Of a DNA stretch of 64,000 nucleotides, positions 1-64,000 are shown piece after piece. This stretch comes from an uncultured Ruminococcus sp. Lineage in GTDB: Bacteria > Bacillota > Clostridia > Oscillospirales > Acutalibacteraceae. The stretch lies in assembly GCA_902767845.1 (NCBI GenBank), contig CACXIV010000003.1, positions 1-64,000 on the forward strand. The letters are read 5' to 3'. The translations under genes were made by a program, and so were the position numbers. Position 1 is the stretch's first letter; every line of letters starts with the position of its first letter. The notes beneath the pieces were generated by a model. That model made no database searches, was not told the origin of the DNA, and worked only from the letters and a program-made list of their open reading frames with translations.

Positions 1-1
1 G

Positions 2-247
2 ATTATCCCTAATCTGACAAGAAATGTCCGTCCGTATGCTTTTATAGAAAATGTTGTTACACACGCCGATTACAGAGGAAAGGGTTACGCAACCGCCTGT
101 TTGAATTATGCAAAAGAGTTAGCGGTCAAGGCTGATTGTTATAAGATGATGTTGCTTACAGGCTCAAAAAATGAAAGAACCCTGAATTTCTATAAAAGAG
201 CGGGTTATAACTGTACAGACAAAACAGCATTTATTCAGTGGATATAA
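2..247 (+). CDS. GNAT N-acetyltransferase, C-terminal part (start lies before the window)
   Basis: The open frame enters at the window edge and ends at a TAA. It encodes the last 81 residues of a GNAT acetyltransferase, including the acetyl-CoA-binding segment R-G-K-G-Y-A (an R/QxxGxG/A-type motif) and the terminal FYKRAGY strand. The substrate cannot be told from the sequence. It is a close paralogue of the frameshifted gene at 5768-6204: about 71 of 81 residues agree by eye. The codons differ, however, and are more AT-rich here, so it is not a recent copy. Confidence 0.8.
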   Translation: MIPNLTRNVRPYAFIENVVTHADYRGKGYATACLNYAKELAVKADCYKMMLLTGSKNERTLNFYKRAGYNCTDKTAFIQWI

Positions 248-301
248 AACCAAAACACCGACACAAGTGAGTGGGAATAAATTTCTAATATAGAATTATA
301 A

Positions 302-345
302 GCACAGCCGTCAAGTGGGATATTTCCTGCTTGGCGTCGTTTAAA
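302..345 (+). terminator. Terminator-like repeat, copy 1
   Basis: An inverted repeat (GCCGTCAAG paired with CTTGGCGTC, imperfect) is followed by TTTAAAAAAA and lies downstream of the GNAT gene. Its loop resembles those of the elements at 3183, 4750 and 7014. The T-run is weak, so termination strength is uncertain. Confidence 0.5.
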
Positions 346-458
346 AAAATTTGTGATATTTTCCTGTTTCAAAACGTTGTATCATTGAAGAGCTTTTCAA
401 AATGAAGGAAATGAAGTATAATACTTTATGTGTTATACCGGTGATTGGAGTGATATTT

Positions 459-941
459 GTGGACTCTTCCGAATTTAATAGAATCGTTGAGAAATACATT
501 GATGTTGTATTCCGATCGGCATTGAGCTTTTGCAAAAATAAAAGTGATGCAGAGGATATTACGCAGAACACTTTTATAAAGTTGCTGAAAAGTGAGTCTG
601 ATTTTGAAAGCGACGATCATATCAGAAAATGGCTGATTAGGGTTGCGGCAAATGAGAGCAAATCGCTATGGCGTTCTTTTTGGAATAAAAAAATAATCTC
701 ATTTAGCGACTTGGATTATGAGCCTGCATACATAAACTCTGAAAAAAACGAAATCTTTACCGAGGTTATGAAGCTTCCTGAAAAATACAGAACGGTTTTA
801 CACTTGTACTATTACGAAAACTATCATTGTGATGAAATTGCTTCTGTTCTCGGAATATCTGAGAGTAATGTACAAACAAGACTGATGAGAGCAAGAAAAA
901 TGTTAAAAAATAATCTTGGGGAGGCGTGGCTGTATGAATAA
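459..941 (+). CDS. ECF-type RNA polymerase sigma factor
   Basis: A 160-residue sigma-70-family ECF factor. Region 2 is in the N-terminal half (SDAEDITQNTFIKLL). Region 4 is in the C-terminal half (LPEKYRTVLHLYYYE, then a helix-turn-helix around EIASVLGISESNVQTRL). The GTG at 459 is chosen because GGAG lies 8 bases upstream and a TATAAT at 417-422 falls inside the longer open frame, so an upstream start would precede the likely transcript. The gene overlaps the anti-sigma gene by 8 bases, the usual sigma/anti-sigma coupling. The stimulus is unknown. Codons are AT-rich, as in its neighbours. Confidence 0.9.
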   Translation: MDSSEFNRIVEKYIDVVFRSALSFCKNKSDAEDITQNTFIKLLKSESDFESDDHIRKWLIRVAANESKSLWRSFWNKKIISFSDLDYEPAYINSEKNEIFTEVMKLPEKYRTVLHLYYYENYHCDEIASVLGISESNVQTRLMRARKMLKNNLGEAWLYE

Positions 942-1768
942 TTATAAGGATACACACGAGCTTTATCAAAGCGTGCTTGATGAAGTTCATGCACCTGACG
1001 ATCTTACGAAAAGGATAAAAGAAATGGATACAAAACATACAAAAATCAATTGGATGAAATGGATACCGGCGGTAGCTGCGTGTTTGGCTGTTGTACTGAT
1101 CGTTACATTTGTGGTCAGCGTCTTTATCGGAAAGGGGAACTCCTTTGTATTAAAAGCAAGCGCCGCTGAGATTGGCGGAGATTCTTTTGTGAAGGTTGCG
1201 ACGGCTGCTCCGGTTGGCGGTGAAAGCGGAAGTGTTGTTGAACAAGACAAAACCATCCGAAACATAAACGCTATGATTCCGTTTGCCATCAAGTGTGACG
1301 GAAGAAATATAGAATCCATCAAATACAGCGTTCAAAATGCGGTTTTTCTGTTTCCTTATGATTCCTATGCTTCCGGTTTCCGTGAGCAATATCCGAATCA
1401 GGCTTCTGCTTCCGATAAAATCACTGATAAAACCGAGAGCAGCAATAAAATCGAAAGCTATCTTGAAAAGGATAAGCAGTATGCAAGCTACACGGTTTCG
1501 TTTGATGACCAAGTTTACACGGAGCATCAGTGAAGAAGCAAAGGCTGCCTTCGAGCATTTAGATTCCGAAGGATCCGTAAAAGACGAAAGTTTCGTGAAT
1601 GAAATAATGCAAGATTTTCAGATTATCTATGATGAAATGCTTGGCAAGGTTACAGTTAAAGCAGAAGTAACGTATGAGGACGGTTCAACCGATTCTACAT
1701 CTTTGCAGTTTAGCTGTCTCAGTGCGGATATGCAAAACGGAATTGTGATCGGAGCAAAGACGGTTTGA
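934..1768 (+). pseudogene. Anti-sigma factor-like membrane protein, frameshifted
   Basis: The ATG at 934 lies 10 bases after GGGGAGG and overlaps the sigma gene. The product has about 45 cytoplasmic residues (N-terminal ELYQSVLDEVHAPDDL), one membrane span near residues 46-68 (VAACLAVVLIVTFVVSVFIG) and a large outer domain, the usual layout of an anti-sigma or sensor partner. The frame stops at 1533. The homologous-looking continuation (SEEAKAAFEHLD onward to 1768) is in the +1 frame. One surplus base near 1513-1530, for instance in the T-run at 1514-1516, would explain it. This may be a real mutation or a sequencing error; the overlap with an intact sigma gene argues that the function matters. 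Confidence 0.7.
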
Positions 1769-1861
1769 ATATTAGAATACTCAAAACTCGCAAAGTAATA
1801 TATGGCAACAGAATTTTTGATAATTCTCTTTTGGCTTGCGACTGTAATAATCCATAAAATT

Positions 1862-1898
1862 AAGCCCTTAGCTGTGTTTAACGCAGCTAAGGGCTTTT
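1862..1898. terminator. Bidirectional intrinsic terminator
   Basis: A perfect 13-bp stem (AAGCCCTTAGCTG / CAGCTAAGGGCTT) with a 9-base loop and flanking A/T runs. It lies between the converging anti-sigma and NUDIX genes and can serve both. Confidence 0.9.
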
Positions 1899-1908
1899 GT
1901 CATTTGTT

Positions 1909-2400
1909 TTAATTAATTCTTTCATCCGTAATAATATGCTCAATTCCGGTATGGTCGGAAAGGAGATAATCCTTCAAAAAGCTCGGATAAACGGTATAGT
2001 TGTCCAGTTCGGTTATCGGTATCCAGTGCATTGTTTCTCTGTCATTGAAATGCGTATAGCTATTGCTTTTCAATTCCATTGTGCCTCTTGGTTTCATTAA
2101 ATAATACAGGGAGATTTCGTGACAATGCAGACCTTTATCATAAGCGCCGTCGCCAATCCAGAAATTTTCGTGAATGACAGCCAGCTTGTCGATCTCATAC
2201 CGAACTCCCGTTTCTTCCGTTACTTCTCTGATAACAGCGTCCTCGGCTTTTTCGTTCATATGAACTCCGCCGCCGATTGAATAATAATAGTTTTCTTTTT
2301 CATTTCCTGCGACCAAAGCACAGTCGTTTTCAACAATAATTGCGGCTGCTCTGTATCGGAACCAATTGTTTCCTTTTGTAAATCCACAATCAAAAGACAT
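1909..2400 (-). CDS. NUDIX hydrolase
   Basis: A complete NUDIX box is visible: G, five residues, E, seven residues, then REVTEETGV. This is the metal- and pyrophosphate-binding helix of enzymes that hydrolyse nucleoside diphosphates linked to another group. The protein is 163 residues, a normal size for a single-domain member; the substrate is not predictable. The ATG at 2400 is preferred over an in-frame GTG/ATG 6-9 bases upstream because AAGGTG is then spaced 6 bases away. It converges on the terminator at 1862-1898 and follows the lipoprotein and small ORF on the same strand. Confidence 0.88.
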   Translation of the reverse strand: MSFDCGFTKGNNWFRYRAAAIIVENDCALVAGNEKENYYYSIGGGVHMNEKAEDAVIREVTEETGVRYEIDKLAVIHENFWIGDGAYDKGLHCHEISLYYLMKPRGTMELKSNSYTHFNDRETMHWIPITELDNYTVYPSFLKDYLLSDHTGIEHIITDERIN

Positions 2401-2424
2401 AACCATCACCTTATAAAAGATTGT

Positions 2425-2535
2425 TTATATTAAATCTGTTTTATTTTTCAACCGCTCAATAATAGCGTCACTCAGTTCTTTAGAAGGCACCTTTAAACTG
2501 AGGTTATTCTTAGAAAACACTTTGATATCAATCAT
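2425..2535 (-). CDS. Small ORF of 36 codons overlapping the lipoprotein gene
   Basis: The ATG overlaps the last codons of the upstream lipoprotein gene (an ATGATTGA-type junction), which suggests translational coupling. The peptide starts MIDIKVFSKNNLSLKVPSKE, is charged and partly amphipathic, and has no signal sequence. I do not recognise it. It may be a real small gene or the remnant of a longer one; no ribosome-binding site other than the coupled stop is evident. Confidence 0.35.
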   Translation of the reverse strand: MIDIKVFSKNNLSLKVPSKELSDAIIERLKNKTDLI

Positions 2536-3085
2536 CCCAAAAAATTGAATACGAGCTGCCAACTGTGTCACCTGAATCGGTATATCCTTTAGGAAGGTAA
2601 TTCTTATTGATAGTCAGATCGTCCTTTTCAAAAAGGCTGAGATAAATGTAATGAACGATACATTCATCATCGTCGGTAAGAATATATGCATTAGTGTTGT
2701 AATAACCGAGATCTGCGACATAAGCCGGCAATGAAAAGGATTTATTATCAAAAACAAGTTTTTTGCCGTTTTGAATGTATCTGTAATCTGTTATTCTTTT
2801 GATCTCATTCTTATAATCATCGAATGCATATTTTATCGAAAATCGATATTCAACACTTGCGCTTCCAATTGCTCCTAATTCCCAGTTGAAGTAATAATCC
2901 CGAACCTCTTTATTCTCAAGCTCGGTAGGAAGAATTTTAAAAAATTCTTTGTCACGTATCTCCGGAATATCCGAAATACGGCTGTTGTCTGAAATATCCG
3001 TATATTTTATAGTCTTATGATAGCATCCGCTGAAAGCAGACAACATCATTATTACTGTCAGTACAATTAAAAATTTGCTTTTCAT
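2528..3085 (-). CDS. Putative lipoprotein of unknown function
   Basis: A 185-residue protein with a lipoprotein signal: K-rich start, hydrophobic core (FLIVLTVIMMLSAF) and lipobox FSGC near residue 20, so it is probably anchored on the outer face of the membrane. The remainder is a soluble Tyr/Asp-rich domain that I do not recognise. The open frame extends 35 codons further upstream, but the ATG at 3085 has GGGAGC 7 bases before it and gives a proper signal peptide. A promoter lies at 3123-3150. Confidence 0.75.
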   Translation of the reverse strand: MKSKFLIVLTVIMMLSAFSGCYHKTIKYTDISDNSRISDIPEIRDKEFFKILPTELENKEVRDYYFNWELGAIGSASVEYRFSIKYAFDDYKNEIKRITDYRYIQNGKKLVFDNKSFSLPAYVADLGYYNTNAYILTDDDECIVHYIYLSLFEKDDLTINKNYLPKGYTDSGDTVGSSYSIFWDD

Positions 3086-3122
3086 ATTTTTGCTCCCTTC
3101 AGCATTTTGATGGTCTGACACT

Positions 3123-3150
3123 ATTATATCACAATGAAATAAAAACACAA
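3123..3150 (-). promoter_or_regulatory. Sigma-A promoter for the lipoprotein gene
   Basis: On the minus strand, TTGTGT (3145-3150) and TATAAT (3123-3128) are 16 bases apart, about 38 bases before the lipoprotein start. Confidence 0.55.
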
Positions 3151-3182
3151 TGTCTTGACAGACTATTATTATCTTGTTTCGT

Positions 3183-3222
3183 GGCAACAATTTGAGATAA
3201 TCTCCTGCTTGGCGGCGTTATT
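3183..3222 (+). repeat. Terminator-like repeat, copy 2 (degenerate left arm)
   Basis: GAGATAATCTCCTGCTTGGC followed by GGCGTT closely matches the loop and right arm of the element at 4750. The left arm does not pair, so this copy probably no longer terminates. It ends 8 bases before the promoter at 3230. Confidence 0.5.
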
Positions 3223-3229
3223 CTTATAA

Positions 3230-3258
3230 TTGACAAAACAAAAAGAATACGCTATAAT
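3230..3258 (+). promoter_or_regulatory. Perfect consensus sigma-A promoter
   Basis: TTGACA (3230-3235), a 17-base spacer and TATAAT (3253-3258) match the consensus exactly. Transcription would start near 3265, just ahead of the leader-peptide Shine-Dalgarno. Confidence 0.85.
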
Positions 3259-3281
3259 ACGACAGACAGGAGGGTTGCGTT

Positions 3282-3308
3282 TTGAAAAGATATGTTATTG
3301 CCGAATAA
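3282..3308 (+). CDS. Candidate 8-codon leader peptide
   Basis: A strong Shine-Dalgarno AGGAGGG (3268-3274) is followed 7 bases later by TTG and the frame MKRYVIAE, then TAA. The peptide is too short to have its own function. Its stop falls inside the first arm of a hairpin, the usual layout of ribosome-stalling attenuators. An overlapping ATG at 3292 gives a 13-codon alternative. Whether it is translated is inferred, not shown. Confidence 0.5.
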   Translation: MKRYVIAE

Positions 3309-3355
3309 GCATTGGCTATTCGGTATAGTTTGAAAATATAAATAGCCATTGCTTA
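3301..3355 (+). promoter_or_regulatory. Attenuator-like alternative hairpins
   Basis: Hairpin A pairs CCGAATA (3301-3307) with TATTCGG (3317-3323). Hairpin B pairs TAAGCATTGGCTATT (3306-3320) with AATAGCCATTGCTTA (3341-3355), one mismatch. The two overlap and cannot form together. A ribosome on the leader ORF would cover the left arm of A. Control of the downstream HTH gene is inferred from this geometry. Confidence 0.55.
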
Positions 3356-3387
3356 CCCTAAAGCATTTCAATTTTTAGGAGGCAACA

Positions 3388-3669
3388 ATGAGCTATATCA
3401 AGGCAGACGATGTTCTGCCGCAAAATATAATAAAAATCATTCAGCAATATATTGACGGGGAAAATATTTATATCCCCAAAAAGGATGGCTCCCGCGTTGA
3501 TTGGGGAGCGAAAACAGGCGCAAAAACAGAGCTGCGCCGACGGAACACATTGATATATCGGGAATACCTTGACGGCGAGAATGTTTCGGTATTGGCAAGC
3601 CGGTATTACCTTTCCGATAAATCGATCCGGCGCATTATACGCGAAATGAAAATCAGTGAGTCTGCTTAG
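3388..3669 (+). CDS. CD3324-family small helix-turn-helix protein (Mor-like)
   Basis: A 93-residue protein that starts 6 bases after TAGGAGG. The first half carries the YIDGENIYIPKK segment typical of the CD3324/Mor-like family. The C-terminal part (LASRYYLSDKSIRRIIREMK) is a clear helix-turn-helix, so DNA binding is likely. The family is common in Clostridia, often beside resistance-type genes, but its targets are unknown. The gene has a consensus promoter, a leader ORF and alternative hairpins upstream, and a terminator stem that overlaps its stop codon, so it is a self-contained monocistronic unit. Confidence 0.8.
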   Translation: MSYIKADDVLPQNIIKIIQQYIDGENIYIPKKDGSRVDWGAKTGAKTELRRRNTLIYREYLDGENVSVLASRYYLSDKSIRRIIREMKISESA

Positions 3670-3688
3670 CGCAGGCTCATTCTTTTTT
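3657..3688 (+). terminator. Intrinsic terminator overlapping the stop codon
   Basis: A 9-bp stem TGAGTCTGC / GCAGGCTCA with loop TTAGC is followed by TTCTTTTTT. The TAG of the HTH gene lies in the loop. Confidence 0.85.
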
Positions 3689-3704
3689 ATAATGGTTTTC
3701 AAGG

Positions 3705-3733
3705 TTGATTTATAGCGGAGTTCTTGATATAAT
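3705..3733 (+). promoter_or_regulatory. Sigma-A promoter for the GNAT pair
   Basis: TTGATT (3705-3710), a 17-base spacer and TATAAT (3728-3733), about 30 bases before the start at 3764. Confidence 0.7.
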
Positions 3734-3763
3734 GATGTCAGCAAAACGGAAAGGATGTTTACA

Positions 3764-4213
3764 ATGTATACATATCAATACATCACGCTTCGTGAGCGTC
3801 CGGAATTAAAGGATACAGCCGCCAAGTGGTTTTGTGAAAAATGGGGCGTGCCTGTTGAAGCGTATCTCGAATGTATGGAGGATTATCTCAGCGGTAATAC
3901 CGAATACGGCTGGTATCTCTGCCTTGACAAAGACAAGATCGTCGGTGGGTTGGGCGTCATTCAAAATGACTTTCACGAGAGAAAGGATCTGTTTCCTAAT
4001 ATTTGCGCCGTCTATACGGAAAGCGAATACCGAAAGCAGGGGATCGCCGGAAAGCTCTTGGATTTGGCGGTAGAGGATTTACGGGCAAAGGGCATTACTC
4101 CGGTTTATCTTATAACCGACCACACCGGCTTTTATGAGCGATACGGCTGGGAATTTTATTGTATGGTTCAAGGCAGTGATCCCGAGCCGTCAAGGATTTA
4201 TGTACACTATTAA
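3764..4213 (+). CDS. GNAT N-acetyltransferase
   Basis: A 149-residue single-domain GNAT enzyme. The acetyl-CoA pyrophosphate loop is visible in RKQGIAGKLLDLA, preceded by strand 4 (NICAVYTESEYR) and followed by the FYERYGWEF strand-6/7 region. The family acetylates amines of small molecules or proteins; the substrate here is unknown. The second ATG (3764) is chosen because the AAAGG motif touches the first ATG at 3755 but is 9 bases from this one. It is probably co-transcribed with the next GNAT gene, 16 bases downstream. Confidence 0.88.
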   Translation: MYTYQYITLRERPELKDTAAKWFCEKWGVPVEAYLECMEDYLSGNTEYGWYLCLDKDKIVGGLGVIQNDFHERKDLFPNICAVYTESEYRKQGIAGKLLDLAVEDLRAKGITPVYLITDHTGFYERYGWEFYCMVQGSDPEPSRIYVHY

Positions 4214-4229
4214 AAGAAAGGATAACACT

Positions 4230-4739
4230 ATGTTCAAAATAGAAACCGATAGATTGATCATTACGGAATTTACACCTGATATGGCACAGGCTGTCCACGA
4301 AAACTCGCTTGATGAGGATAACCGCCGTTTTGTTCCCGACGAGGTTTTTGAAACCGTTGAGGACGCTGCGGAAACAATTGAATTTCTTATGTCTCGGTAT
4401 GGCGGTTGCGAGGGACCGTTTATATATCCCGTGTTGCGTAAGGACAAAACCAACATAGGCTACGTGCAGGCTGTTCCGCTTGATGGCGGCGTATGGGAGA
4501 TTGGCTATCATATCGGCGCACGCTACACCAAACAAGGTTTCGCTACAGAGGCGGTCAAGGCTTTTCTGCCCGTTATCATGAAAGAGTTGGGGCTTTCCAA
4601 AATGGCAGGGATCTGCCTTGCCGACAACATCGCTTCGCAAAAGGTAATGGAAAAATGCGGCTTTGTTTTGGAATTTAAAGGCATTGACAATTACCAAGGA
4701 GATCAAAGAGAAATCTGCCGCTATTGGTATGAAATATAG
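4230..4739 (+). CDS. GNAT N-acetyltransferase, RimJ/RimL-like
   Basis: A 169-residue protein of the RimJ/RimL-type GNAT branch: N-terminal ETDRLIITEFTPD, acetyl-CoA motif in GARYTKQGFATEAV, and the terminal signature NIASQKVMEKCGF. Such enzymes acetylate protein N-termini, aminoglycoside-like compounds or other amines; which one cannot be said. The ATG at 4230 has AAAGGA 8 bases upstream. The longer frame starting at 4134 would overlap the previous gene by 80 bases and is rejected. The gene ends just before terminator copy 3. Confidence 0.88.
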   Translation: MFKIETDRLIITEFTPDMAQAVHENSLDEDNRRFVPDEVFETVEDAAETIEFLMSRYGGCEGPFIYPVLRKDKTNIGYVQAVPLDGGVWEIGYHIGARYTKQGFATEAVKAFLPVIMKELGLSKMAGICLADNIASQKVMEKCGFVLEFKGIDNYQGDQREICRYWYEI

Positions 4740-4749
4740 TTTTTCAACA

Positions 4750-4797
4750 GGTAACGCCGTCAAGCGGGATAATCTCCTTCTTGGCGGTGTTTTTTAT
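4750..4797 (+). terminator. Intrinsic terminator, repeat copy 3 (best formed)
   Basis: ACGCCGTCAAG pairs with CTTGGCGGTGT along 11 bp (with G-U pairs) around a 15-base loop, followed by TTTTTTATT. The loop CGGGATAATCTCCTT is nearly the same as in copy 2. Confidence 0.85.
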
Positions 4798-4825
4798 TGC
4801 CATACTTTCTGATTTGTGGTAGAAT
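4797..4825 (+). promoter_or_regulatory. Sigma-A promoter for the methyltransferase gene
   Basis: TTGCCA (4797-4802), 17 bases, TAGAAT (4820-4825), directly after terminator copy 3 and 40 bases before the start at 4866. Confidence 0.6.
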
Positions 4826-4865
4826 TTATATATAAACCAAATCAATTTGATTGTGAGGTTATTAT

Positions 4866-5654
4866 ATGAGTAGCAACACATTTTTGGAAAACTATTACAA
4901 CGAATATGACGAGGACGGTCGCCTTGCGAGCAATCGTATCGGCATAGTTGAATATCTCACTACACGCAGATATTTAGATCCGCTGTTAACAAAAGATTGC
5001 AAGATAGCGGAGATCGGCGCGGGTACGGGCAGATACAGCGTGACCCTTGCCAAAGAGGGCTATGACGTTACCGCCGTTGAACTGGTACAGCACAACCTTG
5101 ATATACTCAACAGTAAGCTCGACGGCAGCGAGAACATCAAAACTTATCTCGGCAACGCGCTTGATCTGAATATGCTGGAGGATCACACCTATGATATAAC
5201 GCTCCTGCTCGGTCCGATGTATCATCTGTATTCCAAAGAGGACAAGATAACCGCTCTCAAAGAAGCGGTCAGGACCACAAAGCAGCGCGGCTATATTCTT
5301 GTTGCTTATTGTATGAATGAAGCCACGGTCATTCAATATGTTTTCGGTTGCAATCAGCTTAAATCGGTAATGGATTTGAATATGATCACCGATGACTGGA
5401 AGTGTATCAGCGAGCCGAAAGACCTTTTTGAAATGGTGCGTGTGGAGGACATAGAGCGGTTGAACGCCGCAATACCCGTAGAGCGAATCAAGCTCGTCGC
5501 AACCGACGGCGCAAGCAGATATATCAGAGAGCATCTCGAAGAATTTGACGATAAAACCTTTGAAAAATGGTTATCCTATCATTTTGCAACATGCGAGCGT
5601 CAAGACTTGATCGGTGCGACAAATCACAGCTTGGATATTCTGAGAAAAGTGTAG
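4866..5654 (+). CDS. Class I SAM-dependent methyltransferase
   Basis: A 262-residue Rossmann-type methyltransferase. Motif I (IAEIGAGTGRYSV, about residues 42-54) binds S-adenosylmethionine, the acidic end of strand 2 is in DVTAVELVQ, and LLLGPMYHLY is the motif-IV/post-I segment typical of small-molecule methyltransferases of this kind. The substrate is unknown. GAGGTTATTAT precedes the ATG, giving a short Shine-Dalgarno. GC content rises here relative to 1-3750. Confidence 0.88.
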   Translation: MSSNTFLENYYNEYDEDGRLASNRIGIVEYLTTRRYLDPLLTKDCKIAEIGAGTGRYSVTLAKEGYDVTAVELVQHNLDILNSKLDGSENIKTYLGNALDLNMLEDHTYDITLLLGPMYHLYSKEDKITALKEAVRTTKQRGYILVAYCMNEATVIQYVFGCNQLKSVMDLNMITDDWKCISEPKDLFEMVRVEDIERLNAAIPVERIKLVATDGASRYIREHLEEFDDKTFEKWLSYHFATCERQDLIGATNHSLDILRKV

Positions 5655-5767
5655 GTGATAATAATGCTTCTTCATTAGATGCACGAAAGGGGATGAAGTA
5701 AAAATGATCTTTAAGGTTGCTCATGATGAAAACCGGACGTTTTACAGAGAATGACGAGGGTGAAATT

Positions 5768-6204
5768 ATGATAATTAGAGAAATAAAAGAAAACGAATTA
5801 AGCGAGCTGCTCCAATTATACACCCACCTGCACGAGCTTGGTGTGCCTGAGGACAGCGAGTGTTTACAGAATACTTGGGCGGCGATTTGCAAAGACGAGA
5901 ATCACCATATCATCGTCTGCGAGATAGACGGCAAGCTCGTTTCGTCCTGTGTATGCGTGATCATCCCCAACCTGACGCGAAATATCCGTCCCTACGCTTT
6001 TATCGAGAACGTAGTCACGCACACCGATCACAGGGAAAGGGTTACGCAACTGCCTGTCTGAACTACGCGAGAGAATTGGCTATAAAGGCTGATTGCTATA
6101 AAATGATGCTGCTGACAGGCTCAAAAAGCGAAAGCACGCTTGATTTCTATAAAAGAGCAGGCTATAACTGCACGGATAAAACCGCGTTTGTTCAGTGGCT
6201 GTGA
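5768..6204 (+). pseudogene. GNAT N-acetyltransferase, frameshifted
   Basis: The frame starts at ATG 5768 (GAGGGTG upstream) and reads a normal GNAT N-terminus (MIIREIKENELSELLQLYTH). Near 6032-6034 it leaves frame. The intact paralogue at the window start has a codon pair AGA-GGA where this copy has only AGGGA, so one base is missing. Beyond that point the other frame continues the GNAT fold to the TGA at 6204. With that base restored the protein would be about 145 residues. Decay or a sequencing error are both possible. The next gene starts 7 bases after its stop. Confidence 0.75.
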
Positions 6205-6211
6205 GGTTGAT

Positions 6212-7000
6212 ATGAAATTAAAAAATATAGACAACGGAAATCGTTTTGATTTTGGGAAAACATCCGATAATTACGCAAAATACCGCGACATATATCCGAA
6301 AAGCATGTACGACAGGCTGATATCATTCGGTATCGGTAAAAGCGGACAATCAATCCTCGATCTCGGCAGCGGTACGGCGGTTCTGCCGATAAATCTGTCG
6401 CATACCGGCGCTCGGTTTGTCGCAACCGATATCTCGGAAAACCAGGTAAAATACGGCAAGCAGATCGCCGATAGCAAAGGGATCGATAACATACGCTTCA
6501 AGGTTTGTTCCGCGGAAGAAACCGGTTTTGAGGATAACAGCTTTGACGTTGTGACATCCGCACAGTGCTTTCAGTATTTTGATCCCGACAAGGCGACCGA
6601 TGAGATCTATCGGGTGTTAAAGCCGTGCGGTATCTTTTGCAAAATCTTTATGGATTGGCTGCCGCATGAGGATGAGATCATTTCCGAAACGGAAAAGCTT
6701 GTGTTAAAATACAATCCGGCTTGGAGCGGAGGCGGTTTTGACAAATACAGATACCGTTATCCCGATTGGGCAGAGGGGAAGTTCAATATCGAAACGATCC
6801 ACTCTTATGATACGGTCATAGATTTTTCAAGGGAAGCGTGGATCGGAAGGATCAAAACCTGCCGCGGTGTGGGCGCGAGCCTGCCTGAGAACAAATCGGC
6901 TGAGTTTGAGCGCGAGCACCGCGAGCTGTTAAATAAATACAAAGAGCCTCTCCGACTAAAGCATCAGATACATATCGAGATCTACAGGTCGGTAAAATAA
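6212..7000 (+). CDS. Class I SAM-dependent methyltransferase (methyltransferase type 11-like)
   Basis: A 262-residue methyltransferase. Motif I is ILDLGSGTAVLPINL, strand 2 ends in FVATDIS, motif IV is FDVVTSAQCFQYFD, and IYRVLKPCGIF is the post-III region of the type-11/UbiE-like group. The acceptor is unknown. The ATG at 6212 has GTGAGGT 5 bases upstream and nearly abuts the frameshifted GNAT gene, so the two would form a unit. A terminator of the local repeat family follows. Confidence 0.87.
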   Translation: MKLKNIDNGNRFDFGKTSDNYAKYRDIYPKSMYDRLISFGIGKSGQSILDLGSGTAVLPINLSHTGARFVATDISENQVKYGKQIADSKGIDNIRFKVCSAEETGFEDNSFDVVTSAQCFQYFDPDKATDEIYRVLKPCGIFCKIFMDWLPHEDEIISETEKLVLKYNPAWSGGGFDKYRYRYPDWAEGKFNIETIHSYDTVIDFSREAWIGRIKTCRGVGASLPENKSAEFEREHRELLNKYKEPLRLKHQIHIEIYRSVK

Positions 7001-7013
7001 TATATTTGATAAA

Positions 7014-7060
7014 CTAAGCCGCCGGGCGGAAAATGCTCCTGCACGGCGGCTGATTTATTT
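7014..7060 (+). terminator. Terminator, repeat copy 4
   Basis: AGCCGCCG / CGGCGGCT forms an 8-bp stem followed by GATTTATTT. The interior GGCGGAAAATGCTCCTGCA aligns with the loops of copies 1-3, so it appears to belong to the same family. It lies between converging genes. Confidence 0.65.
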
Positions 7061-7753
7061 ATACCAGTTATCAGATATTCGCCTGTTCCACTCAATAAAG
7101 CCCCACGACAAAAAATAAGAGCCTGCGTACACGATCGCTCCGGCGAGCAAAACGTACCACAGCGGCCTTGTATTGACCTCTAAAAACGAATAAGGGATCT
7201 TGTTTTGCGGAATAACGCCGACCAATATCAGGCTTATTATCACAACGGCATATATTGTGATCAGCGCCGAGCCGTTCATACGCATTATCGGTTTGATTTT
7301 TTCCTCGGGCGGCTCTGCAATCAGGAATGAAATGATCGTCAGTATCGGGATAACAATGTGCATGATAAACGAATCGAATTTAAGGATATTCGGGCTGTCC
7401 GGAACAAAGGGGAGAAAGGACATCAATATCACAGCCGCGATCACACATTCGGTCACGACCGATATCAGCCGCAAAAAATACAGCCGCTTAGGTCTTATAT
7501 TCTCTCCGGTCATAAGCTCATATATCCCGATAATAAAGGTTGCCAAAGAAATGACAGACGTAAACAGAGTGCCGTTTATCGTCATAAATCTGAAATCCGA
7601 CAAAAAGTCCCACTTCATATCCTCGGCTACCGAGATCAGATATGAGCAGGAGCCGAGTATGAATATCGTAAAACCAAACATTACGCAAAGCAGCTTTTTA
7701 TACCTGAATCTGAAAGTGATGTAATTGTTGTCCGCGGCTGAGATCTCGTTCAT
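7055..7753 (-). CDS. Integral membrane protein of unknown function
   Basis: A 232-residue protein with about six hydrophobic helices (for example LLCVMFGFTIFILGSCSYLI, LFTSVISLATFIIGIYEL, CVIAAVILMSFLPFV, IVIPILTIISFLIA, ALITIYAVVIISLILVGVI, LWYVLLAGAIVYAGSYFL). The FRFMTINGTLFTSVISL segment recalls the Pr6Pr/YwaF-like membrane families, but that is only a resemblance. No catalytic motif is seen. It stands alone between terminators and converges on the methyltransferase gene. Confidence 0.75.
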   Translation of the reverse strand: MNEISAADNNYITFRFRYKKLLCVMFGFTIFILGSCSYLISVAEDMKWDFLSDFRFMTINGTLFTSVISLATFIIGIYELMTGENIRPKRLYFLRLISVVTECVIAAVILMSFLPFVPDSPNILKFDSFIMHIVIPILTIISFLIAEPPEEKIKPIMRMNGSALITIYAVVIISLILVGVIPQNKIPYSFLEVNTRPLWYVLLAGAIVYAGSYFLSWGFIEWNRRISDNWYK

Positions 7754-7821
7754 TTACATGCTCCTAAAACTTTATCACATATAAATGATTTGCAGTTTAC
7801 GGTTTTCTATACTTGGAAAAT

Positions 7822-7860
7822 AAAAATGCAGGAGCAAAACGCTCCCGCATTTTTTCAATT
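7822..7860 (-). terminator. Intrinsic terminator after thrH
   Basis: AAAAATGCAGGAGC pairs with GCTCCCGCATTTTT around a short A-rich loop (one bulge). On the minus strand it is followed by ATTTTTATTTT, so it can end the thrH transcript. Confidence 0.8.
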
Positions 7861-7871
7861 ATTTAATTATA

Positions 7872-8471
7872 TCAAAGCTCTTTTTTGATAGCCTCAAGCA
7901 GCTCGTCGTATGTCTCAAACGCGGGCAGATCGGGGTTATCATTTTTTATTGAGTCCGGGCTCTTAAAGAGGAAACCTGCCTTGCTCGCCCTTATCATGCC
8001 GAGATCGTTAAAGCTGTCGCCGCTCGCGACGGTCTCAAATCCAATCGACTGGAGCGCCTTAACGGTGGTAAGCTTTGATTTTTCGCATCTCATTTTGAAG
8101 TCAATGACCTCGCCGTTATCCGCCACGACCAGCGAGTTGCAGAAAAGGGTGGGATATCCCAGCTTTTTCATCAGCGGAGCGGCAAACTGAGTAAAGGTAT
8201 CGCTTATGATGATAACCTGACAAAGCGAGCGAAGCTCGTCGAGAAACTCCTTCGCTCCGGGCATCGGGTCGATAGTCGCGATAACATCCTGGATCTCCTT
8301 TAATCCGAGGCCGTGCTCCTTGAGAATGTTGATCCTGTACTTCATAAGCTTGTCATAATCGGGCTCGTCACGGGTAGTCTTTTTAAGCTCGGGTATACCC
8401 GTAGCTTCCGCGAATGCGATCCAGATTTCGGGGACGAGCACGCCCTCCAAGTCCAAGCATGTAATAACCAT
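7872..8471 (-). CDS. thrH: ThrH: phosphoserine phosphatase / homoserine phosphotransferase
   Basis: A 199-residue HAD-superfamily enzyme with the ThrH hallmark N-terminus CLDLEGVLVPEIWIAFAEAT (nucleophile Asp in the D-x-E-G variant of motif I), motif II IIISDTF and motif III SGDSFNDLGM. ThrH, known from Pseudomonas, dephosphorylates phosphoserine and can pass the phosphate to homoserine, linking serine and threonine synthesis. The length fits the family (about 200). It is last in a run of minus-strand genes, 31 bases after the CobW-like gene. thrC is also in this window (49537), so its product could feed threonine synthase. Confidence 0.9.
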   Translation of the reverse strand: MVITCLDLEGVLVPEIWIAFAEATGIPELKKTTRDEPDYDKLMKYRINILKEHGLGLKEIQDVIATIDPMPGAKEFLDELRSLCQVIIISDTFTQFAAPLMKKLGYPTLFCNSLVVADNGEVIDFKMRCEKSKLTTVKALQSIGFETVASGDSFNDLGMIRASKAGFLFKSPDSIKNDNPDLPAFETYDELLEAIKKEL

Positions 8472-8502
8472 TTATATCATTCCTTTCATTAATTACCCAA
8501 AA

Positions 8503-9756
8503 TTACTCTGCGTTTTCATCAATGCACTCGTCAAGCGCCTTGATTATAGCCTTTTTGTCCATCTTTCTGCCGATAAAAACGAGCTTGTTTACCCTGTCGC
8601 CGTAAACGGGATGCCACGTTGCGGCGAGATCGGGATTCATCGCCAAGATCTCCCTGCGGTCTTTTTCGGGGAAGGCAGCGATCCAGTCGCCGTCGTCGGT
8701 AGCGATCTTCTGCTTACCGCTCTGCTCAAACACATACGCGGTATTAGGATTCTCCTTCATCCAAAACAGACCCTTAGCCCTAATGACCTCCTTAGGCCAC
8801 TTTTTGAAAACAAAATCCTCAAATCTGCTCTTAACAAACGGCCTTACGTTTTGATAAACAAAGGTGCCGATACCGTATTCCTCGGCCTCGCCCTCTTCAT
8901 GATTGTGGTCATGATGGTGATGATGGTGGTGATGACCGTGCTCATGATCATGCTCGTGATGATGCTCGTCATGGTCATGGTGATGTTCTTCTTCCTCGAT
9001 ATCATCTGAGTTTTCGCCCTCAAGCTCCATAGCCTTCATCCATCCGGCGCTGGTGGCGATCTTCTCAAAATCAAAGCGGTTTGTTTCGAGTATCTCGCCG
9101 ACGTCGATCTTGCCGTAATTGGTCTCGATAATCTTTGCCTCTGGCTGCAAGGCTCTGATAACCTCCAAAACGCTTTTCTTTTCCTGCTCGGTAACGTCGT
9201 CGATCTTATTGAGGATTATCGTGGTGCAGAACTCGATCTGCTGAATCAAAAGATTTTCGATATCGTCCTCGTCGAGATCGTCGTTCAAGAGATTTGAGCC
9301 CGAGCCGAACTCGTCCGCCATGCGCTTTGCGTCGACTACGGTGGTAACATTATCAAGGTAAGCGACGGCGGGGAGGTTAGCGGATTTCTCGGTTCCGTCG
9401 AGCATACAGATCGAACCCGCGATCGGAGCAGGCTCACAGATTCCCGAAGCCTCGATCAAAATATAATCAAAGCGATTCGACCTCGCGAGCTCAATTATCT
9501 GCTTCATCAGATCGACCTTTAGCGTGCAGCAAATGCAGCCGTTCTGCAAGGGAACGAGGTTCTCGTCCTTCTGGGTGACGGCGCCGCCCTTAGCTATTAG
9601 CGAGGCGTCGATATTGACCTCGCCGATGTCGTTTACGATAACGGCTACCCTGTAACCCTGCTGATTAGAGAGCACGTGATTGAGCACCGTGGTTTTACCC
9701 GCGCCGAGATATCCCGTAAGGACAGACACGGGGATAAGCTTGTTTTTCTTCTGCAT
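8503..9756 (-). CDS. CobW/COG0523-family GTPase with a His-rich metal-binding stretch
   Basis: A 417-residue G3E GTPase. Walker A is GYLGAGKTT (residues 15-23), the CxCC metal site is C74-I-C76-C77, and NKID serves base recognition. Residues 258-287 hold about 20 histidines mixed with Asp/Glu, an expected zinc or nickel buffer. The CobW C-terminal domain follows (FVFKKWPKEVIRAKGLFW). Members deliver metals (Zn, Co, Fe, Ni) to client proteins; the client here is not indicated. The name does not imply B12 synthesis, and no cobalamin biosynthetic genes are nearby. Its start is 2 bases from the stop of the glycosyltransferase gene, so the two are co-expressed. Confidence 0.9.
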   Translation of the reverse strand: MQKKNKLIPVSVLTGYLGAGKTTVLNHVLSNQQGYRVAVIVNDIGEVNIDASLIAKGGAVTQKDENLVPLQNGCICCTLKVDLMKQIIELARSNRFDYILIEASGICEPAPIAGSICMLDGTEKSANLPAVAYLDNVTTVVDAKRMADEFGSGSNLLNDDLDEDDIENLLIQQIEFCTTIILNKIDDVTEQEKKSVLEVIRALQPEAKIIETNYGKIDVGEILETNRFDFEKIATSAGWMKAMELEGENSDDIEEEEHHHDHDEHHHEHDHEHGHHHHHHHHDHNHEEGEAEEYGIGTFVYQNVRPFVKSRFEDFVFKKWPKEVIRAKGLFWMKENPNTAYVFEQSGKQKIATDDGDWIAAFPEKDRREILAMNPDLAATWHPVYGDRVNKLVFIGRKMDKKAIIKALDECIDENAE

Positions 9757-9758
9757 AA

Positions 9759-10463
9759 TTACTCCTTATTCTTATTCTTTGAAAACTTGTTTGTGAAAAA
9801 CTGCGAATATATCACAGCCGAATCCTTTATCGGCTTAAAATGCGAGGCTCTGTTGTTATTAATATAAACCGTTTCAATGGGGATCTCGCGTATTTTTCTT
9901 ATCCGCGAGAAATCGAGAAGCGAATTGATCTCGTACTCATAACGGTTGCCCTTTGATTTTATCGCGATGTCGACAGAACCGTCCGAAAAAGCACGCAGCC
10001 CTGTCTGGGTATCGCTCAGCTTAGAGCCTGTTGTGACCTTGTACAAAAAGTTGGTTATGTTGTTGCCGATCCTGCTTTTGATCGGATCGTCCCGTTCAAG
10101 CCTGCGGCAGCCGATAACAACATCCTCCGGGTACTTGGCGGCGTAGTTATATACATTTATAACGTCAGCGATTTTATGCTGGCCGTCCGCGTCTACGGTG
10201 ACAAGGGTGTACGGCGGAGCAAAACTCGCCCTGATGAACCTAAAACCCTTTTTAAGAGCGAAGCCCTTGCCCTTGTTGACCTTTAGGCGAATCACCTTGG
10301 CGTATTTTGAAGCTCTTTCAAATATATCGTCAAAGTCAGCGCCGCTGCCGTCGTCGATAACGATAACGCTGAACTCGCGTTCCTTTAGCTCCATTGATAT
10401 CTCAACGAGAGCCTCGTCGGGCATGTAAGCCGGAATAAGCGCGATCTTCGTCCTGTTTTCCAT
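9759..10463 (-). CDS. Family 2 glycosyltransferase (polyprenyl-phosphate sugar synthase-like)
   Basis: A 234-residue GT2 enzyme without membrane spans. It shows the nucleotide-binding start IALIPAYMPDEALVEI, FSVIVIDDGSG, the catalytic metal motif VTVDADGQHK (DxD) and the acceptor region DTQTGLRAFS, the pattern of dolichol/undecaprenyl-phosphate mannose or glucose synthases. The sugar donor cannot be named. The ATG at 10463 follows AAGGGAGG by 7 bases; a start two codons earlier is less well placed. It directly precedes the CobW-like GTPase gene, an unusual partner. Confidence 0.87.
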   Translation of the reverse strand: MENRTKIALIPAYMPDEALVEISMELKEREFSVIVIDDGSGADFDDIFERASKYAKVIRLKVNKGKGFALKKGFRFIRASFAPPYTLVTVDADGQHKIADVINVYNYAAKYPEDVVIGCRRLERDDPIKSRIGNNITNFLYKVTTGSKLSDTQTGLRAFSDGSVDIAIKSKGNRYEYEINSLLDFSRIRKIREIPIETVYINNNRASHFKPIKDSAVIYSQFFTNKFSKNKNKE

Positions 10464-10513
10464 AACCAAACCTCCCTTGCATAGGCTTCTTATATTTTAT
10501 CAGCAAATAAGCG

Positions 10514-11614
10514 TTATGTCAAATCACAAATCACGGTATTAGACACCAAAAATCCCTCGGGGGTAAAGAACAGGGAGGAGCCGTTGTTTTTCATCAGCCC
10601 CATGCATATGTATTTTTCGGATTTTTTCAAAAGCGAGTCGGGGAGAGGCTTTGAGTATTTTTTTTCAAATTCATCAAAAACAAGTCCTCTTTTTAGTCTT
10701 AACGAGAGCATTATAAACTCCTTCTCGTCGCCGCCGGCACCGTCGTCTACCGCGACATTGTCAAAGAAGCCCTGCATATCCCTTTTATAATAAAACCGCC
10801 TGCCGCCGAAAAAGGAGTGGGCGGACGGTCCGATCCCGATATAATCGTCTAGCGTCCAGTAGGACGAATTGTGACGGCTCTCAAAACCGCGCTTCGCGAA
10901 ATTTGACACCTCGTACTGATAATATCCGAGTCTTTCAAGCCGATCTACAGCGAACAGATACATCTCTGCCTGCGCGTCCTCATCGGGAAGCGCGAGCCTG
11001 TCCCTATTCTTATAAAACCCGGTGCCTTCCTCGATCTTCAAAAGATATGCCGAAATATGCTTTACCCCGAGCCCGGCGCAGAAATCAACGGATTGCCCGA
11101 GGCTGTCAAAGGTCTGCAAGGGGATACCGAGCATCAAATCGAGCGAGATGTTGTCTATTCCGGAATCCTTCGCCTTAAAAACGGTCTGCCTTACATCATC
11201 AGTCGAATGAATCCTGCCCAATATCTTCAGTTCTTCCTCGTCAGCGCTCTGCATGCCGATGGATATCCTGTTGACTCCGACGTTTTTAAGCCATGAAAAA
11301 TCAAGCTCCTTGCCCGATTCCGGATTGACTTCCACCGTTACCTCGGCGAAGTCTGCTACGGAAAAGCAGTCGTACACACTGTTCAGAACCGCGCAAAGCC
11401 TCTCGGTTCCGAGCACACTCGGTGTGCCGCCGCCGATATAAATACTCGTCAAAGCCCTGTCGGTCTTTTGGCTCCAATATTTTATTTTATCCGAAAGCTC
11501 GCCGACATAACCGTCATAATCGCTCTGAGTCGCTTTGCCGCTGAAAAAATCGCAGTAGGCGCACTTGCTTTTGCAAAAGGGGATATGAAGGTATAAGCCC
11601 AATTTATTGTTCAT
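10514..11614 (-). CDS. hemW: HemW, radical SAM heme chaperone
   Basis: A 366-residue protein that begins with the radical SAM motif C14-x3-C18-x2-C21 followed by DF (HIPFCKSKCAYCDF). HemN coproporphyrinogen oxidases have a fourth cysteine there; HemW has Phe, so this is the chaperone-type protein rather than the oxidase. SIYIGGGTPSVL and DNISLDLMLGIPLQT are further family segments, and the C-terminal winged domain is present. HemW binds heme and passes it to respiratory proteins in characterised cases. Length is typical. It is the first gene of the minus-strand run that continues with the glycosyltransferase. Confidence 0.9.
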   Translation of the reverse strand: MNNKLGLYLHIPFCKSKCAYCDFFSGKATQSDYDGYVGELSDKIKYWSQKTDRALTSIYIGGGTPSVLGTERLCAVLNSVYDCFSVADFAEVTVEVNPESGKELDFSWLKNVGVNRISIGMQSADEEELKILGRIHSTDDVRQTVFKAKDSGIDNISLDLMLGIPLQTFDSLGQSVDFCAGLGVKHISAYLLKIEEGTGFYKNRDRLALPDEDAQAEMYLFAVDRLERLGYYQYEVSNFAKRGFESRHNSSYWTLDDYIGIGPSAHSFFGGRRFYYKRDMQGFFDNVAVDDGAGGDEKEFIMLSLRLKRGLVFDEFEKKYSKPLPDSLLKKSEKYICMGLMKNNGSSLFFTPEGFLVSNTVICDLT

Positions 11615-11737
11615 TCTATCAACCCTTATCCATAAACTCGGATAGTATTTTTAAACATAAAACCCGCCGTTAATAAAACTTATGACAAACGCAAAGCTTT
11701 AAAAAGGCGGAGCGGACTAACAAATCGTTTCAAATTA

Positions 11738-11769
11738 TTGAGGCAGAAGCTTGTCAGCTCCTGCCTCAA
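11738..11769. repeat. Inverted repeat in the hemW-prfC gap
   Basis: TTGAGGCAG (11738-11746) pairs with CTGCCTCAA (11761-11769). The 350-base gap between the divergent hemW and prfC genes otherwise holds only AT-rich sequence and the prfC promoter. No T-run follows, so termination is unlikely; a regulatory role is possible. Confidence 0.4.
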
Positions 11770-11903
11770 GTTGGAAGGTATATGAAAAGATAGGAATAAT
11801 CTGTCTTTTATATTTGTATATTACAATATTTTAACCTTTTTGTCAAGGTTTTGTTGTAATTTATTTTAAAATTTTTAAATTTATATTATTTATCGGGTTT
11901 TTA

Positions 11904-11933
11904 TTGACATAAGGCATGGATTGATTGTAAAAT
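11904..11933 (+). promoter_or_regulatory. Sigma-A promoter for prfC
   Basis: TTGACA (11904-11909), an 18-base spacer and TAAAAT (11928-11933), 34 bases before the ATG; AAAAGGA is the Shine-Dalgarno. Confidence 0.7.
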
Positions 11934-11967
11934 AATAAGATGTAATCAAAAGAAAAGGATTGAATTT

Positions 11968-13554
11968 ATGAGCACATATCAGGAAGAAATAAAGAAGCGC
12001 AGGACCTTCGCGATCATCTCGCACCCCGACGCCGGTAAAACCACGCTCACCGAAAAGCTCCTGCTCTACGGAGGAGCGATAAATCTCGCCGGTTCCGTTA
12101 AGGGAAAGCGTACGGCAAAGCACGCCGTTTCCGACTGGATGGAGATCGAAAAACAGAGAGGAATCTCCGTCACCTCGTCCGTTTTGCAGTTCAAGTACGG
12201 CGGCTACTGCATCAACATCCTCGACACACCGGGACACGAGGACTTTTCGGAAGACACCTACCGCACGCTCATGGCAGCCGACTCCGCGGTAATGGTCATC
12301 GACGGCTCAAAGGGCGTTGAGAAACAGACGATCAAGCTGTTCAAGGTCTGCGTGATGCGCAACATCCCGATCATAACTTTCATAAACAAAATGGATCGCG
12401 ACGCGAAAAACTCCTTTGATCTGCTCGAGGATATCGAAAACGTCCTTGGGATCAACACCTATCCCGTTAACTGGCCGATCGGCTCGGGCAAGGATTTTAA
12501 AGGCGTTTTTGACAGAAACACTCGCAAGGTACTCTCGTTCACGGCAAATAACGGTCAAAAGGAAGTCGAAAAGGAAGAATTATCGCTTGACGATCCGCTT
12601 TTGGACGAAAGGCTCGGTCAGTATCTCAAGCAGGATCTGCTTGACGAGATCGAACTACTCGACGGAGCAGGCGACGAATTTGACCTTGACGCTGTTCGCA
12701 ACGGAAAGCTCACTCCCGTATTCTTCGGCTCGGCGCTCACTAACTTCGGCGTAGAACCGTTTTTGGAGCAGTTTTTGCAACTAACGACCTCGCCTTTGAC
12801 AAGGGAGACCGTCAGCGAGGAGGTCGACCCGATGTCGGAGGACTTTTCGGCGTTCGTATTTAAGATCCAGGCGAATATGAACAAGGCTCACCGCGACAGG
12901 ATCGCCTTCATGAGGATATGCAGCGGAAAATTTGAGAAGAACATGGAAGTATTCCACGTTCAGGGCAACAAAAAAATGCGCCTCTCTCAGCCTCAGCAGA
13001 TAATGGCTCAGGAGCGCGAGATCGTTGATGAAGCCTACGCCGGCGACATTATCGGCGTGTTTGACCCCGGTATTTTCTCTATAGGCGACACCATCTGCTC
13101 AGCCTCGCACAAGGTACAGTTCAAGGGAATACCTACCTTTGCTCCCGAGCATTTTTGCCGCGTCCGCCAAAAGGACACCATGAAGCGCAAGCAGTTCATC
13201 AAGGGCACGGATCAGATCGCCCAGGAGGGCGCCATCCAGATATTCCGCGAGCTTGACGCGGGCATGGAGGAGGTAATAGTCGGAGTTGTCGGCGTTTTGC
13301 AGTTCGACGTGCTCAAGTACCGCCTCGAAAACGAGTATAATGTCGATATTATCATGGAAAACCTGCCTTACGAGTACATCAGGTGGATAGTAAACGAGGA
13401 CGTCGATCCGAAAACGCTCGACCTCGCCTCGGACACAAAGCGGATACAGGACATGAAGGGCAACCACCTTCTGCTGTTCACAAGCTACTGGAGCATTGAC
13501 TGGGCGCTCGACCACAACAAGGGACTTGAATTAAGAGAATTTGGTACAAACTAA
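11968..13554 (+). CDS. prfC: Peptide chain release factor 3
   Basis: A 528-residue translational GTPase. G1 is ISHPDAGKTTLTEKLL, G3 is DTPGHEDFSEDTYR and G4 is FINKMDRDAK; domain II and the RF3 C-terminal domain follow (EVIVGVVGVLQFDVLKYRL is characteristic). RF3 recycles RF1 and RF2 from the ribosome after peptide release. Length matches E. coli RF3 (529). It has its own promoter, and its TAA shares one base with the ATG of the downstream decarboxylase-like gene, so both are translated from one transcript. Confidence 0.96.
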   Translation: MSTYQEEIKKRRTFAIISHPDAGKTTLTEKLLLYGGAINLAGSVKGKRTAKHAVSDWMEIEKQRGISVTSSVLQFKYGGYCINILDTPGHEDFSEDTYRTLMAADSAVMVIDGSKGVEKQTIKLFKVCVMRNIPIITFINKMDRDAKNSFDLLEDIENVLGINTYPVNWPIGSGKDFKGVFDRNTRKVLSFTANNGQKEVEKEELSLDDPLLDERLGQYLKQDLLDEIELLDGAGDEFDLDAVRNGKLTPVFFGSALTNFGVEPFLEQFLQLTTSPLTRETVSEEVDPMSEDFSAFVFKIQANMNKAHRDRIAFMRICSGKFEKNMEVFHVQGNKKMRLSQPQQIMAQEREIVDEAYAGDIIGVFDPGIFSIGDTICSASHKVQFKGIPTFAPEHFCRVRQKDTMKRKQFIKGTDQIAQEGAIQIFRELDAGMEEVIVGVVGVLQFDVLKYRLENEYNVDIIMENLPYEYIRWIVNEDVDPKTLDLASDTKRIQDMKGNHLLLFTSYWSIDWALDHNKGLELREFGTN

Positions 13555-14825
13555 TGCTGTTTGACAAAATCAAAAAGTACAATAATAGCGGAGTTTATCC
13601 GTTCCATATGCCGGGTCACAAGCGGCAGGCTATCGTACCCGAGCTGCCATATGAGTTCGATATGACGGAGATCGAAGGCTTCGACAACCTTCATGACCCC
13701 AAGGACTGCATTAAGGATATCGAGGACAGGGCGGCTGAGATTTATAAGGCAAAGCGCGCATTTATGCTCGTAAACGGCGCTACCTGCGGAATAATGTCTG
13801 CGATCGGCGCTCTCACCAAAAGGGGCGACAGGGTGCTTATCGCGAGGAACTGCCATATCTCCGTATACAGGGCGCTAAGGCTTTTCGGGTTAAAGCCCGA
13901 GTATATTCTTCCTCAATATGTCAAAGACGGCGAGGACGCTTACCCGATCTTCGGCTCGGTCGACCCTGATGACGTTTATCAAAAGCTAATTAACGACCAT
14001 GATATAAAGCTTGTCGTCCTCACCTCGCCGACCTACGAGGGGGTTGTCTCCGATATAAAAAAGATATCGCAGATCTGTCACGAGTTCGGCGTAAAGCTTT
14101 TTGTGGATGAGGCTCACGGAGCGCACTTCCAGTTCAGCGATTATTTCCCCGAAAGCGCCTTGAAGCAGGGAGCGGACGTCGTAGTTACAAGCCTGCACAA
14201 AACCCTGCCGGCTCTCACTCAGACGGCGCTGTTGCTTACAGACGATCTGAGCTTACAGAAAAAATTACAGTATCAGCTCTCCGTATTCCAGACGAGCAGC
14301 CCTTCGTATATCCTTATGTGCTCGGTAGAAAAATGCCTTGAATACGTCAGCTCCCGCAGCTTTTATGATTATGTTAACCGACTCAAGGATTTTGAAAAAA
14401 GGTCAAGCGGGCTTAAAAATTTAAAGCTCCTCTTGAGAGATGATACGGAAAACGTCTTTGACCTTGACAGAGGCAAGCTTGTTATCTCAACGGCTCACGC
14501 GGATATCGGCGGCAAACAGCTTGCCGAATCGTTAAGACAAAACTACGGCATAGAAACCGAGATGGCGTCCGACGATTACGTGATAGCCATGACCTCGTTA
14601 TGCGACTCCGACGAGGGCTTTAACCGCCTCATCGACGCGCTGTTTTGCATAGACGAGGCATGCGAACGGGTCGAGGAATACCGTCCGAAACTGATAACAA
14701 AGCTTCCGCAAAAGGTATATGAGCCTTACGAAACCGACTTTGACGATGAGGTCGTAGCCCGAGAAGATTTTTTCATTTATCCGCCCGGAATACCGTTGAT
14801 CGTGTCGGGAGAGCGAATAAAATAA
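13554..14825 (+). CDS. Orn/Lys/Arg decarboxylase-family PLP enzyme
   Basis: A 423-residue fold-type I PLP enzyme of the arginine/lysine/ornithine decarboxylase family. It starts with the typical YPFHMPGHKR. The cofactor region includes FMLVNGATCGIMSAI, DEAHGAHF (Asp for the pyridine nitrogen) and the Schiff-base lysine in TSLHKTLPALTQ. It lacks the long N-terminal wing of the inducible E. coli enzymes and resembles the shorter Gram-positive type. Polyamine precursor synthesis is likely, but the amino acid used is uncertain. It overlaps prfC by one base, a linkage with no obvious functional logic. Confidence 0.88.
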   Translation: MLFDKIKKYNNSGVYPFHMPGHKRQAIVPELPYEFDMTEIEGFDNLHDPKDCIKDIEDRAAEIYKAKRAFMLVNGATCGIMSAIGALTKRGDRVLIARNCHISVYRALRLFGLKPEYILPQYVKDGEDAYPIFGSVDPDDVYQKLINDHDIKLVVLTSPTYEGVVSDIKKISQICHEFGVKLFVDEAHGAHFQFSDYFPESALKQGADVVVTSLHKTLPALTQTALLLTDDLSLQKKLQYQLSVFQTSSPSYILMCSVEKCLEYVSSRSFYDYVNRLKDFEKRSSGLKNLKLLLRDDTENVFDLDRGKLVISTAHADIGGKQLAESLRQNYGIETEMASDDYVIAMTSLCDSDEGFNRLIDALFCIDEACERVEEYRPKLITKLPQKVYEPYETDFDDEVVAREDFFIYPPGIPLIVSGERIK

Positions 14826-14830
14826 CTCTA

Positions 14831-14859
14831 TTGACAAAGAGTTGCTGTTATGATAAAAT
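14831..14859 (+). promoter_or_regulatory. Sigma-A promoter for scfA-scfB
   Basis: TTGACA (14831-14836), 17 bases, TAAAAT (14854-14859), 31 bases before the SCIFF start. Confidence 0.75.
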
Positions 14860-14890
14860 TTAACTATAAAATAAAAGGAGATTGATTTCG

Positions 14891-15040
14891 ATGAAAAGAA
14901 TCAAAACTATTGAAACACGCGACCTTAAAAAGAGCGTAAAAACAGGCGGCTGCGGCGAGTGCCAGACTTCCTGCCAGTCAGCTTGCAAAACTTCCTGCGG
15001 CGTTGCTAATCAGCAGTGCGAGAAGTGCTCAGAGAAATAA
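14891..15040 (+). CDS. scfA: SCIFF ribosomally made peptide precursor
   Basis: A 49-codon gene that matches the SCIFF (six cysteines in forty-five) family: leader MKRIKTIETRDLKKSVKTGG, then the cysteine-rich core CGECQTSCQSACKTSC. The ladder is C21, C24, C28, C32, C36 and C43, with an additional C46 near the end, so there are seven cysteines. In the family, the adjacent radical SAM enzyme forms a thioether between a core cysteine and another residue; the biological role is still unsettled. AAAGGAG lies 10 bases upstream. The maturase gene follows after a hairpin. Confidence 0.95.
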   Translation: MKRIKTIETRDLKKSVKTGGCGECQTSCQSACKTSCGVANQQCEKCSEK

Positions 15041-15064
15041 TTTAATTGATTATCAGGATCATGC

Positions 15065-15088
15065 GCCGTTACTTTTGGTAACGGCTTT
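15065..15088 (+). terminator. Hairpin between scfA and scfB (leaky terminator)
   Basis: GCCGTTAC and GTAACGGC form an 8-bp stem with a TTTTG loop, followed by TTTCCTG. The short T-run suggests partial termination, which would give more SCIFF than maturase message. Confidence 0.6.
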
Positions 15089-15108
15089 CCTGTTGTATAG
15101 GAGTTTTT

Positions 15109-16482
15109 ATGTTACATCAGTACAAGCTAAACGGCTACAACATCGTTCTCGATATAAACAGCGGCAGCGTTCACGTTGTCGATGATCTCGCCTACGATAT
15201 TATCGGAATGTACGAGAACAGCACCAAAGAAGATATAACAAGCTCAATGCTCGAAAAATACAAGGATGATCCTGAGATCACCGATCAGGAAATATCCGAC
15301 TGCATTGACGTTATTGAGGAGCTAAAGCAAAACGGCAAGCTTTTTACTGAGGATAAGTATGAAAACTTAGCCTTTGACTTCAAGAACCGCAACACCGTCA
15401 TAAAGGCGCTTTGCCTGCATATCGCTCACACCTGCAACCTCAACTGCGAGTATTGCTTTGCTTCTCAGGGCAAATACCACGGCGAACGCGCGCTTATGAG
15501 CCTTGAAGTGGGCAAGAGGGCGATCGACTTCCTTATCGAGAACTCGGGCAGCAGGGTCAACCTCGAAGTTGATTTCTTCGGCGGCGAGCCGCTGATGAAC
15601 TTTGACGTCGTCAAGGAGATCGTAAAATACGCCAGAAGCATCGAAAAGCAGCACAACAAAAATTTCCGCTTTACGCTCACAACAAACGGTATGCTCATTG
15701 ACGACGACGTGATTGAGTTTGCAAACAAGGAGTGCCATAATGTCGTACTCAGCCTCGACGGGCGAAAAGAAATACACGATAATCTCCGCAAGACAATAAA
15801 CGGCAAGGGCAGCTACGACGTTATCGTTCCCAAATTCCAGGAATTTGTGAAGCGCAGGGGCGACAGGGGCTATTACATCCGCGGCACATTCACCCACAAC
15901 AACACCGATTTTACAAACGACATCTTCCATATGGCGGACTTAGGCTTTACCGAGCTTTCTATGGAGCCCGTTGTGTGCGCTCCCGATGATCCCTACGCGC
16001 TTACATATGACGATCTTCCGATCCTCTTTGAGCAGTACGAGATACTCGCTAAGGATATGCTTAGGCGCGAAAAAGAGGGCAAGCCCATCACATTCTACCA
16101 CTACATGCTCGACCTCACTGCGGGTCCGTGCATCTACAAGCGTATTTCGGGCTGCGGCTCGGGTACCGAATATATGGCGGTAACTCCATGGGGCGACCTG
16201 TATCCCTGCCATCAGTTTGTCGGAGATGAAAAGTACAGGCTCGGCGATATTTACAACGGCGTTAACAATACCGAGGTACAAAATGAATTTAAGCTTTGCA
16301 ACGTATACGCAAGAGAAGAATGTAAAACCTGCTGGGCAAGGCTATATTGCAGCGGCGGTTGCGCCGCGAACGCGTACCATGCCACAGGCGATGTCAAGGG
16401 CGTTTACAAATACGGCTGCGAGCTTTTCAAAAAACGCATTGAGTGCGCGATTATGATGAAGGTCGCTCAGGCGGAACAATAA
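15109..16482 (+). CDS. scfB: SCIFF peptide maturase, radical SAM/SPASM thioether synthase
   Basis: A 457-residue enzyme. Residues 1-90 resemble the PqqD-like RiPP recognition domain that binds the leader peptide. The radical SAM cluster ligands are C109-x3-C113-x2-C116 (TCNLNCEYCF), with FFGGEPLMNF downstream. The C-terminal SPASM domain carries further cysteines (GPCIYKRISGCGSG, LYPCHQF, ECKTCWARLYCSGGC) for auxiliary iron-sulfur clusters. The enzyme abstracts hydrogen to form thioether cross-links in the SCIFF peptide encoded upstream. Length and gene order are standard for Clostridia. GGAG lies 7 bases before the ATG. Confidence 0.95.
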   Translation: MLHQYKLNGYNIVLDINSGSVHVVDDLAYDIIGMYENSTKEDITSSMLEKYKDDPEITDQEISDCIDVIEELKQNGKLFTEDKYENLAFDFKNRNTVIKALCLHIAHTCNLNCEYCFASQGKYHGERALMSLEVGKRAIDFLIENSGSRVNLEVDFFGGEPLMNFDVVKEIVKYARSIEKQHNKNFRFTLTTNGMLIDDDVIEFANKECHNVVLSLDGRKEIHDNLRKTINGKGSYDVIVPKFQEFVKRRGDRGYYIRGTFTHNNTDFTNDIFHMADLGFTELSMEPVVCAPDDPYALTYDDLPILFEQYEILAKDMLRREKEGKPITFYHYMLDLTAGPCIYKRISGCGSGTEYMAVTPWGDLYPCHQFVGDEKYRLGDIYNGVNNTEVQNEFKLCNVYAREECKTCWARLYCSGGCAANAYHATGDVKGVYKYGCELFKKRIECAIMMKVAQAEQ

Positions 16483-16537
16483 CCGGGGCTAAAGCCGCCG
16501 ATATCTCAAAACAGCTTTATATATGCGCAAAACAACG

Positions 16538-16580
16538 AAGGATCTCATTACCGTCATGCCGGATGAGATCCTTCTTTTTA
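16538..16580. terminator. Bidirectional terminator between scfB and feoB
   Basis: An 11-bp perfect stem AAGGATCTCAT / ATGAGATCCTT with a T-run on the plus side (CTTTTTA). It separates two converging units. Confidence 0.85.
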
Positions 16581-18410
16581 TATAGCCCGAAACACCGCGG
16601 CGACGATCGCGCACAAGGCGACCCCGACAGCTGTCGGTATCAGCATAGACAACAGCGTGTACCAAAGGCTACCGGTCTCCTTTTTTATCGTCAAACAGGT
16701 CGTGGAACACGGAAAATGGCAGACGGTCATTATCATCATACATACCGCCGTGAGCCCGGTCCAGCCGTTTTGCGATAGGATCCCCAAAAGCTCGCTGTAA
16801 CCCGTAAAATCGCTCAGAACGCCGTTTGAGCTGTAAGCCATTATTATTAACGGGATAACCGTTTCGTTCGCCGGAAAGCCCAAAATAAACGCTGTGACGA
16901 TCACGCCGTCAAGTCCGATCGCTCGGCCGAACGGATCAAAAAATCCGGTGATATGTTCGAGCACGGTAATATCGCCGATCGTGGTATTAGCGCAGAGCCA
17001 GATCACCGCGCCGGCGGGAGCCGCCGCCATTACCGCTCTGCCGAGCACAAATACCGTCCTGTCAAGTATTGATCGCACCAGAGTTTTACCGAGCTGAGGC
17101 TTGCGGTAGGGAGGGAGCTCAAGCACGAAGCCCGAATCATTTTCTTTTTTCAGTATCACCGACAAAAGCTTTGAAATAACAAGGGTGAGAGCCGAACAAA
17201 TAATTATTATCATCACGAGTATCAGCGCGGTCTTGACAGAGCCCAAAGCTCCTCCGGCAAAAAATATCGTGATAAGCGCGATAAGTATCGGGAACCTTCC
17301 GTTACACGGCATAAAGTTATTGGTTAGCACAGCGATCAGCCTGTCGCGTTTGCCCTCGATGATGCGGCAGCCCGTAACTCCGCAGGCGTTGCACCCGAGT
17401 CCCATAGCCATTGTAAGACTCTGCTTGCCGTGGGCTCCGCTCCTGCCGAAAACGCTGTCAAGGTTGAACGCTATCCTCGGCAGATAACCCGAATCCTCCA
17501 GCAGCGAAAACAGCGGAAAAAATATCGCCATAGGCGGCAGCATGACAGACACTACCCAGCTCAGCGTTGTATATACGCCGTCGATCAGCAACCCCGTCAA
17601 AAAATCGGGCGCGTTCAGTATTTCAAAAAGCTCATAAAGTCGGTATTTCAGACCGTCAAACAATGCGCTCAGCAGCTCGCTCGGGTAGTTCGCGCCCACC
17701 GCCGTAAGCCAGAACAGCAGCCCGAACAGGCACAGCATTATCGGTATTCCTGTCAGCCTAGAGGTCAGTATCCTGTCGAGCCTGCCGGTTCGCCTGTCGA
17801 CCTTATTATCGTCGGATCTTGTAACGCACTGCCTGCATATCTGCCTGCTGAGCTGATGATTAAGCCTGCTGTCAAATGCTTCGCTTATACGGTTATCGGC
17901 GGACAGATCCTCGCGGCAGACCTTGTATATTAGTTTTTTAAGCTCGTCAAGGCTTTTTTTCCTGACCGCGCTCGTCTTTACCACCGGCACTCCGATCAGC
18001 TCGGAAAGCTTTTTATCGTCAATATTAACGCCGTTTTTCTCCGCCTCGTCGCTGAGATTAAGACAAACCGCCGCCCTATTGCAAAGCGAAAGCACTTCAA
18101 GCGCGAAGCTGAGGTTCCGCTCTAATCTGTTAGAATCGAGCGTGATAATTACGCAGTCGGGTTTGTTGTTGAGCAGATAGTCGCGCGCCGCCTTCTCCTC
18201 AACCGAATATGAATTGAGCGAGTACGCGCCCGGAAGGTCGACTATCTCAAACTCCTCGCCGTTTATCCTCGCGGTACCGCCTCCGCAGTCGACAGTTTTT
18301 CCCGTCCAGTTGCCCGTATGCCGGTTCATCCCGGTCAGGGCGTTGAATATCGTGCTTTTTCCGACATTCGGGTTCCCGGCGAGCGCAACGGTGTATTTTT
18401 TGCCGCTCAT
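16578..18410 (-). CDS. feoB: Ferrous iron transport protein B
   Basis: A 610-residue membrane GTPase. The N-terminal G domain has GNPNVGKSTIFNALTG (G1), VDLPGAYSL (G3), a helical spacer domain, then two Gate/nucleoside-recognition membrane blocks (for example SLTMAMGLGCNACGVTGCRI and GFPANETVIPLIIMAY). FeoB imports Fe2+ across the inner membrane in anaerobes. It is shorter than the E. coli protein (773) but normal for compact Firmicute forms. feoA lies immediately upstream on the same strand with 1 base between them. The unit shares a divergent promoter region with the cobalamin riboswitch operon. Confidence 0.95.
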   Translation of the reverse strand: MSGKKYTVALAGNPNVGKSTIFNALTGMNRHTGNWTGKTVDCGGGTARINGEEFEIVDLPGAYSLNSYSVEEKAARDYLLNNKPDCVIITLDSNRLERNLSFALEVLSLCNRAAVCLNLSDEAEKNGVNIDDKKLSELIGVPVVKTSAVRKKSLDELKKLIYKVCREDLSADNRISEAFDSRLNHQLSRQICRQCVTRSDDNKVDRRTGRLDRILTSRLTGIPIMLCLFGLLFWLTAVGANYPSELLSALFDGLKYRLYELFEILNAPDFLTGLLIDGVYTTLSWVVSVMLPPMAIFFPLFSLLEDSGYLPRIAFNLDSVFGRSGAHGKQSLTMAMGLGCNACGVTGCRIIEGKRDRLIAVLTNNFMPCNGRFPILIALITIFFAGGALGSVKTALILVMIIIICSALTLVISKLLSVILKKENDSGFVLELPPYRKPQLGKTLVRSILDRTVFVLGRAVMAAAPAGAVIWLCANTTIGDITVLEHITGFFDPFGRAIGLDGVIVTAFILGFPANETVIPLIIMAYSSNGVLSDFTGYSELLGILSQNGWTGLTAVCMMIMTVCHFPCSTTCLTIKKETGSLWYTLLSMLIPTAVGVALCAIVAAVFRAI

Positions 18411-18411
18411 C

Positions 18412-18651
18412 TTAAAGCTCCGCCTTTATTTTTTCGCAGTCAGAGTTTCTCAAAGCGATCACCGCGCCGCCGATCATATACGCCCTCGGCTGTCCCAAAG
18501 GGCTTTTAAGCACGGCGGTAACAGTCTCGCCCTCATACAATCCGAGCTCACCGAGCCTTTGCTTTAGCCGTTTGTCGCAGCCTATACTCACGACCTTGGC
18601 AGGGGTATTCATCGGAAGCTCCGACAGACGCAGTATTTTCATATTGATCAC
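18412..18651 (-). CDS. feoA: Ferrous iron transport protein A
   Basis: A 79-residue SH3-like protein of the FeoA family: LSELPMNTPAKVVSIGC, RLKQRLGELGLYEGETV and an AYMIGGAVIALRNSDCEKI C-terminus are all typical. FeoA is a small cytosolic partner that supports FeoB-driven ferrous iron uptake. It is the first gene of the feoAB unit, with its promoter at 18658-18686. Confidence 0.93.
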   Translation of the reverse strand: MINMKILRLSELPMNTPAKVVSIGCDKRLKQRLGELGLYEGETVTAVLKSPLGQPRAYMIGGAVIALRNSDCEKIKAEL

Positions 18652-18657
18652 CGCTAT

Positions 18658-18686
18658 ATTTTATGCGGATTAATTCTTTATGTTAA
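18658..18686 (-). promoter_or_regulatory. Sigma-A promoter for feoAB
   Basis: On the minus strand TTAACA (18681-18686) and TAAAAT (18658-18663) are 17 bases apart. The -35 box abuts the -35 of the divergent riboswitch promoter. The -10 box is only about 7 bases from the feoA ATG, which leaves a very short leader, so the call is moderate. Confidence 0.45.
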
Positions 18687-18715
18687 TTGACGGAAGGGTG
18701 TTTACGTGATATAAT
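18687..18715 (+). promoter_or_regulatory. Sigma-A promoter for the cobalamin riboswitch operon
   Basis: TTGACG (18687-18692), 17 bases, TATAAT (18710-18715). Transcription would start near 18722, just before the aptamer. Confidence 0.82.
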
Positions 18716-18734
18716 CAATATAACAATCGAATAC

Positions 18735-18945
18735 AGTGAGCGCGTCGCCCCTTAATTAATCGAGGGACATAATAGAGAATGCGGTGAGAATCCGCAGCAA
18801 CTTTCATTACCGTATTTAGAGTAATTCTATAAGTCGGATCGCTTCCGCGCTTGCTTGGATCGACATTCTTGGATAAGAAGAAGAGCGTCCGCGGCGACGG
18901 TGTGCATTCGAGACGGGAAATCGTATCGCGTCATAACTCGTCACC
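18735..18945 (+). promoter_or_regulatory. Cobalamin riboswitch aptamer
   Basis: The conserved cobalamin-aptamer core is visible: GCGGTGAGAATCCGC (the GGUGnnAAUCC segment), then GCAAC..TTACCGTA, and a B12-box-like AAGTCGGATCGC near 18831-18842. A closing helix pairs CGTCGCC (18743-18749) with GGCGACG (18893-18899). Boundaries are approximate. In this RNA class, bound cobalamin turns the downstream genes off. It stands between the promoter at 18687 and the terminator at 19001. Confidence 0.85.
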
Positions 18946-19000
18946 CGTATTTAAACTACTGCTTTTGTAATGTTTTAATCAAGGCAGTGCTTTATTGGTG

Positions 19001-19030
19001 CGCTTTTCTTCGGAAAAGCGTTATTTTTTT
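19001..19030 (+). terminator. Riboswitch expression-platform terminator
   Basis: CGCTTTTC, loop TTCG, GAAAAGCG, then TTATTTTTTT: a textbook intrinsic terminator that ends just before the GGAGG of the first gene. The riboswitch therefore probably works by transcription termination when cobalamin is plentiful. Confidence 0.9.
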
Positions 19031-19041
19031 GGAGGTAAATT

Positions 19042-20886
19042 ATGAGGAAGTTCAAAAAATCCGTATCGGTATTTTTAGCCGTGCTGTGCGTTTTCTCTGT
19101 ATTAAGCATCGCATTGACCGCAAATGCCGAAGAAGTCAAAACCATCAGAGTGATCGTCAAAAACGACGTTTACTCAACCGAAAACGGCGCGCCGTGGGAT
19201 GATGTTCTGATCGACGATTATGTCGAGCTCAGCGACGACTCGTCAATGCAAACCGTTGTTGAGGATGCGCTTACCGAAAACAGCGTTGATTTCAGCTTCA
19301 ACGACTGGGGATATCTCAGCTCGATCAGCGGACTCTCGGAGTACGCCTGCAACGGCTCGGGCGGCTGGATGATGACGCTCAACGACTGGTTCACAAGCGA
19401 AGCCTCTACCGCTTACACCGTATCAAACGGCGGAATCAAGGACGGCGACGAGATCGTGGTAATGTATTCTCTGTCATGGGGCTATGACGTAGGCAGCCTT
19501 TGGGGAACCGCGGATACCGGATTAAAGTCGCTCGAAGTATCCGGCGGCAGGCTCGACCCCGGATTCCAAACCTCTCAGAAAGACTACATGCTGAACATTG
19601 AAAACGAAGAGGGAAGCGTTTTGCTCACTCCCCAAGCCATCAACAAAAACTATCAGGTGCGTCTTTACAAAAACGAGTACACACCGGACGCAAGCGGCAC
19701 CGAGCTGAACAAAAACTCAGAGATAGACGTAAAAAACGGCGACGTTATCTATATCGGTATCGGCAACCCGAGCTGGCCTACCATGGAAAGCTCGTCCGAA
19801 GAGACCGTTTATGCCCTTGACGTAATAAAAGCGCCGAACGATACCGTGAGCGACATCGAGAAAAAGCTCGGACAAACAGCGGATCATCTTCTTTCTCAGC
19901 CCGCGGCCGTAGGCTCGATCGGAGGGGAATGGTCGGTCATCGGACTCGCGCGTTCAAATATGATGACTGCGGAATACGCAGAAAATTATATTTCAGGCGT
20001 GACCGGATATGTAGCGGAAAACGGCTCCGCAAAACTTCACCGCACAAAATCGACCGAAAACTCGCGCGTTATTCTGGCGCTGACTTCACTCGGTCAGGAC
20101 GTTACAAATGTCAGCGGATATAACCTTTTGACGCCGCTTTATGACTTTGAATATGTTAAAAAGCAGGGACTCAACGGTCCTATGTGGGCGCTTATCGCGC
20201 TCGACTCGGGCAACTATGAGATTCCCGACATTGATATCGTCAACATTATTTCAAGAGATCTCATCATTGAATATATGCTCAATAATCAAACCTCACAAGG
20301 CGGCTGGGGCTTAGGCTCCGATACACCGTATATCGACTACACGGCTATGGCCGTGACCGCTCTCGCGCCCTATTACAACGCAAACGAGGACGTAAAAAAT
20401 GCGATCGACACTGCTATCGTGATAATGTCGGAGGCTGTTGACGAGGATAAAGTCACTTCTCCCGAGTCATACGCTCAGATCTTAACGGCTCTTTGCGCCA
20501 TGGGTATCGACCCCGACAATGACGCTGTGTTCAGCAAGGTCATAGACGGAATTATGAGCTATTCTTGCGAAAACGGCTTCAAACACGAGCTAAACGGAGA
20601 GTACAACCAAATGGCGACCGAGCAGTGCTATTACGCGCTGACAGACTATCTTAGAGCAAAAGCAAACAAAACCTCGCTTTATAAAATGAAAGACGCGTTT
20701 TATGATATCAATTCCGATTATAAGGTAGATATACTCGACGCGGCACTTATCCAAAAGTACGTTGCTCTGCTTGCAGACCTCAAAGACACACAAAAAACAC
20801 ATTCCGATATCAATAATGACAACCATGTGACCATCGGCGACGTCACCTGTCTGCAAAGGTACCTGGCAGGATACGGAGCATGTTAA
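19042..20886 (+). CDS. Secreted DUF4430 / alpha-alpha-toroid / dockerin protein, predicted cobalamin capture protein
   Basis: A 614-residue secreted protein. A signal peptide ends at about residue 29 (TANA-EE). A DUF4430 transcobalamin-like beta domain spans about 33-145, with the SGGWMMTLNDW core. A cadherin-like beta domain follows at about 160-262 (LKSLEVSGGRLDPGF). An alpha/alpha-toroid, prenyltransferase-like domain at about 270-540 has six helix repeats, such as EWSVIGLARSN, ENSRVILALTSLG, GPMWALIALDSGNY, DYTAMAVTALAPY, SYAQILTALCAMGID and TEQCYYALTDYL. A type-I dockerin at about 552-611 has two Ca-loops, DINSDYKVDILD and DINNDNHVTIGD. Mammalian intrinsic factor and transcobalamin combine the same toroid and beta folds to hold B12. 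The riboswitch and ECF neighbours support cobalamin binding; this is inferred, not shown. The dockerin suggests cohesin tethering. Confidence 0.88.
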   Translation: MRKFKKSVSVFLAVLCVFSVLSIALTANAEEVKTIRVIVKNDVYSTENGAPWDDVLIDDYVELSDDSSMQTVVEDALTENSVDFSFNDWGYLSSISGLSEYACNGSGGWMMTLNDWFTSEASTAYTVSNGGIKDGDEIVVMYSLSWGYDVGSLWGTADTGLKSLEVSGGRLDPGFQTSQKDYMLNIENEEGSVLLTPQAINKNYQVRLYKNEYTPDASGTELNKNSEIDVKNGDVIYIGIGNPSWPTMESSSEETVYALDVIKAPNDTVSDIEKKLGQTADHLLSQPAAVGSIGGEWSVIGLARSNMMTAEYAENYISGVTGYVAENGSAKLHRTKSTENSRVILALTSLGQDVTNVSGYNLLTPLYDFEYVKKQGLNGPMWALIALDSGNYEIPDIDIVNIISRDLIIEYMLNNQTSQGGWGLGSDTPYIDYTAMAVTALAPYYNANEDVKNAIDTAIVIMSEAVDEDKVTSPESYAQILTALCAMGIDPDNDAVFSKVIDGIMSYSCENGFKHELNGEYNQMATEQCYYALTDYLRAKANKTSLYKMKDAFYDINSDYKVDILDAALIQKYVALLADLKDTQKTHSDINNDNHVTIGDVTCLQRYLAGYGAC

Positions 20887-21653
20887 GCTTTATCAAAAAA
20901 CACAAGGCGGCGATCATTGCCGCAGTGCTTATGATCGCCGTGCTTACCTTCGCCTTTTTAAGCGGCGGCAAACCGGGGGAGAGCAAAGCGACTCCCGACA
21001 GCGCCGCTCCTACTCACGCCGAGGTCACGACCTGCGCAACGGAATCGACGGCGGAGCAAACCACCGCTTTACATACAGTTGAAACTACAGTACGGGCTAC
21101 TCAGGCCGCCGCACAGACAACTGCCGCTGAAACCACCGAGGCTGTAACCGAAGCTCCGACCGAGCCGGTCACCGATAAATACAAAACCGATCCCGTGCCG
21201 AGCGGAAAGCCGAAGCCCGTTGAGCCGCAGGAGCAAACCACCGCGGACAGCAAGTCCTACTGCACGTTTTCGATCTCATGCGCGACTATCCTTGACAATA
21301 AAGACAAAATGTCGCCCGATATAGCGGACATAGTCCCCTCGGACGGCTGGATAATGAAGCCTGAAAAGGTCGAGATAACCGACGGAGAGTCTGTTTTTGA
21401 TGTTCTGGTTCGCCTTTGCCGGGAGAAGAATATCCACATGGAATACACAATGACCCCGATCTACAACTCCGCCTACATCGAAGGTATTGCGAACATATAT
21501 GAATTTGACTGCGGAGATCTTTCGGGCTGGATGTACAAGGTGAACGACTGGTACCCGAACTACGGCTGCTCGCGCTATGTAATAGAAAACAACGACACCG
21601 TTGAATGGAACTACACCTGCGATTCGGGCAGGGATTTAGGGAATGAATACTGA
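20880..21653 (+). CDS. Membrane-anchored DUF4430 protein, predicted cobalamin-binding relay
   Basis: A 257-residue protein with an N-terminal membrane anchor (residues 11-28, AIIAAVLMIAVLTFAFL), a Thr/Glu/Ala-rich extended linker (about 38-123) and a C-terminal DUF4430 transcobalamin-like domain (about 126-257) with SGWMYKVNDWYPNYGCSRY. Five cysteines in that domain could form disulfides. The linker would let the domain reach through the cell wall. The ATG overlaps the previous stop by 7 bases, and ecfT starts 2 bases after its stop. A role handing cobalamin from the dockerin protein to the transporter is inferred from gene order. Confidence 0.83.
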   Translation: MLSFIKKHKAAIIAAVLMIAVLTFAFLSGGKPGESKATPDSAAPTHAEVTTCATESTAEQTTALHTVETTVRATQAAAQTTAAETTEAVTEAPTEPVTDKYKTDPVPSGKPKPVEPQEQTTADSKSYCTFSISCATILDNKDKMSPDIADIVPSDGWIMKPEKVEITDGESVFDVLVRLCREKNIHMEYTMTPIYNSAYIEGIANIYEFDCGDLSGWMYKVNDWYPNYGCSRYVIENNDTVEWNYTCDSGRDLGNEY

Positions 21654-21655
21654 TT

Positions 21656-22522
21656 ATGAACGACGCGTTTGTTAAGCTCCACCCGTTCTCGGGAATAATT
21701 TATTTTGCCGCCGTGATCGGCTTTTCAATGCTGTTCATGAACCCGGTTTGTATTTTGATCTCGCTGAGCTGCGCTATTTTGAACGCCGCTTTGATAAACG
21801 GCAAAAAAGCGCTTGCTTTCACGGCAAGGTTCATTTTTCCGATGATAACGGCGGTCGTTATAATCAATCCCGTATTCAACCACAGAGGAGCGACCATCAT
21901 AACATATCTGCCGTGGAACAATCCGCTGACGCTTGAATCCGTTATCTACGGAGCGGCAGCGGCGGCTATGGTGGCTTCTGTAATGCTATGGTTCTCGGTA
22001 TTCAACACTGTCATGACCTCGGATAAAATTATCTGCCTGTTCGGGAGGATCATTCCCTCGCTGAGCCTCGTGATCTCAATGTCCCTGCGCTTTGTGCCAA
22101 GGTTTATCTCTCAGTTCAAGCAGCTCAGAGCGTCAAGAGTAAACAGAAATAAAGCGAGCCTAAAAACGCTTGTCCGTGAGCTTTCCGTAATGATCTCATG
22201 GGCGCTGGAAAGCGCGGTAGAATCCGCCGATTCAATGAAAAGCCGAGGCTACGGGCTTAAAGGCAGAACATCCTACAATATCTTTAAATTCAGAAAAACA
22301 GATGGGACAGCATTGATTTTTACACTTTGTATTTCCGTCGCGCTGATCGTATTGATTATCCTCGGCACGGCAAAATACAGCTATTTCCCTATGTTTAAAT
22401 TTGACTTTTCAACAATTACAAGCGTGATTTTTTATATTTTGTACGCGGGCGTAATGCTGCTGCCCGCGATAATAAGCGGATGGGAGGGCTTGAAATGGAA
22501 GCGGTTAAGATCAGCGATCTGA
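21656..22522 (+). CDS. ecfT: ECF transporter transmembrane component EcfT
   Basis: A 288-residue membrane protein of the EcfT/CbiQ family. Hydrophobic helices occupy the N-terminal half and the C-terminus. The cytoplasmic coupling helices carry LRASRVNR and SADSMKSRGYGLKGR, the positions of the two Arg-containing motifs that dock on the ATPases. EcfT couples ATP hydrolysis to the toppling of the vitamin-binding S-component. It lies 2 bases after the DUF4430 anchor gene and overlaps the ATPase gene by 28 bases, so the four genes form one riboswitch-controlled operon. Confidence 0.92.
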   Translation: MNDAFVKLHPFSGIIYFAAVIGFSMLFMNPVCILISLSCAILNAALINGKKALAFTARFIFPMITAVVIINPVFNHRGATIITYLPWNNPLTLESVIYGAAAAAMVASVMLWFSVFNTVMTSDKIICLFGRIIPSLSLVISMSLRFVPRFISQFKQLRASRVNRNKASLKTLVRELSVMISWALESAVESADSMKSRGYGLKGRTSYNIFKFRKTDGTALIFTLCISVALIVLIILGTAKYSYFPMFKFDFSTITSVIFYILYAGVMLLPAIISGWEGLKWKRLRSAI

Positions 22523-24897
22523 GCTTTGCTTACCCCGAGTCTGACTGTCTTGCTCTCAGCAACATAAACCTAAAAATAAACAGCGGCGAATTTATCACGC
22601 TTTTCGGTCATTCGGGCAGCGGCAAGACGACTCTGCTGAAGCTGTTAAAGCCCGTACTTGCTCCTCACGACAGCAAAGAGGGAAGAGTCGAGCTGTTCGG
22701 ACAAGACGTATATTCGCTCTCGCACAGGGAGCAGAGCGAAAAAATCGGCTTTGTATTCCAAGATCCCGAAAACCAGATCGTCACCGATAAGGTCTGGCAC
22801 GAGCTCGCGTTCGGGCTCGAAAGCCTCGGAATACCCAACGCCGAAATACGCAGGCGGGTAGCCGAGACCGCGTCATACTTCGGGATCGAAAAGTATTTTG
22901 ACTCTGATATAAATATCCTCTCGGGCGGTCAAAAGCAGGTGCTCTGCCTCGCTTCAATTATGGTTATGCAGCCCGATATCCTGGTTTTGGACGAGCCGAC
23001 GAGCATGCTCGACCCGATAGCCGCCTCTGAATTTTTGTCGCTTATAAAGCGGATAAACACCGAACTCGGCGTGACCGTAATAATAACCGAGCACAGGCTC
23101 GAGGAAGTCCTGCCGTACAGCGACAGAGTCATAGCGCTTGAAAACGGTCGGGTCATATCCTTTGACACGCCCGAAAACACCGGAAAAAATCTAAAGGACA
23201 AAAGCGCTTCGTTTGAAGACCTGCCTGCCGCTATGCGGATATGGTACGCAGTCGAAAACGACCTTGATTGTCCCGTGACCGTAAGTCAGGGGCGCGATTG
23301 GCTTATTGATTACAGCAGAGATCATAAGCTCAAGGAGCTTTATCCCGAGGACAAAAAGGACAATAAAACGCCCGCTGTCGAGCTCAAAAGCCTTTGGTTC
23401 AGGTACAAAAAGCACGGAAAAGATATAATAAAAGACCTCAGTCTTACCGTAAATCAGGGCGAGATCTACGCCTTAACGGGCGGAAACGGCGCAGGCAAGT
23501 CAACGCTGCTGTCGCTGATAATCGGCGTAAACACGCCTTACAGCGGCAAAATCAGGCTGTGTTCCGATAATATAGCGACACTGCCGCAAAACCCGAGCCT
23601 GATACTCGGAGCAAAAACGGTGAAAGCCTCGCTTTATGACGCGTTTATCGGCACGGATATTCCAAAGGACGTGCAGAAAAGCCGTGTGGAAAACGCTGTA
23701 AAAGCGTGCAGCCTTGAAAGCTTTACAGACAGGCATCCGTTTGACTTATCGGGAGGCGAGGCGCAGCGAGCCGCTATCGCAAAGCTTTTGCTCCTAAAGC
23801 CTCAAATACTCCTGCTTGACGAGCCGACAAAAGGGCTGGACAGCAATCTCAAAAACGAACTTGCGAATATCTTAAAATCACTTGCAGATTCTGGCGCGAC
23901 AGTTATCATCGTCACCCACGATATCGAATTTTGCGCTAAATACGCCGACAGAGCAGCAATGCTCTTTAACGGCGAGATCACGTCCGAGGGTACTCCGCGG
24001 CAATTCTTTAGCACGAACAGCTTTTACGTCACCTCCGCCGGCAAGATTTCGCGCGGGATAATCAACGGGGCGGTAACCGCGGAAGAGATAATCTACTGCT
24101 GCACAGGGAACAGGGAAGACCCAAAGCCCCCTGCAAGGACAGAATTTTTCAAGCCTGATAACAACCTGAAACCCGTGGGAGAGAAAAAGCAAAAAGCAAA
24201 GCTTCCAAAGCGAACGACAGCGTCCGCCGTGATGATCCTGCTCGCTATACCGCTGACGATATTTGTCGGCACAACATACCTTGACGACCAAAAGTACCTG
24301 TTTATTTCGCTTTTGGTTTTGCTCGAGAGTATGCTGCCGTTCTTTTTGATATTCGAGGGCAGAAAGCCTCAGGCGCGCGAGCTGATAATCATAGCCGTCC
24401 TCTGCGCGATCGCGATAGCAGGGAGGACGCTGTTTATCGCGCTGCCCCAGGTCAAGCCCGTTATCGCTATTGTAATGATAGCCGGCATAGCGTTCGGCGG
24501 AGAAACTGGCTTTGTTGTAGGCGCGGTCAGTATGCTCGTGTCAAACATCTACTTCGGTCAGGGAGCGTGGACGCCGTGGCAGATGTTTGCCGCCGGGATT
24601 ATCGGGTTTTTGGCAGGAGTGATATTCAAAAAAAATCTCCTGCGTCAAAACACAGGAGTAATCAGCGTTTTCGGTTTTATATTTACTGTTGTAATCTACG
24701 GCGGGATAATGAATTTTTCATCGCTCATCCTGACGCGCACGCCCGTTAACTCGGGAACGATCACAGCATTTATGCTCCAAGGTCTGCCGTTTGATCTGAT
24801 CCACGCCGTTTCAACCTTGATCGTGCTTTTCCTGCTCTCAAAGCCAATGCTCGAAAAGCTCGACAGGGTCAAGCTCAAATATAACCTGATCCGCTGA
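22495..24897 (+). CDS. ecfA: ECF transporter: fused EcfA-EcfA' ATPases plus S-component
   Basis: An 800-residue fusion. ATPase 1 covers about 1-225 (Walker A GHSGSGKTT at 38-46, signature LSGGQKQ, Walker B DILVLDEPTSMLD). ATPase 2 covers about 294-505 (TGGNGAGKS at 328-336, LSGGEAQ, ILLLDEPTKGLD). After a Lys/Pro linker comes a membrane domain at about 575-782 that resembles CblT-type S-components (RELIIIAVLCAIAIAGRTLF, VKPVIAIVMIAGIAFGGE, FGQGAWTPWQMF). S-components bind the vitamin; ECF ATPases are usually separate proteins. The ATG at 22495 follows GGGAGG by 7 bases. Cobalamin as substrate is inferred from the riboswitch and the S-domain resemblance. Confidence 0.92.
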   Translation: MEAVKISDLSFAYPESDCLALSNINLKINSGEFITLFGHSGSGKTTLLKLLKPVLAPHDSKEGRVELFGQDVYSLSHREQSEKIGFVFQDPENQIVTDKVWHELAFGLESLGIPNAEIRRRVAETASYFGIEKYFDSDINILSGGQKQVLCLASIMVMQPDILVLDEPTSMLDPIAASEFLSLIKRINTELGVTVIITEHRLEEVLPYSDRVIALENGRVISFDTPENTGKNLKDKSASFEDLPAAMRIWYAVENDLDCPVTVSQGRDWLIDYSRDHKLKELYPEDKKDNKTPAVELKSLWFRYKKHGKDIIKDLSLTVNQGEIYALTGGNGAGKSTLLSLIIGVNTPYSGKIRLCSDNIATLPQNPSLILGAKTVKASLYDAFIGTDIPKDVQKSRVENAVKACSLESFTDRHPFDLSGGEAQRAAIAKLLLLKPQILLLDEPTKGLDSNLKNELANILKSLADSGATVIIVTHDIEFCAKYADRAAMLFNGEITSEGTPRQFFSTNSFYVTSAGKISRGIINGAVTAEEIIYCCTGNREDPKPPARTEFFKPDNNLKPVGEKKQKAKLPKRTTASAVMILLAIPLTIFVGTTYLDDQKYLFISLLVLLESMLPFFLIFEGRKPQARELIIIAVLCAIAIAGRTLFIALPQVKPVIAIVMIAGIAFGGETGFVVGAVSMLVSNIYFGQGAWTPWQMFAAGIIGFLAGVIFKKNLLRQNTGVISVFGFIFTVVIYGGIMNFSSLILTRTPVNSGTITAFMLQGLPFDLIHAVSTLIVLFLLSKPMLEKLDRVKLKYNLIR

Positions 24898-24976
24898 ATC
24901 ACGATCAAAGTTATCAAATAATTGTAAGGCGGATCGTTTTAGAAAAAATCTCCAACTTTACCAATTAATAGCAAAG

Positions 24977-25013
24977 AGTCATCTTGATTTGTTTCGGGAT
25001 GGCTTTTATTTTA
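24977..25013 (+). terminator. Terminator after the cobalamin operon
   Basis: GTCATCTT pairs with GGGATGGC (three or more G-U pairs) ahead of TTTTATTTTAT. The remaining 24898-25106 sequence is AT-rich with no gene seen. Confidence 0.55.
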
Positions 25014-25106
25014 TCTCTAAGCTCTGACAAGCTTATCGGATGAAGCGCTGTTTATGCGCAATTTACATACATATTGCAAAATAATAACAAAAATTTGTTA
25101 GATGAC

Positions 25107-25134
25107 TTGAAGTTTTTGTGTAGTATGATAAAAT
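25107..25134 (+). promoter_or_regulatory. Promoter and long leader of the surface-protein gene
   Basis: TTGAAG (25107-25112), 16 bases, TAAAAT (25129-25134). The transcript would have a leader of about 145 bases, which contains a small hairpin (AATTGGGA / TCTCAATT, about 25145-25165). No known riboswitch was recognised in it. Confidence 0.5.
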
Positions 25135-25284
25135 AGCAATATTAAATTGGGATTCTATCTCAATTAGGGCATATTATGCAATACATCATAGATTTTACAA
25201 TTCCGTAAATTCCTCATTTTTCCGCGAGAAACCGAGCGAGATATGATCGATTCGGCATTGTACAAAAGTTTTTGAGGTGCTTTT

Positions 25285-28200
25285 ATGTTAAAGAAAAAAC
25301 TACCGAGGAAGGGGACGGCGCTATTGCTGTCCGTGGTTTTGACGGCAAGTGTATGCGTCAACACTGCGCTTGCCGCGGAAACCATAGTGACGAATAACGC
25401 CGCCCCTGCCTACGATGGTGATGTCGCGCCGCCTAACCTTGACAACATCCTCGGCAAGGACGGTTCCGGAGGCACTGTTTTAGTTTCAACGGGCGACGTT
25501 CACTCAACCACCGCGGGCGAAACAGGATCTGCCGCAGGCACGGACACGGCGGAGGGAACAACGGAAGGAAATACGCAAGGCGTTTACGAGAACGTCTTTG
25601 TCGGCGAGCCCAGAATTATCGTGAGCGAGCCGGAGTATACGACTTCCGCACAGTCTCCGCGGCTTGACGCGCCCGGAACAAGGACGGACACCATTCCCGT
25701 CACCATCGTTCCGACCGACAGCGACACTCCGCTCACTCCCGATGAATCAAAGGAGAATACCTCGCCCGATCCCGAGACGGATATCGACGAGAACTCTCCT
25801 TATTCTCCGAAGATCAAGTTCGGCACGGGCAGCGGACTATTCGCGCGCTGGGGCACAAGCGAGCTTGCGAACGAGTATTACCTCGTTCCCGGCGACACGG
25901 TCACGATAACTGCCGCTAACGAGCCCGAGGGTTCAAAGATTTACTTCACCGGCTCGAACGACGCAATCGAAGCGTACAAGGCAGACCCCGCGTTCGATTT
26001 CACCGCCGAAGACAGCGGCTGGACCGAATACACGGACACCGTAACTATCCGCTTCTCAGATAACTACGCACGCGTTGGCGCTGTAATGACCGATATAAGC
26101 GGCAAGGCGATAAAGGGTACCTTTATCAGCACGAACTTCTGGGAACTCGACTGTGAACGCAGGATAGGCGTATACGGCAGCGCGGACAATTACAATCTCA
26201 GAATGACCGACTACCTGAACCTTTCGGGAGCGACCGCTTCAAACATCACGCAGACCTACTACATCAAGGCTGCGGCGAATACCGAGGCGGCTGACCCGAC
26301 CGAGACAGACTACGACTTTAAGCTTTCCGACAGCGAGCCCGGATATTTAGACGATATCCTCGGCGGACTGACTGGAAACACGGCGTTGAACTACAAGGGC
26401 ATTTGCGTCTATTACAGGAACGGCGAGGCGGTTTACACCTCTCCCGTTGTAAGCGGCACATTCAACTTTGAGCTCACGCCCATGCTCGTTTTCTCGAACG
26501 AGTACGACGAAACCGATGTCCTCTACTATCCCTGCCGACTTAGCGCACGCGTTATCTACGGCGGCAATTACGACACGGTTTATTACGGTATAGGCAAGGT
26601 CGGCAGTCTCAGCTCCACCGAGGGCTGGAGCAACGCAGGCGAGTCCTTCGAGGTCAGCGGCGATATCAACGCCGACGACGTCGCGCTCTATGCCGTGCTT
26701 TACGACAGCAAAAACAATGTGGGCTATACAAACGATGACGGCACCTTCAAAATCTTTGAAAAGCCGCTTATCCGCGTTGGCGACACTACCATTTCCGATA
26801 ACGGAGATACCGCGCCGGCAACCATCACCCTCGAGAGCACAGGCGTTCCGCAGAATTTCAGCTCGGACATCTACTACACTCTCGACGGCAGCGACCCCAC
26901 AGACAACGGAACGCTCTACACCGGACCCATTAGCACGGCTAAGTTCTCCAAGGGCGATGTAGTCACCGTAAGGGCGTTCTCACAGCTTACAAACGGCGAC
27001 AAAAGCATTGACGGCGAAATAGCCGAGAAGAATGTCACCGTAACATACACCGCTCCGACAATCACCTACGCGAACGGCTTTGTTACGCTTTCAAACGACG
27101 GCGGCACGATTTACTACACCGTCGACGGAAGCGATCCGACTTCATCTTCAACGAGAATGACATACACCGCTCCGTTCTCGCTCGGCAGACTGAACAGCCT
27201 TGTCCGCGCGGCGACCTATGCCGAAGGCAGGTATTCTGCTGTTACTGAGACCTACGCCGACGGCGGAGCTTACGATCTCGGCACGCTCGCGCTCCCGAGC
27301 ACGTCTTTCGGCGAGCCCGTAAAGTTCTACGTGAGCGAGGTAACGGAAGCGTCGGGCAGCCGTCCGACAAACTCCCAGGAGTTCACCTTCACCATTACCG
27401 AGCGGGCGTTGTTTCATTTGATATGACCTTTAGTAACGTCAATGAAGGCGGCTACAGCGGCTATTATATCTACCGTCCGCAGCTTTTTGACGCAGATGGC
27501 AACAGAGTTTTTCAGTTCGATGCCTATGATGTTGACGAATACAGGCATTATTACAGCAAAACCGTACTTTCCGCCGGAACCTATACGGTCAAGATCCGTA
27601 CCGACGGCGACCAGGCCTACCTGTGCAGTCTGAAAAACTTACGAGCGGACGGCAGTGACAAGATATTCTTCAACGGTGCCTACAATGATATGGTCGAGAT
27701 GTTCATTTACGACCGTGGATATTCCCTTTATCTTGACAGGCTCGATACCGAGTCGGTTGTATATTATAACCTCACAACCGATGGCAGCGAGCCCGACGAT
27801 CCTACGCTCTCTTCGGCCTCTTCGGCGCCAAATTCCGGCAGCATAATCTATGTCGGAAAAGAAAAGCCCATTGTAAAAGTCAAGGCAGCGGTCTACAACG
27901 CCGAAACCGGAACCTTGGGCAGAGTCTATTCAGGATATTTCGCCTACGCGGGCATATTCGATATCTATGCCGTTGACGGCGAAGGCAACAGGACGTCTGT
28001 CGGCTGGGATAAACTCGACCAGACAAATTATGACGTCATCTATGACAAGACCGGAAGACTTTATGTTGACCTTCCATCTATTGAGGATATTTTCCCCGAC
28101 GGCGTGGACGATGTTCAGTATTACTATACGGTAAGCGACGGCACGTCGATTTTCGACAGATACGGAAACGTTTACGAAAGAGCGCGCGAGTATATCCCGG

Positions 28201-30310
28201 GTCAGGTCACGCTTGCCGTCCTCGCTGAGGCTGCGGACAAGGATAACTATCATCAGAGCTGGGGCTTTGATGTAAGGGCAGGCGCACGCGTCACATCGGG
28301 CGGCAAGGTTTATTACATCCGCTCGGATGAGAGTTTCCGCGGCTATCTCTACAGTATGCCGGCTCTGCCCGTTACCACGGTGAACGGCAATACCATCACC
28401 CTCAGCACACAGTCGGAGGGCGCGAAGCTCTATTATTCGACCACCTATAATGTATACTTCGGCAACGCTCAGCGCAATTACACCGAGTATACAGATCCTA
28501 TAGAATTTGACCGCAACATTATCTTTACCCCCGTTGCGGTTTGGGATTCAAGCAAAACTTACGACGGAATGTACAGCGGCTTTTCGACTACCGGAAGGCA
28601 GTTCATTCCTTCGACCGTTGTAAAGTCATACACCTTTGAGGAATCTCCGGCTCCCGGCAAGGAATCCGGCGAGTACTATGTTCCGCTCAGCACGGAATAC
28701 TCGCAGTCGGTAGACATCACCGTTCCCTCGGGTCAGAAGTATTATTTCCAAAATTTGCGCACGATCAGAGACACCAACTACTTTGATTCCGAGTGCGAGG
28801 TGTACGTTGAGCTTCAAAAGCTCGTTGACGGTTCCTTCGTCACCGTAAATGACAATTTCTACAATATCCCGTACGACAGCGGATTATGGTACGACAACGG
28901 ACCGTTCCTTACAGCCGGCACATGGCACCTTACCTTCAAGGCGGATCCGGGTTCGGAGGCAGGCCAGAAGGCACTTGTATACCTCAAGGCGGTATGCGAT
29001 AACAACGCCGACGATTATTCTTACCCCAGACTCGGCGGACTTGTTGTAACACCGAGGATCGACGGTATGCTGGTAGATGTAAGCCATATCACCATACCCC
29101 AAACTACCATTGACGAGCTTTATACATATATAACAGACAACAAAGGCAAGACCATTGAGGAGATCACCGGCTCGGCTAACGCTACGGAAGCCGACGCAAA
29201 GGCGGTAATAAGGGCTTACCTTGAGGACAAAAACAATTATGACAAAGTCACTGTTTGGCGCAGAGCCAGAAACGACTCAAACTCGAAAGGCATAGGCGAC
29301 ATACGCGCAAGCGACAACTGGGTACGTTTGGACGCCAGCGACGATATGGAGGCAAACACCGCATATACATATGTTGCCGAGATATATCTCAGGACCACAT
29401 GGGGCGCGTGGAATTACGGAGTTTTTGACCGCCACGGCAACGTGGGCTGGTACAGAACAGAGCTTTCATCTCCGCTCTATGTTCTCCCGAGGATGTCGAA
29501 AACCCGGTCATCACAGATTTCAAATTCCTTCAGGCAGGCGACAAGGAAGTTGAAAATATATCCAAGGCATGCACCATATTCACACAAGCAACAGACAACC
29601 AAAGGGCAAACACAGACGGCGCAGTGCTCATCCTGACCGATACCGCAGACAGCACCGTAAGCTACACGACAACCGTTCAGGTCAACGCCGGTGTTGCAAC
29701 GTATGGATTCACAGACGTTCTTCCCGGAACATATATTCTGAGCCTTGACAATTCATTTGAAAAGATCAAGCTGGACGATGTTCTTGTAACAGTCAGTGAT
29801 TCCGATACCTCAAAGGATATCAGCGTTATCCGCAATGTATTCGACATCACGGGTACGATAACCTCGGCGGACGATAAAACCGACCTGAGCGATATCACGA
29901 TCATACTCCTCGACAGCGAAGGAAACGAGCTCGCTCAAACCGAAGCCGAGGTAACAGGCGAAAGTGCTTCTTACAGCTTCAGCGACCTCAGAGAAGGCAG
30001 CTACACCGTAAGGATCGACAGCGACAAGGTCGAGGCGGAGGATACCGCGGTCAATATCACGGATACAGATGTTACCGCAAATATCGCGGTAAGCCTTGCT
30101 TATCTGATCGGTGACGTCAATAACGACGGCATAGTAGATGTACTCGACGCGATATTGATCCAGAAGTTTGCCGCAGAAAAAGCCGCCTTAAACGAGAAAT
30201 AATTATATGTTGCAGATGTTAATAACGACGGCATAGTAGATGTACTCGACGCGGCGGATATTCAAAAGTTCACGGCTGAAAGAATCACCGAATTTAAGAA
30301 AAAAGCATAA
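25285..30310 (+). pseudogene. Giant dockerin-bearing surface protein, broken by two frameshifts and one stop
   Basis: One gene appears to span the region in three pieces. A signal peptide (about 1-31, ending TALA) is followed by a Thr/Asp-rich part, then chitobiase-C-terminal-like repeats (IYYTLDGSDPTDNGTLYTGP, IYYTVDGSDPTSSSTRMTY, VYYNLTTDGSEPDDPT). Further beta domains, carboxypeptidase-regulatory-like repeats and dockerin Ca-loops (DVNNDGIVDVLD twice) complete it. The frame is lost at about 27402-27406 (GAGCGGGCG; one G missing restores GVVSFD) and at about 29490 (CTCCCGAGG; one C missing restores EDVENP). An in-frame TAA at 30200-30202 separates the two dockerin repeats. Restored length would be near 1,670 residues. 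Decay, phase variation or sequencing error cannot be separated here. Confidence 0.75.
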
Positions 30311-30323
30311 ACCAAAATTAACA

Positions 30324-30352
30324 GAGGCCGGTTCCAAAAACGAACCGGCCTC
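30324..30352 (+). terminator. Strong hairpin after the surface-protein gene
   Basis: GAGGCCGGTTC / GAACCGGCCTC, an 11-bp perfect stem with a 7-base loop. No clear T-run follows, so it may protect the 3' end or terminate weakly. Confidence 0.6.
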
Positions 30353-30402
30353 ACGATTATGATTTATTATTTGATTTTCAAAAGCATTAACACAATATAA
30401 AA

Positions 30403-30443
30403 GGCAGAAGAAGAACAAAACACGTTCATCTTCTGCCGTTTTT
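30403..30443. terminator. Bidirectional terminator before map
   Basis: GGCAGAAGAAGAAC / GTTCATCTTCTGCC (one mismatch) followed by GTTTTTTG. It lies between the converging surface-protein and map genes. Confidence 0.85.
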
Positions 30444-30455
30444 TGATATTAAACT

Positions 30456-31328
30456 CTAATAAGATATTATCTCATATCCGTCCTCTGTGACTAAAACCTG
30501 GATCTCCCACTGAGCAGAGGGGAGACCGTCCTCGGTATATATCGTCCAGCCGTTATCCTCGTCTGTAAAGATGTCGGCCTTGCCCATGTTGATCATCGGC
30601 TCGATGGTAAAAATCATTCCGGGAACCATCAGCATTTCGGTGTTTTTAATGCTGACGTAGCTTACCCACGGCTCCTCGTGGAACTCAAGACCTATGCCGT
30701 GTCCGCCTACCTCGCGAACAACGGAATATCCCTGACTCTTTATATAATCATTCACGGCCTGTCCCATATCGCCGAGGAAGCCCCACGGTTTGACCTCCTT
30801 CAAGCCCTCGTCAAGCGCCTGTTTCGCGGCGTTAACAAGCCTTTTTTTATCATCTCTGACCTCGCCGATACAGAACATCCTCGACGAATCCGAATAATAT
30901 CCGTTAAGATTTGTGGAACAGTCAACGTTGATTATATCTCCGTCCTTAAGAATAACGTCCTCGGACGGTATACCGTGACAGACCTCGTCGTTTACAGAGG
31001 TGCAAACGCTCTTCGGGAATCCCTGATAATTGAGCGGAGCGGGAATGCCGCCCATTTTGGTCGTGATATCGTAGACCCATCTGTCAATCTCAGCGGTAGA
31101 TATCCCTGCCCTGATATGCTCGGAAACATAATCGATCACGGCTATGTTGATCTTGGCGCTCTCCTTGATTTTTTCGATCTGATCGGCATTTTTTATAATT
31201 GAGTGATCGGGGACGATATGACCCTCGGCTTCGATCTCCTCGATCCTCTCGTCAAAATCTATATGGCATTTTTTGTACTTTTTTCCGCTTCCGCACCAGC
31301 ACAAATCATTTCTTCCCGGCTTTTTCAT
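30456..31328 (-). CDS. map: Methionine aminopeptidase, type I, with N-terminal SEC-C zinc motif
   Basis: A 290-residue enzyme that removes the initiator methionine from new proteins. The N-terminus has the SEC-C metal motif (GRNDLCWCGSGKKYKKCH) found in the longer type-Ic forms. The metalloprotease core shows the DxxNVDCS, DSSRMF, GGHGIG, FTIEPM and WEIQVLV segments with the usual Asp, His and Glu ligands. It stands alone with its own promoter, divergent from the amidase gene. Confidence 0.95.
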   Translation of the reverse strand: MKKPGRNDLCWCGSGKKYKKCHIDFDERIEEIEAEGHIVPDHSIIKNADQIEKIKESAKINIAVIDYVSEHIRAGISTAEIDRWVYDITTKMGGIPAPLNYQGFPKSVCTSVNDEVCHGIPSEDVILKDGDIINVDCSTNLNGYYSDSSRMFCIGEVRDDKKRLVNAAKQALDEGLKEVKPWGFLGDMGQAVNDYIKSQGYSVVREVGGHGIGLEFHEEPWVSYVSIKNTEMLMVPGMIFTIEPMINMGKADIFTDEDNGWTIYTEDGLPSAQWEIQVLVTEDGYEIISY

Positions 31329-31356
31329 AGCTAACTCCTTAATATTTGATAAAATG

Positions 31357-31385
31357 ATTATACCACTTTTTATTTATGTCTACAA
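31357..31385 (-). promoter_or_regulatory. Sigma-A promoter for map
   Basis: On the minus strand TTGTAG (31380-31385), 17 bases, TATAAT (31357-31362). Its -35 lies only 6 bases from the -35 of the divergent amidase promoter. Confidence 0.65.
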
Positions 31386-31391
31386 GTATTG

Positions 31392-31420
31392 TTGCTAACT
31401 TTTTACTTTTGATGTATAAT
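31392..31420 (+). promoter_or_regulatory. Sigma-A promoter for the cwlD-radA operon
   Basis: TTGCTA (31392-31397), 17 bases, TATAAT (31415-31420), 38 bases before the amidase start. Confidence 0.65.
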
Positions 31421-31458
31421 ATAAATGCCGTCCGCATATTTTTTAGCGGAGGGTGGAT

Positions 31459-32169
31459 ATGAAGCTGAACAGATGTCTTTTTACGCTTGCGGTATTGATC
31501 TCAATAACGGTATTCATGGCGCTGATGATAAATTCGACCTCGAAAATCAGACTTGAAACCTCCGCAAAGCCCCTTGAACCCATGCCGAAGATACTCATCG
31601 ACCCCGGTCACGGAGGTCAGGACGGAGGCGCGGTATGCAACGGAGTTCTCGAAAAGGATATAAATCTTCCGATATCGCGCGATACAGCCGACCTTATTAG
31701 GCTGTTCGGCTTTGAGACCAAAATGACCCGAGAGGACGATAATTTCATTACCGACACTGGCAGGAACGTCAAAGAGCGGAAGCTTAACGACATGAAAGCC
31801 CGCCTTGAAATGTATAATTCGGATAACAGCAACGTTATAATCAGCATCCATCAGAACAAATTTTCCGACAGCAAAGCGCACGGCTCGCAGATATTTTACT
31901 CGCCGAACAACGGCGACAGCAAGCTGCTCGCGCAAAGCGTAAAGCACTCAGTCAATTCTCTGCTCGGCACAGGGATTGACAGGGAATGTAAGGCTGCCGG
32001 CAAGGATATTTATTTACTGAAAAACACAAATCAGCCCGCCGTGATCGTGGAGTGCGGATTCATCTCAAACTTTGAGGAATGTCAAAAGCTCAAAAGCGAG
32101 GAATATCAAAAGCGCATATCCTTCGCGGTCGCCTTGGGACTGCTTGATTACTACAATAACAGGACGTGA
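31459..32169 (+). CDS. cwlD: N-acetylmuramoyl-L-alanine amidase, CwlD-like
   Basis: A 236-residue amidase_3 enzyme with an N-terminal membrane anchor/signal (CLFTLAVLISITVFMALMI). Zinc ligands and catalytic residues sit in LIDPGHGGQDGG, VLEKDIN, ISIHQNKF and VIVECGFISN. Size and layout fit CwlD, which removes peptides from muramic acid so that cortex muramic-delta-lactam can form in spores. A general amidase role is the alternative. The ATG at 31459 follows GGAGGG; a GTG two codons earlier overlaps the Shine-Dalgarno. radA starts 4 bases after its stop. Confidence 0.85.
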   Translation: MKLNRCLFTLAVLISITVFMALMINSTSKIRLETSAKPLEPMPKILIDPGHGGQDGGAVCNGVLEKDINLPISRDTADLIRLFGFETKMTREDDNFITDTGRNVKERKLNDMKARLEMYNSDNSNVIISIHQNKFSDSKAHGSQIFYSPNNGDSKLLAQSVKHSVNSLLGTGIDRECKAAGKDIYLLKNTNQPAVIVECGFISNFEECQKLKSEEYQKRISFAVALGLLDYYNNRT

Positions 32170-32173
32170 GAAA

Positions 32174-33538
32174 ATGGCAAAGATAAAAAGCGTGTACATA
32201 TGCTCGGAATGTGGCTATGAATCCCCAAAATGGTACGGAAAATGCCCGTCCTGCGGCGAATGGAACACAATGAACGAGGAGATAAAGGACACCTCAAAAA
32301 CCTCTCCCGCGGTAAAGAAGCGCTCGTTTTCGAGCTATTCAAGACCCGATTCGATAACCGAGATATCAACCGACGACGAGCACCGCTACGACACAGGCTG
32401 CAAAGAGCTTAACCGAGTGCTCGGAGGCGGTATCGTAAAGGGAAGCCTGATCTTGCTCGGAGGCGATCCCGGTATCGGAAAATCAACGGTGCTTATGCAG
32501 ATATGCCAGTATATGGGCGGCAGTTTGAAGATACTATATGTATCGGGCGAGGAAAGCAAACGCCAGCTAAAGCTAAGGGCTAACCGCCTTGGAGTTGATT
32601 CTCCTAATCTTTACGTAATGACCGAGACCGACGTTGAGATAATCTGCGAGCAGATAAAGAGCATAAAGCCCGATCTCGTAATGATAGACTCGATCCAGAC
32701 CATGAACCTTACCGAGCTAAGCTCCTCGCCGGGAAGCGTAACGCAGGTGAGAGAATGTACAAATATGCTCATGCGAACCGCCAAGGGGCTTGATATCCCG
32801 ATGTTCGTAGTCGGCCATGTCAACAAGGAGGGCTCGATCGCGGGGCCCAAGGTGCTTGAACACATAGTCGACACGGTGCTCCATTTTGAGGGCGACAAGC
32901 AGATGGCGTGCAGGATCCTGCGCGCGGTAAAAAACCGCTACGGCTCAACAAACGAGATAGGGGTATTCGAGATGACCGACAAGGGCTTGCAGGAGGTCGA
33001 AAACCCCTCTGTAATGCTGCTTTCCGGCAGACCCACAAACGTATCGGGAACCTGCGTTACCTGCACCATAGAGGGCTCGCGTCCGATCCTTGCCGAGACT
33101 CAGGGTCTTGCGACCCAAAGCGGCTACGGCAACGCCAGAAGAATGGCGACCGGCTATGATTACAACAGGCTTTCAATGCTTTTGGCGGTGCTCGAAAAAC
33201 GAGCCGGCTACTATTTTTCAAATAACGACGCGTATATCAACATTGTAGGCGGACTAAGAGTGGACGAGCCGGCAATAGATCTGTCGATCGCCATGGCGCT
33301 TATCAGCAGCCTGAAAGACACTCCCGTTGACGAGAATGCCGTTGTATTCGGCGAGATCGGGCTGGCAGGGGAGATACGCTCCGTATCACAGGCTCAGCTC
33401 AGGATAAACGAGGCGGTAAGGCTCGGATTCACAAGAATAATACTCCCGTTCCACAACCTAAAAGGAGTTCACTGCGACGAAGCGGAGCTTATCGGAGTCA
33501 AAAATATCCGCGAGGCTTTCGAGGCAGTCAGCGTATGA
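32174..33538 (+). CDS. radA: DNA repair protein RadA (Sms)
   Basis: A 454-residue ATPase. The N-terminal zinc finger is CSECGYESPKWYGKCPSCG, Walker A is GGDPGIGKSTVL, the RadA-specific motif is KNRYGSTNEIG, and the C-terminal Lon-like domain contains the VVGGLRVDEPAIDLSIAMAL segment. RadA drives branch migration in recombination and repair. The open frame extends far into the amidase gene, but the ATG at 32174 gives the canonical MAKIKSVYICSECG start. It overlaps the next gene by 4 bases. Confidence 0.95.
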   Translation: MAKIKSVYICSECGYESPKWYGKCPSCGEWNTMNEEIKDTSKTSPAVKKRSFSSYSRPDSITEISTDDEHRYDTGCKELNRVLGGGIVKGSLILLGGDPGIGKSTVLMQICQYMGGSLKILYVSGEESKRQLKLRANRLGVDSPNLYVMTETDVEIICEQIKSIKPDLVMIDSIQTMNLTELSSSPGSVTQVRECTNMLMRTAKGLDIPMFVVGHVNKEGSIAGPKVLEHIVDTVLHFEGDKQMACRILRAVKNRYGSTNEIGVFEMTDKGLQEVENPSVMLLSGRPTNVSGTCVTCTIEGSRPILAETQGLATQSGYGNARRMATGYDYNRLSMLLAVLEKRAGYYFSNNDAYINIVGGLRVDEPAIDLSIAMALISSLKDTPVDENAVVFGEIGLAGEIRSVSQAQLRINEAVRLGFTRIILPFHNLKGVHCDEAELIGVKNIREAFEAVSV

Positions 33539-34233
33539 GCCTCTTTGTTATGAGCGACCAATATCCACGGTTTTTCAGCGCGCTCAGGCAAACGGGTCAT
33601 GAGGTGATCCCGTCAGACCTCATAAGCGCGTTTCCGCCGCCGGAACAGCGCCACGCCGACATGCAGGCGCTTAGGATAAAGGACAGGCTCTTTATCTTGA
33701 AGGAGGCGGCAGGACTGCGAAAAAAGCTTGCAAAGGCAGCTCCGATTATTGCCGATAGCGAAGCCGGCAGCAAGTACCCTGATAATATTTTGCTCAATTT
33801 TCTGTTCCTTAACAACAGACTTTACGGCAGGATCGACCGGCTCGACCCGGCTGTGAAAAGATTTTGCGAAGAAGAGGGGATAGAGCTAAGAAAAATATCG
33901 CAGGGCTACGCGAGATGTTCGACCCTTGTTGTCACCGAAACCGCCGCGATAACAGCGGATAAGGGGATCTTCCGCGCCTTGAAGGACGACGGCGCGGATG
34001 TTTTGCTTATTTCTCAGGGCAATATTGAGCTTAAAGGCTGCGATTACGGGTTCATCGGCGGAGCGTCGGGAAAAACCGACGACAACACCGTAGTGTTCTT
34101 CGGAAACATAGCCGAGCACCCGGATCATGATGAAATCATAAAGTTTATAACCGCTCACGGACTCGATATCAAAATACTCGCTCCAGAACAAAAACTCACC
34201 GATATCGGAGGCATTGTAAAAGTCTTGACATAG
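33535..34233 (+). CDS. DUF6873-type protein (possible guanidino-modifying-enzyme fold)
   Basis: A 232-residue soluble protein with start MSLFVMSDQYPRFFSALRQT. Conserved-looking patches are QRHADMQALRI, GYARCSTLVVTETAAITADK and YGFIGGASGKTDDNTVVFFG. The repeated beta-rich pattern and the H-x-D / C-containing strands recall the fold of guanidino-modifying enzymes, and I believe this is the DUF6873 family; activity is unknown. It overlaps radA by 4 bases (ATGA), so it is co-translated with it. Confidence 0.75.
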   Translation: MSLFVMSDQYPRFFSALRQTGHEVIPSDLISAFPPPEQRHADMQALRIKDRLFILKEAAGLRKKLAKAAPIIADSEAGSKYPDNILLNFLFLNNRLYGRIDRLDPAVKRFCEEEGIELRKISQGYARCSTLVVTETAAITADKGIFRALKDDGADVLLISQGNIELKGCDYGFIGGASGKTDDNTVVFFGNIAEHPDHDEIIKFITAHGLDIKILAPEQKLTDIGGIVKVLT

Positions 34234-34253
34234 CTTCGACAAAATGCTACAAT
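34225..34253 (+). promoter_or_regulatory. Sigma-A promoter for the patatin-like gene
   Basis: TTGACA (34225-34230), 17 bases, TACAAT (34248-34253), overlapping the end of the DUF6873-type gene. Confidence 0.7.
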
Positions 34254-34288
34254 ATATACATAATTCTGGCATTTTGAAGTGATTATTT

Positions 34289-35140
34289 ATGAAAATAGGA
34301 TTGGTTTTAGCCGGTGGAATGGCAAAAGGCGCTTATGAGATGGGCGCGCTGAAGGCGATCAACGAGTACATAAAGCCGTCGGAAATGACCTCGATATCCT
34401 GCTCGTCAATAGGCGTTTTGAACGGGTATTCCTACGCCGCGAACAAGCTGGACGAAGCGGACAAAATGTGGCATTCCATCTGCAAAAGCGGCAAAAAGAT
34501 ATTTGTCAATACGGTGTTGCGCAGCAGCTTTTTGCAGCAGTCTATCACCGATATGGGCTCGGAAAAGGATATCATCTACAGCGATTTTTACATTTCTCTG
34601 CTAAATTTCAGACAAAGGACGCTGTCCTACAACAACTTAAAAACGGTCGATCCAGAGCTGTATCAGGATTACCTGCGCGCGAGCGTCGCCATGCCCATAT
34701 ACAACAGGGCGGTCAATATCAACGGTCACAGCTATTACGACGGAGCGATGGTGGACAATATTCCCGTTTATCCGCTTTTGGAAAAGGATCTGGACTATAT
34801 TATCGTCGTATATTTTGACAACGTCAGTTATATCTTTGAGAACATGGCTTTTGATAAAAAGGTACTCAAGATTATTTATCCGACAAAACAGACCATCATG
34901 GACTCGTTCACCTTTGAGGAAAACGCTATAAATATGATGATGTCACGCGGATACGACGTAGCGTGCCGTCTGCTCGACCCGATTTTTGACAAAGACATGC
35001 AGACTAAAGATGAGGTATACGATTACATCAAACAGGTCAACAAACGCTACGGCAACAAGGAAGTCCGCGTTACCGGCGACATGCTCGTAACAAACATAAA
35101 CAGAGTAGTAAACAAGCTCGCCAAGAGAAAAATAAAATAG
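34289..35140 (+). CDS. Patatin-like phospholipase
   Basis: A 283-residue patatin-family lipid hydrolase. The oxyanion loop is GGMAKGAYEMG and the nucleophile is S40 in CSSIG, where Cys replaces the first Gly of the usual GxSxG. The catalytic Asp is in YYDGAMVDN. Such enzymes cleave acyl chains from lipids; in Firmicutes they are mostly uncharacterised. No strong Shine-Dalgarno precedes the ATG. A small membrane-protein gene follows after 13 bases and may share its transcript. Confidence 0.88.
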   Translation: MKIGLVLAGGMAKGAYEMGALKAINEYIKPSEMTSISCSSIGVLNGYSYAANKLDEADKMWHSICKSGKKIFVNTVLRSSFLQQSITDMGSEKDIIYSDFYISLLNFRQRTLSYNNLKTVDPELYQDYLRASVAMPIYNRAVNINGHSYYDGAMVDNIPVYPLLEKDLDYIIVVYFDNVSYIFENMAFDKKVLKIIYPTKQTIMDSFTFEENAINMMMSRGYDVACRLLDPIFDKDMQTKDEVYDYIKQVNKRYGNKEVRVTGDMLVTNINRVVNKLAKRKIK

Positions 35141-35153
35141 GGAGGATTCTATT

Positions 35154-35366
35154 ATGAGAAAGGTACTGCAAATCATCAGTCTTATCAGCTTTATGGCCGC
35201 TGTTTTCGCGGCTGGAGTATCAATGATAACCATCTGCGCGGCGGGGATAATGAAGATCGTCGAGCTTAAAAAGAACAACGAGATCCAGCCCGTGATAAAG
35301 AATGTCTCAGGCAGGGTAAAGGACTTTGTAAATAACAATTATTGGAAAAAAGAAATAGTAGAGTAA
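35154..35366 (+). CDS. Small membrane protein of unknown function
   Basis: A 70-residue protein with one or two N-terminal hydrophobic helices (IISLISFMAAVFAAGVSMI, continuing to ICAAGIM) and a charged C-terminal tail. GGGAGGA lies 8 bases before the ATG, a strong ribosome-binding site that supports real translation. No family was recognised. It follows the patatin-like gene and ends before a terminator. Confidence 0.65.
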   Translation: MRKVLQIISLISFMAAVFAAGVSMITICAAGIMKIVELKKNNEIQPVIKNVSGRVKDFVNNNYWKKEIVE

Positions 35367-35373
35367 AATAATA

Positions 35374-35400
35374 AAAAGCCGCGATCGCGGCTTTTATTTT
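35374..35400. terminator. Bidirectional intrinsic terminator
   Basis: The palindrome AAAAGCCGC-GATC-GCGGCTTTT is flanked by A and T runs, between the converging small membrane-protein and recombinase genes. Confidence 0.9.
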
Positions 35401-36365
35401 TTTATCTTTGAAAGCGGATTCGCTTCCGCGGCCTTTTTCATCTGCTCAGAGCTTAAATGAGTATATATCTCGGTCGTGCCGAGATTTTCATGCCCCAAAA
35501 TATCCTTTAATATCCTGACGTCGACTCCGCCGTGCTGATACATAAGCGTAGCCGCGGTATGTCTTAGCTTATGACAGGAATATCCCTGAGCGCTTAGACC
35601 GATTTTTTCAAGATACTTATAAACCATAGCTTGGATAGTCTTTACCGACATTCTGTTGTTGTTTCGGCTGATGAACAGAGCGGTTTTATCCTTGACATCG
35701 TCAACGGGGCGGACGCGCATGTATTCGCGGATCGCTTCAACACAGGCTTGATTTAGATAAATCACCCGTTCCTTGTTGCCTTTGCCGACGACCCTGACAG
35801 TATTATCGGTACGAATATCGGTGTAATTCAAGCCGGCCATCTCAGAAACACGAAGACCGCAATTCAAAAACAAAGTAATGATCGCGTAATCGCGCTCCTT
35901 ATACGGACCCTCAACCGCGTTAAGAAGCTCAATGCTCTGTTCAAGCGTTAGGTACTTGGGGAGAGCCTTTTTCTTTTTTGGAAGCTCGAGCTCGTCGACA
36001 GGGTCAGAATCGAGCAAATGCTTTTTTGTAGTGATGTATTTGAAAAAGCCCTTAAGACTGGAGCATTTTCTGGCACGGGAGGAGGCGTTGAGTTCGCGCT
36101 CGCGCACAAGATAATTCATAAACTCATAAGCCTCGGTAAGATCGACCTTTTTCAAAAAATCAATATCAATATCGTCGATACGGATATTTTCAAAGTCGGT
36201 ATCAGCAGGGACAGTCTTTCGATAAACTTTTAAAAACCGAAAAAAAGTTCTGAGATCAAGAAAATACTCGTCGACCGTTTTCTTGGATTTCTGACGGACG
36301 GTTCCTTGGTAACTGAGATAATCCTTGAGGATAGGGAAAGATTCGTCGCGAAAATCAACTGCCAT
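35394..36365 (-). CDS. xerC: Tyrosine recombinase, XerC/XerD-like
   Basis: A 323-residue tyrosine recombinase with an N-terminal SAM-like core-binding domain (about 10-115) and a catalytic domain with all six residues: R172 (NCGLRVSE), K195 (GKGNKER), H265 and R268 (CHKLRHT), H292 (LGHENLG) and Y301. Length and completeness fit the Xer chromosome-dimer resolution group, although an integrase of a lost element is possible. No adjacent mobile-element genes are seen. A 30-base palindrome lies 60 bases upstream of the start. Confidence 0.88.
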   Translation of the reverse strand: MAVDFRDESFPILKDYLSYQGTVRQKSKKTVDEYFLDLRTFFRFLKVYRKTVPADTDFENIRIDDIDIDFLKKVDLTEAYEFMNYLVRERELNASSRARKCSSLKGFFKYITTKKHLLDSDPVDELELPKKKKALPKYLTLEQSIELLNAVEGPYKERDYAIITLFLNCGLRVSEMAGLNYTDIRTDNTVRVVGKGNKERVIYLNQACVEAIREYMRVRPVDDVKDKTALFISRNNNRMSVKTIQAMVYKYLEKIGLSAQGYSCHKLRHTAATLMYQHGGVDVRILKDILGHENLGTTEIYTHLSSEQMKKAAEANPLSKIKK

Positions 36366-36424
36366 AAAATCACCTTGATCATATTATAACACAAAAGAAT
36401 AGGGGTATAATTCTTTATTGGAAT

Positions 36425-36454
36425 AATTATACAAAATGAATATTTTGTATAATT
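36425..36454. promoter_or_regulatory. 30-base palindrome upstream of the recombinase gene
   Basis: AATTATACAAAAT (36425-36437), loop GAAT, ATTTTGTATAATT (36442-36454). Arms of 13 bp are perfect. It contains TATAAT on both strands, so it could be a paired promoter/operator or a recombinase binding site. Confidence 0.5.
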
Positions 36455-36472
36455 CGGGTAGGGGTTAAAACA

Positions 36473-36548
36473 GGAAATGAGCTGATCAGGCGCCTAAACC
36501 TATATCCAAATATAAATCAACTTTATGGCGTATTCATGGCTCATTTCC
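36473..36548. repeat. Wide inverted repeat before the DinB-like gene
   Basis: GGAAATGAGC (36473-36482) and GCTCATTTCC (36539-36548) flank 56 bases with no gene. Possibly a terminator base for the DinB-like gene or a scar of an insertion; no target duplication was identified. Confidence 0.35.
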
Positions 36549-36554
36549 TTATAT

Positions 36555-37076
36555 TTAACAAAACTTATTATAATTGTCCCCTTCGGGTATCGGTTTTTCA
36601 AGTCCGAGCACTGTCGGCCACTGACCTGTTGCTTCAATTATAAAACCCATTACCATTCCCATATGCGTGTGCAAATGTCTAAACTGCGCAATTATCAATT
36701 CGAATTTTGAATGTGAGCAATCTACAGGTCTTTCGTTTAACATTCCATCGTTGAGAAAATTTGTATAAGCTGCAATTTTAAATTTTACAGCTCTATAGTA
36801 ATCATTTATCTCGGTTCTTGAAATAAACCGCTCAGTTTTAACATCAAGATTATTTAAGCTATCTATATGTATATCAGGCTCTTGGTAGCTTGGGTCATTG
36901 GGATTTATATACCAAAGATCGAGTGAATGCATCATATGATAGATATGCTTATAGAGCGGCATTTCGCAGTATTCTCTGCTCCACAGCTCATCAGGCACAC
37001 AATCGATCACATTCTTTACTTCCCATAATGCCCTGTCGGTCTGGTCTATTATCACCCTTGTTAAATTTTTTTCCAC
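36555..37076 (-). CDS. DinB/YfiT-like putative metalloenzyme
   Basis: A 173-residue four-helix protein of the DinB-like superfamily. Likely metal ligands are the histidines in HIYHMMHSLD and in RHLHTHMG. Relatives include thiol-dependent transferases and stress-induced proteins; the reaction here is unknown. Translation probably starts at GTG 37076 with AGGTGAG 6 bases upstream. Base composition is clearly more AT-rich than in flanking housekeeping genes, which suggests transfer. Confidence 0.75.
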   Translation of the reverse strand: MEKNLTRVIIDQTDRALWEVKNVIDCVPDELWSREYCEMPLYKHIYHMMHSLDLWYINPNDPSYQEPDIHIDSLNNLDVKTERFISRTEINDYYRAVKFKIAAYTNFLNDGMLNERPVDCSHSKFELIIAQFRHLHTHMGMVMGFIIEATGQWPTVLGLEKPIPEGDNYNKFC

Positions 37077-37097
37077 TACATCTCACCTGTTAATTAT

Positions 37098-37661
37098 TTA
37101 ACAATCTTTGTAATAATCATCTCTGATTATCGCGTGGTGGCATACATCAATTATTCCCTGATTATTTTTGCCGCCCTGACGAAAAATCCCTTCTTCAACA
37201 AGTCCGCACTTATTCATGACCTTTCCTGAGTTGGGGTTATTTACGTCATGAGTAGCCGCTATTCTGTTAAAGCCGACCTCGTCGAACAAAAACTTAACCA
37301 CTCTTGAAAGCGCCTCGGTCATAAAACCCATATGCCAAAAATCATATGCCAGGCAGTAACCTATCTCAGCCTCGGCGATCTCTTCATTCATCTTTACGAC
37401 TCCGATCGATCCGACCGGCTCGTTTGTATCCTTGAGAACTATTTTCCAGTCAAAAAACTTGGGATCATCCGCGTTATCCAAAAGATACTGATGGTATGTA
37501 TTTTGAAGCTGCTCAACGCTCTCATACGCCTGCCATGTAAGGTATTTTGTAACGCGCTCGTCGCTCGCCCAGTTGCGGAACATCGGCTCGGCGTCTGATT
37601 CGATTGTTTTTCTGAGTATCAATCTATCGGTTTCAAGAGTGACCGTCCCCAAATAATTCAT
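37098..37661 (-). CDS. GNAT N-acetyltransferase, RimJ/RimL-like
   Basis: A 187-residue GNAT enzyme: ETDRLILRKTIESD start, acyl-CoA region CLAYDFWHMGFMTEALSRV, and NPNSGKVMNKCGLVEEG terminal signature. It resembles the ribosomal-protein alanine acetyltransferase branch, but the substrate is unknown. The Shine-Dalgarno GGGGAGAG lies 5 bases before the ATG. It sits 10 bases after the SGNH-like gene and 21 before the DinB-like gene on the same strand. Confidence 0.87.
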   Translation of the reverse strand: MNYLGTVTLETDRLILRKTIESDAEPMFRNWASDERVTKYLTWQAYESVEQLQNTYHQYLLDNADDPKFFDWKIVLKDTNEPVGSIGVVKMNEEIAEAEIGYCLAYDFWHMGFMTEALSRVVKFLFDEVGFNRIAATHDVNNPNSGKVMNKCGLVEEGIFRQGGKNNQGIIDVCHHAIIRDDYYKDC

Positions 37662-37671
37662 ATTCTCTCCC

Positions 37672-38853
37672 CTATTTATTATGCTTTTTTATCTCAGACA
37701 TACCGAACAGATCTTCTTCTATCTCCGTCATGGTATTGACCTCGCCCAGATCCTCGTCGATCAAAACAGGCGGAGTCATCTCTGTGACTTCCTTGAGCAG
37801 ATCGTCGCAGCATTTATAAAACTGATCATAATAATCGGCAGCCTCGTTCCAGTGGCGCTTTTGGGCACGCGTAAGCTCAGATTCGCCGACACCGTATTTT
37901 TTACTGATAATACCGCCCAGATACCTTGTGAACTTTTCAGAGCCGTAGGCGTTTAGGTGCTGCACATTATAGAAAAGACACGGAGCGTATTCGTTTGTTA
38001 CAGGATCGCGCTCAAAGTTGATAAATTCAAAGCCGTAGGAATTAATTATCTTTCCTGCGCGATTGGTCATGCAAAAGCTCTCATAATCAATATCGCGTAC
38101 AAGGTGAGGCGCTCTGAAAAACACCGCTTTGATCTCGTTATCCTTGCAGTATTGCAAAACCTCGCGGAGCTTTTCCTCGCTGAAAGCGGTCAGGTCAGCC
38201 TCGGTATCGTCGTCGATCAGCTTATCATTGATAAAGCACTCGTCGTATCTGCATTTTCCTATGCTCGACTTATAGCCCTTCAAAAGCGTGTATCCGCGTA
38301 CATGTTGACCCAAAAGCGCGCCTAAAAACTTGATACCCCCGGGATACTCGTCCCACGAAGAATGATACTTGATAAGCGGAAAATAATACTCCTCTTTATG
38401 CTCGGGATCAAGCCTGTCGACATATTCGATTTTATTTTCATTAAGCGGCACAGCGTCAATATACTTTCTGATACTGCCTTCCTTGCTCTCATTAACGTCG
38501 TCGGGATAAACAAACGGATTTATCTCGATCATGATCAGCTTTGGATCCTGCGTTCGTTCGATCTCTTTGATCTGAGTAAGCGCGGCGCCGGCAGTGATTG
38601 AAGCCGTAGCGTAAGGATAACTCGTAAAGCCGAACTTCTCATAAGCAAGCCCCGGAGCGAATCCGGTGTAGATCTCGCTCGCGCCGGTAAGCACAACGTC
38701 TAACGAGTTTTCATCCTCAAGATAAAACCCGTCGATGCGCAGCTTGTTGTGATCAATATGGCAGAGCACAAAATTCTGCAAAAACAGCGCCGAAAGAACC
38801 ACAGCCATTATCAGCGATATTAACTTGACCGTTCTCATAACATACTTTTTCAT
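37672..38853 (-). CDS. Membrane-anchored SGNH/DltD-AlgX-like hydrolase, putative
   Basis: A 393-residue protein with one N-terminal membrane anchor (KLISLIMAVVLSALFLQNFVL). The outer domain has the SGNH-type blocks LDVVLTGASEIYTGF (Ser in the G-x-S position), PKLIMIEINPFVYPD and a C-terminal YNVQHLNAYGSEKF with the catalytic Asp/His position replaced by the Q-H pair. Relatives modify cell-envelope polymers. The longer frame to 38952 lacks an ATG and a ribosome-binding site. ATG 38853 or 38859 both give MKK-type starts. A TATAAT lies so close that the message may be leaderless. Confidence 0.68.
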   Translation of the reverse strand: MKKYVMRTVKLISLIMAVVLSALFLQNFVLCHIDHNKLRIDGFYLEDENSLDVVLTGASEIYTGFAPGLAYEKFGFTSYPYATASITAGAALTQIKEIERTQDPKLIMIEINPFVYPDDVNESKEGSIRKYIDAVPLNENKIEYVDRLDPEHKEEYYFPLIKYHSSWDEYPGGIKFLGALLGQHVRGYTLLKGYKSSIGKCRYDECFINDKLIDDDTEADLTAFSEEKLREVLQYCKDNEIKAVFFRAPHLVRDIDYESFCMTNRAGKIINSYGFEFINFERDPVTNEYAPCLFYNVQHLNAYGSEKFTRYLGGIISKKYGVGESELTRAQKRHWNEAADYYDQFYKCCDDLLKEVTEMTPPVLIDEDLGEVNTMTEIEEDLFGMSEIKKHNK

Positions 38854-38859
38854 ACCCAT

Positions 38860-38889
38860 ATTATAAGTCAAACCGGCGAATAAAGTCAA
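38860..38889 (-). promoter_or_regulatory. Promoter abutting the SGNH-like start codon
   Basis: On the minus strand TTGACT (38884-38889), 18 bases, TATAAT (38860-38865). The expected +1 coincides with the ATG at 38853, so a leaderless transcript is possible. Confidence 0.5.
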
Positions 38890-38989
38890 TATGAATAATA
38901 GATAACAAATCCAATAATACAGCCATCTTATATGGGCGGCGTATATAATCAAATCATTTGAATATAGCGCATTGGAAATCTGCGCAAAA

Positions 38990-39018
38990 AAACAGCAGCC
39001 GAATCAACGGCTGCTGAA
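38990..39018 (-). terminator. Terminator after gdhA
   Basis: CAGCAGCCG / CGGCTGCTG, 9-bp perfect stem with a 6-base loop; on the minus strand it is followed by TTTTTTT. Confidence 0.88.
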
Positions 39019-39036
39019 TTTTCTATGTATATATGA

Positions 39037-40521
<1,485 letters not shown>

Positions 40522-40692
40522 TTATTAAAGTTTCATATTTTGAGGATTTTTACGAAAAAATAAGCCTATTTTGCATGATTTGACGGTATTTTAACGTCAA
40601 AAACGGTGCAGGATGGCGGCTTTCCACATTCATTTTATATTTTGTATAATTGGGAAGCTTAGTTTTAACAACAGTTCCAACATAATTTTTAG

Positions 40693-40722
40693 TTGCATTT
40701 GGACATATCAACATGTTATAAT
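40693..40722 (+). promoter_or_regulatory. Promoter of the HTH gene
   Basis: TTGCAT (40693-40698), 18 bases, TATAAT (40717-40722). Confidence 0.55.
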
Positions 40723-40730
40723 GATGTTGA
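40708..40730 (+). promoter_or_regulatory. Operator-like palindrome over the HTH-gene -10 box
   Basis: TCAACAT (40708-40714) and ATGTTGA (40724-40730) flank the -10 TATAAT, a position suited to autorepression by the HTH protein. Inferred from position only. Confidence 0.45.
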
Positions 40731-40767
40731 AAGGTAAATTATACAGATTGTAATATGAGGTTTTGTT

Positions 40768-40977
40768 ATGGATTACTGCAAACGATTAAAAAAACTGAGG
40801 CTCGAAAACGGATATACTCAGGAGCAGATCGCTTTTATCCTCCACACCCGTCAGGAACAGTACAGCAAATACGAAAGCGGCAAAAGAGAGCTGCCGGTAA
40901 AGCACCTTATCGCCCTTTGCTGCCTGTATAGAGTATCGGCGGATTATATCCTGGGTATCGAGAAGTTTGTAAACTGA
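40768..40977 (+). CDS. XRE-family helix-turn-helix regulator
   Basis: A 69-residue single-domain DNA-binding protein of the Cro/C1 (XRE) type. The helix-turn-helix is NGYTQEQIAFILHTRQEQYSKYESG, split as recognition helix and scaffold, with the LPVKHLIALCCLYRVSADYILG terminal helix typical of the family. The target is unknown. A palindrome over its own promoter suggests autoregulation. It stands alone, divergent from gdhA, with a terminator downstream. Confidence 0.88.
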   Translation: MDYCKRLKKLRLENGYTQEQIAFILHTRQEQYSKYESGKRELPVKHLIALCCLYRVSADYILGIEKFVN

Positions 40978-41004
40978 CCCCTCCCCTGCCCCGAACGCAA
41001 AAAA

Positions 41005-41037
41005 GGAGCTGTTCAAATCGAACAGCTCCGGTTTTTT
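41005..41037. terminator. Bidirectional intrinsic terminator
   Basis: GGAGCTGTTC / GAACAGCTCC, 10-bp perfect stem with loop AAATC, followed by GGTTTTTT and preceded by an A-run. It serves the converging HTH and lysA genes. Confidence 0.92.
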
Positions 41038-41046
41038 ATTATTCTG

Positions 41047-42327
41047 TTATTCGGTCAATGATTTGAAATCCGAAAAGTCAAAGGTCGCGAAATAATCCTT
41101 CGGTTCCTCCGCCCTTCTTATCAGCTTATGGCTGCCGTCCTCACAGAGGAGAACCTCTGCCGAACGGAGCTTGCCGTTGTAGTTGTAGCCCATTGAGAAG
41201 CCGTGCGCTCCGGCGTCATGGATATAGATGATATCTCCCATGTCGATCTTGGGAAGCATCCTGTCTATCGCGAATTTATCGTTGTTCTCGCAAAGACCGC
41301 CAGTGACGTCGTATTTGTGATCGCAGGGCTCGTTTTCCTTGCCAAGCACGGTAATGTGGTGATAGGAACCGTACATGGCAGGACGCATAAGATTAGCCGC
41401 ACACGCGTCAAGACCGATATACTCCTTATAGATATGCTTTTCATGGATAGCGGTAGCCACAAGCGCGCCGTAAGGAGCGAGCATGTATCTGCCCAATTCG
41501 GTGTAAATCGCTACGTCGTCCATTCCGTTGGGAACAAGTATCTCCTCAAATTTCTTCCTTACGCCCTCGCCGATCACGGCGATATCGTTCTTCTGTTCCT
41601 CCGGCTTATAGTCAACGCCTACGCCGCCGGATAGGTTGATAAACTTGATATGTACGCCTGTTTTCTTTTGCAGCCTTACCGCGAGGCTGAAAAGTATACC
41701 GGCAAGCTCGGGGTAATATCCGTTGGAAACGGTGTTTGAAGCCAGAAAAGCATGGATACCGAACTCCTCGGCGCCAGCCTCTTTAAGCTCAATAAACGCC
41801 TTTTCCATCTGTTCCTCGGTCATTCCGTACTTTGAATCGCCGGGGGTGTCCATTACCTGAACCTTATCCTCGCTGTCTGCCATCTTGAACACTCCGCCGG
41901 GATTGTAGCGGCAGCAGATCGTTTTGGGAACGCCGCAGACCTTTTTGATAAACTCGACGTGAGTGTAATCGTCGAGGTTGATATAGGCACCGAGCTTATA
42001 GGCGAGCTTCATATCCTCGACAGGGGTCACGTTAGAGCTGAACATAATGTCGCCGCCGCTGATCCCGCAAGCCTCGCAAAGCTGCAGCTCGGTGTAGGAC
42101 GAGCAGTCCATGCCGCAGCCCTCTTCTTTTAAGATCTTCATAATATAGGGATTAGGAGTAGCCTTTACCGCAAAAAACTCCTTGTAGCCCTTGTTCCAGC
42201 TAAACGCCTTAATAAGCTCTCTGGCGTTCTCCCTTATCCCCTTTTCGTCATACAGATGAAACGGCGTCGGGATATCGTTAATTATATCCTTCGCCTGCTC
42301 CAACGTAACAAACGGTTTCTTTTCCAT
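41047..42327 (-). CDS. lysA: Diaminopimelate decarboxylase
   Basis: A 426-residue fold-type III PLP decarboxylase, similar to alanine-racemase-fold LysA. The Schiff-base lysine is in FFAVKATPNPY, the phosphate-binding glycine loop is INLSGGVGVDY, and the second-subunit active-site Cys is likely in VTGGLCENND. It makes lysine from meso-diaminopimelate, the last step of lysine synthesis. N-terminal PTPFHLYDEKGI is characteristic. It lies 20 bases downstream of engB and may be read from the same long transcript. Confidence 0.9.
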   Translation of the reverse strand: MEKKPFVTLEQAKDIINDIPTPFHLYDEKGIRENARELIKAFSWNKGYKEFFAVKATPNPYIMKILKEEGCGMDCSSYTELQLCEACGISGGDIMFSSNVTPVEDMKLAYKLGAYINLDDYTHVEFIKKVCGVPKTICCRYNPGGVFKMADSEDKVQVMDTPGDSKYGMTEEQMEKAFIELKEAGAEEFGIHAFLASNTVSNGYYPELAGILFSLAVRLQKKTGVHIKFINLSGGVGVDYKPEEQKNDIAVIGEGVRKKFEEILVPNGMDDVAIYTELGRYMLAPYGALVATAIHEKHIYKEYIGLDACAANLMRPAMYGSYHHITVLGKENEPCDHKYDVTGGLCENNDKFAIDRMLPKIDMGDIIYIHDAGAHGFSMGYNYNGKLRSAEVLLCEDGSHKLIRRAEEPKDYFATFDFSDFKSLTE

Positions 42328-42347
42328 TGGTATCTCCCCTCAATAAC

Positions 42348-42938
42348 TCAATCTTCATCAGCGACGTATTCCTCGATCACGCTCTTGACCTCGTCAAGAC
42401 CCTCGCCTGTTACGGCTGAGAACGGTATCAGCTGTACGCCCTCATAATCCTGCAGCTCGTCTACGATCTCCTCAATACGCTTTTCAAAGGCGAGCTTTTT
42501 CAGCTTGTCCTTCTTTGTAAGCGCGATAACGAACGGCGCGTTGCAGTTGTATAGAAAGCTTATCATGTCGTAATCGTCCTTAGTCGGCTTATGCCTTATG
42601 TCGATTATCTGGATGATCAGCTTAATGTTTCTTTCGGCGGACAAATAGCCCTCCACAAGGCTCGCCCAGCGTTCCTTTTCAGCCTTGGAGACCTTGGCGT
42701 AGCCGTAACCCGGCAGGTCGACCATCCTGAACTCACGCAGCCTGTAAAAGTTGACAGTAGCCGTTTTACCGGGCTGAGCGCTGACTCTCGCGAGAGCCTT
42801 GCGCTGAACAAGCTTGTTAATAAGCGAGCTTTTGCCTACGTTAGAATGTCCTGAAAACACTACCTCCGGCATATCCGATTTCGGAAGCTGTTTTACAGTG
42901 CCGGCGGCAAACTCAAAACTTACCTCGTTAAAATTCAT
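42348..42938 (-). CDS. engB: Ribosome biogenesis GTPase YsxC/EngB
   Basis: A 196-residue small GTPase needed for late 50S subunit assembly. G1 is GHSNVGKSSLINKL, G3 is VDLPGYGYAK and G4 is TKKDK. Length is typical of EngB. It follows lon by 38 bases in the tig-clpP-clpX-lon-engB order that is common in Firmicutes. Confidence 0.95.
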   Translation of the reverse strand: MNFNEVSFEFAAGTVKQLPKSDMPEVVFSGHSNVGKSSLINKLVQRKALARVSAQPGKTATVNFYRLREFRMVDLPGYGYAKVSKAEKERWASLVEGYLSAERNIKLIIQIIDIRHKPTKDDYDMISFLYNCNAPFVIALTKKDKLKKLAFEKRIEEIVDELQDYEGVQLIPFSAVTGEGLDEVKSVIEEYVADED

Positions 42939-42976
42939 AACTCTGATTTATCTCCTTCGGCGCGGCGTTTTATCCT

Positions 42977-45382
42977 CTATTGCCTGACAACAGGGGTTTT
43001 GGATTTCGGCTGAACCGGCACGCTGATATTATTCCACGCCTTTTCCGTGACTTTCACGGGATCGACGACAGCCAGCGACACAACGTCCTTGAAATCCTCA
43101 ACGCAGACAAAATCGACCTTTTCCCTTACTACGGGGTCAAGCTCGCCGATGTCAGGCTCATTGAGCTTCGGGATAAGCACAAGCTTAATTCCGTGCTTAT
43201 ACGCCGCCATACTTTTTTCCTTGAGACCGCCTATCGGCAGGACCTTGCCTCTCAGGGTTATCTCACCTGTCATGGCTATATCGCAGCGGGCAGGCTTTGA
43301 TGACAGAGCGGAATAGATCGCAGTCGCCATTGTGATACCGGCGGAGGGACCGTCCTTGGGAACGGCGCCCTCGGGAGCGTGGATGTGGATATCCTTGTTC
43401 TTATAAAAATCCGCGTCTATACCGAGCACGTCGGCGTGGCTGCGGATACAGGTGATCGCGATCCTCGCGGATTCCTTCATAACGTCGCCGAGCGATCCGG
43501 TAAGCTCGATCTTGCCGGTGCCCTCCATTACAGCGACCTCTATCGGCAGCAGCTCGCCGCCTACGGAAGTCCACGCGAGTCCGTTTACAACGCCGATCTC
43601 ATTCTTTTTGCTGAACGTATCGGGCAGGTACTTTTTGTTACCCAAAAGCTCCTCTGCAAACTTCTCGTCGATCCTGAAGGTCTCGGTGTTTTCTTCAAGC
43701 CTTTTGACCGCGCATTTTCTCATTACAGAGGCTATGAGGCGTTCAAGTGTACGCACGCCTGCTTCGCGAGTGTAGTAATCAATGAGAAAATAAAGCGATT
43801 TGGCGGTGAATTTTATTTCTTTATTGGAAAAACCATTCAGATCAAGCTGCTTCGGAACAAGATGCTTTTTGGCTATATTGAACTTTTCCTCGCGGGTATA
43901 GCTGTTAATCTCAATGATCTCCATTCTGTCCCTCAGCGGAGCGGGTATCGCACCGAGGTCGTTCGCCGTGGTGATGAACATTACGTTTGACAAATCGAAC
44001 GGAATATCTATGTAGTGATCGGTGAACTTGTTGTTCTGCTCAATATCCAGAACCTCGAGCAGAGCCGAGGTGGGATCGCCCTTGTAGTCGGCGGAAAGCT
44101 TGTCCACCTCGTCAAGGATGATAAGCGGATTATTTGTTCCGGCGTTTGATACCGCCGCCATAATCCTGCCCGGCATCGAGCCGATATATGTGCGCCTGTG
44201 ACCGCGGATCTCGGCCTCGTCCTTGACGCCGCCGAGCGCGATACGCTCGCATTTTCTGCCGATAGCCTTGGCTATCGACTTTGCGATAGAGGTCTTGCCC
44301 ACGCCGGGAGGACCCACAAAGCAGATTATCTGTCCTTTTTGCTTGTCGCTGAGCTTCTTTACGGCAAGCTGCTCAACGATCCTCTCCTTGATTTTATCAA
44401 GTCCGTAATGGCTTTTGTCAAGCTCTCTGCGAATCTTTGAAATGACAATCTTATCCTTTGTGGAGGTGTTCCACGGAAGGTCGATAACGGTGTCGAGATA
44501 GGTGCGGATGACCGAAGCCTCCTGACTGCCGTACGGCATCTTCATCAGCTTGCGGCACTCCTTAAAGAGCACCTCGCGGCTTTTTTCATCAAGCTTGAGC
44601 TCCTCGATCTTCTCGGCGTAAGCCTCAGCCTCGTCGGAGGGATTGTCGTCCTCGCCGAGCTCCTCCTCGATCACCTTTTTCTGCTCTCTGAGGAAGAAAT
44701 CACGCTGGGTCTCGTCTATCCTCATCTTTGCCTTAACGGTTATCTCATCCTCGATTTTGAGAATGTATATCTCGTTGACGAGCTCGTCAAGCACGGTTTC
44801 GAGCCTGTCGTAGGGATCTAAGGTCTCGAGGATCATCTGCTTTATGGTATAGTCAAGCGGCATGTTCGCCGTGATAAAATCAGCGAGCTCTCCCGTAGAC
44901 TTACAAAGCGCGACCTTAAAAATGATATCGGGTGCCATCTTGGGCGCTATCTCTATGTATCTTTCAAACTGTTCTCTTACCGCGCGTATGAGAGCGGTAT
45001 CCCGTGAGGAAGAAGGCGAAAGCTTTTCGGGCAGAGGCTCAACCTCAGCCATGATACAGCTCCTCTCAAAAACCGGAGCGGCGATCCTCGCTCTGTATTT
45101 GCCCTCGATAACAATCCTTGTGGTGTTTTCCGGGAGTTTTTGAACCTGTATGACCTTGGCTATTACTCCTGTTTTATATAAATCGATCAGCTTAGGCTCG
45201 TTGTTGGAGGCGTCGATCTGAGCCGACAGAAAAATAAGCTGATTGGTTTCCATCGCTTTTTTAATGGCAGTTATGCTCTTTTGCCTGCCGACATCAAAAT
45301 GAATCAGTGATTTAGGAAAAACAACAAGCCCTCTGAGGGGTAAAACAGGGACAGTCAGGGTGTTGGAATTTTCAAAATCCAT
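42977..45382 (-). CDS. lon: ATP-dependent protease Lon (La)
   Basis: An 801-residue AAA+ protease: N-terminal substrate domain ([20 protein letters not shown]), ATPase with Walker [18 protein letters not shown], and C-terminal serine protease with the catalytic Ser in [13 protein letters not shown] and the Lys in [14 protein letters not shown]. It degrades damaged and regulatory proteins in the cytosol. The ATG at 45382 follows AAAGG; the frame extends 16 codons upstream without support. A nested inverted repeat fills the gap to clpX. Confidence 0.96.
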
Positions 45383-45402
45383 TATATATCCTTTCGTTAT
45401 TC

Positions 45403-45491
45403 GCGGTAAGCTTGAATTAAAAGCGGGCAATACGCAGTTCGGCAGACGCCGGTATGCAGTATTGCCCGAAAAGCAGTATACAACTTACCGC
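45403..45491 (-). promoter_or_regulatory. Nested inverted repeat in the clpX-lon gap (structured lon leader)
   Basis: An outer pair GCGGTAAG / CTTACCGC (45403-45410, 45484-45491) encloses an inner pair CGGGCAATAC / GTATTGCCCG (45424-45433, 45459-45468) and a small CGGC/GCCG core. On the minus strand TTTTAATT follows the inner stem, so partial termination or leader control of lon is possible. Confidence 0.5.
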
Positions 45492-45508
45492 TTAAGTTAT
45501 TGTATTTC

Positions 45509-46846
45509 TTATGACGCCGAGCTGCGCTTGGTTCGCTTGAGCGAGGGCTTGCCGGGAAGCTTCACCGGAAACGAAGCCTTTTCCTTGCGCCTTACGATCT
45601 GCGGCTGGGCGTTGTCTGTAACGACATCCTTGGTGATGATTATTTTCTCTATAGTGGCGTCGGACGGGGTCTCGAACATCGGATTTTTCAGGATACCTTC
45701 CATGATTCCGCGGAGTCCTCTGGCGCCGGTGCGCTGTTCGTGAGCGGTCTCGGCGATCGCCTCAAGCGCCTCGTCCTCAAAGTAAAGCTCAACATTGTCG
45801 AGCTCAAAGAGCTTTTTATACTGCTGAACGATAGAGTTTTTGGGAACGGTGAGTATCTTGACAAGCGCTTCGGTATCAAGTCCGCTGAGAGCGGTGATTA
45901 CCGGCAGACGACCGATAAGCTCGGGGATAATGCCGAATTTTACAAGGTCGTGAGCGACAACGTCCTTCATCCAGTAGGTCTCGTCAAGCTCCTTTTTCGA
46001 CTTGATGATCGACTCAAAGCCGATGACAGAGCCGCCCTGACGCTTCTCGACGATCTTCTCGAGTCCGTCGAACGCTCCGCCGCAGATAAAGAGTATATTC
46101 TTTGTATCTATCTGCAAAAACTCCTGCTGGGGATGCTTTCTTCCGCCCTGAGGAGGAACGTTGGCGACGGTGCCCTCTACGATCTTGAGCAGAGCCTGCT
46201 GAACGCCCTCGCCGCTGACGTCGCGCGTGATCGAGGGATTCTCGGATTTGCGCGCGATCTTGTCGATCTCGTCGATATAGATGATGCCGTGCTCGGCACG
46301 CTCTATATCGTAATCAGCAGCCTGAATGAGCTTGAGCAGGATGTTTTCAACATCCTCACCCACATAGCCTGCCTCGGTCAGAGTAGTCGCGTCGGCGATC
46401 GCGAACGGAACGTCGAGCGCCTTGGCAAGCGTTTGAGCGAGCAGAGTCTTACCAACGCCGGTGGGACCGAGCAAAAGGACGTTGCTTTTTGAAAACTCAA
46501 CGCTGTCGTCGCCGGCGATAGCCCGTTTATAGTGGTTATAAACCGCTACGCTGAGCGTGACCTTGGCGTCGTCCTGACCGATAACATACTCGTCAAGGAT
46601 CGCCTTTATCTCCTTAGGCTTGATCAAATCGCCGATATCCTCTTTGATGTCGGCGGGCGAAGGCTGCTTGCCCTTGGGAGAAGGATCGAAATCCGACTCC
46701 CCTGACTGGTCAAGAATATTCATACAAAGGTTAACGCAGCGGTCGCAGATATACGCGCCGTTGCCCGCAATAAGGCGCAATACCATATCCTGCGGCTTGC
46801 CGCAGAAGGAACAGTATATTTCCTTATTGTTGTTATTATTAGCCAT
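45509..46846 (-). CDS. clpX: ClpX, ATP-dependent unfoldase of the ClpXP protease
   Basis: A 445-residue AAA+ protein. The N-terminal four-cysteine zinc domain is CSFCGKPQ...CDRCVNLC, Walker A is [18 protein letters not shown], Walker B is [11 protein letters not shown], and the ClpP-docking loop is the IGF of [10 protein letters not shown]. It unfolds tagged substrates and feeds them to ClpP. The gene directly follows clpP (14 bases), the usual operon. Confidence 0.97.
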
Positions 46847-46860
46847 TTGTTTTCCTCACC

Positions 46861-47442
46861 TTATCTTCTGTCGATTACCTTGTCAATAAGACCGTATTCC
46901 ATAGCCTGCTGAGCGGTCATAAAGTTATCGCGCTCAGTGTCGTTTTTGATAACATCAAGCGGCTTGCCGGTATTCTCTGAAAGGATCCTGTTAAGGCGAG
47001 CCTTTGTATCGAGCATATACTTGGTGTGGATCTCCATATCCGTAGCCTGACCCTTGTATCCGCCGAGCGGCTGATGAATCATGATAGTGCTGTTCGGAAG
47101 GGCGATCCTCTTGCCCTTGGCGCCGGATGAAAGCAGGAAAGCTCCCATGCTCGCCGCCATGCCCATGCAAATTGTGGAAACATCGCACTTGATGTAGTTC
47201 ATCGTATCATAAATGGCGAAGCCGTCGGTTACGCTTCCGCCGGGACTGTTGATGTACAGGCTGATATCCTTTGTGGGATCCTGGCTCTCAAGATAAAGAA
47301 GCTGAGCCACAACAACGCTTGCGGTAGCGCTGTTGACCTCGTCGTTGAGAATAACGATCCTGTCGTTTAACAGTCTTGAAAAAATATCGTAGGAACGCTC
47401 GCCGCGATTGGTCTGCTCCACTACATAAGGTACCAGTGCCAT
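46861..47442 (-). CDS. clpP: ClpP, proteolytic subunit of the Clp protease
   Basis: A 193-residue serine peptidase. Catalytic Ser is in [13 protein letters not shown], His in [11 protein letters not shown], and the Asp lies further on near [10 protein letters not shown]. The start is set at ATG 47442 ([20 protein letters not shown]), the normal ClpP N-terminus, with AGAAAGG upstream. The in-frame extension to 47475 is unlikely. It forms the tetradecameric chamber used by ClpX, encoded next. Confidence 0.96.
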
Positions 47443-47494
47443 AAAATCAAACCTTTCTAAATTATTAATTGTCAAAACCGGCTGAAATATTCAA

Positions 47495-48781
47495 TTATTT
47501 GATAACAGCGCTGTTCTTAACAAGGTCGAGAGCCTTCTGAACTCTGATGTCCTCGGACAGAGAATCAGCGGGGATCGCCGCCTTGACCTGAGCGACATCC
47601 ATCTTGTACGCCTCAGCCATCTTGGAATACTCGTCCTCGATATCGGCGTCGGTTACTTCGATGTTCTCCTTAGACGCGATAGACTGGAGAGCGAGCCTGA
47701 TCTTTACCTTCTTTTCGGCGTCGGCTCTGTACATCTCTCTTACAGTGCTCTCTTCCATGCCCATATACTGCATATATGTTTTCATGTCGATATTCATGCC
47801 CTGTGAACGCAGACGCATCTCAAAATCTCTCATCATCTCGTTCACCTGGTTCTCGTACATAGCCTCGGGGATATCGCCCTGAGCGAGCTCGATAAGCTTA
47901 TTGGCGATCTGATCGTCAATGTCCTTCTGAGCCTCGTCCTTAAGACGACCCTCGATCTGAGTTCTGAGCTCGGCCTTGTACTCGTCAAGAGTCTCCTTGT
48001 CGGAAACGTCCTTTACAAAATCGTCGTCGACCTCGGGAAGCTCCTTTTCCTTGAGCTCGTGGAGCTTGATCTTGAACTGCGACTCCTTGCCCTTGAGGTT
48101 CTCAGCCTGATAATCCTCGGGGAAGCTTACTGTGATAGTGAACTCCTCGCCGACCTCATGACCGACGATCTGCTCCTCAAAGCCGGGGATAAAGTTGCCC
48201 GAGCCGAGCGCGAGGCTGTATTTCTCAGCCTTGCCGCCCTCAAAAGCCTCGCCGTCAACAAAGCCCTCAAAGTCGATAACTGCTGTATCGCCTTCCTTGG
48301 CGGCTCTGTCCTCAACGGAAACGAGTCTTGAATTGCGTTCTCTTACCTTTTCGATCTCCTCGTCAACGAGCTCGTCTGTTACCTCGGTGGATTTCTTCTC
48401 GATCTCAATACCCTTGTAACCGTCGATCTCGAGCGTGGGCTCAACAACGATGACAGTCTTGAAGGTGAAGCCGTCCTTGCCTGCTTCAAGAGCCTCAAGC
48501 GAATTAACGGCAACGATCTTTAAGCCCTGCTCCTTAGCGGCATCGTAAAGAGCGTCGGGGTAGCAATCCTGCATAGCGTCCTCGTAAAATACCTCGGAGC
48601 CGTACATTCTCTCGATAATGCTTCTGGGAGCCTTGCCCTTTCTGAAGCCCTGGATGTTGATATTTTTAACCTGCTTTTTGTAAACCGTGTTTACGGCGCG
48701 CTCAAAGGTTTCGCCGTCTACCTCTACGGTAAGCTCGTAGGTATTTGCCTCTTCTTTTTTTGTACATTCCTTAAGTGCCAT
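47495..48781 (-). CDS. tig: Trigger factor, ribosome-associated chaperone
   Basis: A 428-residue chaperone with the ribosome-binding N-domain (signature GFRKGKAPRSIIERMYG), the FKBP-type prolyl isomerase domain (AKEGDTAVIDFEGFVDGEAF) and a helical C-domain. It binds nascent chains at the ribosomal exit. It opens the tig-clpP-clpX-lon-engB run and has a consensus-like promoter at 48815-48843 and an ACGGAGGAATT ribosome-binding site. Confidence 0.96.
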   Translation of the reverse strand: MALKECTKKEEANTYELTVEVDGETFERAVNTVYKKQVKNINIQGFRKGKAPRSIIERMYGSEVFYEDAMQDCYPDALYDAAKEQGLKIVAVNSLEALEAGKDGFTFKTVIVVEPTLEIDGYKGIEIEKKSTEVTDELVDEEIEKVRERNSRLVSVEDRAAKEGDTAVIDFEGFVDGEAFEGGKAEKYSLALGSGNFIPGFEEQIVGHEVGEEFTITVSFPEDYQAENLKGKESQFKIKLHELKEKELPEVDDDFVKDVSDKETLDEYKAELRTQIEGRLKDEAQKDIDDQIANKLIELAQGDIPEAMYENQVNEMMRDFEMRLRSQGMNIDMKTYMQYMGMEESTVREMYRADAEKKVKIRLALQSIASKENIEVTDADIEDEYSKMAEAYKMDVAQVKAAIPADSLSEDIRVQKALDLVKNSAVIK

Positions 48782-48814
48782 TTTTAATTCCTCCGTTTTT
48801 TATTCAATTGACTA

Positions 48815-48843
48815 ATTATAACACAATACTCGGTATAAATCAA
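48815..48843 (-). promoter_or_regulatory. Sigma-A promoter for the tig-clp-lon operon
   Basis: On the minus strand TTGATT (48838-48843), 17 bases, TATAAT (48815-48820). No CtsR or CIRCE heat-shock operator was recognised nearby. Confidence 0.75.
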
Positions 48844-48847
48844 GTTT

Positions 48848-49537
48848 TTATCTTACCAAAACAGGAGTAAAGCCTACCCTGTCGCAGGAAATCAGCTTAA
48901 ATTCGATCCCCTTGTAGCCGCCCTCGAAGGCGAGCCTGAAATTCTGCCTGCCGTGGATGTGTCCGTAATAGCATTTTTTGACGCCGTATCCGACGAGCAC
49001 ATCCATGATCTCTTTACATTCTATGCCGCGGTAGTACGGCGGATAATGCAAAAACACAACGGGCTCCATGCCGGTGCCGAGCGCCGCCTCTATCGAGGTT
49101 TTGAGCCTACCGACCTCGCGGTTGAGCACCTTAATGTCCTCGGGAGTATCGTTTTCCAAAAACCAGCCCCGGGTGCCGCATACGGCATAATCGCCGCAGA
49201 CGTACGCGTTATTGAACAAAATCGAAATAGAGTTCAGCTCATTGTCCGCGAGCAGCTTTTCGATCTTGCTTTTTGTACCCCACCAGTAATCGTGGTTTCC
49301 CTTGAGAAATATCTTTTTTCCGGGAAGCCTGTCGATAAAGCGAAAATCAGTGACGGCGTCCTCGAGCTTCATTGCCCAGGAAATATCGCCGGCGATCACC
49401 ACAGTGTCGTTATCCGTGACCAGCCTTCGCCAGTTTTCCTCGAGCCTTTCAACGTAATCGTTCCAGCCGGAGAAAACATCCATCGGCTTATCCTCGCTCA
49501 GCGAAAGGTGAAGATCGCCGATCGCAAAGAGCGGCAT
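48848..49537 (-). CDS. Metallophosphoesterase
   Basis: A 229-residue calcineurin-like phosphoesterase with all metal-binding blocks: GDLHLS, IAGDISWAM, LKGNHDYWW, FLHYPPYY and YYGHIHGRQN. The substrate is unknown. Its ATG shares a base with the thrC stop codon (TAATG), so it is translated together with threonine synthase, a pairing without obvious biochemical logic. Confidence 0.88.
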   Translation of the reverse strand: MPLFAIGDLHLSLSEDKPMDVFSGWNDYVERLEENWRRLVTDNDTVVIAGDISWAMKLEDAVTDFRFIDRLPGKKIFLKGNHDYWWGTKSKIEKLLADNELNSISILFNNAYVCGDYAVCGTRGWFLENDTPEDIKVLNREVGRLKTSIEAALGTGMEPVVFLHYPPYYRGIECKEIMDVLVGYGVKKCYYGHIHGRQNFRLAFEGGYKGIEFKLISCDRVGFTPVLVR

Positions 49538-51045
49538 TATTCTATATTCAGCGCGCCGAGCACGTACTGAGGCATTGAAGCCGCCTCGGTAACGTCGAAA
49601 AAGCGCGCGGTCTTGTTCTTCAAACCGGCGAGCGGAGCGGGAACCGCCGCCTTTGATATCTCGTTGAGCTTATCGACCATATCGAACTCCGTCTCGGGAA
49701 GCTCGCAGCCGGGAGCAACCGCCTCCAAAACTGCCTTTGAGAACTTGTAGGGGCTGGCGGTCGAAGCGATAACAGCCGGGGTCTCGTCGCCCGTCTGCTC
49801 AACATACTGCTCGTATACGTTGACAGCTACGGCGGTGTGGGTATCGCAGAGGTAGTTGTCCTCGTCGAACAATCTCTTGATGGTTGCCTTTGTCTGCTCG
49901 TCGTCGCAGCATCCGCCGAAGAATTTGTCGGCGATCAGCGCCTTGACATCCTCGCTGACCTCATATCTGCCGCCCGATTTAAGCGCGTCCATCCACTCTC
50001 TCGTGGTTTTGTCGCTGTCGCCCGAAAGCTTGTAGAGCAGTCTTTCGAGGTTGCTCGACACAAGGATATCCATAGACGGCGAGATTGTTGTGTAGAAATG
50101 TCTGTTCTTGTCATAAACGCCCGTGTTGATGAAGTCGGTCAAGACGTTGTTGGAGTTTGAGGCGCAGATGAATTTATTGACCGGAAGTCCCATGAGGCTC
50201 GCGTAATACGAGGCGAGGATATTTCCGAAGTTGCCGGTGGGAACTACAACATTTATCTTGTCGCCGAAAGCGATCCTGCCCTCGTTGACAAGGTCGCAGT
50301 AGGCGGAGATGTAGTAGACGATCTGGGGAAGCAGCCTGCCCCAGTTTATTGAGTTTGCCGACGAGAAGAGCATGTTGTTCTCCTCAAGCTTTTCGGCGAT
50401 CTCGGGAGTTGTAAAGATTTTCTTTACGCCGGTCTGGGCGTCGTCAAAGTTGCCCTTGATAGCGCACACCCTTACGTTTTTACCCTCCTGAGTATTCATC
50501 TGATGCTTCTGCATCGGGCTTACGCCGTCAACAGGATAGAAAACGATGATATTTGTGTGGTCAACATCCTTAAAGCCCTCCAAAGCGGCCTTGCCGGTGT
50601 CTCCGGAGGTAGCGACGAGAATAACGGCGTCCTTGCCGTCGTACGTCTTTTTAAGTGACTTTGTAAGGAAATGCGGAAGTATCTGCAGCGCCATATCCTT
50701 AAAGGCGCAGGTGGGACCGTGCCAAAGCTCAAGAATATTCAGCTCCCTGCCGCTGAGCTCCGCGTGCGCCATCGGAGCCGGATTTTCAGAGCCGAATTTT
50801 TCCGCTGTGTAGGCGCTGTCAACGCAGTCGTCGATCTCATCCGCGGTGAAATCCGTGAGAAAATCGGCGAATACCTTTTTGGCTCTTCCTCTGTAATCGA
50901 GCTTCAAAAGAGCTTTGAAATCATCCTGTGTATATTTGGGAAATTCCTGCGGAACAAAGAGTCCGCCGTCCTTGGAAATGCCCTGAGCGATCGCCTGGGC
51001 AGCAGATACGACTTCGTTTTTGTTCTGTGTGCTGTTGTACAACAT
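49537..51045 (-). CDS. thrC: Threonine synthase
   Basis: A 502-residue fold-type II PLP enzyme that converts O-phosphohomoserine to threonine. The cofactor lysine is in WHGPTCAFKDMALQ, and the phosphate-binding region is VPTGNFGNILASYYA. N-terminal segment KDGGLFVPQEFPKY is typical of the long bacterial class. The start is ATG 51045 (MLYNSTQNKNE) with AAGGAT upstream, rather than the longer frame to 51069. It has its own promoter. ThrH at 7872 may be metabolically linked. Confidence 0.94.
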   Translation of the reverse strand: MLYNSTQNKNEVVSAAQAIAQGISKDGGLFVPQEFPKYTQDDFKALLKLDYRGRAKKVFADFLTDFTADEIDDCVDSAYTAEKFGSENPAPMAHAELSGRELNILELWHGPTCAFKDMALQILPHFLTKSLKKTYDGKDAVILVATSGDTGKAALEGFKDVDHTNIIVFYPVDGVSPMQKHQMNTQEGKNVRVCAIKGNFDDAQTGVKKIFTTPEIAEKLEENNMLFSSANSINWGRLLPQIVYYISAYCDLVNEGRIAFGDKINVVVPTGNFGNILASYYASLMGLPVNKFICASNSNNVLTDFINTGVYDKNRHFYTTISPSMDILVSSNLERLLYKLSGDSDKTTREWMDALKSGGRYEVSEDVKALIADKFFGGCCDDEQTKATIKRLFDEDNYLCDTHTAVAVNVYEQYVEQTGDETPAVIASTASPYKFSKAVLEAVAPGCELPETEFDMVDKLNEISKAAVPAPLAGLKNKTARFFDVTEAASMPQYVLGALNIE

Positions 51046-51079
51046 AAATATCATCCTTTCCGAAAACATCGAACAATTA

Positions 51080-51108
51080 ATTGTACTACATTATTCATTG
51101 ATTGTCAA
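51080..51108 (-). promoter_or_regulatory. Sigma-A promoter for thrC
   Basis: On the minus strand TTGACA (51103-51108), 17 bases, TACAAT (51080-51085), 35 bases before the start. Confidence 0.78.
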
Positions 51109-51151
51109 AGTTTTCACACAATATGACAAAAATTGCATTTATAATAGCAAG

Positions 51152-51541
51152 TCAATAATACGCGCCGTCGCTGTCAAGGTCAAAGGCGCTTTCGATGTAA
51201 TTGATTTTTTCGAGTCTGAGGGTCTCTTTATTGACAAAAACCTCGCAGACATCAAACCTGCAAAAGCACTCGAGCCTGTTTTCCGTAAGATATGCCGACG
51301 CGGTATTTATTATTTTCTTTCGCTTGCGGAAGTCGACCGCCTCATACGGCCGGGTCACGCTTTCGCTGTGACGCGTCTTGACCTCGACAAAGCAGAGGAT
51401 ATCCGCTTTTTTCGCGATAATATCTATCTCTCCGTAATTCTTTCTGTAATTGCGGCAGAGTATTTTATATCCGTGTTTTTTTAGGTACGACACGGCGTGA
51501 TCCTCACCCGTATCGCCTATCTTTTTAGTGTTGTATCTCAT
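51152..51541 (-). CDS. yraN: YraN-family (UPF0102) endonuclease-like protein
   Basis: A 129-residue protein with the nuclease-fold motif [20 protein letters not shown] (E-x-D...E-x-K), the hallmark of the YraN/UPF0102 family, whose exact role is not settled. It overlaps rnhB by 4 bases, the common order rnhB-yraN. Confidence 0.9.
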
Positions 51542-52140
51542 TTGTTCAGGATCTTTGTCAAAAAGCTGAGCCTGTGGTACGGACAGGGACCGTATTTTTT
51601 TATCGCCTCAACATGAGCCTTTGTGCCGTAGCCCTTGTGCTTGTCAAAAAGGTACTCGGGATATTCCTCGGCGTACTTATAAAGCAGTCTGTCCCTTGAC
51701 ACCTTTGCCAATACAGAGGCGCAGGCGATCGACATCGACTTGGCGTCGCCCTTGATGATGAACTCGCTGTCTATGTCGAGCTTTGGCAGACGGTTGCCGT
51801 CTATCATAGCGAAGTCGGCCTTGACCGAAAGTCCCTCGACGGCGCGCTTCATGGCGAGCATAGTGGCGTTGAGTATATTCATTTCCTCGATCTCCTCAAC
51901 GCTCGCGAAGGCGACGGAGTACGATACCGAGCGTTCCCTGATAACGTCAAACAGAGCCTCGCGCTTTTTTTCACTCAGTTTTTTTGAATCGTTCACGCCC
52001 TCGATAACGGTGTTTTCGGGCAGAATAACAGCGGCGGCGCATACCGGTCCCGCCAATGGACCTCTACCCGCCTCATCTACTCCGCAGACCGCCCTGTAGC
52101 CTTTGGCGATCGCTTGATTTTCATATTCCAGCCAATTCAT
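51538..52140 (-). CDS. rnhB: Ribonuclease HII
   Basis: A 200-residue enzyme that cleaves the RNA strand of RNA/DNA hybrids and removes single ribonucleotides from DNA. The N-terminal signature [20 protein letters not shown] carries the catalytic DE; further acidic ligands are in AMIDGNRLP and [18 protein letters not shown]. Size is normal. It overlaps rbgA upstream (ATGA) and yraN downstream, one operon. Confidence 0.95.
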
Positions 52141-53015
52141 TTCAATTCTCCGTTCGGCATTTCAACCGTTATTCTTCCGAGCTTCGCCGCCCTGAACTCG
52201 TCAAGCAGCATAACGGAAGCCCGTTCCGTGTCGATCTCTCCGCCCGAGATAAGCATACCTCTCTTTTTGCCGATAAGCCGCAGCAGCTCGTAGGAATCGG
52301 TGTTTTCGAGATCGGTATTTTCAAGCTTGAAGCGGGTAATGAACTCCTCGGGCTTGAGCTCCTTTAGAAAGTCAAGCAGCCTCACCGCCAGCAGCTCGGT
52401 ATCAAGTATCTGATCCTTTACGGCTCCGGTAAACGCGAGGTGCTCGCCGACGATTTTATCGTCGAACTTAGGCCAAAGGACTCCGGGCGTATCGAGCATT
52501 TCAAGGTTATTGCTTATCGTGAACCACTGATTTCCCCTTGTAACGCCGGGTCTGTCCTCTACCTTTGCCCTGTTCTGCCTTGACATCTTGTTGATGAAGG
52601 AGGACTTGCCGACGTTCGGGATCCCGACTATCATTATCCTCATCATCGGGTTCCTCATACCCTTCGATTTCAGCCTGCTGATCTTTTCGCTGAGGACGTT
52701 ATTGACCGCTTGGGGAAATTTGTTCAGTCCCCTGCCGCTTTTGCAGTCCACGGCGATCGCGGTAATGCCCTGTTTGGCAAAGTGATCTATCCACATTTTT
52801 GTGGCGGTCTTATTTGCCATGTCGCATTTGTTGAGAAGGATAACCCTCGGCTTGCTTTGGATAATGCCGTTGAGATCCGGATTGCGGCTGCTAACGGGGA
52901 TCCTCGCGTCAATGATCTCGGCAACGGCGTCAACGAGCTTTAGGTTTGCCTGTATCTGTCTTTTGGTCTTGGTCATATGACCGGGAAACCATTGAATATT
53001 CTGCATTTCACTCAT
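52137..53015 (-). CDS. rbgA: RbgA/YlqF ribosome biogenesis GTPase
   Basis: A 292-residue circularly permuted GTPase: G4 ([10 protein letters not shown]) precedes G1 ([15 protein letters not shown]) and G3 ([10 protein letters not shown]). The N-terminal [14 protein letters not shown] is diagnostic. It acts in late assembly of the 50S subunit. It lies between lepB and rnhB, as in Bacillus (ylqF-rnhB). Confidence 0.94.
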
Positions 53016-53034
53016 AATATGATCCTCTTTACAA

Positions 53035-53073
53035 AAACAAAGCCTATTTCAAACGGAATGAAACAGGCTTTGC
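53035..53073 (-). terminator. Terminator after lepB
   Basis: CAAAGCCTATTTC / GAAACAGGCTTTG with one bulge; on the minus strand followed by TTTTTG. It separates lepB from rbgA. Confidence 0.75.
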
Positions 53074-53083
53074 GAATGTCTGA

Positions 53084-53821
53084 TTAATAAAGATAACCGA
53101 AGTGGTCAAACGGGAAGGCAACTACCTGCGCCTTGCCGATAACATCCTTGACGTCGATCAGACCGATCTCGGTGCTGCGGCTGTCAAGGGAAACCTGGCG
53201 GTTATCGCCCATAACAAAGATCTTGCCGTCGGGGATAACGTCCGGGATCTCGTTATTGCCGAAGTTGCCGGAGAAGGTGGTGCCTTTTATATAAGGCTCG
53301 TCGATAACTACGCCGTCAACGATGATGCGGTCGTTTTCCTTATCGAGCTTGAGCGTCTGGCCTTCTTTGGCGATAACGCGCTTGATTATGGGCTTTTTGT
53401 ACTCGGCGCCGTGAGAAATAACAACGATATCATTATTATTCGGCGTGTAGAAAAGATTGGTGACAATAACCTTGTCGTTTGTCTGGAGCGTATCGTTCAT
53501 TGATGTACCGTCAACGTCAACGAGCCTGAACACAAATGTCAGGCAAACAACAACGATGGCTATAGCGAAAACGATGCAGCGTATCCAGTCGAACACGCCT
53601 GCCATTGCTCCCTCGGGCTTGGCGGCAACAAAATAAGTCTTGTTGTCAGCCGTTTTCTTAGCCTCACGATTCTCGGTCTTTTCCTCAGCCTTATATATGT
53701 AATAATCGTCATAATCAGAGGTTTTGCCGTGTTTCTTATCTTTACCAAGATACATTTCGGGATTGATTTCGACAGAAAGGTCTAAATCCCTGTCGCGATC
53801 CCTGTAATCGTCGTTACTCAA
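53084..53821 (-). CDS. lepB: Signal peptidase I
   Basis: A 245-residue membrane protease that removes signal peptides from exported proteins. It has a long charged cytoplasmic N-terminus (about 80 residues, Asp/Lys/Tyr-rich), one membrane span (CIVFAIAIVVVCLTFVF), catalytic Ser in VDGTSMNDTLQ, catalytic Lys in KRVIAKEGQTL and the box GDNRQVSLDSR. The long N-terminal tail is unusual compared with Bacillus SipS (about 10 residues before the span) but occurs in Ruminococcaceae. It lies after the rplS terminator. Confidence 0.94.
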   Translation of the reverse strand: MSNDDYRDRDRDLDLSVEINPEMYLGKDKKHGKTSDYDDYYIYKAEEKTENREAKKTADNKTYFVAAKPEGAMAGVFDWIRCIVFAIAIVVVCLTFVFRLVDVDGTSMNDTLQTNDKVIVTNLFYTPNNNDIVVISHGAEYKKPIIKRVIAKEGQTLKLDKENDRIIVDGVVIDEPYIKGTTFSGNFGNNEIPDVIPDGKIFVMGDNRQVSLDSRSTEIGLIDVKDVIGKAQVVAFPFDHFGYLY

Positions 53822-53849
53822 AATCTCACCTGCTTTACGTTACGGTAGT

Positions 53850-53883
53850 AAAAAAGGGAACTTTAAGCAAGTCCCCTTTTTTA
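53850..53883 (-). terminator. Terminator between rplS and lepB
   Basis: AAAAAGGGAACT / AGTCCCCTTTTTT with one bulge and a 7-base loop; T-run on the minus strand. Confidence 0.8.
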
Positions 53884-53894
53884 TATTCGAGAAT

Positions 53895-54242
53895 TTACTT
53901 GCGAATCTGTTCCTTAACCTTAGCAGCCTTACCGACTCTGTCACGCAGATAGTAGAGCTTGCTTCTGCGAACCTTACCGTAACGAACAACCTTAACGTCC
54001 TTTACGTTGGGTGAGTGAAGGGGGAATACCCTCTCTACGCCAACGCCGTACGCTACGCGTCTTACGGTGAATGTCTCGGCTACTCCGCTGCCCTTCTTGG
54101 CGATAACGGTGCCTTCAAACATCTGGATTCTTTCTCTGTTACCTTCACGAATGTTTACCGATACCCTTACGGTATCGCCGATGCCGAACTCGGGAGTTGA
54201 TTCCTTTACCGAATCAGCAGCGATTGTCTTTAATGCGTCCAT
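53895..54242 (-). CDS. rplS: 50S ribosomal protein L19
   Basis: A 115-residue protein with the L19 features [34 protein letters not shown] and [22 protein letters not shown]19 sits at the 30S/50S interface. The ATG follows TAGGAGGATAAAA. It has its own strong promoter and a structured leader of about 115 bases. Confidence 0.97.
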
Positions 54243-54358
54243 TTTTATCCTCCTAATTTTACCCGATATTCATGCACCACTGCAGCGGACTATCAGTTCT
54301 TAAATGACGGCTGTGCCGTTATTTGAGCCACGTCGCGAGTTACGACGGAACCAAATGC
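54243..54358 (-). promoter_or_regulatory. Structured leader of rplS, candidate L19 autoregulatory element
   Basis: Between promoter and start, the leader can form AAATAACGGC / GCCGTCATTT (one mismatch, about 54302-54324) and CGTCG / CGACG (about 54331-54346). The position fits the L19 leader class that responds to excess L19, but I could not confirm the conserved core. Confidence 0.45.
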
Positions 54359-54364
54359 TTAAAT

Positions 54365-54393
54365 ATTATATCATAAAGGAAATAATAATTCAA
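54365..54393 (-). promoter_or_regulatory. Sigma-A promoter for rplS
   Basis: On the minus strand TTGAAT (54388-54393), 17 bases, TATAAT (54365-54370). Confidence 0.75.
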
Positions 54394-54472
54394 GCCCCTT
54401 TTTGATTTATTTTGAAATATATCTGAACGGTATTATTCCCTGCTCTTCTGCCCGTTCAAAATCAACGGACGA

Positions 54473-55390
54473 TCATCCGCTTATTTTTTCGAGCTTGTTC
54501 AAAAAGCCGGAAAAATACTCGGGAAGGCTTGAATCAAACTCGATGTACTCTCCGCTTCTCGGGTGGATAAACCCGATTTTTTTAGCGTGCAGGCACTGTC
54601 CCTCAAAGCTCAGCTTCTCGTTTTTTACGCCGTAGACCTTATCCCCTGCCACGGGATGTCCGAGGTATGCCATATGTACCCTGATCTGATGGGTCCTGCC
54701 GGTCTCAAGCCTGCATTTTATATGCGTATAGCCCCTGTAACGACGCAGAACGGTGTAATGAGTAACCGCGTTTTTGCTGTTCTTTTGAGTGACGCACATC
54801 TTTTTGCGATCGTTGGGGTTCCTGCCTATCGGCGCGTCAACGGTGCCGGAATCATCCTTTAGATTGCCGAAAACGACCGCCTCGTACTCCCTGGTAAACG
54901 AGTGTTCCTTGATCTGTTCGGCGAGCGAGGCATGGGCAAAATCGTTTTTTGCTACGATCAGCAGTCCGCTTGTATCCTTGTCGATCCTGTGGACGATACC
55001 GGGGCGCATTACTCCGTTTATTCCGGAAAGGCTGCCTCCGCAGTGATAAAGCAGAGCGTTTACAAGGGTGCCGTCGTAGTTGCCGGCGGCAGGATGCACC
55101 ACCATGCCCTTGGGCTTGTTTACAACGAGCAGGTCGCCGTCCTCATAAACAATGTCGAGCGGAATATTCTCCGCCTTAGCCTCATACGCCACGGGATCGG
55201 GAACGCCGACCTCTACGCAGTCGCCCGAGGATAGCTTGAAATTTTTGCCGACAACCTTGCCGTTGACCTTAACAAGCTCCTTTTCTATAAGCGAAACCGA
55301 GGCGCTTCGGGACAGCCCGATACCGCTTTCGGCTACGAACTTATCGACCCTTATGCCGTTTTCGGTGCAAATAAGCTTATGCTCAGTCAT
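54473..55390 (-). CDS. rluD: RluD-type 23S rRNA pseudouridine synthase
   Basis: A 305-residue RluA-family enzyme: N-terminal S4 RNA-binding domain (GIRVDKFVAESG...SRSASVSLIEKELVKVNG) and catalytic core with Asp in VHRIDKDTSGLLIVAKN, followed by LETGRTHQIRVHMAYLGHPV. It isomerises uridines in large-subunit rRNA. It overlaps lspA by 8 bases, the usual lspA-rluD pair. Confidence 0.92.
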   Translation of the reverse strand: MTEHKLICTENGIRVDKFVAESGIGLSRSASVSLIEKELVKVNGKVVGKNFKLSSGDCVEVGVPDPVAYEAKAENIPLDIVYEDGDLLVVNKPKGMVVHPAAGNYDGTLVNALLYHCGGSLSGINGVMRPGIVHRIDKDTSGLLIVAKNDFAHASLAEQIKEHSFTREYEAVVFGNLKDDSGTVDAPIGRNPNDRKKMCVTQKNSKNAVTHYTVLRRYRGYTHIKCRLETGRTHQIRVHMAYLGHPVAGDKVYGVKNEKLSFEGQCLHAKKIGFIHPRSGEYIEFDSSLPEYFSGFLNKLEKISG

Positions 55391-55859
55391 TTTTCTTAAC
55401 CTTTTTCTTATCCTTGCCGGCGGATTTTACAAAGTAGTATACCGCGAGGACCGCCACGCCGACCGTAATGCAGTAATCCGCGAAGTTGCAGACAGGCGGA
55501 AAGAAGGACAGGCTCAGATAGTCGATAACGTAGCCGTAGATTATGCGGTCGATCAAATTGCCGACGCCTCCGCCGATTATCAGTCCGGCAAGGACGTAGA
55601 ACAGCCTTCCCTCCGGACGGTTTTTGAACATGTAAAAAACTATCGCGAAAATAAACAGCGAGGTCAGAACGATGAACAGCACACGCATATCCTGAAACAT
55701 GCCGAAGGCTACGCCGCGGTTTTCGACATAGGTCAGGTTAAACAAACCGTCGATCACGGTCACGGTGCCGACCGGCTTTAGGCAGGTGACGATAAAGTAT
55801 TTAATAATCTGGTCGGCAATCACTACAAGAGCGCCGATAATCAGTGCTAATAAGGGCAT
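55383..55859 (-). CDS. lspA: Lipoprotein signal peptidase (signal peptidase II)
   Basis: A 158-residue membrane aspartyl protease with four hydrophobic helices. Catalytic Asps are in GGVGNLIDRI and PPVCNFADYCI; the conserved NRGVAFG segment is present. It cleaves prolipoproteins before the lipidated Cys. The ATG follows TGGAGGAT closely. It precedes rluD and follows ileS. Confidence 0.95.
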   Translation of the reverse strand: MPLLALIIGALVVIADQIIKYFIVTCLKPVGTVTVIDGLFNLTYVENRGVAFGMFQDMRVLFIVLTSLFIFAIVFYMFKNRPEGRLFYVLAGLIIGGGVGNLIDRIIYGYVIDYLSLSFFPPVCNFADYCITVGVAVLAVYYFVKSAGKDKKKVKKND

Positions 55860-55874
55860 ATATCCTCCATAAGG

Positions 55875-55908
55875 ATAAATCGGCGCAATAAAAATCGCAC
55901 CGATTTAT
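55875..55908 (-). repeat. Stable hairpin between ileS and lspA
   Basis: ATAAATCGGTGC pairs with GCGCCGATTTAT on the minus strand (12 bp, one G-U), loop about 10 bases. No T-run follows, so processing or stability control is more likely than termination. Confidence 0.45.
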
Positions 55909-55918
55909 ATGAGCTCAA

Positions 55919-58684
55919 TTATTTTAAGTTTTCACAGCAGCGCGCGCAGAGCGTGGGATGCTCGCTGTTAAGGCCTACAGTCTTGCTGATAGACCAGCAG
56001 CGCTCACACTTTTCGCCCTCCGCCTTTTCTACGCCGATCTCAAGCTCTCCGCCGTTATCAACGACCTCGAGCTCGGATACGATGAACGCGTCCTTTAGCT
56101 CGGCCTGAGCCTTTCTGAGGAAATCGAGCTTGGCGTTTCCGGCTGAAAGCACGACCTTGCTCTCGAGCGAGCTCTTGATGGTCTTTTCTTTGACAAGGGG
56201 CTCGATAGTCTTTTTAACGTCGTCTCTGAGAGTGTGGATCTCGTCCCAGAAGCTCATGAAGTCCTCGTCAGCGTCAACGGCGACCTTCTCGGGCATCTCG
56301 TTAAAGATAACATGATCAGCCCTGTCGGCAGCCGAATGAGGCATGTACTTCCAGATCTCGTCCGAGGTGTACGCGAGGATCGGAGCCAACATTCTCGTCA
56401 TGGCGTTGAGAATGAGGTAAATCGAGCTTTGAGCCGATCTTCTGAGCTTGCTGTCAGCCTTCTCTGTATAAAGTCTGTCCTTGAGGACGTCAAGGTAGAA
56501 GTTGGACATATCAACAACGCAGAAGTTGTGGATAGTGTGATAAACGATATGGAACTCGTAATTGTCGTAGGCCTCTTTTACCTTATCAATAAGGCTGTTA
56601 AGCTTCGCGAGAGCCCACTTGTCGATCGCGGTATACTCCGAGGGAGCTACCATATCCTTATCGGGATCAAAGTCAAACAGGTTGCCGAGGATATATCTGG
56701 CGGTATTTCTGATCTTCCTGTATGACTCCGAGGTCTGTTTCAGAATATCAAAGGAGATGTTGACATCGGACTGATAGTCGCAGGAAGCTACCCACAGGCG
56801 GAGAACGTCCGCGCCGTACTGCTTGATGACCTCCTGAGGACTGATGCCGTTGCCGAGGGATTTACTCATTTTGCGCTTCTCCATATCGAGGATCATACCG
56901 TGAGTAAGAACGGTCTTGTAAGGAGCAACGCCGGCTGTAGCCACCGAGGTAAGGAGTGAGGACTGGAACCAGCCTCTGTACTGATCGTTACCCTCAAGGT
57001 AAAGATCGGCGGGGAATTTGAGGTAATCACGGCGCTTTACAACGGCGGTATGCGAAGAACCGCTGTCGAACCAAACGTCCATGATATCCTTTTCTTTATC
57101 AAAATCAGCGCATCCGCACTTGGGACATTTTGTACCCTCGGGAAGGATATCCGATGCGTCGTGGCTGAACCACGCGTTCGAGCCCTCTTTGCCGAACAGC
57201 TCTGCTACCGCGAGCATGGCTTCCCTGTCGATATAGGGCTCGCCGCAGTCCTTGCAGTAGAAGATCGGGATGGGCACGCCCCATTTTCTCTGACGAGAGA
57301 TACACCAGTCTTTTCTGTCGCGAACCATTGAGGTGATCCTGTCCTTGCCCCACGCTGGGATCCATTCAACTGTGTTGATGGCGTCGACAGCCTCGTCCTT
57401 GAAGTCGTCGACCGAGCAGAACCACTGATCCGTCGCCCTGAAAAGGATCGGAGATTTACATCTCCAGCAGTGCGGATACTGGTGGATAATTTTCTTTAGT
57501 GCAAATAAGTTGCCTGTGGAATCAAGCTTTATGGCGATTTTTTTGTTTGCCTCTTCTGTCTTGAGACCGGCGAACTCTCCGGCCTCTTCAGTGAGGACTC
57601 CGTCGCCGTTTACGGGACAGATAACGGGGATCTCGGGATAATTGCGGCAGACGTTGTAGTCATCAACGCCGTGACCGGGAGCGGTATGAACGCAGCCGGT
57701 ACCGCTTTCGAGAGTGACGTGCTCGCCTACGATAAGCATAGACTCGCGGTCAAGGAAGGGGTGCTGAGTCTTCATGTACTCAAGCTCGCTGCCCTTTAGA
57801 GCGGCAACAACGGAATAATCCGTGATACCGGCTTCCTCCATCGCCTGCTTATAAAGATCGGTAGCCATCACATAGTATTCGTCGCCGCTTTGGATGACCG
57901 AATACTCATAACGGGGACCTACGCAGATGGCGACGTTCGCGGGGAGCGTCCAGGTGGTAGTTGTCCAGATAACAAAGAAAACCTTTGACGGATCGATACC
58001 CATGGCCGAGAATTTACCGAGGTCGTCTGTGACCTTGAATTTAACGTAGATAGAATGGCAGGGGTCCTCTGCGTATTCGATTTCGGCTTCCGCAAGCGCT
58101 GTTTTACACTCTGGGCACCAGTAAACGGGCTTTAATCCGCGGTAAATATAACCCTTGTCGGCCATTTCGGCAAACACCCTGATCTGCTCCGCCTCAAACT
58201 CATGGGTGAGCGTCACGTAAGGATGATCCCATTCGCCGATCGCGCCGAGGCGCTTGAACTGCTCGCGCTGATCGTTGATGTAACCGGTAACGAACTCCTC
58301 GCAGAGCTTTCTGAGCTCTACAACGGAGATATCGGCAGAGCTGCCGATACCGGCCTTTTGCCTTGCCTTTAGCTCTGTAGGCAAACCGTGGGTATCCCAG
58401 CCGGGAACATACGGAGCCTTAAAGCCGGCCATGTTTTTATATCGAACGATAAAGTCCTTTAAGATTTTATTGAGCGCGTGTCCGAGGTGGATATCGCCGT
58501 TAGCATACGGAGGTCCGTCGTGAAGGACAAACACGGGCTTGCCCTCGTTGAGCTCCATAAGTTTATCGTATATCCTCTCGTCTTCCCAATTTTTCAGCGT
58601 AACGGGTTCGCTCTTGGGCAGACCGGCACGCATAGGAAAATCGGTCTTGGGCAGATTTAAGGTTGCATTGTAATCTTGGGACAT
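55919..58684 (-). CDS. ileS: Isoleucyl-tRNA synthetase
   Basis: A 921-residue class I synthetase. The HIGH-type motif is [13 protein letters not shown], the KMSKS motif is [11 protein letters not shown], the editing domain lies between, and the C-terminal zinc finger is [10 protein letters not shown]...CARCCENL. It is the bacterial (mupirocin-sensitive type) form judged by length and zinc finger. It lies 36 bases after divIVA; no T-box leader fits in that gap, so expression follows the division operon. Confidence 0.97.
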
Positions 58685-58720
58685 TTTATTATCTCTCCAG
58701 TTTTATGATTAATGATATGA

Positions 58721-59425
58721 TTATTCAGCGGAAACGTCGTAGTTGTCTCCGAATTTGAGGTGGCTGAACTTGCTGGGGCGCTTTACGGCTACCTTTGTAT
58801 CGTCAGCCTGAGCGGTCTGCTCAACATACTGAGGTCTGATCTCCTGCTGAGGAGCCGCCTGGGGCTCGGGCTGAGAAACAGACTGTACCTCCTGCTCGGG
58901 AGCGTACTCGGTCTCGGCGACAGGCTCTGTGGGATATTTTTCATCGAGAGCCTTCTTTGAGTTTTCGAGGTCAACGGATGTGGGGAGCTCGTCGATAGCC
59001 TTGATGTGGCTTCTGTAAAGCTCGATAAGCTCGTTCCTGAGGGCAACGGCGTCCGCCTGGAGAGAAAGGTAATTATCCTTCTCGAGCGCGGTCATCTTGT
59101 TGGCCTCTACAGAGAGAGCCTGAGCCTTTTCCTCGGCGTCGCGGATGATCCTTCCGGCCTTTTCCCTTGCCTCTTTGATGCAGGCGTCGCTCATCTTCTG
59201 AGAAGTAAGAAGGGCGTTCCTTACGGTCTCCTCGTCCGCTCTGTACTCCTCAAGACGGGTAGCGAGTCTGTCGATTTTATGTACAAGATTTGTTTTCTCT
59301 TTTTTAAGCTGCTCAAAAGAAGCGATTACCTCGTCGATAAACGCGTCGACGTCCTCAGCCCTGTAGCCTCCGCTGAGAGTCGCTTTTCTGAAGCTGACAT
59401 TTTTGATCTCATCAATTGTTAACAT
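58721..59425 (-). CDS. divIVA: DivIVA-domain cell division protein
   Basis: A 234-residue protein: N-terminal DivIVA membrane-targeting segment (FRKATLSGGYRAEDVDAFIDEV), a coiled coil (about 30-150) and a disordered Glu/Pro/Gln-rich tail. DivIVA-type proteins gather at curved membranes of poles and septa. AAGGAG precedes the ATG. The ylmH-divIVA-ileS order is typical of Firmicutes. Confidence 0.92.
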   Translation of the reverse strand: MLTIDEIKNVSFRKATLSGGYRAEDVDAFIDEVIASFEQLKKEKTNLVHKIDRLATRLEEYRADEETVRNALLTSQKMSDACIKEAREKAGRIIRDAEEKAQALSVEANKMTALEKDNYLSLQADAVALRNELIELYRSHIKAIDELPTSVDLENSKKALDEKYPTEPVAETEYAPEQEVQSVSQPEPQAAPQQEIRPQYVEQTAQADDTKVAVKRPSKFSHLKFGDNYDVSAE

Positions 59426-59437
59426 ATATTACACTCC

Positions 59438-60181
59438 TTATCTAAAATGAATAATTGATATTCTGATACGGTGTTTTTTAGTTTCACCCATCACACCGTT
59501 AATCTTAAACTTGCCCTTGCCCCTGACGGTCAGTGTATCTCCATCGCAAACCGCTTTGCTGATGTTGGTACACTCAACAAAGTTTAAGGTCACGTTGCCC
59601 GACAAAATCAGGTTTTTGGTTTTTTCTCTCGACAGTCCGGAAACAGCCGCGACGATATTGTCAAGTCTCAAAGACGAAACGACCGCAGACATTTCTTCCA
59701 CCCCTCTGCCCTGAGGCAGGGAACCGATATCGGCGTCGGAGATCCTGACGCCTACTCTGCCGATTTTGAAAATCTGAGACTTGATATACTCGGCGATCTC
59801 TGATTTTACAAAAACAACGGTTCTTCCGTCCCCTACAAGGATATCGCCGACTGTCTCGCGCTCGATGCCGAGAGACATAAGCGCGCCCAAAAAATCTCTG
59901 TGCGTAAGCTTATCGGCGGCTCTGAACGAAAACTCGAGCGCCTCTATCGGATAGTCCTCGTCATCACCATAACAGTCAAGACAAAGCACCTTTCGCTCGC
60001 TGTTCTCATATCCGCCGAAAAAGCCGTATGAATCAAACCCGATCCTTTTCAGGTGATCCTCTGCCCGAGCCTGCTCCGCCTCGCTCAAAAACGAAAAGAA
60101 GTAAGGCTTTTGCCGCTTTTGGCACAGAAACACCGCGTCGTCGAGCTTAGATAAAAACAGCTTGTCCTTATCAGAAGTATA
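59438..60181 (-). CDS. ylmH: YlmH-family S4-domain RNA-binding protein
   Basis: About 247 residues: a YlmH N-terminal domain (LTHRDFLGALMSLGIERETVGDILV is characteristic) and a C-terminal S4 RNA-binding domain (SSLRLDNIVAAVSGLSREKT). Relatives act on stalled or splitting ribosomes, and the gene is linked to division clusters. The start is uncertain. GTG 60181 overlaps sepF by 11 bases; a TTG at 60205 is the alternative. Neither has a good Shine-Dalgarno, so coupling to sepF is likely. Confidence 0.88.
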   Translation of the reverse strand, partial: YTSDKDKLFLSKLDDAVFLCQKRQKPYFFSFLSEAEQARAEDHLKRIGFDSYGFFGGYENSERKVLCLDCYGDDEDYPIEALEFSFRAADKLTHRDFLGALMSLGIERETVGDILVGDGRTVVFVKSEIAEYIKSQIFKIGRVGVRISDADIGSLPQGRGVEEMSAVVSSLRLDNIVAAVSGLSREKTKNLILSGNVTLNFVECTNISKAVCDGDTLTVRGKGKFKINGVMGETKKHRIRISIIHFR

Positions 60182-60650
60182 CACCGCTGTTTTCAAGCTC
60201 GTCAAGCAGATCGTCGCCTGTCAAATCAACGTTGCTCGGGATAATAATATATGTATTGGAGGCAACTCTTTTGATTTTTCCGTTATTCGCGTACGCGACG
60301 CCGCTGAGGAAGTCAAGGATCCTTCTTGCCATATCCTTGTTTGTATCCTCGAGGTTAAGAACTACAGTGTGGGTCTTTGTAAGCTCGTCGGCAATAGCGC
60401 GGGTCTCCTCGCCAAAGCGCTCGGGCTTAAAAATACCAACCTGAAGCTTTGCGGTCGCGTTGATATTTACAACCTTATTTCTTGAAGTAGAACCGCTCGA
60501 TACGGGCTGTCTGTCTCTGTCTCTGTCTCTTTCCCTGACAGTTACTTCCTCGTAATCGTCGCTGTCGTCGGCATAGCCGTACTCATCGTACTCATACTCG
60601 TCGTCGGGAGCGTCCCACATACGTTTAAACTTGTCTACAATTCCTGCCAT
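60171..60650 (-). CDS. sepF: SepF, FtsZ-anchoring division protein
   Basis: A 159-residue protein. The N-terminus is an amphipathic membrane-binding start (MAGIVDKFKRMWDAPDDEY), followed by an acidic/RD-rich linker with (RD)n repeats and the SepF core (VGIFKPERFGEETRAIADEL, LNLEDTNKDMARRILDFLSG). It links FtsZ to the membrane at the septum. It lies between yggS and ylmH, as in Bacillus (ylmE-ylmF). Confidence 0.95.
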   Translation of the reverse strand: MAGIVDKFKRMWDAPDDEYEYDEYGYADDSDDYEEVTVRERDRDRDRQPVSSGSTSRNKVVNINATAKLQVGIFKPERFGEETRAIADELTKTHTVVLNLEDTNKDMARRILDFLSGVAYANNGKIKRVASNTYIIIPSNVDLTGDDLLDELENSGVYF

Positions 60651-60665
60651 TTGTTTCTCCTCCTG

Positions 60666-61379
60666 TTATGTGTAATCTCTTGCGCCAAACAACGCAGATC
60701 CAACTCTTACCATATTTGCGCCTTCGAGTATCGCCTCGTAGTAGTCAGATGACATACCCATCGACAATATACTCATATTTATATTATCTAATTTTTTTTG
60801 CGATATGTCAATAAATAACTTGTGCATATTATTAAAATAATTTAAAATTTTTCGTGTATTATCACAAATCGGGGGTATTGTCATCAAACCTTTGACCGAA
60901 ATTGACTCCAATTGAGCGATTTGGCAGAGTAATTCTTCAAGATTCTCCTCAAACACGCCCGATTTATTCTCTTCCCTGCCGATGTTTACTTCAACGAGGA
61001 TATCGGTCGTGATACCCCTCTTCTTGGATTCCTTGGAGATTTCCTTCGCGAGCTTTAGGCTGTCGACCGACTGGATAAGATCCACCTTGCCGGCGATCTG
61101 ACGAACCTTGTTTGTCTGCAAGTGACCGATAAACTGCAAAGAGCAGTTTTCAAGGTCATAATCGTCGTACTTGGAAAGGAGCTCCTGCACCCTGTTCTCG
61201 CCGATATGGTCAAGTCCGAGCGAGATAGCGTGGTTGATGGTGGGAGCGTCAACGGTCTTTGTCGCCGCGAGGAAGGTGATGTCCGAGCGGTTTTTTCCGA
61301 CCTTCTGAGCCGCCTCGGCGATCCTCTCGTTTATCTTTTTATAATTGTATTCAACGTCAAGCAATGACCTTTCCGTCAT
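60666..61379 (-). CDS. yggS: YggS/YlmE-type PLP homeostasis protein
   Basis: A 237-residue single-domain, alanine-racemase N-like PLP protein. The cofactor lysine is in ITFLAATKTVDAPTIN; HIGENRVQELLSKYD, FIGHLQTNK and LSMGMSSDYYEAI are signatures. It buffers pyridoxal phosphate rather than catalysing a known reaction. The ATG at 61379 has AAGGAG 9 bases away; the ATG at 61388 touches that motif. It overlaps the hlyD-like gene by 23 bases. Confidence 0.92.
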   Translation of the reverse strand: MTERSLLDVEYNYKKINERIAEAAQKVGKNRSDITFLAATKTVDAPTINHAISLGLDHIGENRVQELLSKYDDYDLENCSLQFIGHLQTNKVRQIAGKVDLIQSVDSLKLAKEISKESKKRGITTDILVEVNIGREENKSGVFEENLEELLCQIAQLESISVKGLMTIPPICDNTRKILNYFNNMHKLFIDISQKKLDNINMSILSMGMSSDYYEAILEGANMVRVGSALFGARDYT

Positions 61380-62637
61380 ACAAGTCATCTCCTTTTAATA
61401 TAACCTTGTCGTAAAGCGATATGGTCTCGCCATTGAAGAGGATACCCTCGCCCGGTGAGGTGTCGCAGATAACGTAATCATCGTCGGCATAGAGGATAGA
61501 GATCTGCTTGAACTGAACCTCGCTGCCGTATAATACATAAACGCCCTGAACCTTTTTCTGCTCCTTGTGGGAGTTGTCGTTTTCGTCATAGGTCGTTTTG
61601 GTAACGTAATCGTCGTGGATAGCGCGCTTGCTGACTCTTAATCCCGTAAAGGTTCCGAGTCCGATCTCTATCGGCTCTATCCTCGCCTGCAAAATACCCT
61701 CGTCCATGTAATCGCACTGCAAAATAACGAGAGCGCTGCCGTTTGAGGTCTGCGATATCCTGTATATTTCAGCCGGGATAGCCTCGGTCGACGCCTCGGT
61801 GAGCAGCACGGTAACGGCGCTGTCCCAGATAGTAAGACTCTGAGCATCGTCGTGATTGACCTCGCAGGCTATGTACCACTTGACGTTGCTGACTACCTTG
61901 CCGGCGGTGTTCTCGGGAACCTCCGACTTTGAGATATTCTTTAGCTGATCGAGGGTAAGATTGTTGATATCCGAATAATTTACGGCGCTTTCAAAGCCGT
62001 CGCAGTGCTCGGTGAAATATCCTGCCTTCGGGCTCTGTATAGCGCCAGTGCTCTTACCGGCGGACGATCTAAGCGTTTCTATCTGCGCCGAAAGCTCGGT
62101 GATCTCGGCGTTGAAGTTCTTGAGATTTCCGGTGTACAGCAGCCTCTGGTTGATCGAGGACAACAGGTTGTCGGAATCGGTCTTAACGTCGTCGATATTG
62201 TTTTTGTTAGCGTCGTCAAGAAAGGTTATTAGCTTGCTCTTGATGTTGTTGTTGATAATGTCAAGGCTCATGGTGCCCGAGATGGTGTTCTTCTGGATAT
62301 ATTCAAGGGCGTCCTTTTTAGCCTGGAGCTTGTCCGCCATGGAATGAGCGACAGCGTCGCTCTCGTTTGAATAGACCTTGGCGATCTCTCCCTTGACGTT
62401 GACGGTATCGCCGTTTTCGCATGAATAGGACAAAATACCGTTTGTATTGTTGGGGATCACGGTTTCGTCGCGGATGATGAATCCGTTTGAGTATATCTTA
62501 TCGGTAACGGTCGTCATTACGGCGTTCTCGGTGGGATACATGTCGAAGTTCGCGCTTATGAGCAGATACGCCACATATACGAGCGCGAGTACCGTAAGCG
62601 CCGCGACCAGTATTCTTTTAAATAGCAGTTTATCCAT
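61357..62637 (-). CDS. HlyD-like membrane-anchored protein in the division operon
   Basis: A 426-residue protein with a single N-terminal membrane span (RILVAALTVLALVYVAYLLI). Beyond it lie a biotinyl-lipoyl-like half (GILSYSCENGDTVNVKGEIA), a helical hairpin (about 85-200) and beta-barrel parts (GLRVSKRAIHDDYVTK, YVLYGSEVQFKQISIL), the layout of periplasmic adaptor/HlyD proteins. No transporter partner is adjacent. It is embedded between miaA and yggS-sepF, so a role in cell-envelope assembly or division is suggested by context alone. Confidence 0.8.
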   Translation of the reverse strand: MDKLLFKRILVAALTVLALVYVAYLLISANFDMYPTENAVMTTVTDKIYSNGFIIRDETVIPNNTNGILSYSCENGDTVNVKGEIAKVYSNESDAVAHSMADKLQAKKDALEYIQKNTISGTMSLDIINNNIKSKLITFLDDANKNNIDDVKTDSDNLLSSINQRLLYTGNLKNFNAEITELSAQIETLRSSAGKSTGAIQSPKAGYFTEHCDGFESAVNYSDINNLTLDQLKNISKSEVPENTAGKVVSNVKWYIACEVNHDDAQSLTIWDSAVTVLLTEASTEAIPAEIYRISQTSNGSALVILQCDYMDEGILQARIEPIEIGLGTFTGLRVSKRAIHDDYVTKTTYDENDNSHKEQKKVQGVYVLYGSEVQFKQISILYADDDYVICDTSPGEGILFNGETISLYDKVILKGDDLYDGKVIA

Positions 62638-63580
62638 AAGTCAATCCTTTGTCTGTGATCTGAACGGCTTGCTCTAAAAGCTGTTCAAAAGATCCTGCCT
62701 TGTCGGGGTACAGCCAGTTGATATCCTTATCACGCTTAAACCACGTGATTTGCCTTTTGGCGTACCGACGTGTTTCCTGTTTCAGCTTTTCAATACATTC
62801 CTCTAACGGAAGCTCTCCCTTTAGGTAAGGAAAAAGCTCCTTATATCCTATCGCCTTCACCGAAGTAAAGCTCAGCTCCGAGGCGAACACTCTTTTTGCC
62901 TCGGCGACCAGCCCTTCTTCAAGCATACGGTCTACTCTGAGATTTATCCTGTCATAGAGCTTTTGCCTGTCCTCAAAATTCAGCCCGAGCTTTACGGGGC
63001 TGTAGGGACTTTCCGCGAGCCTCGATCTTTTGTTCTGCTCGGTGATGGTGATGCCTGTTGTTTTATAAAATTCGATCGCCCTGATTATCCGCTTGGGATT
63101 TTTTTCAACGCTGAGGCGTTCGGCAGATTCGCCGTCGATCTTTTTAAGTATCTCGAGCAGCCTGTCTATTCCCCCGGCGTAATACAGCTCCCATAATTCA
63201 TCGGTTATACCGGCGCTGCGATCCGCTTCGTGGAACGAGATGTTGTTCAACAGCGAATCGACATAAAGCCCTGTGCCGCCCACGATAACAGGCAGCTTAC
63301 CGCGAGCCGTAATATCGGCGATACATTCTTTGGCGTCGTTTACGAACATCGCGACGGAATAGGTCTTGTCCGGCGGAAGAAAACCTATCAGGTGATGAGG
63401 TATACCCTGCATCTCCTCCTCGGTCGGCTTGGCGGTGGCGATCTGCATACCCTTGTAGATTTGCATGGAGTCCGCCGAGATCACCTCGCCGTTAAAGCGT
63501 TTGGCAAGCTCAACGCCGAGCCGTGTCTTGCCCGAAGCGGTCGGACCGACAACGGTGATCAGTTTAATTTTTTTATCCAA
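62630..63580 (-). CDS. miaA: tRNA dimethylallyltransferase
   Basis: About 316 residues. The P-loop is VGPTASGKTRLGVELAKRF, followed by GEVISADSMQIYKGMQIATA and VIVGGTGLYVDSLL, and the C-terminal KRQITWFKRD. It adds the dimethylallyl group to A37 of tRNAs reading UNN codons. No ATG is available near the N-terminus. TTG 63580 gives MDKKIKLITVV with AGGG upstream, and TTG 63598 is the alternative that overlaps mutL. It overlaps the hlyD-like gene by 8 bases. Confidence 0.93.
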   Translation of the reverse strand: MDKKIKLITVVGPTASGKTRLGVELAKRFNGEVISADSMQIYKGMQIATAKPTEEEMQGIPHHLIGFLPPDKTYSVAMFVNDAKECIADITARGKLPVIVGGTGLYVDSLLNNISFHEADRSAGITDELWELYYAGGIDRLLEILKKIDGESAERLSVEKNPKRIIRAIEFYKTTGITITEQNKRSRLAESPYSPVKLGLNFEDRQKLYDRINLRVDRMLEEGLVAEAKRVFASELSFTSVKAIGYKELFPYLKGELPLEECIEKLKQETRRYAKRQITWFKRDKDINWLYPDKAGSFEQLLEQAVQITDKGLTYG

Positions 63581-63584
63581 ATAA

Positions 63585-64000
63585 TCACGCCCTGCCAAAC
63601 TGGTTTTCTATCTCTGATTTTTTCATGGAGATGCAGATGGGTCTGCCGTGGGGGCAATACCTGATCCGCGGATCGCTTTCAAGCGCTTTGATAAGCTCTA
63701 TCAGCTCGTCGGCACTGTTTTTATTGCCGGCTTTTACGGCGCTCCTGCACGCGACGTTGGCGTAGAACCAGTCCATTTTTTCGGTGTAGATATCGTTCTT
63801 GCCCATGGCAATGTAACCTGCCATCTCGGTGATACAGTCGGCTATCTCGGCGGCGTCAATATACTGCGGCGCGCTGCGCACGATGACCGTGCTGTTGCCG
63901 AAGTCCTCAACGTCAAACGAGCAATCCGCAAACATCTGCAAATTATTAACAGCCGCGTCGTACTCGGACTTGCCGAGCGTAACGGTCACGGGCTGCAAAA
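63585..64000 (-). CDS. mutL: MutL mismatch repair protein, C-terminal part (start lies beyond the window)
   Basis: The frame enters from the window end and covers the last 138 or so residues. It is the MutL C-terminal dimerisation/endonuclease region: ACRSAVKAG and the terminal CPHGRPICISM metal-site motif are characteristic of MutL proteins with nicking activity. The adjacent miaA gene (mutL-miaA order) supports the call. MutL coordinates strand removal after MutS recognises a mismatch. Confidence 0.92.
   Translation of the reverse strand, partial: LQPVTVTLGKSEYDAAVNNLQMFADCSFDVEDFGNSTVIVRSAPQYIDAAEIADCITEMAGYIAMGKNDIYTEKMDWFYANVACRSAVKAGNKNSADELIELIKALESDPRIRYCPHGRPICISMKKSEIENQFGRA

Follow-up and report, generated by a model that had tools for sequence, protein, structure and literature searches.

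A riboswitch-type leader precedes genes for predicted transcobalamin-like surface proteins and a CbrT-like ECF transporter in an uncultured Ruminococcus sp.

Inspection of the window, the 64,000-nucleotide stretch of DNA that was analysed, revealed a riboswitch-type leader followed by a set of four genes, which confirms what a first-pass annotation had observed; the interpretation placed on it there was supported in part. The operon very probably encodes a cobalamin-repressed system for scavenging B12 (cobamide). Computation established the order of the genes and their domains, the linkage to a riboswitch, the kinship with CbrT, the folds and the genome context. The features are as follows.

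18687..18715, forward strand: sigma-70-type promoter TTGACG-17-TATAAT, extended TG (consensus scan, 11/12 positions)
18726..18863, forward strand: cobalamin-riboswitch-type aptamer, short form (RF00174; leader alignment)
19000..19030, forward strand: intrinsic terminator, hairpin 19000-19021 plus T-run (terminator-like by sequence)
19042..20886, forward strand: gene 1, secreted SLBB (DUF4430)-cadherin-like-alpha/alpha toroid-dockerin protein, 614 aa (ORF, Pfam, AlphaFold2)
19126..19521, forward strand: SLBB (DUF4430) domain, gene 1 residues 29-160 (Pfam, AlphaFold2)
19522..19755, forward strand: cadherin-like beta-sandwich, gene 1 residues 161-238 (PF12733)
19852..20685, forward strand: predicted alpha/alpha toroid domain, gene 1 residues 271-548 (AlphaFold2, Foldseek/VIA, profiles)
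20701..20865, forward strand: type I dockerin, gene 1 residues 554-608 (PF00404, PDB dockerins)
20880..21653, forward strand: gene 2, membrane-tethered SLBB (DUF4430) protein, 257 aa (ORF, Pfam)
21384..21617, forward strand: SLBB domain of gene 2 (Pfam, AlphaFold2, Foldseek)
21656..22522, forward strand: gene 3, EcfT (CbiQ family) transmembrane coupling subunit, 288 aa (PF02361)
22480..24897, forward strand: gene 4, EcfA-EcfA'-EcfS fusion, 805 aa (TIGR04520, PF00005, PF07155)
24289..24888, forward strand: CbrT-like S component, gene 4 C-terminus (phmmer, family profile)

Genes 1 and 2 overlap by 7 nt and genes 3 and 4 by 43 nt, with a gap of 2 nt between genes 2 and 3, bearing out the earlier description of four overlapping or nearly overlapping genes. 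The promoter, located by consensus scan, starts exactly at 18687. The leader aligned with RF00174 over model positions 1-189, with 64 inner model positions skipped and 9 nt in their place, and scored 27.1 bits with E values of 4.6e-5 in a 501-base scan and 3.7e-5 in the genome. Since the score is below the RF00174 gathering score of 31.5 bits, the aptamer was missing from the Rfam gathering scan of the whole window, which returned 0 matches, and the leader is therefore termed sub-threshold, short and riboswitch-type. Thus, the cobalamin riboswitch with terminator that had been claimed stands as an aptamer-type match with a hairpin and T-run, but not as a match at the gathering score. At E ≤ 0.001 the leader was the sole RF00174 match in the 1,695,111-base assembly. 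The conserved core from first to last model position was present together with a covarying hairpin. Three of nine predicted pairs were doubly changed yet paired in at least one of six aligned leaders; the covariation term of the alignment was small (-0.3 kcal/mol) and the fold of the window leader was only moderately better than that of shuffled sequences (z -1.83). Homologous leaders scored over the RF00174 cut-off at 39.4 bits (L051, with 64% protein identity) and 87.3 bits (L035, in the same-genus genome G185), and the other same-genus genome searched, G074, gave neither a riboswitch match nor an operon match. From these results we infer a candidate cobalamin-responsive switch through which cobalamin would repress the operon. 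A role for the short aptamer as a sensor of non-adenosyl cobalamin, on the premise that the genome cannot adenosylate, was considered and dropped because BtuR (PF02572) is present in the genome at 1.2e-54. PF01923 had no match in the genome.

The deduced product of gene 1 has a putative signal peptide at the N-terminus, followed by the DUF4430, cadherin-like, toroid and dockerin domains that had been read from the translation, an architecture upheld by Pfam and the AlphaFold2 model. The DUF4430 domain scored 20.9 bits (cut-off 23.8) in the window scan and 25.5 bits, over the cut-off, in the genome search, and this SLBB block was modeled with a pLDDT of 88-98. The cadherin-like domain scored 14.1 bits with PF12733, under the cut-off of 24.2, and passes it in homologues L052 and L127. 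The dockerin was over its cut-off (PF00404, 4.2e-9, 36.9 bits against 22.9), and all 11 matches in a single-sequence PDB search with gene 1 fell over it. The Pfam scan listed no toroid family for the window protein, and relatives matched Prenyltrans and SQHop_cyclase_C under their cut-offs. The toroid is predicted from the AlphaFold2 model, Foldseek/VIA and profile matches to squalene-hopene cyclases. As anticipated in the first-pass annotation, the modeled domain superposed by Foldseek on the alpha domain of the intrinsic factor, transcobalamin and haptocorrin family. Terpene cyclases and epimerases scored above haptocorrin, and GH76 and GH105 folds also scored well. The toroid fold is common among proteins. 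None of the three vertebrate carriers was among the PDB sequences found at E up to 10 by toroid profile A2 (44 sequences), profile A3 (28) or SLBB profile A5 (2).

Gene 2 likewise carries the DUF4430 domain assigned to it (PF14478, 8.1e-18), and its product is predicted to consist of an N-terminal membrane helix, a Thr-rich stalk and a C-terminal SLBB domain. The SLBB domain was modeled with a pLDDT of 93. Foldseek returned 19 matches at E ≤ 0.001, the best 17 of which were intrinsic factor, transcobalamin or haptocorrin chains and the remaining two chains of 3U7Z, a structural genomics entry for RUMGNA_00854 of Ruminococcus gnavus titled putative metal-binding protein. The modeled beta-grasp therefore appears to be specifically like the beta domain of intrinsic factor and transcobalamin, in agreement with the kinship given for DUF4430 in the earlier reading. 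A single-sequence PDB search with gene 2 gave seven weak matches (best E 0.033), with no transcobalamin or intrinsic factor among them.

The reading of genes 3 and 4 as EcfT followed by an ATPase-ATPase-S fusion also held. Gene 3 matched the CbiQ/EcfT family with 29.5 bits, over the cut-off of 25, and the genome carries a second match to this family at C1. Gene 4 matched TIGR04520 with 365 bits, over the cut-off, PF00005 in two stretches and the ECF S component family PF07155 at 6e-14. The S domain matched 6FNP_A at 1.9e-11 (phmmer), and its family profile found CbrT at 1.4e-19 versus 8.9e-6 for the next S component. By sequence, the two genes together are predicted to supply EcfT, a pair of EcfA domains and an S component whose closest relative is CbrT.

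In the genome, PF00963 (cohesin) had three matches over its cut-off of 24.1. A Pfam rescan of the C12 and C4 proteins confirmed the cohesin of a 1494-aa C12 protein (40.1 bits, two stretches) and assigned no family at E ≤ 0.01 to the C4 protein, which had given the best match of the genome search at 27.8 bits; support for cohesins in the genome is modest. A dockerin over its curated cut-off in gene 1 and a cohesin are both present in the same genome, and the gene 1 dockerin would dock to the genome's cohesins.

The favored reading is that, when cobalamin is scarce, the leader would permit read-through of the terminator. The gene 1 product would be a secreted capture protein in which the SLBB and toroid domains hold B12 in sandwich geometry, like transcobalamin and intrinsic factor, and its dockerin, bound to a cohesin scaffold, would keep it at the surface. 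The stalked, transcobalamin-type SLBB domain of gene 2 would then receive or cover the B12 and hand it to the CbrT-like S component, with import powered by EcfT and the two fused ATPases. BtuR would adenosylate part of the imported vitamin, and cobalamin would be used by MetH. The ligand could instead be a B12 precursor or another cobamide, such as cobinamide or neighbor-made pseudo-B12, with architecture and mechanism unchanged. This alternative, which overlaps the favored reading, is rather unlikely. It draws on the findings that CbrT and BtuF also bind cobinamide (PMC5997447) and that auxotrophs with partial pathways may salvage other vitamers (PMC6593275), as well as on the presence of BtuR. 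Against it, the SLBB hairpin of transcobalamin stacks on the cobalamin base (PMC1796856), which favors a complete cobamide, provided that binding by the bacterial domains is similar.

Related loci were surveyed with iterated profiles at E-value thresholds only. A full ECF set lies downstream in 43 of the 55 judgeable toroid loci and is lacking in 12. Among the DUF4430 matches listed, 83 of 150 had no listed cobalamin riboswitch upstream, and by this test the family is not B12-only. Riboswitch placement covered the 50 of 80 loci with longer flanks and used coordinates and three short motifs. A same-strand match lies upstream of the toroid in 35 of the 50, a count in which some coordinate matches may belong to other contigs, and the motif GGTGNNANTCC was found there at ≤1 mismatch in 29 of the 50. 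An Rfam scan of 15 chosen loci placed 12 over the gathering score, with L052, L071 and L116 under it; the loci were picked among those with a mapped match, so that the result confirms the mapping and not the frequency. Dockerins were detected in 15/80 loci, and Pfam, applied to all of these except L061, L069, L102 and L114, found them over the cut-off in 11/11, those of L064 and L071 being partial and barely over. The toroid precedes the SLBB domain in relatives L040, L041, L045 and L048-L050. In L052 the SLBB and toroid domains are on separate proteins, each with its own dockerin.

Dockerin and cadherin-like domains are common in surface proteins that degrade polysaccharide. Their presence here, together with the top toroid scores for terpene cyclases and the good scores for sugar epimerases and GH76/GH105 folds, speaks for an explanation in which the ECF transporter imports B12 and the SLBB, toroid and dockerin proteins, merely co-regulated, bind a glycan or other solute, the toroid being enzyme-like or carbohydrate-binding. 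The reviewer Zhulin cautioned in 2007 against presuming B12 for every SLBB protein. This explanation is nevertheless improbable, considering that each of the 19 Foldseek matches of the gene 2 SLBB domain (E ≤ 0.001) is either a B12 carrier or one of the two 3U7Z chains, that SLBB or toroid genes lie downstream of cobalamin riboswitches at many loci, and that a second arrangement of SLBB plus S component was likewise found under cobalamin riboswitches. A cobalamin-controlled importer of cobalt (Co2+) resembling CbiMNQO, already disfavored, is very improbable: cobalt ECF transporters are also preceded by cobalamin riboswitches (PMC2667541, PMC11477304) and gene 3 is itself a CbiQ-family member, but the S domain matched CbrT and vitamin S components with no CbiM-type chain among them, and CbiC, the only synthesis gene sought, had no match in the assembly, so that cobalt would hardly be needed for making corrins.

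B12 uptake by auxotrophic gut bacteria has been described as an open problem, orthologues of known transporters being present in nearly half of auxotroph variants (PMC6593275). An intrinsic-factor-type capture operon with adjoining ECF genes, if read correctly as B12 scavenging, names concrete candidates and suggests competition for B12 between gut bacteria and their host by means of one shared pair of folds. A broader and tentative proposal, with less than an even chance, is that rumen and gut Clostridia use a cohesin-dockerin scaffold to unite the toroid and SLBB halves, which form one protein in the window but separate proteins in L052, so that B12 is trapped between them for the stalked SLBB protein and the dedicated CbrT transporter. 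If so, a bacterial surface machine of this kind would have given rise to the animal B12 carriers as a soluble form on a single chain.

The whole arrangement had been put forward as not known to be described. The basic idea was predicted in 2007, and its connection with B12 is now considerably stronger. Burroughs et al. 2007 (PMC1796856) described a transcobalamin-like clade of the SLBB superfamily in Gram-positive bacteria, predicted B12 scavenging and proposed that animal B12 carriers derive from bacterial SLBB-plus-toroid proteins, a proposal that would become testable through the window operon. As in the window, members of the clade are secreted, with SLBB and toroid in either order, often with a second SLBB protein and with CbiO- and CbiQ-like genes in the operon. 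In the main text as available, the words riboswitch and dockerin are absent, and no S component or A-A-S fusion is named. No paper joining riboswitch, SLBB/toroid, CbrT and dockerin was found in a search whose scope ended short of subscription papers, including Rodionov et al. 2009, and the available portions of PMC3766115, PMC4285132, PMC6593275, PMC1949818, PMC2667541, PMC11477304 and PMC7689651 do not describe the window operon; the riboswitch or S-component link may have been noticed earlier, for example in subscription literature. The nearest solved relative of the gene 4 S component is ECF-CbrT of Lactobacillus delbrueckii (6FNP; Santos et al. 2018, PMC5997447). There, CbrT is one among eight S components on a single common ECF module, whereas the S component of the window is fused to two ATPases, with its own EcfT adjacent and accompanied by extracellular capture proteins. 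The vertebrate intrinsic factor, transcobalamin and haptocorrin share with the window proteins a secreted combination of transcobalamin-type SLBB fold and alpha/alpha toroid, although sequence similarity was not found in PDB profile searches. The vertebrate carriers have the toroid and then a C-terminal SLBB in one chain. The order is reversed in gene 1, which is therefore not filed as a member of their family. The window proteins have in addition cadherin-like and dockerin domains and a second SLBB on a stalk, and would serve import by an ECF transporter, in contrast to the receptor endocytosis of the vertebrate carriers.

The operon, in which four abutting genes extend up to 24897, very probably functions in the capture and import of B12. 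Its features are as follows.

18687, + strand: start of promoter TTGACG-17-TATAAT (consensus scan)
18726-18863, + strand: cobalamin-riboswitch-type aptamer (RF00174 match, sub-gathering score)
19000-19021, + strand: terminator hairpin followed by a T-run, in the leader of gene 1
19042-20886, + strand: gene 1, SLBB (DUF4430), cadherin-like, alpha/alpha toroid and dockerin domains
20880-21653, + strand: gene 2, stalked SLBB
21656-22522, + strand: gene 3, EcfT
22480-24897, + strand: gene 4, EcfA-EcfA'-S

The first-pass annotation had described a cobalamin riboswitch with a terminator ahead of four genes of this domain composition, and was accurate on both the leader and the genes. A FeoB gene (16578-18410, opposite strand) lies upstream of the operon. 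The region at 25285-30202 contains three ORFs abutting at 27423/27426 and 29624/29636, the first with Fn3-associated and chitobiase-type repeats and the last with a partial dockerin match (19.9 bits, under the cut-off); they may be a single surface-protein gene split by frameshifts.

The leader scored 27.1 bits against RF00174, for which the gathering score is 31.5, and no other stretch of the assembly (1,695,111 bases, 86.85% complete) matched at E <= 0.001. A chance match is unlikely since the leader of the closest relative (locus L051, 64% protein identity) scored 39.4 bits and is alignable with that of the window, and since an 87.3-bit riboswitch precedes the same kind of operon in a genome of the same genus (G185, locus L035). 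A riboswitch match was absent from G074, the other same-genus genome searched, where DUF4430 occurs only as a small gene. Inner model positions are replaced in both short aptamers, 64 by 9 nt in the window and 62 by 6 nt in L051, and therefore most of the stretch that we take to be the P6 extension is missing from them; it is present in the L035 aptamer. The window and L035 aptamers may sense different forms of cobalamin. Among six leaders, 3 of 9 predicted pairs are preserved by double changes in one sequence or more; the covariation term is small (-0.3 kcal/mol). The fold of the window RNA has only a moderate advantage over shuffled sequences (z -1.83).

DUF4430 was found in at least 150 of 200 genomes of the family and a cobalamin riboswitch in 126 of the 200. 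Among the 150 DUF4430 matches listed, 67 (in 65 genomes) have a same-strand cobalamin riboswitch no more than 12 kb upstream and two have one nearby on the opposite strand; in no case does a same-strand one follow within 12 kb. The same proximity test with TPP riboswitches (150 among the matches listed) served as control and gave 0/150. No listed cobalamin riboswitch lies upstream of the remaining 83 of the 150 matches listed; some of these are accounted for by short contigs and by the strictness of the filters, and others perhaps concern different ligands.

When the genome collection was searched with the toroid alignment, the best 80 loci came mostly from uncultured Clostridia (Ruminococcus, Oscillospiraceae, Lachnospiraceae and others), with Paenibacillus in addition. 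Domains in these loci were called with profiles built up from those of the window. SLBB accompanies the toroid in 74 of these 80 loci, in the same ORF in 37 and in a nearby same-strand gene in 60. RF00174 was detected in 45 of the 50 genomes of toroid loci examined, positioned upstream of the SLBB/toroid genes according to coordinate mapping and direct scans, although some mappings possibly involve other contigs. Coordinate mapping also placed three tandem cobalamin riboswitches in one locus (L067:255-3926; 255-446, 1289-1477 and 2320-2508), each heading its own SLBB gene (138, 138 and 450 aa).

The two putative capture domains, SLBB and toroid, are fused in some loci and encoded by separate genes in others, which argues that they function as partners. 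A single SLBB-cadherin-toroid-dockerin protein is found in the window and L051, while L052 has an SLBB-cadherin-dockerin gene followed by a toroid-dockerin gene, and L035 spreads them over three genes, one for SLBB, one for the toroid and one for a small SLBB protein that begins with a lipobox-like stretch. Six loci (L040, L041, L045, L048-L050) encode both domains in one protein with the toroid first, the same order as in animal transcobalamin, and with two apparent membrane helices, as read from the sequence, between them. The operon proteins would bind B12 and hand it over.

The only S component found in the PDB with the window S domain alone was CbrT (6FNP_A, 1.9e-11), and a 43-sequence S-domain profile ranked CbrT first (1.4e-19), ahead of 4HZU (8.9e-6) and 3P5N (3.8e-4), a riboflavin uptake protein. 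Santos et al. (2018, PMC5997447) show uptake of both cobalamin and cobinamide through ECF-CbrT. Among the toroid loci, EcfT, EcfA and a CbrT-like gene are present in 43 of the 55 loci having at least 5.5 kb downstream, the full set being missing in 12 (L055, L060, L062, L065, L079, L082, L091, L096, L097, L098, L110 and L123). Since another CbiQ-family match, stronger than that of gene 3, lies elsewhere in the genome, the proposal of a dedicated ECF module fits. Of 69 CbrT-like domain sequences, 27 (window included) are fused to ATPases and 42 are unfused; thus, the A-A-S fusion is common.

A second arrangement was examined in six loci (L143-L148) drawn from the riboswitch-linked DUF4430 matches, in which 263-317 nt separate a cobalamin riboswitch from the small DUF4430 match downstream of it; all six riboswitches are above the gathering score. 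In five (L144-L148) the small gene is followed by one for a membrane protein of 170-180 aa (170-190 aa over L144-L149), and L143 has the riboswitch and small DUF4430 gene without a membrane-protein gene. The pair occurs without a riboswitch in G074 (L149). The loci are as follows.

L144:2620-3560: riboswitch, DUF4430, membrane protein
L145:806-1324 and the ORF before it: riboswitch, DUF4430, membrane protein
L146:402-1387: riboswitch, DUF4430, membrane protein
L147:400-1368: riboswitch, DUF4430, membrane protein
L148:353-1332: riboswitch, DUF4430, membrane protein
L149:264-1278: DUF4430/membrane-protein pair, no riboswitch

The small genes are lipoprotein-like, and DUF4430 was above cut-off in all three scanned (L144, L146, L148). 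None of the six membrane proteins had a Pfam match at E <= 0.01, and NCBIfam returned one weak CrcB match (17.4 bits, cut-off 125) for the three scanned. One membrane protein, used as a single query sequence, found CbrT (9.5e-4), which was also the sole PDB match at E <= 10 of the six-sequence profile (1.6e-6); this profile is alignable with window-type S components (probability 97%). Judged by sequence, the membrane proteins are probably an unnamed family of B12 S components, which would depend on a shared ECF module.

The assembly encodes BtuR and a 796-aa MetH-type protein with B12-binding domains exceeding Pfam cut-offs, although it scored 465 bits against TIGR02082, below the model cut-off of 1010.85. 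Neither PF01923 nor CbiC, the sole corrin-synthesis gene sought, was found in the incomplete (86.85%) assembly. Cohesin (PF00963) gave three matches above cut-off. A Pfam scan of two of the three proteins confirmed the cohesin (40.1 bits), together with an X25 domain, in a 1494-aa protein of contig C12, so the dockerin of gene 1 has at least one possible cohesin partner; the scan listed no family for the C4 protein with a cohesin match.

The freely available literature searched yielded no experimental work on any SLBB-toroid protein of bacteria. The first-pass annotation knew of no description of the whole arrangement. A system of this kind, with SLBB, toroid, CbiO and CbiQ, was already predicted by Burroughs et al. 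(2007, PMC1796856); the operon is a variant within that predicted kind and not a kind of its own. The present work adds the controlled test of riboswitch linkage, the relationship of the S component to CbrT and structural models that single out the B12 carriers. It further adds the presence of dockerin and cohesin, the pattern of gene fusion and fission, and the second arrangement of riboswitch, small DUF4430 and membrane protein.
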